Virus record (IMG/VR): IMGVR_UViG_3300042879_003433
Span: 1-21,715 of that record
Strand: one strand, 5' to 3'
DNA: 21,715 nt
Origin: a virus
Shown: one piece after another, positions 1-21,715 of the stretch
Position numbering within the stretch: position 1 is the first letter of the stretch
Layout of the letters: each line of letters begins with the position of its first letter
Made by a program: the position numbers and the translations under genes
The notes under the pieces: model-generated
What the model was told of the DNA's origin: nothing
Seen by the model: the letters and a program-made list of their open reading frames with translations, nothing else
Database searches by the model: none

Positions 1-219
1 AACACCAGACAACACTACTGCCGCCAGCCTGTGCTGTCCGTCGATCAGGTTGCCGTCCACCGACATTGCAATCGGCTCGTGAGTGTCAACCCATCGGCCT
101 GCTCGCATGTCTGCCGCGAGCGTGTCAACGTATGTTTTTCGTCGCTTGCGATTGCCCGCCATGCGACTGAGAATGCTTTCCGCCTCTGGTGGCGAAATAA
201 AACGCCTGCTGATGTTCAT
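1..219 (-). CDS. ParB-like nuclease/sulfiredoxin-fold protein, N-terminal part (truncated by window edge)
   Basis: The reading frame opens at ATG 219 and is still open at base 1, giving 73 codons with the C-terminus outside the window. The start follows AAAGGA at about 7 nt. The visible part begins MNISRRFISPPEAESIL, continues with YVDTLAADMRAGRW, and carries the signature DGNLIDGQHRLAAVVLSG. A 'DGqHRLaA' box after a short hydrophobic strand is typical of ParB/Spo0J N-terminal-like domains, which occur in plasmid partition proteins and in many phage DNA-binding or DNA-modifying proteins. It is the most downstream gene of the left minus-strand arm and sits behind two copies of the GCAAGGTGC motif. 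Without the C-terminus I cannot say whether a DNA-binding, nuclease or methyltransferase domain follows. A role in early or replication functions is inference. Confidence 0.75.
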   Translation of the reverse strand, partial: MNISRRFISPPEAESILSRMAGNRKRRKTYVDTLAADMRAGRWVDTHEPIAMSVDGNLIDGQHRLAAVVLSGV

Positions 220-270
220 CGCCCTGTCCTTTCTGCACCTTGCAAAAACTGCCCCGCACCTTGCGAGGCT

Positions 271-426
271 TCATTTATCAAACCACCCCCGGCAATCATC
301 TGCAATGCGGATCAGGCATTCAGAGCGTGTCTCTGCCCATGCTTTTAGGCCTGGCCATTCAGCGCACCAAATGCAGCGAAAGGCCTTGCGCGTGCGATTA
401 ACGTGAGTGTGGGTGGAAAAGGTCAT
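271..426 (-). CDS. Small zinc-knuckle-like protein, 51 aa
   Basis: This short frame starts at ATG 426, 9 nt after AGGAG. Its start overlaps the stop of the upstream gene as ATGA, which supports translational coupling. The product is basic at the N-terminus (VNRTRKAF) and has a C-x2-C pair in FRCIWCAEW, followed by a second cysteine pair spaced C-x7-C (C37 and C45). The four cysteines could bind one zinc ion. The 'RCIWC' opening resembles small phage proteins of the 'RC.WCGE' kind, but the usual continuation of that family is not present, so it may be a degenerate or shortened member. Function is unknown. Confidence 0.6.
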   Translation of the reverse strand: MTFSTHTHVNRTRKAFRCIWCAEWPGLKAWAETRSECLIRIADDCRGWFDK

Positions 427-743
427 TGTTTCGGCTCCTGAAGTTTCCGAAACTCATTTGTTGGACTTTGTGGCTCATCACCCTCCGCCAATGCCAACGC
501 CTCACGCATCCGCTGCAGGATGTCGGTAGGAAGTGGGCCGACGTAGGCGACGATGTCCCATGCCGCAAAGTGCCCTTGCGTGCTCCAGAATTGGCCGTTC
601 GTAAAATACGCAGTGCCGGCGTTAAATGTGCCAATCTCCATCCATTGTTTGTGTCCATCGGAAAGTGTCGACCACAAATACACACGCTCTCCGCTGCGGT
701 CACGATACACGCCGGGCCTGTCAATTCGGAATTCGGTTGTCAT
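423..743 (-). CDS. Hypothetical phage protein with 'RPGVYRDRSG' motif, 106 aa
   Basis: The ATG at 743 overlaps the TAA of the upstream membrane-protein gene (TAATG). The three extra codons upstream would need a weak alternative start, so I chose this ATG. The product begins with a beta-rich segment, FRIDRPGVYRDRSGERVYLW, of the 'R.G.Y..R.G..' kind that recurs in short phage proteins. A second half follows with ILQRMREALALAEGDE and a charged, Gln- and Pro-rich tail. There is no signal peptide, membrane segment or obvious catalytic motif. The gene is coupled on both sides, to the 62-aa membrane protein and to the 51-aa zinc-knuckle gene. Existence is well supported; the role is not known. Confidence 0.75.
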   Translation of the reverse strand: MTTEFRIDRPGVYRDRSGERVYLWSTLSDGHKQWMEIGTFNAGTAYFTNGQFWSTQGHFAAWDIVAYVGPLPTDILQRMREALALAEGDEPQSPTNEFRKLQEPKQ

Positions 744-931
744 TATTCGCAATCCCCTTCCTGTAATTTCAGCATCTCGCTAAGCTCGAAAACCCAGTAC
801 TGATAATACTCCATGACGCCGGCCACTGCTCCACACGCCAGAAACACAGGTAGAGACAACACAGAGGCCAAGACTAAAGCCCACTTTGGCCAGCGGCGAA
901 AAAACGGGGTCAGGTCATCTCGTGTTCTCAT
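743..931 (-). CDS. Small single-pass membrane protein, 62 aa
   Basis: The start at ATG 931 is fixed by an almost perfect Shine-Dalgarno sequence, GGAGGTGAT. Longer upstream readings have no such site. The layout is a basic N-terminus (MRTRDDLTPFFRRWPKW), then a hydrophobic helix of about 22 residues (ALVLASVLSLPVFLACGAVAG), then an acidic C-terminus (MEYYQYWVFELSEMLKLQEG). The positive-inside rule predicts the N-terminus in the cytoplasm. Size and topology fit a small phage membrane protein such as a superinfection or host-takeover factor, or a holin-like peptide, but nothing sequence-specific identifies it. It lies directly behind a strongly structured intergenic element and is coupled to the next gene through TAATG. 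Confidence 0.7.
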   Translation of the reverse strand: MRTRDDLTPFFRRWPKWALVLASVLSLPVFLACGAVAGVMEYYQYWVFELSEMLKLQEGDCE

Positions 932-951
932 CTCATCACCTCCATAAAAAC

Positions 952-1044
952 AACCCGCAGAGCCGATCATCGGTCGATGGGGATCGGCCATCCAGTGTGA
1001 CTCAGCCACACCTGCACGCGGTCCGTGTGCTGCCTGCGGGGGTT
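952..1044 (-). other. Cloverleaf-like structured intergenic element
   Basis: The gap between the 90-aa gene and the 62-aa membrane gene holds four nested or adjacent inverted repeats. The outer arms are AACCCGCAG (952-960) and CTGCGGG plus TT (1034-1044, with a two-base bulge). Inside are GCCGATC/GATCGGC (962-968/982-988), GTGTG/CACAC (995-999/1007-1011, 7-nt loop) and GCACGCG/CGTGTGC (1014-1020/1024-1030, 3-nt loop, one G-T wobble). Read on the minus strand, the outer stem is followed by GTTTTTAT and then by the GGAGGTGAT ribosome site of the next gene. It could be an oversized terminator, an attenuator or a structured leader. No tRNA T-loop sequence is present. The pairing was found by eye and not by energy calculation. 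Confidence 0.45.
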
Positions 1045-1054
1045 TTGTTGTTGT

Positions 1055-1327
1055 TCAGTTGGCCTCGATGATCTCCACAAAGCCGAGTGAGACCACGCCG
1101 CCCAACAGCCGCAGAATGCCGACTGAGTGGAGATCTTCAATATTCGGCTGGAGTTTGCTGCCACCAAACCAAAGCGAAAATGATTCACCCACATTGCCCC
1201 GCAAAACGTCGGGCTCCGCAACGATCACGCGGGCCAGTTCCTTCGCGCTCTCAAGGTCGGTTTTGCACTCAATCACCACGTCGTCCATCGGGAAACGTGC
1301 AATCACAAGAAACGTGTCTGCCTGCAT
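1055..1327 (-). CDS. Hypothetical protein, 90 aa (possible longer form from ATG 1540)
   Basis: I chose ATG 1327 because GGAG lies 8 nt upstream. The product is an acidic alpha/beta protein. An opening strand, TFLVIARFPMDDVVIEC, is followed by an amphipathic helix (LESAKELARVIVAEPDV) and a hydrophobic C-terminal strand pair (VGILRLLGGVVSLGFVEIIE). No family is recognised. The same frame stays open upstream to ATG 1540, which overlaps the stop of the 22-aa micropeptide as ATGA. That alternative would add 71 residues of irregular composition and give 161 aa. Both starts are plausible; the shorter is preferred because the extension does not look protein-like. The gene ends just before the structured element at 952-1044. 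Confidence 0.6.
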   Translation of the reverse strand: MQADTFLVIARFPMDDVVIECKTDLESAKELARVIVAEPDVLRGNVGESFSLWFGGSKLQPNIEDLHSVGILRLLGGVVSLGFVEIIEAN

Positions 1328-1536
1328 AGTTCCACTCCAAGAAAGGAAGAAATCCCTGTTCCCGTCAATTGGCACTGCAGACAGGGGGCTGCAGTCGATA
1401 GCGTCATGCGAGCTTGCCGAGGCTCTGGCGGGTTGCCTCCGGATCGGGTATCCACAGCCCCACTGGGTAACTGCCGCGGAGTCCTCACGTGTTGCCAACC
1501 GGGTGGCATTCTGCCGGGTGTCCGGCCCGGCAAAGT

Positions 1537-1605
1537 TCATTGTGCAAAGAATGCACCGACCAAAAGAATCACGATTGCCAAAGCTGCCGCTGCTGCTGGT
1601 TCCAT
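1537..1605 (-). CDS. Membrane micropeptide, 22 aa
   Basis: A very short frame opens at ATG 1605 exactly 6 nt after AAGGAGG, one of the strongest ribosome-binding sites in the window. The peptide starts MEPAAAAALAIV and continues ILLVGAFFAQ, which is an almost pure transmembrane helix with one acidic residue near the N-terminus and no loops. Its TGA overlaps an in-frame ATG of the next frame (ATGA). It could be a real small membrane protein or a leader peptide whose translation controls the downstream 90-aa gene. A GCAAGGTGC motif lies 27 nt upstream of the ATG. The strong ribosome site combined with a clean hydrophobic helix is the case for it; the length alone would not support a call. Confidence 0.5.
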   Translation of the reverse strand: MEPAAAAALAIVILLVGAFFAQ

Positions 1606-1632
1606 TGTCCGCCTCCTTGCTTGTCGTGGCCT

Positions 1633-1641
1633 GCACCTTGC
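1633..1641 (-). promoter_or_regulatory. GCAAGGTGC motif upstream of the micropeptide
   Basis: This is one of four exact minus-strand copies of GCAAGGTGC in the left 3 kb. It ends 27 nt before ATG 1605. The other copies precede the 165-aa gene (2824-2832) and the ParB-like gene (235-243 and 256-264). A shared operator, a promoter part or a ribosome standby site are all possible; which one is not shown by the sequence. Confidence 0.4.
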
Positions 1642-1681
1642 GGGCCGATGGTCAGACGATAACCGGAGACTGTTGCGGAAG

Positions 1682-2005
1682 TCAAGAGGGATCGGCCGGA
1701 TTTTTGGAATCGGTCCAGTCTGCACCGGTGGCCGCGTCTGCGTCTGCAACAGACTGCGCGTACTCCGCCGCGCCTTCCAGCGCTCCGGCATGATAGGCTT
1801 CCAGTTTCGCCTTCATGCTCTCGGACCAGCCATCTTGGTTGGCCTCAGCGTCTTCGTCAAACAGCCGGACAACGCCACAGACACCCACATCGTTAATCAG
1901 CCAGCTATCCCAGCCACCATCCGGCGTGCCGCTGTCGCCGGAGTCCCAGCACTGCGCCCTGGCGTCCGTGTGTCCCATTTCGCGGATTTGTTCGATTGTC
2001 TTCAT
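1682..2005 (-). CDS. Acidic hypothetical protein, 107 aa
   Basis: Two in-frame ATGs lie at 2011 and 2005. The GGAG site is only 2 nt from the first but 8 nt from the second, so I chose 2005, giving MKTIEQIREMGHTDARAQCW. The protein is strongly acidic: a Gly/Asp/Trp-rich segment (DSGDSGTPDGGWDSWL), a beta segment (VGVCGVVRLFDEDAEANQDGW), and a helical, Ala-rich and acidic C-terminus (LEAYHAGALEGAAEYAQSVA). No domain is recognised. The high negative charge and small size would suit a DNA-mimic or an inhibitor of a host DNA-binding protein, but that is speculation. It follows the 60-aa zinc-binding gene and precedes the micropeptide, all on the same strand. Confidence 0.65.
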   Translation of the reverse strand: MKTIEQIREMGHTDARAQCWDSGDSGTPDGGWDSWLINDVGVCGVVRLFDEDAEANQDGWSESMKAKLEAYHAGALEGAAEYAQSVADADAATGADWTDSKNPADPS

Positions 2006-2031
2006 CGCCATCACTCCAAAAAATCGTGAAA

Positions 2032-2051
2032 GAAAAACCCAGGCCGGTGTC
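2032..2051 (-). repeat. Degenerate copy of the terminator 3' half
   Basis: On the minus strand this reads GACACCGGCCTGGGTTTTTC, beginning within the stop codon of the 60-aa zinc-binding gene. It closely matches the loop and 3' arm of the intrinsic terminator at 2247-2272 (GAGACCGGCCCGGGG then TTTTTC). The left arm of a hairpin is missing here, so it probably terminates poorly. The two copies flank the 60-aa gene. Confidence 0.4.
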
Positions 2052-2232
2052 AATCCGCGTCCGCATTTTTCTGCCGCTCGCCCCTGCCGCCGCAACGGTC
2101 GCAGGGGTCGCTGGCGTACATGTGATCCACATCGATGCGGAAATCGTCTAGCCTTCCCGGGCCGTTGCATTTGTCGCACAGCAGATATCCGAGGTGGTCG
2201 ACCACCTTGCCGCTGTAGTCTGGCTTTCGCAT
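2050..2232 (-). CDS. DnaJ-type CxxC zinc-binding small protein, 60 aa
   Basis: The start at ATG 2232 lies 9 nt after AGGAG. The product contains two cysteine pairs, LLCDKCNGPGRL and DPCDRCGGRGER, spaced about 23 residues apart. The second has the exact C-x2-C-x-G-x-G form of the DnaJ/HSP40 zinc-finger repeat, and the first is a near copy. Together they can coordinate one zinc ion. Phages and bacteria encode many such stand-alone zinc modules; no activity can be assigned. The gene starts directly after an intrinsic terminator whose U-tract runs into the ribosome site, and its stop touches a degenerate copy of that terminator. It therefore looks like a self-contained cassette. No membrane segment or signal peptide is present. 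Confidence 0.65.
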   Translation of the reverse strand: MRKPDYSGKVVDHLGYLLCDKCNGPGRLDDFRIDVDHMYASDPCDRCGGRGERQKNADAD

Positions 2233-2246
2233 GTGTGCTACTCCTG

Positions 2247-2272
2247 AAAAACCCCGGGCCGGTCTCCCGGGG
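2247..2272 (-). terminator. Intrinsic (rho-independent) terminator
   Basis: On the minus strand, CCCCGGG, the loop AGACCGG and CCCGGGG are followed by TTTTT. This is a perfect 7-bp GC stem with a 7-nt loop and a U-tract. It lies 18 bases past the stop of the 165-aa gene. The U-tract is followed at once by CAGGAG, the ribosome site of the next gene, so read-through or attenuation could set expression of the downstream genes. Confidence 0.85.
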
Positions 2273-2290
2273 CTGGCCCTGTGACCACTG

Positions 2291-2788
2291 TCAGACGAGC
2301 GGAGCAAACCCCTGTGCTGTCCAGCGGGTAACGTCTTTGGGGTCTCCCAGTTCCACTACAACCGCCCAGTCTCCATTATGCCACATCCAGCTTGTAGCAG
2401 CCGGTCGCCCAGTCTTGTGATAAACCAGCCGTGCCAATCGGCGGTAATCGTCCGCCTGAAACCCCTCGTGCTCCGTCTGCATCTTGTGCACCATCCGAAA
2501 GCGGATGCGAGCGTTTTCCTGCCTGATTTCCTGCTCTGCCCAATAGTCAGCATTTTCCGCCAAGCTTTTGATTTTGCGGGCATTGCGGCTGCTGCCAAAA
2601 ATGTTCTTTGATGCACACACGCAACCAATTTCCAACACGTCCCCAGTGCCGTTGCCGTCAGCGTCTTCCAATTCAATTGCGATCGCTCGCTCAAGAACTC
2701 CGTTTCCGCAGCAGTCGCATGGGCGAGACGCTTCAACAGTTCCGCGGATTTTGCAGTTTTGGCCTTTGTAAGTCAGTCGTGTCTTCAT
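2291..2788 (-). CDS. Cys-rich putative zinc-binding protein, 165 aa
   Basis: The start at ATG 2788 follows AAGGGG by 8 nt. The N-terminal 60 residues form a beta-rich module with two cysteine pairs: RPCDCCGNGVLERAIAIEL and then EIGCVCASKNIFG. 'C-x2-CG ... L.R.. ... G..CA.K' is a pattern seen in small phage and bacterial proteins that bind zinc with a split site. A helical, Arg/Glu-rich middle follows (SRNARKIKSLAENADYWAEQ, ENARIRFRMVHKMQ). The C-terminus is aromatic (SWMWHNGDWAVVVELGDP). No catalytic motif is seen. It is the first gene of the left minus-strand arm, with a GCAAGGTGC motif 35 nt upstream and an intrinsic terminator just downstream, so it may form its own transcription unit. Confidence 0.75.
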   Translation of the reverse strand: MKTRLTYKGQNCKIRGTVEASRPCDCCGNGVLERAIAIELEDADGNGTGDVLEIGCVCASKNIFGSSRNARKIKSLAENADYWAEQEIRQENARIRFRMVHKMQTEHEGFQADDYRRLARLVYHKTGRPAATSWMWHNGDWAVVVELGDPKDVTRWTAQGFAPLV

Positions 2789-3208
2789 CTCTCAGCCCCT
2801 TGCTTTTCGTTGTCCTGTCTTCCGCACCTTGCGTCCGACGGGTGAATCTTAGCTGATTATCGTTCTGTGTCCAGTCTGCTCTTCAGAGAATCTGAAGGAT
2901 TTTCGGAATTCGCGGGAAACACGGGGTCCGCCAACGTGCTCCCGGTACTCCTGCACGGCGAGGATTATTCTCATGCGTCTCTCGGTTGAAAAAGTGCGGA
3001 AGTCCGGATTTTTGCGCGCATCGCCCAGCGCCGGCAGCATAAGTAATACCGGGAATCCTCGAAGATTCTTCGTCACCAGCCGCTCATTCCGGGTAGCTCT
3101 CCAAATAGACACCGCTGACAAATTGCTGACAAATCGCTGAAACGGCGATGAAACGGTCGTCGCTTGTGATCCGTTTCGCGTAGCTCTTCAGATAAGGAGC
3201 ATCATCAC
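2789..3208. promoter_or_regulatory. Divergent control region, rich in repeats
   Basis: This 420-bp stretch separates the leftward 165-aa gene from the rightward 87-aa gene, so promoters for both probably lie here. It holds a GCAAGGTGC motif (2824-2832) and two palindromes: CTTCAGA-GAA-TCTGAAG (2881-2897) and CGAAGA-T-TCTTCG (3060-3072). It also holds four tandem 11-bp units (3114-3157), a GAAACGG/CCGTTTC hairpin (3150-3156/3171-3177) and a 15-bp direct repeat (3093-3107 and 3180-3194). I could not find a convincing sigma-70 promoter on either strand. A TTG-started minus frame covering 2849-3121 exists but lacks a good ribosome site and begins inside the repeats, so it is not called as a gene. 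Confidence 0.45.
3114..3157 (+). repeat. Four tandem 11-bp units (iteron- or operator-like)
   Basis: The units are GCTGACAAATT, GCTGACAAATC, GCTGAAACGGC and GATGAAACGGT, head to tail with no spacers. The first two differ by one base, and the last two share GAAACGG. An 11-bp period places each unit on the same face of the helix, as expected for a protein that binds cooperatively. They end 51 bp before the start codon of the plus-strand gene. Confidence 0.6.
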
Positions 3209-3472
3209 ATGGGAAACCTCGAAGGCTTTGACGCCCGAATTCACGACGCCATTTTGTCCCGCGAACTAGACATTGCCCACGCCAAAGCCATCGACGCCAT
3301 TTTGGATGGCGGCGAGGAAGTCGCCGCCGCAATCAATCACGCACTGGAGGACATGTGTAAAAAGTCATCCGGAGCAATCCAGACGATCTCGCTGTTCGCC
3401 CGCCTCGGCTTCCTTTACACGCTCCACAGCGGAATCATGCCCGGTATGAGCATAGGAGATCCGGAAGAGTAG
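3209..3472 (+). CDS. Hypothetical helical protein, 87 aa (only plus-strand gene)
   Basis: The start at ATG 3209 lies 10 nt after AAGGAG. The product is mainly helical: EGFDARIHDAILSRELDIAH, then AKAIDAILDGGEEVAAAINHAL, a single Cys in EDMCKK, a hydrophobic stretch (AIQTISLFARLGFLYTLHSG) and a short acidic tail. The hydrophobic stretch is amphipathic and not a clear membrane span. No family is recognised. It is the only gene transcribed rightward, it follows a repeat-rich control region, and it faces the end of the structural operon across two hairpins. That placement suits a regulator or an independently expressed accessory (moron) gene. This is inference from context only. Confidence 0.7.
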   Translation: MGNLEGFDARIHDAILSRELDIAHAKAIDAILDGGEEVAAAINHALEDMCKKSSGAIQTISLFARLGFLYTLHSGIMPGMSIGDPEE

Positions 3473-3473
3473 C

Positions 3474-3511
3474 CGCCACAAATCGTGTGGCGTCGCCACA
3501 AATCGCGTGGT
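3474..3511. repeat. Two tandem 20-bp hairpin repeats between convergent genes
   Basis: GCCACAAATCGTGTGGC (3475-3491) is a 6-bp stem with a 5-nt loop, extended to 7 bp by C3474-G3492. It is repeated after exactly 20 bp as GCCACAAATCGCGTGG (3495-3510), whose stem has one mismatch. The pair fills the 41-bp gap between the ends of the rightward 87-aa gene and the leftward structural operon. Neither strand has a U-tract, so it is either a non-canonical bidirectional terminator or an RNA-stabilising 3' end. Confidence 0.55.
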
Positions 3512-3513
3512 GG

Positions 3514-3687
3514 TCAGTCCACCGCCGCCACGTCCCACGCCCGCGGATCTGCAGCCCGCTCGTTTTCCGCCACCATCGCCGCCGCCTCGCCCTGCAGGCG
3601 CTGCAGTTCTGCAGACTCAACAGCCATCACCTGCGAGAGCATGACAGCCAAGCTTACGACGATCGACACCACAGCCAGTTCGCTCAT
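3514..3687 (-). CDS. Small single-pass membrane protein with coiled-coil tail, 57 aa
   Basis: The ATG at 3687 overlaps the TGA of the methyltransferase gene (ATGA), which is the main reason to call it. The N-terminal hydrophobic helix, LAVVSIVVSLAVMLSQVMAV, is followed by a charged helical segment (SAELQRLQGEAAAMVAENER) and ends RAWDVAAVD. The design, a membrane anchor plus a short coiled coil, is like phage i-spanins or holin-type proteins in miniature. At 57 aa it is short for an i-spanin and no o-spanin partner is seen. It is the last gene of the structural operon. Existence is moderately supported; function is open. It could also anchor the preceding enzymes to the membrane. Confidence 0.6.
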   Translation of the reverse strand: MSELAVVSIVVSLAVMLSQVMAVESAELQRLQGEAAAMVAENERAADPRAWDVAAVD

Positions 3688-4244
3688 TTTCGCACCCACC
3701 AAATCCGGGTATTCGCCGCCACCTGATGCCGCCCGCCAAACTGCCGCTGTACAGCGTCCATCACGCCAGGATCTGCGGACCAATAGTCGTGCCCGCACAG
3801 CGTACCACCCTCGCGAAGCAGCGGCCACCAAGCCTGACAGTCGGCCATCACCTCCGCCGCGTTGTGGTTGCCGTCCACAAAAACGCTGTCCACCTGCCCC
3901 GCCAATCCCTGCTGCATCAGTTGCCGCGCCACATCGACGCTGTACGTCTCCAGCAGCTCCACCCGTGCCAATGTCAGGTCGTGAATCATTTGGATCGTGA
4001 GTTGGCGCACGCCCTGCACCCACGGGACCGGGATGGCGTGCCCCTCGTTTGCGTCTACCGCAATCACCCGCGCCGGCTGCTGCAGCCCCGCGCACGTCGC
4101 CCAAAGACTCCGCCCGCAAAACGTGCCCACCTCAACGTGCACGCGGCTCTGTGCCAGTTGGTAACACAGCCAGCCTAATTCCGTCGGCCACATTTCGCCG
4201 GGAATGCGGTATGCAATCCCCATTGCTGTCCCGTGGTCTACCAT
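3684..4244 (-). CDS. Class I SAM-dependent methyltransferase, 186 aa
   Basis: This is predicted to transfer a methyl group from S-adenosylmethionine to an unknown acceptor. Motif I is VHVEVGTFCGRS (about residues 36-46), the ribose-binding acidic residue is in VIAVD (D64), the motif IV region is VDSVFVDGNHNAAEV (118-132), and motif V/VI is LLREGGTLCGHDYW. 'VFVDGnH...v..D...W..LL..GG...GHDY' is the pattern of the Methyltransf_24-type group, often found in glycan and small-molecule modification loci rather than in DNA methylases. No DNA-methylase catalytic motif (NPPY, DPPY or PCQ) is present. GGAGG lies 10 nt upstream of ATG 4244; a TTG at 4250 is the alternative start. The gene overlaps the phosphoribosyltransferase-HAD gene by 7 nt and is coupled to the downstream membrane protein, so the three are probably made together. 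Confidence 0.85.
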   Translation of the reverse strand: MVDHGTAMGIAYRIPGEMWPTELGWLCYQLAQSRVHVEVGTFCGRSLWATCAGLQQPARVIAVDANEGHAIPVPWVQGVRQLTIQMIHDLTLARVELLETYSVDVARQLMQQGLAGQVDSVFVDGNHNAAEVMADCQAWWPLLREGGTLCGHDYWSADPGVMDAVQRQFGGRHQVAANTRIWWVRK

Positions 4245-5635
4245 TTGCAATGAACCTCCGCAGTGTGTGGGCAGACAGTCATCTGCCCTGTCCGCTCGTG
4301 TATCAGCCTCGCCTGCCGTGGGTCACTTTCCACGAACATCAACGGCGCCGGTCGCGGTCGATGGACTTTCGCCCACGCCCCAAAGTGCTGAGCCTTGTAA
4401 TCGGCCATACTGTGCCGCTCCCGCTCCCGCGTCGTTGCTGCCGGGTGCATCACCAGCCTCTGCCATTGCACGCCGTGCCGCCTCAGCCAGTCCTCTGTCT
4501 CCGCTCTGTAGCGTTCCACGCGTGCCGTGACGATCAGCGGGACAGGGGCTTTGCGTGGCAGGTAGAGCGGGCGAGCGTTGCGGATGAAATCCAGATAGCG
4601 CGGCCCATCGTCGTCCTGTTCTCGGCTCGGATCGTGGCAGAGAACGCCGTCGAAATCCAGAGCCATGTTGGGTGACAGCACCGAATTGAAAATGTTCCAC
4701 TCCAGCATGTGCGGCCACTTCAGTTCAGCGTGCCACATGTCCGGCTTCAGGTTTGCCGCTGGGTTGCAATAAATCGCCGCCGTGACAGCGTTCCAGCCTC
4801 GCATGATCGGCAACACCTGGCGAAACGAATTGCCCGTCATGCAGGTATCATCGACGATCAACACCTTTCCCTGCGGCCGAATGTGTGACGAACCGCCCAG
4901 CCGCCACCCATTGCCCGCCTCAATCACGTCGTTCAGGGTTTGCCTGATTGCCAACAGCGGAAGGTGCAAGTACATGGAAAGCATCGTCGCTGCTGACAGC
5001 CCAGAACGTGCCACGCCTGCGATAGCCGTGATGTCGTTCGGGACTTTGCTGGCGAAGGCTTTCACGTCGTTCGCAAACTGCGCGGCCGTGATCCATCTGG
5101 GGTAGTCGCTGCCCATGGCAAACGCCCCGCGGTTGCGGTGCCTGCGTGGCTTGCTGGGAAGCGTTCGCTGCGGTTGCGTTCGCCGTTGCCCTGCCGGTTT
5201 TCGTTCGGCATACTTGCGCCCTCGCGTGCGCGGGATCTGCTGCGGCTCCGGCGTTGTTTCGACGGCTTCAATGATCCATTCTTTCACCTTCGATTCCACC
5301 AGCCCCGGAGCAATAGCACAACCCCACCGCTGCCACCATGCCCGCGCGTGCAACTGTGCGCGGCTGCGAATGCGGTAGGCAAGCGCGTCGATCTGTGCCA
5401 GCACCTGCTCGCGGGTCATCACATTCAATTCGTTGATTTCGTTCGTGCATCCGGTGCAGTCGGTTTGTTCGCCTGTCTCGCGGCTGATGATGCGAGCCAG
5501 TGCGTCGCCGTAGCCGGTGCGGCGAGCACGTCGCGGCCGTCGCGGCTCCTTCGCCGTCCGCAGTCCTTCGCTGACTCGTCGGCCGAATTCAGTTCCTGCG
5601 TCTATTTCGCGCTGCCACAATGCTGGAATTTTCAT
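4238..5635 (-). CDS. Fusion: C-x2-C phage domain + phosphoribosyltransferase + HAD phosphatase, 465 aa
   Basis: The start at ATG 5635 overlaps the upstream stop as ATGA. Three parts can be seen. Residues 1-130 contain GYGDALARIISRETGEQ and the DCTGCTNEINELN motif (C60, C63), like the 'GLGD...C.GC..R...LN' segment of many short phage proteins. A basic, low-complexity linker spans about 130-172. Residues 173-310 are a type I phosphoribosyltransferase, with GVARSGLSAATMLSMYL and the PRPP-binding loop KVLIVDDTCMTGNSF (257-271). Residues 322-460 are a HAD hydrolase, with motif I MALDFDGVLCHD (D327, D329), motif II LIVTAR (T370), a likely motif III lysine in ADYKAQHF, and an acidic FVESDPRQA (436-444). 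The substrate is unknown. There is no stop across the linker, but an internal ATG at 5116 could also make a stand-alone enzyme. Coupled distal-tail and methyltransferase genes flank it. Confidence 0.85.
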   Translation of the reverse strand: MKIPALWQREIDAGTEFGRRVSEGLRTAKEPRRPRRARRTGYGDALARIISRETGEQTDCTGCTNEINELNVMTREQVLAQIDALAYRIRSRAQLHARAWWQRWGCAIAPGLVESKVKEWIIEAVETTPEPQQIPRTRGRKYAERKPAGQRRTQPQRTLPSKPRRHRNRGAFAMGSDYPRWITAAQFANDVKAFASKVPNDITAIAGVARSGLSAATMLSMYLHLPLLAIRQTLNDVIEAGNGWRLGGSSHIRPQGKVLIVDDTCMTGNSFRQVLPIMRGWNAVTAAIYCNPAANLKPDMWHAELKWPHMLEWNIFNSVLSPNMALDFDGVLCHDPSREQDDDGPRYLDFIRNARPLYLPRKAPVPLIVTARVERYRAETEDWLRRHGVQWQRLVMHPAATTRERERHSMADYKAQHFGAWAKVHRPRPAPLMFVESDPRQARLIHERTGQMTVCPHTAEVHCKW

Positions 5636-6219
5636 GGCGTTTCGTAAATCTCCGCGCAAACGACGTATGAAGGCGGTTCAATAGGCATGAAGTTTTCGTC
5701 AAGACAGCCCACAAAACATCCGCCAAACTCTGGCCAGCAAACTGACAACAAAAAAGGGTCACACATACTGGCGTCAGCCTCAACTCCCAGCAATTGCGCG
5801 GGGCAAATCGTGCCATTCACGCCAACCAAACTGACGCCAAAACGACGCAAACCAGAACAACACAAACGAATAAACAGCGTCCATGGATACGCCGCGCCAT
5901 TGCAGTCTATGCAACTGCCTGAAATGTTACCCTCCCAGCATTCTTGGCCACCGCTCAGTGTTGTTTTGAATGTGATAGTCCCTGTGCCGTTGAAACAGGT
6001 GGTGTTTCCGTATGTTGGCGTTGCTGTCAAATCAACTGTGAGTGACGCTGGCAAAGGGTTAGCGCAAGCGTCGTTTGGAACTTCAGTCAAAACGCCGTCA
6101 ATGAGACGAACAACAAACGGAACGCAGCGATTGTCACAGCAGAATTCACCTGTGCAGCAGCAGTCCTCTACCGCCTTTTTCTTCCGCCCCCCTGTGATTT
6201 CGCCAAAGCCCGCCACCAT
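5632..6219 (-). CDS. Cysteine-rich distal tail-region protein, 195 aa
   Basis: The ATG at 6219 overlaps the upstream TGA by one base (TGATG), which I prefer over a GTG three codons earlier. Nineteen of 195 residues are cysteine. The N-terminus is KKKAVEDCCCTGEFCCDNRC. Later pairs or singles occur at GSCIDCNG, RLCCSG, SVCWPEF and GGCFVGC. Between them are beta-rich, Thr/Gly-rich segments (SLTVDLTATPTYGNTTCF, GTITFKTTLSGGQECWEG). This looks like a disulfide- or metal-stabilised beta structure. No signal peptide is present. It sits after the hub-like protein and a second Cys-rich protein, where siphoviruses put baseplate and receptor-binding genes, so a tail-tip role is a reasonable inference. 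No known family is recognised. Confidence 0.75.
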   Translation of the reverse strand: MVAGFGEITGGRKKKAVEDCCCTGEFCCDNRCVPFVVRLIDGVLTEVPNDACANPLPASLTVDLTATPTYGNTTCFNGTGTITFKTTLSGGQECWEGNISGSCIDCNGAAYPWTLFIRLCCSGLRRFGVSLVGVNGTICPAQLLGVEADASMCDPFLLSVCWPEFGGCFVGCLDENFMPIEPPSYVVCAEIYETP

Positions 6220-6758
6220 CAGTAGCACTCATCCTGCCAAACCTCACACAGCGTTCCCTCAATCAACAGGAAATCGCAGCGCGTCTGAATCACTTCGCCG
6301 TTGCAGCATTCCCAGTCCGTCACCGGGACGCGAAGCATTTCGTATTCCGCCGAAATGATAGCGTAGAGCTGCTCGCCTGTCTGCTGGTCTTTGTGGATCG
6401 GCAACAGCCGCACGTGCCCGCCGTCTTTGATCTTCAACGTTCTCGCGTCGTGAGCGTAGACGAACTCCCCGAGACCAACCGGCCGGTCTCGCACGGCCTC
6501 ATATGCCAGCACAGCCTCGCATTCGTCCTGCTGGTCATATTCGGTCGGGGCGAATTCGGCGCACGTGTCGCAGTCCACGTCGGCGTATTGATCCGGAGGC
6601 GAGTTGAGAAACCGAGCCAGTTCGACGCGATACCAGCCGCCGCCCAGGCATTCGGTGCACAGGCCCTCTTTGAGGTTCGCCGGTGCGCCACCGCCAGCGA
6701 AGAGCAACTTGTACTGCCGCCGATCGGTGCGAACTGTCTTCGGAAGTTTTAGCGTCAT
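6219..6758 (-). CDS. Cysteine-rich tail-region protein, 179 aa
   Basis: The ATG at 6758 overlaps the stop of the hub-like gene as ATGA. The product has ten cysteines, many in pairs: GLCTECLGGGW, DVDCDTCAEF, WECCNGEV and a C-terminal CEVWQDECY. The middle is a compact beta region (VGLGEFVYAHDARTLKIKDG, GHVRLLPIHKDQQTGEQLYA). The first cysteine motif, C-x2-CLGGGWYRV, resembles a zinc knuckle. It is translated between the large hub-like protein and the 19-cysteine protein, and the three probably form the distal tail. I do not recognise a family. A host-surface or baseplate role is inferred from position only. Confidence 0.75.
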   Translation of the reverse strand: MTLKLPKTVRTDRRQYKLLFAGGGAPANLKEGLCTECLGGGWYRVELARFLNSPPDQYADVDCDTCAEFAPTEYDQQDECEAVLAYEAVRDRPVGLGEFVYAHDARTLKIKDGGHVRLLPIHKDQQTGEQLYAIISAEYEMLRVPVTDWECCNGEVIQTRCDFLLIEGTLCEVWQDECY

Positions 6759-8659
6759 GTCTCAGCCAACCCCCTGTCCACGATCAGCACAGTAGACGGG
6801 CCACCGCTGCCCATTTCCCAGCGTCGCTCAACGATCTGCACGTAACGGGTGTAGCCGGTCGGCGCCGCATTCAGGCTGATTTCGCGGCCTGCTATTTTTG
6901 TGAGCAGGTCGCCGATTTCATAGTTGGTATGCCAGCCCGGTAAACGGAACTCACAGGACACGTCAGCGAAATGGTTTTGATCGCGGATGCGTTCGGCGTA
7001 CAGCAGGGCATCCAGCGCGTCGTCCCGCTCGTCTGCAGCGTTGCCAGTGTCCGCCAACACGGAAGCGTAAGGTCCGTACTCCTGCCGCCAGCGTTTGGCA
7101 AATTTGTCAGGGACTGCCAACACCTGGCGGAACTCACGGCCATTCACAGCGCCGGCCTGCTTTGTCGCGTCCGCCGTCAGCCTCGCGTCGCCAGCCACGG
7201 TGCCGGTGATTCGCAGTCGTGCCTGATCGCCGGCTTCGTACAGGATCGCGGGGACTTCCATGCCGTCGAATAGCACGCCGATCTGATCAGGACACAGGCG
7301 AACGGTCCACTCTGGGTCTTCGGGCTGCCAGGTGTATCCGCCGTCGATGGAGTATTCCAGTTGGATTGGGAAACGCTGTTTCCGCTGCGTATCTTCGCTG
7401 CCGGTCGTGCCGCTCCAGTATGTCAGCGGGTCTTCGATCGTGCGGCGGTGCGGCCAGTATTTCGAGAACACCTGCGCAAGGTCCGGAACCGTCGGCAGTT
7501 GCCCGAGTCGCGAAATGCCGGGATCCAAATCGCCAGCCTCATTCGCTATCCACAACCGCCAAACTGTTTCGTTGCCCGCGTACTCGCTGCCATCCTTCCG
7601 CAGGTCGTCCGCCGCCAGTGTGTCTTTCGCCGCCGGCCATGCTGGGTAAAGGTCCAGCGTAACCTCAGCGCGTTCAAAGTCGCCCATCACGATCACGCGG
7701 TTAAATGAATCGCCGATGGCGTTCGAAACCTCGAATTGGTTCAGGTTGCTGTCGTCCAAATCCAGTACACTGCCCACCGCCTGAAACTTCAGTTCCTTCT
7801 GCGTGCCGTCGCCAATCTTGAACGCTTTGAGTTGCGGCTTCTCTTCGTCCAGTTTGTAGTCCACATACCAATTGAAGCCCGCGGGAATCAATAGCGTATC
7901 CAATGCCTGGTGCAGTTGCGTTCCCAGCGGGATCCGCAATTCACGGACTGGCAGGGCGCTGCTCAGTTTTGTTTCCAGCGTCGCCTGGTCGAAGTTTAGA
8001 ATAAAGGTCTCCGTCGTGTTTAACTCCCAGCACATCGCCAGCACAGCCTGAGCCAACGTCCACTCCTGCCGCGTCTGCAAATGGTAATCAGCGCCCACGG
8101 CGTCGTCAGCGGCTTCAGGATGGATCCACAGGTTCACCGTTGCCGAGCCCGTGCCGCTTCGCAGTTTGCTGGATTTGTTGAACAACACTCGCTGGTCGAT
8201 GAAGGGATTGAAAACAATATCATCCTCAATCCGCTGCTGTTGCCCAGCAGGCTCATTCCAAACGGTGTAACCCGTGACTGGTAAGCCGAAATGGTACGGG
8301 CGCAGTTGCACTTGTGCGGTCAGCGATTCAGCCTGTTGATCGATGCGGACTGTCTCTGCCACATAATCGCCGCGGTGCAGTTTGATTTTATCCGGCGCTG
8401 CGGGAATCAACACGTCAACCATTCGGGCAAACTGCGCCGGCTGCGTGCGATTCTGAAGATGGTTCTGCAGCCCGAATGCCAGCGCCGCAAAATCTAGCCG
8501 AGAACCGCCGGCGGACTGCACCACCAATGTGGCGAATGCGTCGGCGAATACAGTCGGCGAACTTGTCGGCGGGTTGCCGCTCGTGTCGCCGATGTAGACA
8601 GTCAACTCTGGGTATTGGTAGACCAGAGCTGCCGCCGTGTTGAGAGCGTCGAAGCCCAC
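6755..8659 (-). CDS. Putative tail hub / baseplate protein, 634 aa
   Basis: The GTG start at 8659 follows GAGG by 8 nt. The protein begins with YPELTVYIGDTSGNPPTS and RLDFAALAFGLQNHLQN. Mixed beta-rich segments follow (HRGDYVAETVRIDQQAE, TAQVQLRPYHFGLPVTGYTV), then a region with RELRIPLGTQLHQALDTLLI and GFNWYVDYKLDEEKPQLKAF, and near the C-terminus LPGWHTNYEIGDLLTKIAGR and VQIVERRWEMG. The 'yeIGDll..I.gr.i' element is common in tail hub and tail-tip (gp27- or gpD-like) proteins. This is the largest tail gene after the tape measure and sits in the usual hub position. It probably forms the tail-tip ring through which DNA passes. No peptidoglycan hydrolase motif is seen. The exact family is uncertain. 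Confidence 0.65.
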   Translation of the reverse strand: MGFDALNTAAALVYQYPELTVYIGDTSGNPPTSSPTVFADAFATLVVQSAGGSRLDFAALAFGLQNHLQNRTQPAQFARMVDVLIPAAPDKIKLHRGDYVAETVRIDQQAESLTAQVQLRPYHFGLPVTGYTVWNEPAGQQQRIEDDIVFNPFIDQRVLFNKSSKLRSGTGSATVNLWIHPEAADDAVGADYHLQTRQEWTLAQAVLAMCWELNTTETFILNFDQATLETKLSSALPVRELRIPLGTQLHQALDTLLIPAGFNWYVDYKLDEEKPQLKAFKIGDGTQKELKFQAVGSVLDLDDSNLNQFEVSNAIGDSFNRVIVMGDFERAEVTLDLYPAWPAAKDTLAADDLRKDGSEYAGNETVWRLWIANEAGDLDPGISRLGQLPTVPDLAQVFSKYWPHRRTIEDPLTYWSGTTGSEDTQRKQRFPIQLEYSIDGGYTWQPEDPEWTVRLCPDQIGVLFDGMEVPAILYEAGDQARLRITGTVAGDARLTADATKQAGAVNGREFRQVLAVPDKFAKRWRQEYGPYASVLADTGNAADERDDALDALLYAERIRDQNHFADVSCEFRLPGWHTNYEIGDLLTKIAGREISLNAAPTGYTRYVQIVERRWEMGSGGPSTVLIVDRGLAET

Positions 8660-8662
8660 GGC

Positions 8663-8848
8663 TTATTCCTCAACGGGTGCCGGTGCAACTGGTGCAGGTT
8701 GTGTCACGGGCTGCGGTGCTGGTGCGCGTCCACCAAAGCCCGTTTGCCGCAGCGTGGCGAATGCCTGCTGGCGGTGTTCATCCAGCGTCAGCCCACTCGC
8801 TGGGTCATAAGACTTATCAACGTCAATCACGTCTTGATTTGCCGCCAT
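8663..8848 (-). CDS. Small hypothetical tail-region protein, 61 aa
   Basis: The start at ATG 8848 follows AGAGGA by 8 nt and overlaps the end of the upstream 130-aa gene by 22 nt. The N-terminal half is acidic and polar (NQDVIDVDKSYDPASGLTLD), the centre is a short helix (EHRQQAFATLRQTGFGGR), and the C-terminus is a Pro/Ala/Gln tail (APAPQPVTQPAPVAPAP). It is probably unstructured at the end and may act as an assembly or linker peptide. Only four bases separate it from the hub-like gene. No family is recognised. Confidence 0.6.
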   Translation of the reverse strand: MAANQDVIDVDKSYDPASGLTLDEHRQQAFATLRQTGFGGRAPAPQPVTQPAPVAPAPVEE

Positions 8849-9219
8849 GTCAGTTTTCCTCTGCAGTTCCACCCGTTGATTCCTGAGCCATCCAACCACG
8901 GATCCTCTTCAGGAGTGAAGCCCATGAAAATTGAGTTGCTGAAGGTTTTGATATCGCTTCCGACAGTATACGTGACTGTGCCAAATTCGCCAATCTGAGC
9001 GTTCATTGTTTCAATGGCGCCTTGGATTAGATTGTGCGAAGTGTAACCCACGAACTGCATCCATGCCGCAAATTCACGGCCGTGCAATCGGCCGAACAAG
9101 TGATATTCACCAGTCACTCCGAACCACGTTTGAATGCTGCGTGATTCGTTCCACGGCTGCGGAAGAATTGTGCCGTGCAGGTTGCTGCCGGTGGTCATCG
9201 TTGCCATCGCGATTGTCAT
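8827..9219 (-). CDS. Hypothetical tail protein, 130 aa
   Basis: The ATG at 9219 overlaps the stop of the tape measure gene (ATGA). The product is a beta-rich protein with several aromatic motifs: QTWFGVTGEYHLFGRLHGRE in the first half, and in the second half GTVTYTVGSDIKTFSNSIF, MGFTPEEDPWLDGSGINGW and a closing LTWRQIKT. Small beta proteins just after the tape measure are often distal tail (Dit-like) or tail-tip adaptor proteins. That position is the only evidence for such a role here, because no recognisable Dit motif is present. The 'GFTP..DPWLDGSG.NGW' segment is distinctive enough to serve as a family search handle. Confidence 0.7.
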   Translation of the reverse strand: MTIAMATMTTGSNLHGTILPQPWNESRSIQTWFGVTGEYHLFGRLHGREFAAWMQFVGYTSHNLIQGAIETMNAQIGEFGTVTYTVGSDIKTFSNSIFMGFTPEEDPWLDGSGINGWNCRGKLTWRQIKT

Positions 9220-10934
9220 GGTGCTGTCGCCGCGGGAAGCGGCGCCTCCTTCGGTCGCATGGGTGGCGCCTGTACTTTCATGGGCTGCTGACGAGCCGCG
9301 GCCATTTCATCCCTAATTTGCTGCAACAATGCTATCTGCTGTTCAACAATAGCGCGGTCCTGATCGGACAAGTTTCCGCCAATCGGTATTGCACCAAACA
9401 AACGCCGCTGTTGTAGAGTTTCCTGTAATCCCGCTATGCCAATTTCAGGAGCCGAAAGCCCTTGTGCTTCGGCTAGTCGCATCCTGTTTCTGACGGTAAA
9501 AGCAGTGTCAAAATCAATCCCGCTTAGATTGATTCTTCCAAGTGTATCATTGACAATTTTTTCGACTTGCCCAGCAACTCCTCGCTCTCCAGTGATATCA
9601 CCCACTGCTAACGCAGCCTGTGATTTTGCCTCGGCTCTTGATAATGCGGTTTGATTACTCACCTCTGCCGCCAAGTTCTGAAATTCCTGCTGCCCACCCT
9701 GCGCCCCGGTTATTAGTTCTGCCGAGCGCTTTTCGAGATCCAGTGTAGACTGTTCGCCCATCACCAACTGACGAATCGCCACCTTTCCTTCGCTGTTTTC
9801 AATGGTGCTGAGAAACTGCCGAGCCAATGCCGGATCCGCTCGCATGGCGTTCAAACGCTCGTCGAGTGTGCCCAGTTGATTAAATGCGTCGATCTGCTGC
9901 TTCGTCAGTTTCTGGACTGTTCCGTCGTCCAGTTTCATTTCTTTTTGGGCGACGAATGCGTCCATCTTTTGCACCATTTGCCGCAACGCTGTTCCGGTCA
10001 CAGCCATTCGCGGGTCTTGCAAAATCTGCGACATTGTGGAAGCCAGTTCCAGCGTCCGCTCGCTACCCAGTGCTGCAATCCGTTCGCCTCGCGTGTTTGC
10101 GGCAGCCAATGCCGTACTCATGTTATTGATTGAAGTCGCCAAATCTTCTCCACGGGCTGCCGCTTGGAATTGCGACAACTGCCCAAGCGTCGCCTGAAAA
10201 TCCCGCTGTCCTGTTGCCCCAGCGATTGACAACATACCAGACATAATGGGAGCCGCTTTTGCAGCATCTCCGGCGGTCACTTTCAGAACATCGGCGGAAA
10301 GTTTAATGGCTTCATCGAGGTCTTGTGCGCCGCCGGAAATCGCTGAAGATATCAAATTTGCCAAACCTTCTGGACTTACGCCTAACTCTGGCGCTCGTTC
10401 AATGATTTGCCTGCGTGCCTCTGGTACGTTTGCAGCACCTATGTTCAATGCCATTGCTGCGATTGCTTGCTCAAATGTTCGCGTCTGCTCTGCCGACTGC
10501 GCTCGCAACTGCGCCACTTTTTCAAGTTCACTGGTGATTGCAGTAACGACGGCCTGCAGTGTGACCATCCCGGCCACCATGTTTTTGATTTGCCCGACAC
10601 CTGCTGACAACGTTTGGCCAAACCCGCCGGCAGCACCCTGAATGCTGCCTTTCGCCTGCTTAAGTGAATCCCGCAGCGCGTCCACTTTTTTCTTCTGTGC
10701 GGCGAAGGCGTCTGTGCCCGCGGCCATGCCCTTCAATGCGGCTTCGGCCTGTTTTAGTTCCTGTTCAAGCGCGTTGAACGAACCGGCTGCCGCCTCAGCG
10801 TTTTTCTTCGATGTCGTGGTCAGTTTTTCGAGCTGCCTTTCCTGCTTGTCAAATTTGCCCTCAAGACGGTCCAGGACCTGAACCATCTTGTTGGCTGTCG
10901 CTATCCACTCAACCTCAATCCGCTCGTCAGCCAT
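9216..10934 (-). CDS. Tail tape measure protein, 572 aa
   Basis: This protein sets tail length and is thought to be ejected with the DNA. The ATG at 10934 overlaps the upstream stop by 8 nt. Residues 1-95 form a coiled coil (VLDRLEGKFDKQERQLEKL, SFNALEQELKQAEAALKGM, KKKVDALRDSLKQA). This is followed by a Gly/Ala-rich hydrophobic region (GAAGGFGQTLSAGVGQIKNM, VAGMVTLQAVVTAITSELEK) and a long Ala/Gln-rich helical domain. The C-terminus is a coiled coil plus a Pro-rich tail. The phrase LISSAISGGAQDLDEAIKLS resembles tape measure core segments. At roughly 1.5 angstrom per residue, 572 residues would predict a tail of about 85 nm, short for a siphovirus. No lysozyme or peptidase motif is seen. Confidence 0.85.
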   Translation of the reverse strand: MADERIEVEWIATANKMVQVLDRLEGKFDKQERQLEKLTTTSKKNAEAAAGSFNALEQELKQAEAALKGMAAGTDAFAAQKKKVDALRDSLKQAKGSIQGAAGGFGQTLSAGVGQIKNMVAGMVTLQAVVTAITSELEKVAQLRAQSAEQTRTFEQAIAAMALNIGAANVPEARRQIIERAPELGVSPEGLANLISSAISGGAQDLDEAIKLSADVLKVTAGDAAKAAPIMSGMLSIAGATGQRDFQATLGQLSQFQAAARGEDLATSINNMSTALAAANTRGERIAALGSERTLELASTMSQILQDPRMAVTGTALRQMVQKMDAFVAQKEMKLDDGTVQKLTKQQIDAFNQLGTLDERLNAMRADPALARQFLSTIENSEGKVAIRQLVMGEQSTLDLEKRSAELITGAQGGQQEFQNLAAEVSNQTALSRAEAKSQAALAVGDITGERGVAGQVEKIVNDTLGRINLSGIDFDTAFTVRNRMRLAEAQGLSAPEIGIAGLQETLQQRRLFGAIPIGGNLSDQDRAIVEQQIALLQQIRDEMAAARQQPMKVQAPPMRPKEAPLPAATAP

Positions 10935-11598
10935 CGCTCGGTTTCCGCTGCAGTTGGAGTGTGGTCAAAAACAGGTCAAGAATCGCATCACGCCCAACCC
11001 ACAGGTCGAGGTGCACGGCTAATTCCGGGAGCATACGGTAGTTTATCTGCAGCAGTTTCAGCAGCCAGCCGATCTGTGCCGACGGATCTACATTGAACAC
11101 CAGCGAACGAACGCCAAACTCCTGCAGGTATGTTTCGCGAAGCGTTTGGGCTTCGTCGCACAGCCAGGCGAATTGGCGGACAACTTCCCACCGCATCGTA
11201 CCATCATCAGCGTATACCGCGCGGCTGTCTACAGTGTCAGGAGTCGGCAGTTTCCACTTCTGTTCACCCAACTTAATCCACGGCCCAGCCTGCGTGTAAT
11301 GCCTTCGCAGTTCGTTTTCCTGCGGTGGCTTCGCGTTCCAGATACCCACCCAATACCGCGGCCTGCCGCCGTCGGTTTTGACGATAGACGGAATCCACGT
11401 TTGTTCTGCGGCCGCGTAGTGCATGAGCGGGTTTTGTGGAGTAAGCCACCCCAGCATCAGCCCCCGATTTCCGCCGGGGCCTTCGACGTTCGGCAGCACG
11501 TCGTGCCCGCCGATAATGGACGAAACCCCGGCGAGTTTCGCCGCGGCTTCGAGGTCTGCCGGCTTTGTGTCCGGCATGAAAAGTAAATAATGTGCCAC
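10927..11598 (-). CDS. Hypothetical protein in the tail-chaperone position, 223 aa
   Basis: The GTG start at 11598 has AGAGGGG about 8 nt upstream. The gene lies between tail tube and tape measure, where siphoviruses place their tail assembly chaperones. The sequence is unlike gpG/gpT proteins. It has GGHDVLPNVEGPGGNRGLML, a Trp-rich centre (RYWVGIWNAKPPQENELRRH, GPWIKLGEQKWKLPTPD) and a helical C-terminus (QIGWLLKLLQINYRMLPELA). No slippery heptamer in the right frame was found near its end, and it overlaps the tape measure by only 8 nt, so no frameshifted long form is evident. It could be a chaperone of a different fold or a structural protein. No family name is recognised. Confidence 0.7.
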   Translation of the reverse strand: MAHYLLFMPDTKPADLEAAAKLAGVSSIIGGHDVLPNVEGPGGNRGLMLGWLTPQNPLMHYAAAEQTWIPSIVKTDGGRPRYWVGIWNAKPPQENELRRHYTQAGPWIKLGEQKWKLPTPDTVDSRAVYADDGTMRWEVVRQFAWLCDEAQTLRETYLQEFGVRSLVFNVDPSAQIGWLLKLLQINYRMLPELAVHLDLWVGRDAILDLFLTTLQLQRKPSDG

Positions 11599-11621
11599 GT
11601 CTGTCCCCTCTCTTCGGTGGC

Positions 11622-12515
11622 TTACGGAATTGCAACGGCAGCGTTTGCAGTCAGTGTTTTGCCGTGTAGCGTGATGGTCGCTGAACCGTCGTCCTGATTG
11701 CTGACTGAAACGCTGTTCGTGTCAGTCAAGCCGGCAGCGAAAGTGAAGCGGATGTTGTCGCTGCTGCTGCTGTACACACCAGAATCAGCCCGGCGGCGGA
11801 GGTAAATATTCGCGGAGGTCATCGCGGTCCAATCGCCCACGGTTGCGGCAATCGCGTCAAAGTCGTTTACCGTGATTTCAATAGTTGGCTGAATGGTCTT
11901 AATCATGGCGTACTTCGGCCACACTGAGCCCGATCCGAGCGGCGGTTTTGTGACTTCAATTCCGGGATTGATTCGCACCGACTGAACGCCGTCGATCAGT
12001 GTCGCGTTGATATACACTGGACCCAAAGCGAATTCAGCGTTAAACGACTGGCCAGCCAGCGCCTGCCCCGTTGCGTCGTCTGCTCCCTTCGTGAATCCAT
12101 CGGACGAGAGCCAGTGGAAATCCATCTGGCAGGTCGCCGCGTCGCCGTCTTGCGTCGCCTCAAACTGCGTCGGCACAGCGAATACATTACTGCCGGTGAT
12201 TGCCACAAAATTCGAACCGCTGACGAAACTGCCAGCGTTCGCCCGCACCTTCAGCGGGACCGTGATCGTGCTTCCGAGAACGGCCAGCCCAGCACTGCAA
12301 AACGCGGAAGTGTTCAGGGCAACGACTGCGGCAAGGTCGCCGGTTGTGATGCTCGTCACCTCGCCGGCCATCTTACCACTGATCTGTGAAATAGCGTTGC
12401 CGCCGGAGGTCATTGCCTTCCGGTGCTCCTGATTTGTTCGATGGTCTGCGTTCGTGATTTGGCGAATGGTAGTCGCCCCAAGAACCACATCGGCCAGCGT
12501 GAAAATTTTACTCAC
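11622..12515 (-). CDS. Major tail tube protein (probable), 297 aa
   Basis: The GTG start at 12515 follows GAGGAG by 6 nt and forms a GTGA overlap with the tail-completion gene. The protein is rich in beta strands and Ala/Gly/Ser/Thr and has no cysteine cluster: LADVVLGATTIRQITNADHR, GEVTSITTGDLAAVVALNTS, RINPGIEVTKPPLGSGSVWP, IEITVNDFDAIAATVGDW, DNIRFTFAAGLTDTNSVSVS and a final SATITLHGKTLTANAAVAIP. The strong ribosome site, the composition and the position after the neck genes and before the chaperone/tape measure pair are those of a tail tube gene, which is needed in many copies. Direct family motifs are weak, so the call rests mainly on context. Confidence 0.7.
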   Translation of the reverse strand: MSKIFTLADVVLGATTIRQITNADHRTNQEHRKAMTSGGNAISQISGKMAGEVTSITTGDLAAVVALNTSAFCSAGLAVLGSTITVPLKVRANAGSFVSGSNFVAITGSNVFAVPTQFEATQDGDAATCQMDFHWLSSDGFTKGADDATGQALAGQSFNAEFALGPVYINATLIDGVQSVRINPGIEVTKPPLGSGSVWPKYAMIKTIQPTIEITVNDFDAIAATVGDWTAMTSANIYLRRRADSGVYSSSSDNIRFTFAAGLTDTNSVSVSNQDDGSATITLHGKTLTANAAVAIP

Positions 12516-13030
12516 TTTATTCTCCTCGCTCGTTGTCGTGCGTATTGCGGACTGAGTGCGCCCTTACGATATTCGCGGGCCGATTGTTTTCGTTCTTGTG
12601 AGATTTCGCCCTTGGACATGATAGCAATTTCGCGTTTTTGCCAGCCAGCCAAGCGGCGCTGACTCCGCTTGAATCTGGCCTGCTGCTCGAACGTCATTTT
12701 CGCCCACTCTTCGGGCGGTTTGCGTACCATGAAAGACCGCATCAGCAGCCTGCCGCCGTGTTGCGTTGCAGTGATCTTATGACGGAGCCGCTTGAACAAT
12801 GTGCCAGTGCGGTAGTTCGGGCGAGTGTGGCCGAACTTGTTTTTCTTGTACTTGTCGTATTTAGTGCCGCGTTTGCGGAAGCGGTAGAGCGTGTAACCGC
12901 GCTCATCGAAATGCTGCGGAACCCTTTTCCACTGGCGTTCCATAACGCGGTAATTGATTTCGCGCATCAACTTTGCATGTGCGCGGGCGGTCAGGGCGAA
13001 CCGCTTGATTTGTATTTCGATTGCCAGCAT
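12512..13030 (-). CDS. Tail completion / neck protein (probable), 172 aa
   Basis: The start at ATG 13030 follows AAAGGG by 7 nt; an upstream ATG-like start is less likely because it lacks a good site. The protein is very basic, with many Lys and Arg. Key segments are IQIKRFALTARAHAKLMRE, QWKRVPQHFDERGYTLYRFR, KRGTKYDKYKKNKFGHTRPN and YRTGTLFKRLRHKI. The order 'HFdE.GY...Y..RG.kY.K.K....p....TG.L' is characteristic of virion-morphogenesis / tail-completion proteins that join the tail to the head (P2 gpS-like and related). The C-terminal third is a basic helix (FKRSQRRLAGWQKREIAIM) of unknown role. It lies between the tail-terminator candidate and the tail tube gene. Confidence 0.65.
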   Translation of the reverse strand: MLAIEIQIKRFALTARAHAKLMREINYRVMERQWKRVPQHFDERGYTLYRFRKRGTKYDKYKKNKFGHTRPNYRTGTLFKRLRHKITATQHGGRLLMRSFMVRKPPEEWAKMTFEQQARFKRSQRRLAGWQKREIAIMSKGEISQERKQSAREYRKGALSPQYARQRARRIK

Positions 13031-13040
13031 GGGCAGCCCT

Positions 13041-13520
13041 TTAGAGTAAATCAATCACCAGCGCAATCTGAAACGCCCACTCATTCCGTCCCTGATTTTC
13101 GTCGGGATTGATCGGTCCCGGCTCCTGCGTGATGTTGAGTTGTCGCAGCATCAGTTGACCACTGCCACCCGAAGACGAGTTGACGCCTGCCATGATATCG
13201 GCCAGAGCCTGCCAGCACCATAGATATTGGCCGCCGTAATCGCCTTCCTTTTCCGCTGGCATTGCCAGTTCAAAGGTTGCGCTGACGGTCAACCGCCCGC
13301 GGGATGTTCCAGCGTTCCACTCGGTCTGCGCGGGATCGATCTGCAGGACACATAACGGGGCGCGGGTGTCGTCGCCGTAGTCCTCCTGCACCCCGCCGTA
13401 GTAAATGCGTTTGGTTGCCGCCGTGCTATCCGCCACACTGCACAGCGTTTGCCATGCGGCAATGGCTGAGATATTCGCTTTGACATTCGTCAGAATGCCG
13501 GCAACGTCGAGGCGGGCCAT
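13041..13520 (-). CDS. Putative tail terminator protein, 159 aa
   Basis: The ATG at 13520 overlaps the upstream TAA (TAATG). It is an alpha/beta protein of the size of gpU-type tail terminators. An N-terminal helix, DVAGILTNVKANISAIAAWQ, is followed by strands such as APLCVLQIDPAQTEWN and RLTVSATFELAMPAEKEGDY, a helix (QYLWCWQALADIMAGVN), and a closing strand (NEWAFQIALVIDLL). 'Helix - strand - ATFEL - helix - FQI.LVI' is the topology expected for proteins that cap the tail tube and join it to the head connector. No sequence-specific motif confirms it, so the call relies on order and length. Confidence 0.55.
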   Translation of the reverse strand: MARLDVAGILTNVKANISAIAAWQTLCSVADSTAATKRIYYGGVQEDYGDDTRAPLCVLQIDPAQTEWNAGTSRGRLTVSATFELAMPAEKEGDYGGQYLWCWQALADIMAGVNSSSGGSGQLMLRQLNITQEPGPINPDENQGRNEWAFQIALVIDLL

Positions 13521-13882
13521 TAGATAGCCCCTGTGCGAAGCGTCTTCGCCCCGCGAGTGAGCGGCAGCGTTTGGACGACGTAGATGGTTTTCGCCCCGTC
13601 TTGCGATTGCCCAACAGCCTCAACCTGTGCAAGGTCGGTGCCGATCAAAATGGCGTCAGTGACTGCCACGTCAACGGAGTCGGCGACAAGGATTTCTCCT
13701 CGTCGCCTCGTCCCTCGCCCCCGGTCTTCTTCGTAGGCCGTGGCCTGCCACGTTATGATGCCGGTGAATACCACTTGATTCGCCGAATCACCCCCGACGT
13801 AACGCCGCATCTGAACCGCGAAATCGTCGAGGTCCAGAAACACGGCGGAAACATCGGAAGCGATTTGGGAAGCAAGTGTCAT
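13520..13882 (-). CDS. Head-tail joining / head closure protein (probable), 120 aa
   Basis: I chose ATG 13882; a TTG at 13897 is possible but has no advantage. The N-terminus contains VSAVFLDLDDFAVQMRRYVG, and the rest is beta-rich: VVFTGIITWQATAYEEDRG, RRGEILVADSVDVAVTDAIL and TIYVVQTLPLTRGAKTLRTG. The 'F.D.DdFA....Y.G......i.gi' opening followed by a small beta barrel is typical of head-tail joining proteins of the gpFII / head-closure class. These bind the connector after DNA packaging. The neighbours, capsid-region protein upstream and tail terminator candidate downstream, agree with that role. Confidence 0.6.
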   Translation of the reverse strand: MTLASQIASDVSAVFLDLDDFAVQMRRYVGGDSANQVVFTGIITWQATAYEEDRGRGTRRRGEILVADSVDVAVTDAILIGTDLAQVEAVGQSQDGAKTIYVVQTLPLTRGAKTLRTGAI

Positions 13883-13893
13883 TGCGGCAGCAA

Positions 13894-14568
13894 TCAATAA
13901 GCGTATTTGAAGTCAACCTCAACAGCTGCGATGGTTACCGAAGGCGTGCCAGTTCCGCTCGCCTTCTGCAACTGGATAATCGGCTGCACGTTCTGGCCTG
14001 CGGTTGCGGCGGACATGTCGAAGGTCGTGCCGGCTGCAACTCGCTCGCCGTCGATGAAAAAGCGAACGTCTTTCAGGCCGAAACTGAAGTCGATTTCCAA
14101 TGCCTTGTAGCTCGTACCGAGCGTCGTGCCGGTGGCCTTGTCGTCGTTGTCGTTCGTTGCGTCGTCGGTTTCAACGACCACGTTGGATGTACTGGCAGAG
14201 CCTTCGATTCGGAACCACGAATTGTGGGCCACAGAGTCGGGAGTATCGTTGCGAGCGGAGCCCAACCCAAGAACCAGTGTGGTCACGGCGTCGATGTCCG
14301 CCACCTTCGCAATGATGCGGCAGCGCTGCACCTGGCGAAGGTCGTAGGGCAACACGTCATTAAAGAACAAGCATACGTTTTCGGCTTCGCTGGTTGCGGC
14401 AAGCGTGAGCTTTGCGGCGCCGCCATCCTCTGTGATGCAAAGGTAAGTCGGGGTACCGGCTGAACTCGTGTCGGCAATCGTCCAGCCGTTCTGGCCTGGA
14501 GTCGCCGAAAACACCTGAGCGCGGTCGAATAAATCTTTCCAACAACGAACGCCACGAAATACAGTCAT
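13894..14568 (-). CDS. Beta-sandwich (lectin-like) virion protein, 224 aa
   Basis: The start at ATG 14568 follows AAAGGG by 7 nt. The product looks like a concanavalin A-like jelly roll: GWTIADTSSAGTPTYLCITE, LTLAATSEAENVCLFFNDVL, CRIIAKVADIDAVTTLVLGL, NSWFRIEGSASTSNVVVETD, YKALEIDFSFGLKDVRFFID (the typical long strand that precedes a GERV turn) and VTIAAVEVDFKYAY. Such domains bind sugars or decorate capsids. It lies immediately after the capsid gene, where decoration proteins and head fibres are usually encoded. No catalytic residues are evident. A decoration or head-fibre role is inference; the beta-sandwich reading is fairly secure. Confidence 0.65.
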   Translation of the reverse strand: MTVFRGVRCWKDLFDRAQVFSATPGQNGWTIADTSSAGTPTYLCITEDGGAAKLTLAATSEAENVCLFFNDVLPYDLRQVQRCRIIAKVADIDAVTTLVLGLGSARNDTPDSVAHNSWFRIEGSASTSNVVVETDDATNDNDDKATGTTLGTSYKALEIDFSFGLKDVRFFIDGERVAAGTTFDMSAATAGQNVQPIIQLQKASGTGTPSVTIAAVEVDFKYAY

Positions 14569-14591
14569 GGTAAACCCTTTCAAATGTTTTA

Positions 14592-14629
14592 GGCGGCTGA
14601 AAGTGCCGGCCTCAACGCTGCAAGCCGCC
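14592..14629 (-). other. Weak hairpin after the capsid gene
   Basis: GGCGGCT (14592-14598) can pair with AGCCGCC (14623-14629) across a 24-nt loop. It lies in the 111-bp gap between the capsid fusion and the beta-sandwich gene. There is no U-tract, so it is more likely to slow decay or reduce read-through of the capsid message than to terminate fully. Nothing else of note was seen in this gap. Confidence 0.3.
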
Positions 14630-14679
14630 CCACGGATGGAGCGGCTGCAGGTGCTGGCGAACCAACAGAGGGGATCAGA

Positions 14680-16896
14680 TTACGCTTCACCCTTGTGCTT
14701 CTGGATGCCGCGGTGGTTCATCGCCTTTGCGGCAAAGGTCTGCAGGACGTAGTATTCCATGGACAACTTTTCTTCGTCCATGTAACTGCGAACCAGCGGA
14801 TTTTCCTGTCCCTGCAGGAAGGTCACTTCGATGGTGTCGATGGTGCTTGGGTCTGCGAAGAGATACCAAGCAAGAGTGCTGTTTGCGTCGAGGATTGGCT
14901 CGACAACCGGAATCATCGTGCGAGCTGGATTGTAAACCAGCGTGTTGACCGAGCTGTTCGGGTCATACGCTGAGTTCACCAACTGCAAGGCCACGGTTTC
15001 GAGAGCAGACGGAACAACGAGGTAGCGCGGCTGCAGGTTCAGGATGTCGTCGGACTCTGCACCTTCGGGCGTGTTTTCACCTCGCATCTGTCGCATGAGA
15101 TTGGTGAGCGTTCCCAGCGTCGTCACCGATGGAGCGCCGGTGCCGGTCGTGTAGTTGCTGCGCTTGCGTGCACCACTTACGGCCGAGAACAACGAAACGC
15201 CATCGCTCAACGTCGGGTTGCTGGTGAGCTGTGCCCACGCCACGGCGTTCACCGTGCGGGCTGCGGCTGCACCGAGCATTACTGGCGTGCGGGTCAGGGC
15301 GTCCATGTCGTCGTTCACAAGCAACTTGTAGGAGAACGACACGCCGAGCGAACGGGATTCAACGGCGTAGGATTCGCGGGCGTCTGCGAAACTTGCCTTG
15401 TTCGGCTCGCTGGTGTCATTCCAAATTGGAAGGTTTGGAATGGCGCCCATGCGGAGGCGGTTGATCTGCTTGAAGTCGGCGACACTGGTGCCCTGTCGCA
15501 TCGGACCACGCCAGGTGCTGGGGGCTTCGGTATAGCCAACCATCATGGACTTGTTGATGGCGTCCATTGTGAGGTTAGCAAAACTGCCGGTCGTGTGATA
15601 CGGGCCGTCGGATCGCACGCCGGACAAATGTTTGGTGCCGAACATTGCGGCAATCGCAATATCCTCGCGAGTCAAGCCAATGGTCCGCACGCCCAGATGC
15701 TGAAGCAGCGTTTCAGCCAATTGAAATGGCGTCGCGTGGCGAAACTGCTTGTCATCAAATCGCATCTGCTCTTCGGTGAGATGTCGAGCCATTCGCGATG
15801 AATCATTGCCAACAGCAGACATAACACTGCGGCGAGCAAGTGTATTGATAATGTCTGTCTGCAGTCGCTGGAATCCATTGGCCATGTATCGAACGGAGGC
15901 ACCATGCGGAATCGTTGCTGCAAACTCGGCTTTGCGTGCGGCAAGGTGGGTGCGAACGGCGGCAATGTCGGCAAGGTTGCGGGCTGCGTCGAATTCGTGC
16001 GGCATATCTGCAAGTTCGCAGAGACTGCGGACTTCAGTTTCGAATGCGGTACGGGCGGCGCGTTCGTTTGCCAATGTGCGGGCGGTGGCTTCGGCTGCCA
16101 GCCGGGCGATGTCGTCGGCAGTCAGTGCGGCAGGCGGTGCCTGTCGCTGTTCGGGCGGTGCCCCCGGTGCAGGTGCAGCCGGTGCAGCCATGCGTTCGGA
16201 GTTGGCGACGATCCAAGCCTGAGCCTGTTCGTCGTTCAGTTCGGCGGGCATCCCACGGGACACCAACAGAGCACGGAGTTGTTCGTTCACAGTAAAATCT
16301 CCTTCAGGGGAATGAATGAAACGGCAACGAGCCGGGTCGAGCCCCCGGAGTTTTGCCTGATCGTCTGCACCAATCGGAGTAAGCGAAACCTCGCGGAGTC
16401 GCCACTTTGTCACCACGTTCACCGGGCCTTCGTATTCGCGCCCGCCGATGGTTTTCTTTTTGCCCTTTTCGATGTACGTTCGCTTGAGGACTTCGTAGCC
16501 CACAGATACGTCGGTAACGTGCCCGTCACGAACGGCCGCCAATGCTTCCTCGCCCTGCCGGGCCTTCGAAAACATCAGCGTCGCGGTAACGCGGCCATCG
16601 CCCACCGTGATATTTCGAGCGCTGCCCAGTTGGTCCGTTACGCTGCTGCGGCGGTGTGAGTCGAGGAATGGGATCTGCCGAGACTTCGGGAATTCAACGC
16701 CGCTGGAAAGCAGGATCTCGGGAACGTAGTCCATGCGTTCCCAGTCGACCATAAGAACGGGTTGCTCTGTACTGATAACGGCCTCAACCGTGCGGCCTTC
16801 TTCATTGAAGGTCTTCGCCCGCAGTTCGATCTCAGACCGGAAGCCCGGGCTGATAGCGTTTCCGCTGGCAAGTGTTTCGCTATGTCGTTTGGGCAT
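14680..16896 (-). CDS. Prohead protease / major capsid protein fusion, 738 aa
   Basis: A protease and the capsid subunit are made as one chain. Residues 20-190 are an HK97-type (S78/U35-like) prohead protease: FRSEIELRAKTFNEEGRTVE, PFLDSHRRSSVTDQLG with H81, GHVTDVSVGYEV with S131, and WRLREVSLTPIGAD with E169, which together match the proposed His-Ser-Glu active site. Residues 235-260 are an Ala/Pro linker. Residues 260-330 are helical (ADDIARLAAEATARTLANER) and probably act as the scaffold (delta) part. From about 340 to the end is an HK97-fold capsid protein, with NLPIWNDTSEPNKASFADAR, SLGVSFSYKLLVNDDMDAL and PRYLVVPSALETVALQLV. Self-cleavage should release the capsid part. Protease-capsid fusions are known in tailed phages. 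ATG 16896 overlaps the portal gene by 17 nt. Confidence 0.9.
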   Translation of the reverse strand: MPKRHSETLASGNAISPGFRSEIELRAKTFNEEGRTVEAVISTEQPVLMVDWERMDYVPEILLSSGVEFPKSRQIPFLDSHRRSSVTDQLGSARNITVGDGRVTATLMFSKARQGEEALAAVRDGHVTDVSVGYEVLKRTYIEKGKKKTIGGREYEGPVNVVTKWRLREVSLTPIGADDQAKLRGLDPARCRFIHSPEGDFTVNEQLRALLVSRGMPAELNDEQAQAWIVANSERMAAPAAPAPGAPPEQRQAPPAALTADDIARLAAEATARTLANERAARTAFETEVRSLCELADMPHEFDAARNLADIAAVRTHLAARKAEFAATIPHGASVRYMANGFQRLQTDIINTLARRSVMSAVGNDSSRMARHLTEEQMRFDDKQFRHATPFQLAETLLQHLGVRTIGLTREDIAIAAMFGTKHLSGVRSDGPYHTTGSFANLTMDAINKSMMVGYTEAPSTWRGPMRQGTSVADFKQINRLRMGAIPNLPIWNDTSEPNKASFADARESYAVESRSLGVSFSYKLLVNDDMDALTRTPVMLGAAAARTVNAVAWAQLTSNPTLSDGVSLFSAVSGARKRSNYTTGTGAPSVTTLGTLTNLMRQMRGENTPEGAESDDILNLQPRYLVVPSALETVALQLVNSAYDPNSSVNTLVYNPARTMIPVVEPILDANSTLAWYLFADPSTIDTIEVTFLQGQENPLVRSYMDEEKLSMEYYVLQTFAAKAMNHRGIQKHKGEA

Positions 16897-18511
16897 CGTC
16901 TGTTCCAGTCGGAGAATCGGCGGCTTCGTTTGCGTTTCGCGGCGCCGGTAGTCCCATTATGTTAGCGAGGATTTCGGGCGGTATACCAAGTCTGCTAGCC
17001 ACCTCGTAAACTTCGGCCATGTTGGCCAGCACGTCACGCCAGTTGGTGCCGAGTTTGGCGCATTCCATCTGCAGTGAAGACAGCCCACCTTTGATGCGGT
17101 CATGGGCGGCTTTGGCGTCGTCTACAGGGTTGATGCTCAGGGCAATCGGGCCGTTCCAACTGGCCACCATGAAGCGGCCGGGCGATGCAAGGAATTCAGC
17201 GGACGAAATGATGTCGTTGAAAAAGCCGTACACCATCGCCGCACGAATCACTGCCTCATAAATTGGCTGGCAAAAATTGTCCGCGAACCATTGTTGAACG
17301 TCGTGCAACTCTGGCCAAATATCGTTGTCTGCAGATCGCTCTGAACTGAATGAGGAATTGCGGTAGTCGCCTGTGATCGTCGAAGATTTGACGCCCGGTA
17401 CCGCGGTCGCTGTGCCTCGCTGAAGGTGCTGCACGAATGCTTCGGGATTCATGTTGGGCTGATTTGGACTGTGCAGTTCAAACTTGCCATCGCGACCGGT
17501 GTTTACCAACAAGCCTGGCTGCAGTTTAGTGACTGTGTTTCCATCGCCGTCCGTCAGGTCGTCCGGTGCGGTGCTCGATGCGTTCAACCCAAATTTCGTC
17601 GCCCCGGTCGGCTTTGCATAGGCTCCCACGACACAGGCAGCCAGCGCGGTTGACTTCAGGACGTTGTATTCGAGGTCGGCAGTGTCCTGCGTGCGGGTGA
17701 GAGCAGCAGAAAACCACGGCACCCCGCGGAGTTGGTCGATATCTTCCTCAACGTACAGGTGCCCCATCTGGTCCGCTGGAACCCGCACGGCGTTCCCGGA
17801 CTGGTTGGCCGATGCGTAGGCTGGCTGGAGGCGGATATAGTACGCGGTGCGGCGGTTTTCTTCATCCAGCTCAATGCCGCGAAACAGGCTGGATCCGCCG
17901 GGGATTTCAGCGGATGTCACCTCTGTCTCGTCGGCCAATCTGCAAGAGTCGATCAGTTGCAGTGTGAGCGGAATCGGCAGGTCTCTGCGGATCTGCTCCG
18001 CCTGCGTGATTGGCTTCATCCGGAACAGGGCGTCTCCGGACAGGATAACGGCCTGCAGTGCCACGCGCTGCAATCCAGCCAGTGTCTGCCCGCCCTGTGC
18101 CGGCAATCCGCGGGAGTCAAAGCCGGCATTCAGTCGCTTCCACAACTCCTTACAACGGTCACGGAATGCCTCGTTGGGCGTGCCGTCTGCGTTCATGGCG
18201 AGCGGCTCGGGGTGCATCCCGCGGCCAATGACTTTGCTTTGCAGCGTTCGCACGATTTTGCGAGCGGATGGATTTGTGCGGTACAGTCGCCACGACTGCG
18301 CCCGCAGGTTATCCGTGACGGCCGAACTGGCTTCGTTCTCTTTGTAGACTGACAGCGTGACTTTGTTCGTGCGGGTCGTCTTCGCCTGCGGGTAGATGTT
18401 GTTCGGCGCCGCACTCATCGCCATGATCTGCTGAAGCGTAGCGCGTGCCTGAAGCCGGCGGGCTGCGGCTGCCGGTGCGATGTAGCCGATGAAGCGGTCA
18501 AGGATATTCAC
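16880..18511 (-). CDS. Phage portal protein, lambda gpB family, 543 aa
   Basis: It forms the twelve-subunit ring at one capsid vertex through which DNA enters and leaves. The GTG start at 18511 makes a GTGA overlap with the gpW-like gene. Diagnostic segments are NLRAQSWRLYRTNPSARKIV near the N-terminus, then LQAVILSGDALFRM, LTLQLIDSCRLADETEV, QMGHLYVEEDIDQLRGVPWF and SAALTRTQDTADLEYNVLKS (the conserved portal core). These are followed by FVQHLQRGTATAVPGVKSST, DYRNSSFSSERSADNDIWPE and VYEVASRLGIPPEILANIMG. Length and order match lambda gpB (533 aa). Gene order terminase - gpW-like - portal is also as in lambda. A short acidic, Pro/Thr-rich tail (ADSPTGTDDAQTT) ends the protein. Confidence 0.93.
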   Translation of the reverse strand: MNILDRFIGYIAPAAAARRLQARATLQQIMAMSAAPNNIYPQAKTTRTNKVTLSVYKENEASSAVTDNLRAQSWRLYRTNPSARKIVRTLQSKVIGRGMHPEPLAMNADGTPNEAFRDRCKELWKRLNAGFDSRGLPAQGGQTLAGLQRVALQAVILSGDALFRMKPITQAEQIRRDLPIPLTLQLIDSCRLADETEVTSAEIPGGSSLFRGIELDEENRRTAYYIRLQPAYASANQSGNAVRVPADQMGHLYVEEDIDQLRGVPWFSAALTRTQDTADLEYNVLKSTALAACVVGAYAKPTGATKFGLNASSTAPDDLTDGDGNTVTKLQPGLLVNTGRDGKFELHSPNQPNMNPEAFVQHLQRGTATAVPGVKSSTITGDYRNSSFSSERSADNDIWPELHDVQQWFADNFCQPIYEAVIRAAMVYGFFNDIISSAEFLASPGRFMVASWNGPIALSINPVDDAKAAHDRIKGGLSSLQMECAKLGTNWRDVLANMAEVYEVASRLGIPPEILANIMGLPAPRNANEAADSPTGTDDAQTT

Positions 18512-18717
18512 GCGGTCGGCTGCTCCAGTGAGAGGAGCGAAACCATCGAACCGGAAGCCTCTGCGTCCGCCTCATCCATCAACTCAGTGCGTGCCTTCAT
18601 CAAGTCACGCAAAGCCGCCATTTGCTTGGATCGGCCATGGACCGTGTAGGATTGTGCCGTGAGCGTCTGCAGGATCGCAGTATTGACGGCCGTGAGGAGT
18701 TCGGTGGTTGTCGTCAT
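18508..18717 (-). CDS. gpW-like head-tail joining protein (probable), 69 aa
   Basis: ATG 18717 is chosen; an ATG four codons earlier is also possible, and neither has a strong ribosome site. The product has two helices around a short turn: TTELLTAVNTAILQTLTA, then QSYTVHGRSKQM, then AALRDLMKARTELMDEADAE. This is the layout of lambda gpW (68 aa), which joins the head to the neck after packaging, and it occupies the same place between terminase and portal. Sequence identity to gpW is not claimed; the call rests on size, helix-turn-helix-like layout and gene order. Its TGA overlaps the portal GTG. Confidence 0.6.
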   Translation of the reverse strand: MTTTTELLTAVNTAILQTLTAQSYTVHGRSKQMAALRDLMKARTELMDEADAEASGSMVSLLSLEQPTA

Positions 18718-18767
18718 GCCAGCCAGCATAGCCGCCGGCTGGTGTCATGACATACCAGCGTTACCAA

Positions 18768-19073
18768 TCACCGCAGGCCGTCGAGGGAAACCGCCTTGTG
18801 CTCCAGCGTCACCACGTTGAGAGCCACCCGAACCGACCACGTATGCCCGCACGGTGGGTGATCGGGGGACTTGCTGCGGCAGCATTTGTAATAGCGGGTT
18901 TGCCCCTGTGTGCTGTATGCCACGCCATGCCCGCCAGCACGGTCCCAGCATATCGGGCAGCGTCGCCACGGCTGAATCTCTTCACTGCGTGCCGGCTGCG
19001 GCTGAATGTCCGGTGCTTTGTTCGGCTGCCGATCAAAGCCACGGCCTGCCGTCTGGTCTCGTTTCTCCGCCAT
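18768..19073 (-). CDS. Zinc-ribbon protein between terminase and gpW-like genes, 101 aa
   Basis: The start at ATG 19073 follows GAGGAG by about 9 nt and overlaps the end of the large terminase gene by 41 nt. The first 50 residues are polar and basic (AEKRDQTAGRGFDRQPNKAP). A zinc ribbon then follows: WRRCPICWDRAGGHGVAY, RYYKCCRSKSPDHPPCGHTW and a final VALNVVTLEHKAVSLDGL. The 'CP.C ... YYKC ... CGHTW.V' pattern resembles the Ogr/Delta-type zinc fingers that activate late phage transcription, and it also resembles generic zinc ribbons. A regulator of the structural operon or a packaging accessory are both possible. Lambda has no gene of this kind at this spot. Confidence 0.65.
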   Translation of the reverse strand: MAEKRDQTAGRGFDRQPNKAPDIQPQPARSEEIQPWRRCPICWDRAGGHGVAYSTQGQTRYYKCCRSKSPDHPPCGHTWSVRVALNVVTLEHKAVSLDGLR

Positions 19074-20940
19074 GTATCCCGCTCCTCTGTGTCTGGATCG
19101 CCATTCGCGGCGGAAACCCGCCGTTTTCTTCGACGTAGGCAACAGCCAACGCCAGCCCGTATCTGAGCGCGTCGCGAAAGTCGTTCGGCGCCCCTTCGTT
19201 TTTCTTCACCCACAGCAGTTTCGCGTTGCCGCGGTTGTCGATGCTGTCTGAGATTGTAGCGTTGCACAGGTGCTCAAGGAATTCGATATCGCCTTCGGAG
19301 CCCACGCATAGCCCAAGCCCTTCCGCCTGTGCCGGCGTGCGTTCGTCGAGTCGGGCCTGCAGGTCCGTTTCCCAATAATCTGTATTGACCAAAAACAGCA
19401 TCTGTTCTGAGCGGTCGTTGGTCTGCACGGGGGCGAGTTTGTACGGCTTGCCTCCCAAATCGTTTGAGGAACCTTTGCACGGAACCATCCCGGGGTGCGA
19501 GTTGCAAAAGTCATACGTGCGTTTGGTATCCCAACCGCTGTCGGCAGAGACCACGATGGGGGCCATCGGGTTGCCGCCGTCTTCGTGGTGGTATTGGCGA
19601 AGGACGACGCGGTCCCAAACGTCCTCCAGTGTGTTGAGTGCCCCATAATCCACGACGTGCGAGCGGAAGTCATCACCGTGGGCGAGGACAACGTAGAGAC
19701 GATACCCGCCCTCGGCTGCTTGCTGGTCGATTGTGACCGTCAAGAATCGCCCCCAGACCGGGACAACGCCGCGGGGGACAGGCGTCCGCAGGCGTTCGCC
19801 GATGCGTTCGGGAGTCGATTTCGATTTCCTCGCCTCCCACGTTTCGCCGGCGTCTTCGTTGATCCATTGCCGGAGCTTCGCGGGGCTTTTGCACTTGCCG
19901 AGGAAATCAGAAACGATCTGCCCCCAGCCGTGAAACAAGGCGTAGAAAACTGAGAGCTGAGAACCCCATTCGGAACCCCAGTTGGTTGGCGTGCCGATCA
20001 GCCATGACATGTCATCTGGTGGCAAACTACGGGCGTCCATTGCCTTGTCGTGATCCACTTCACAGCCGGCAGGAACCCAGACGCCTCGCGGCATCATCCA
20101 TGCTCTGTGCAGGTCGTCGATGCGGCCCTCACAATGCCGGCAGACGTAGTGGGCTGTGCGGCGTGCAAGGTCACGGTCTGTCGCCCCTGTCGGCAGTTTG
20201 TCGAAGAAGATTCCGCCAGGTGTCTGGCCGTTGCCGAATTCGAGCGTCTGGAATTTGAAGCAATGCGGGCAGGGAACGTGGTAACGGTGGTTGGTGCTTT
20301 GCAATCGGCCGAATTCCACGTTGGACTTGTTGCGGACTGAAGGAGTGCTTTCGAACACGAATTTCCGGTCCGGGTGTTCTGCCCCGCGTTTTCTGAATCG
20401 CTCCAGCGGATCCCCTTCGCTGGAGGTCTTCTCTTGAACCCATTTATCAATCTCGTTGCCGTGGCCGATGCGGATGGACTTGTCGGCAAGTCTGCTTTTG
20501 CCACGCGGCCATGCCCCATGGCACACTGCACGCCGCAGGGCGATGCGGGTCTTTGACTGCCGCTGCCGAATCGGGACCTGAGAGCGAAGGCGTGGGCAGT
20601 ATTCCAGCATCAACCAGAATCGCCCGAAAACCGATTTGCAGTTGGTTTCGTCCGGCGTCGCAAACATCGTTTCCTCGGGGCGGGTGTCCATGCTTCTCAT
20701 GAGCATTCCCAGCCCGAAATTCGTCTTAAACATACGGGCAGCCCACTGCATCCACAGGGCGCGGAATTGTGGGTTGTCATATGCCCAGCACGGGCCTTGC
20801 GGGGCTGTGACCCACGGGACGGACTGTTCGTCGAATGCCCTGCCGGTGTGGTCGTAGAAGTGCAGCCGGAGCCAGTCGGCTGAAGACTCATGGACTCGCG
20901 GCCGCATCGCGTCGCGGGCGACAATGGCGGATAGTCTCAC
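19033..20940 (-). CDS. Terminase large subunit, GpA family, 635 aa
   Basis: This is the ATP-driven packaging motor and end-cutting nuclease. GTG 20940 makes a GTGA overlap with the small-subunit gene. The N-terminal ATPase region has a P-loop candidate MQWAARMFKTNFG (about 64-75), MFATPDETNCKSVFGRF (92-108), a Walker B-like RIGHGNEIDKW (157-167) and the conserved FVFESTPSVRNKSNVEFG (194-211). A zinc module has CPHC at 224-227 and CRHC at 267-270. The C-terminal nuclease has candidate acidic residues in FLTVTIDQQ (D405), VVSADSGWDTKRTYDF (D467) and NDFRDALRYGLALA (D587, D590). The length agrees with lambda gpA (641 aa). The P-loop lacks the usual GKT, and Walker B reads N-E where D-E is common. 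Confidence 0.93.
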   Translation of the reverse strand: MRLSAIVARDAMRPRVHESSADWLRLHFYDHTGRAFDEQSVPWVTAPQGPCWAYDNPQFRALWMQWAARMFKTNFGLGMLMRSMDTRPEETMFATPDETNCKSVFGRFWLMLEYCPRLRSQVPIRQRQSKTRIALRRAVCHGAWPRGKSRLADKSIRIGHGNEIDKWVQEKTSSEGDPLERFRKRGAEHPDRKFVFESTPSVRNKSNVEFGRLQSTNHRYHVPCPHCFKFQTLEFGNGQTPGGIFFDKLPTGATDRDLARRTAHYVCRHCEGRIDDLHRAWMMPRGVWVPAGCEVDHDKAMDARSLPPDDMSWLIGTPTNWGSEWGSQLSVFYALFHGWGQIVSDFLGKCKSPAKLRQWINEDAGETWEARKSKSTPERIGERLRTPVPRGVVPVWGRFLTVTIDQQAAEGGYRLYVVLAHGDDFRSHVVDYGALNTLEDVWDRVVLRQYHHEDGGNPMAPIVVSADSGWDTKRTYDFCNSHPGMVPCKGSSNDLGGKPYKLAPVQTNDRSEQMLFLVNTDYWETDLQARLDERTPAQAEGLGLCVGSEGDIEFLEHLCNATISDSIDNRGNAKLLWVKKNEGAPNDFRDALRYGLALAVAYVEENGGFPPRMAIQTQRSGIHGGETRPDGRPWL

Positions 20941-21524
20941 ACTAAGTCCTCCAGGCTGTCGCAGAACTCGCGGCGGGCGATGTCGATCTCGTTGGTTGCC
21001 AGTCTCAGCGTCTCTGCCTTCGCTGCGTCCGGTGCGAGTCGTGCGAGTTTCTCGGGAAGGGATTGCAGCCGGGAAACCAGTCGAGACCAGAGCAGTGCCA
21101 TGTCTCGCTCGATCTCCACTCGCTCTATCAGTTCGCCGCGTTTTTTCGCGTTCTCGATTCGCCGCTTTTCCGACTGCAGTCGGATCTGCTCAATCTCCGC
21201 CTGCCGTTTCTCTTCGCTGGTGGTGCTGGCGTTGCCGGTGGCTTTGGCCAGTCGCCACGCCACGATTTGTTGAAGTGGATAACGGCCTTCGGTGCCAGGC
21301 ATTGGCGGGGACTCTGTCCGCCATTGCTTCACCGTCTGGACTGCGAGCCCAAAGAACTCCGCCACCTCCGCCAGCGTCCGGCATTCCCAGCGTGTGCTGT
21401 GCTGCTTCCGCTCTTCTGCCTCCAACAGGTCCTCGATAGCCTGCAGGTCGTCCGCGCTGTCAGCGGAGTCGAGCAATTCGAGCAGCCAGCGCCGCTCTTC
21501 GGTTGCTGGTGCTGCTGCTGTCAT
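20937..21524 (-). CDS. Terminase small subunit, Nu1-like, 195 aa
   Basis: This subunit recognises the packaging site and hands the DNA to the large subunit. ATG 21524 is preferred over a TTG 57 bases upstream, which would need a 120-nt overlap. Residues 50-100 form a MerR-like winged helix: RTLAEVAEFFGLAVQTVKQW, RTESPPMPGTEGRYPLQQIV and AWRLAKATG. A long coiled coil follows, with EEKRQAEIEQIRLQSEKRRI, ENAKKRGELIERVEIERDMA and LLWSRLVSRLQSLPEKLARL. This matches the order of lambda gpNu1: a winged helix, a charged helix with 'NAr..gE.ve', then the region that contacts gpA. The N-terminal 30 residues are a helical extension. Confidence 0.88.
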   Translation of the reverse strand: MTAAAPATEERRWLLELLDSADSADDLQAIEDLLEAEERKQHSTRWECRTLAEVAEFFGLAVQTVKQWRTESPPMPGTEGRYPLQQIVAWRLAKATGNASTTSEEKRQAEIEQIRLQSEKRRIENAKKRGELIERVEIERDMALLWSRLVSRLQSLPEKLARLAPDAAKAETLRLATNEIDIARREFCDSLEDLV

Positions 21525-21714
21525 TTGCGGGGGACTCCGAGTTTTCGACGCGGTGGACGTGGGCGTGAGCGTGGGCGACAACTGCAGGGGGTTTCTCAGC
21601 CTCCGCGTTTGATTCCTGCATCTTCACCAAAACGCGGGCGGCTGCGATTTTGTCGCGGGGCTTGCCCTCCGCCACGATTTTAACGAGCGCCGCCGGCAAG
21701 CCTGCCAGTAGGTT
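21460..21714 (-). CDS. Helical hypothetical protein upstream of the terminase (start outside window)
   Basis: The frame is open to the right edge (84 codons visible, first residues NLLAGL), so its start lies outside. It begins with a repeat-like helix pair, AALVKIVAEGKPRDKIAAA and RVLVKMQESNAEAEK, similar in style to small helical-repeat proteins often found before phage terminases. A His-rich stretch, AHAHAHVH, could bind metal or may only be a by-product of overlapping coding. A Ser/Asn-rich linker and a basic C-terminal helix (RRAALAARIARLR) follow. The end overlaps the small terminase by 65 nt in another frame. Function is unknown. Confidence 0.65.
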   Translation of the reverse strand, partial: NLLAGLPAALVKIVAEGKPRDKIAAARVLVKMQESNAEAEKPPAVVAHAHAHVHRVENSESPANDSSSTSNRRAALAARIARLR

Positions 21715-21715
21715 G

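Follow-up and report, generated by a model that had tools for sequence, protein, structure and literature searches.

The window, which is the entire 21,715-base IMG/VR virus record and may itself be a fragment, so that partner genes could lie beyond it, encodes a protein of 465 residues in which a Cys-bearing N-terminus, a type I phosphoribosyltransferase (PRTase) and a HAD phosphatase are joined in one chain. We propose that this PRTase-HAD protein is probably a phage-encoded, PRPP-dependent two-step ribofuranosyltransferase. The type I PRTase would transfer ribofuranose-5-phosphate from PRPP to a hydroxyl group of a glycan or other acceptor with release of pyrophosphate, and the PNKP-like HAD domain would next remove the 5'-phosphate to leave a ribosyl residue. 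This residue could then be extended, or O-methylated by the product of an overlapping methyltransferase gene, and the N-terminal Cys module probably recruits or positions the ribosyltransferase. Two-step ribofuranosylation fits the domain pair, the conservation of motifs and the glycan contexts of homologues; the order of the reactions and the transfer of ribose to a sugar are inferred.

The PRTase-HAD gene (positions 4238–5635, minus strand) begins with an ATG at 5635 and runs without an internal stop, in keeping with an earlier note on this DNA, and the same unbroken frame is found in contigs L002 (94% identical) and L003 (58% identical). Measured against L009, dN/dS is roughly 0.09 in the N-terminal region, 0.03 in the PRTase and 0.05 in the HAD part; the gene is under purifying selection. 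These values in all three regions, together with the synteny of L002 and L003, rule out a sequencing artefact or a normally split pair of genes; the earlier note had regarded the two together as fatal to the fusion.

In the AlphaFold2 model of the protein, built on 61 relatives (mean pLDDT 84.8), blocks with pLDDT above 90 extend across most of the PRTase-HAD part. A helical N-terminal region (residues 42–128, positions 5252–5512; pLDDT mostly 80–95, with a dip around residues 91–110) is followed by an Arg/Pro-rich linker (residues 129–175, positions 5111–5251) that is mostly disordered, with pLDDT below 60 across most of its length. The type I PRTase domain occupies residues 176–320 (positions 4676–5110): PF00156 matches residues 187–316 with 29.1 bits, above the Pfam gathering cut-off of 26.3 (E 7e-7), and the predicted fold is matched best by HGXPRT (5bqp; Z 16.3, 132 residues, 2.5 Å). 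Matches to NCBIfam PRTase models were all sub-threshold. The pyrophosphate loop, GVARSG, is located at residues 207–212 (positions 5000–5017), and the PRPP-binding loop, KVLIVDDTCMTGNSF, at residues 257–271 (positions 4823–4867).

The PNKP-like HAD phosphatase domain (residues 322–465, positions 4241–4672) is matched weakly by sequence models (HAD_SAK_2, E 0.015; phrog_415 polynucleotide kinase, E 5e-6) and clearly by structure, to the 3'-phosphatase of T4 Pnkp (5uj0; Z 12.3, 123 residues, 2.7 Å). Four HAD motifs are in place: motif I, LDFDGVLCHD (residues 326–335, positions 4631–4660), with the DxDG signature, the nucleophile Asp327 and the acid/base Asp329; motif II, LIVTAR (residues 367–372, positions 4520–4537), with Thr370; the motif III lysine, Lys414 (positions 4394–4396); and the acidic motif IV, FVESDPRQ (residues 434–441, positions 4313–4336). 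Ser211, Gly212, Asp263, Gly268, Asp327, Asp329, Thr370, Arg372, Lys414, Glu436 and Ser437 are invariant in all 61 aligned phage and cellular members. Because these residues are invariant and dN/dS is low, both enzyme domains are strongly constrained within one chain. The three-part architecture with intact PRPP loop and HAD motifs described in the earlier note is borne out by PF00156, the structural matches and the AlphaFold2 model; the loss of the PRPP loop or the DxD motif in close relatives, which it had named as a counter-argument, is not seen among the 61 members, where Asp263, Gly268, Asp327 and Asp329 are all retained.

The gene is closely packed among its neighbors. Upstream, it shares an ATGA junction with a Cys-rich orphan ORF (positions 5632–6228, minus strand) that has no significant family match in Pfam or PHROGs; downstream, it overlaps by 13 bases a gene for a SAM-dependent methyltransferase (positions 3684–4250, minus strand; Methyltransf_24, E 9e-18) resembling CmcI and rhamnosyl O-methyltransferases, which is likely to be a partner of the PRTase-HAD protein. 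Because of the junction and the overlap, the gene appears to be translationally coupled within a run of phage structural genes: terminase, portal, a protease-capsid fusion and tape measure. The tape measure gene (positions 9216–10934, minus strand; phrog_167, E 2e-5) places it in a tail operon, as had been claimed from the sequence. No glycosyltransferase was recognized in the window, where the methyltransferase is the only sugar-linked neighbor of the PRTase-HAD gene.

Other features of the window deserve mention in their own right. Two Cys-rich orphan ORFs (positions 5632–6758) separate the PRTase-HAD gene from a large tail gene, and the one adjoining the PRTase-HAD gene differs strongly from its counterpart in L002 despite 97% identity of the PRTase-HAD part. 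A single 738-residue ORF (positions 14680–16896) comprises the head maturation protease and the major capsid protein (phrog_4523), and an 85-residue ORF (positions 2050–2307) has a CxxCxGxG zinc-finger signature like that of DnaJ, with a Pfam score under the cut-off.

Homologues were collected with a profile of the PRTase-HAD part; since the search relies on short patterns, the counts are lower bounds. The fusion occurs in at least 87 viral contigs (80 kept, L009–L088) and at least 489 genome contigs (80 kept, L089–L168), the latter recovered by the profile scan where a single-sequence scan of the genomes gave no match, and also on plasmids of Alphaproteobacteria. Minimal members have about 300–340 residues. 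Dozens of uncultivated viral contigs have the combination of Cys module, PRTase and HAD, and several viral loci lie close to tape measure genes (PHROGs); to call the combination new, and unexpected in a tail cluster, as the earlier note had done, was too strong. INPHARED phage records, however, gave no match at E 1e-3 and hence no cultured phage to serve as a model.

A tree of 134 PRTase-HAD members, whose deep branches have 91% SH-aLRT support and are not starred, places the window gene in a lineage of 60 rows that is largely viral and whose few genome contigs (9 rows) are all Planctomycetota. A second lineage holds most other bacteria, one archaeon and a few viral rows. As judged from this tree, the phage members are set largely apart in the first of these lineages. 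One member of that lineage, L094, comes from the cultured planctomycete Thalassoglobus neptunius KOR42, on a contig of 3 Mb with portal and capsid-like genes upstream, which points to a prophage and a possible laboratory model. Based on the exclusively planctomycete genome contigs, this prophage and a tape measure gene in L092, the host of the window phage is likely to be a member of the Planctomycetota; our literature search on planctomycete prophages found nothing on point. Three planctomycete contigs (L092, L093 and L098) encode two tandem PRTase-HAD units per chain, the tape measure gene of L092 lying upstream.

Cellular homologues lie in loci for capsule, O-antigen and exopolysaccharide, and some are themselves fused to glycan enzymes. 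A domain scan of ten multi-domain cellular homologues identified chains with an added GT2 domain (L102, L136 and L139, weakly L162), GT4 (L125 and L127), GT2 and Capsule_synth (L109), FkbM methyltransferase (L096 and L122, weakly L125) or another methyltransferase (L133). Neighbor genes were called by a simple longest-ORF scheme, and their counts are descriptive. Among 135 neighbors at 25 cellular loci, 20 belong to Glycos_transf_2 and 11–12 are of GT4 type, with O-antigen ligase, LicD, RgpF and Wzt also present. The plasmid homologues lie within exopolysaccharide or LPS clusters, those of L007 and L008 being judged from ORFs by eye. On the Rhizobium plasmids L004 (5875–15489) and L005 (5760–16783), the PRTase-HAD gene is flanked by the gene of a caspase-family protein on one side and that of a glycosyltransferase on the other, and T6SS-type genes come next (VgrG in L004, DUF6484 and DUF4150 in L005).

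At 19 viral loci (144 neighbors) the top family is Methyltransf_24, with 9 matches, the family of the overlapping gene in the window, followed by CTP_transf_3 (6) and sulfotransferase (2). The CTP_transf_3 matches cover just about 40–50 residues where inspected, and were set aside as a sign of CMP-sugars. Viral chains also carry added domains: a SAM methyltransferase in L072, L076, L077 and L081, GT4 in L078 and a weakly GT8-like domain in L189. L078 groups with the cellular lineage, and hence may be host DNA. In the Planctomycetota contigs L101 and L126, the phage-lineage PRTase-HAD genes adjoin giant multi-glycosyltransferase ORFs (positions 1450–4977 and 2104–6441, respectively). These associations leave a comparison with nucleoside-like pathways of Ter systems, drawn in the earlier note, unsupported: homologues adjoin and are fused to glycosyltransferases, families of the TerD/TerY type are absent from the ten window proteins (Pfam) and from the top neighbor families listed, and a literature search on Ter-type PRTase-HAD systems found nothing on point.

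The N-terminus offers a further link to glycan enzymes. An N-terminal extension with a CxC or CxxC pair is present at about 59 of 80 viral loci (hand count); cellular-lineage members usually start directly at the PRTase. In the window protein, the C-x2-C module (residues 40–73, positions 5417–5518; GYGDALARII...CTGC...LN) has the pattern of a stand-alone phage module, GLGD...CGGC, as the earlier note had recognized, but a profile of 54 stand-alone members matches it with an i-Evalue of only 0.29. The module is unmistakable at the same place in relatives sharing the C-terminal part (L036, E 5e-25; L041, E 7e-20) and clear in L034, and the window segment resembles a degenerate copy of it. L002 has an extra Cys module (CNC...C) that is absent from the window protein.

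We searched for three types of module, here called marine, CGGC and planctomycete. Of 40 ORFs with the marine type (CxC...C...WxWC), most continue into PRTase-HAD and five into a long glycosyltransferase-like protein; the two of these five that were scanned, L203 and L204, are GT8-like plus GT4. The CGGC type is mostly stand-alone, and is also joined to PRTase-HAD, to weakly GT4-like proteins (L220 and L235) and to NlpC/P60, the last in a single ORF of L265 (1248–1913) that combines the module with the peptidase domain. The planctomycete type (G-x-ELK...CxC...MD.WG...C) is found alone, joined to PRTase-HAD, or joined to two long ORFs (L312 and L313) which by eye resemble glycosyltransferases and have no Pfam match. 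The Cys modules are exchangeable parts attached to glycan-active enzymes. Since other phage proteins join such modules to glycosyltransferases, the module probably recruits or positions the enzyme.

The acceptor is the most uncertain part of the proposed activity. Given the activity, a glycan of the virion (tail or fibre) is favored, with slightly better than even prospects, and a host surface glycan comes second at roughly half that weight. The virion is favored because of (i) the coupling of the gene within a tail operon, (ii) the cytosolic location of PRPP, (iii) the overlapping O-methyltransferase-like gene and (iv) the lack of a recognizable lipid-carrier, flippase or GT-C gene among the window genes scanned with Pfam and PHROGs. 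The last point and the tail-operon position with its ATGA junction, which is not that of a moron, also speak against the leading alternative, that the same activity acts on host surface polysaccharide, where ribosylation, with or without methylation, would block superinfection or alter the receptor in the manner of O-antigen conversion. The O-antigen, capsule and exopolysaccharide loci of cellular homologues and the phage-lineage member in the Thalassoglobus neptunius prophage are in its favor, and we consider it a serious rival, if rather unlikely as a whole.

A base-like acceptor is possible, because the PRTase fold is closest to HGXPRT/XGPRT and the 61-member alignment shows a nearly invariant Trp-Asn pair toward the end of the PRTase domain. 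A nucleobase or nucleotide enzyme, in which the PRTase would join a purine-like base to the ribose phosphate of PRPP and the HAD domain would dephosphorylate the resulting nucleotide to a nucleoside-like metabolite or modified nucleotide, would also account for best structural matches to 6-oxopurine PRTases (Z 16) and the T4 Pnkp phosphatase (Z 12). Position 266 of the PRPP loop is the site of the catalytic Asp (EDxxDTG) in 6-oxopurine PRTases; it is Met in the window protein and M/A/S/Y/L/N/H/G in 58 of 61 aligned members, and this variability argues against purine salvage. No nucleotide-metabolism genes stood out among the homologue neighbors, glycosyltransferase fusions and neighborhoods recur, and we judge such an enzyme improbable. 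Least likely is DNA or RNA modification or repair, with the HAD domain removing 3'- or 5'-phosphates from the ends of nucleic acids and the PRTase ribosylating a base or end, for example against restriction: the resemblance of the HAD domain to PNKP and HAD_SAK_2 (RNA repair) is outweighed by the tail-operon position, by the polysaccharide loci of the cellular homologues and by a Pfam scan of the window proteins that recognized no DNA hypermodification genes near the PRTase-HAD gene.

Ribofuranosylation of a glycan is the reading we retain. The earlier note had imagined that the phage makes or removes a ribosyl-phosphate group, with either a nucleotide or a surface sugar as its carrier; of the two, the sugar is strongly favored, as an addition followed by dephosphorylation. 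More tentatively, with the odds somewhat against it, we suggest that phages build ribofuranose glycans, possibly O-methylated, on their own tail or virion proteins with PRPP as direct donor, that interchangeable Cys modules bring ribosyltransferases and glycosyltransferases to one shared partner in the virion or its assembly, and that the enzymes are a distinct ribofuranosyltransferase lineage with a canonical type I PRTase at its core. A literature search on phage ribosylation found nothing on point.

The entry of ribofuranose into bacterial glycans was solved only recently, with PRPP-dependent enzymes whose transferase domains are divergent or membrane-bound. The present family, in at least 489 genome and 87 viral contigs, indicates a further widespread and apparently uncharacterized type of ribofuranosyltransferase with a textbook nucleotide-salvage fold, which phages appear to use within tail operons. 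The prediction is that phage virions or host glycans carry ribose, and abundant Cys-rich phage modules are proposed to recruit glycan enzymes.

Compared with known systems, the PRTase domain shares its fold, PRPP loop and pyrophosphate loop with 6-oxopurine PRTases (HGXPRT/XGPRT, e.g., 5bqp, 1vdm and 1a97), but differs in the unconserved catalytic Asp, the fused HAD domain and the glycan loci. The HAD domain shares the fold, DxDG, the motif II Thr and the motif III Lys with the phosphatase domain of T4 Pnkp and Pnkp1, but has Glu-Ser as motif IV, lacks a kinase and is fused to a PRTase. In butirosin biosynthesis, BtrL and BtrP perform PRPP-dependent O-phosphoribosylation and then dephosphorylation on an aminoglycoside acceptor, a two-step O-ribosylation like the one proposed here; they are separate proteins, unlike the single chain studied here.

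In 2022, Kelly et al. reportedly found the gPRT of the Klebsiella dual-domain gPRT-PRP to be strongly divergent from known PRTases. The PRTase-HAD family likewise combines a PRPP-dependent phosphoribosyl-transfer domain, its chemistry here predicted, with a HAD phosphatase in one chain, and its cellular homologues likewise lie in polysaccharide loci, the window itself being a tail operon with a methyltransferase. Unlike gPRT-PRP, its PRTase is compact and canonical type I (Z 16 to HGXPRT), and it occurs also in phages, with Cys modules. The gPRT-PRP enzymes and structures are absent among the Foldseek/VIA and profile matches listed, which is not evidence against a relation of folds. Use of PRPP as donor followed by HAD removal of the 5'-phosphate is established for Klebsiella O-antigens (PMC11127046, PMC11231755), and the same two-step ribofuranosylation with PRPP donor and HAD phosphatase is known for Bcs3 (CriT-CrpP) of the Hib capsule (PMC10299916) and Cj1432 of the Campylobacter capsule (PMC12096443). 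With Bcs3 and Cj1432 the family would share the donor, Ribf-5-P transfer and HAD dephosphorylation, and it shares fusion to further transferases. The domain order differs, HAD then transferase in Bcs3 and PRTase then HAD here, and where CriT has three extra helical bundles around a divergent PRTase-like core (PMC10299916), our model has a contiguous type I PRTase of about 145 residues. By this comparison, the PRTase-HAD family seems to work like gPRT-PRP, and we do not file it as a member of that class.
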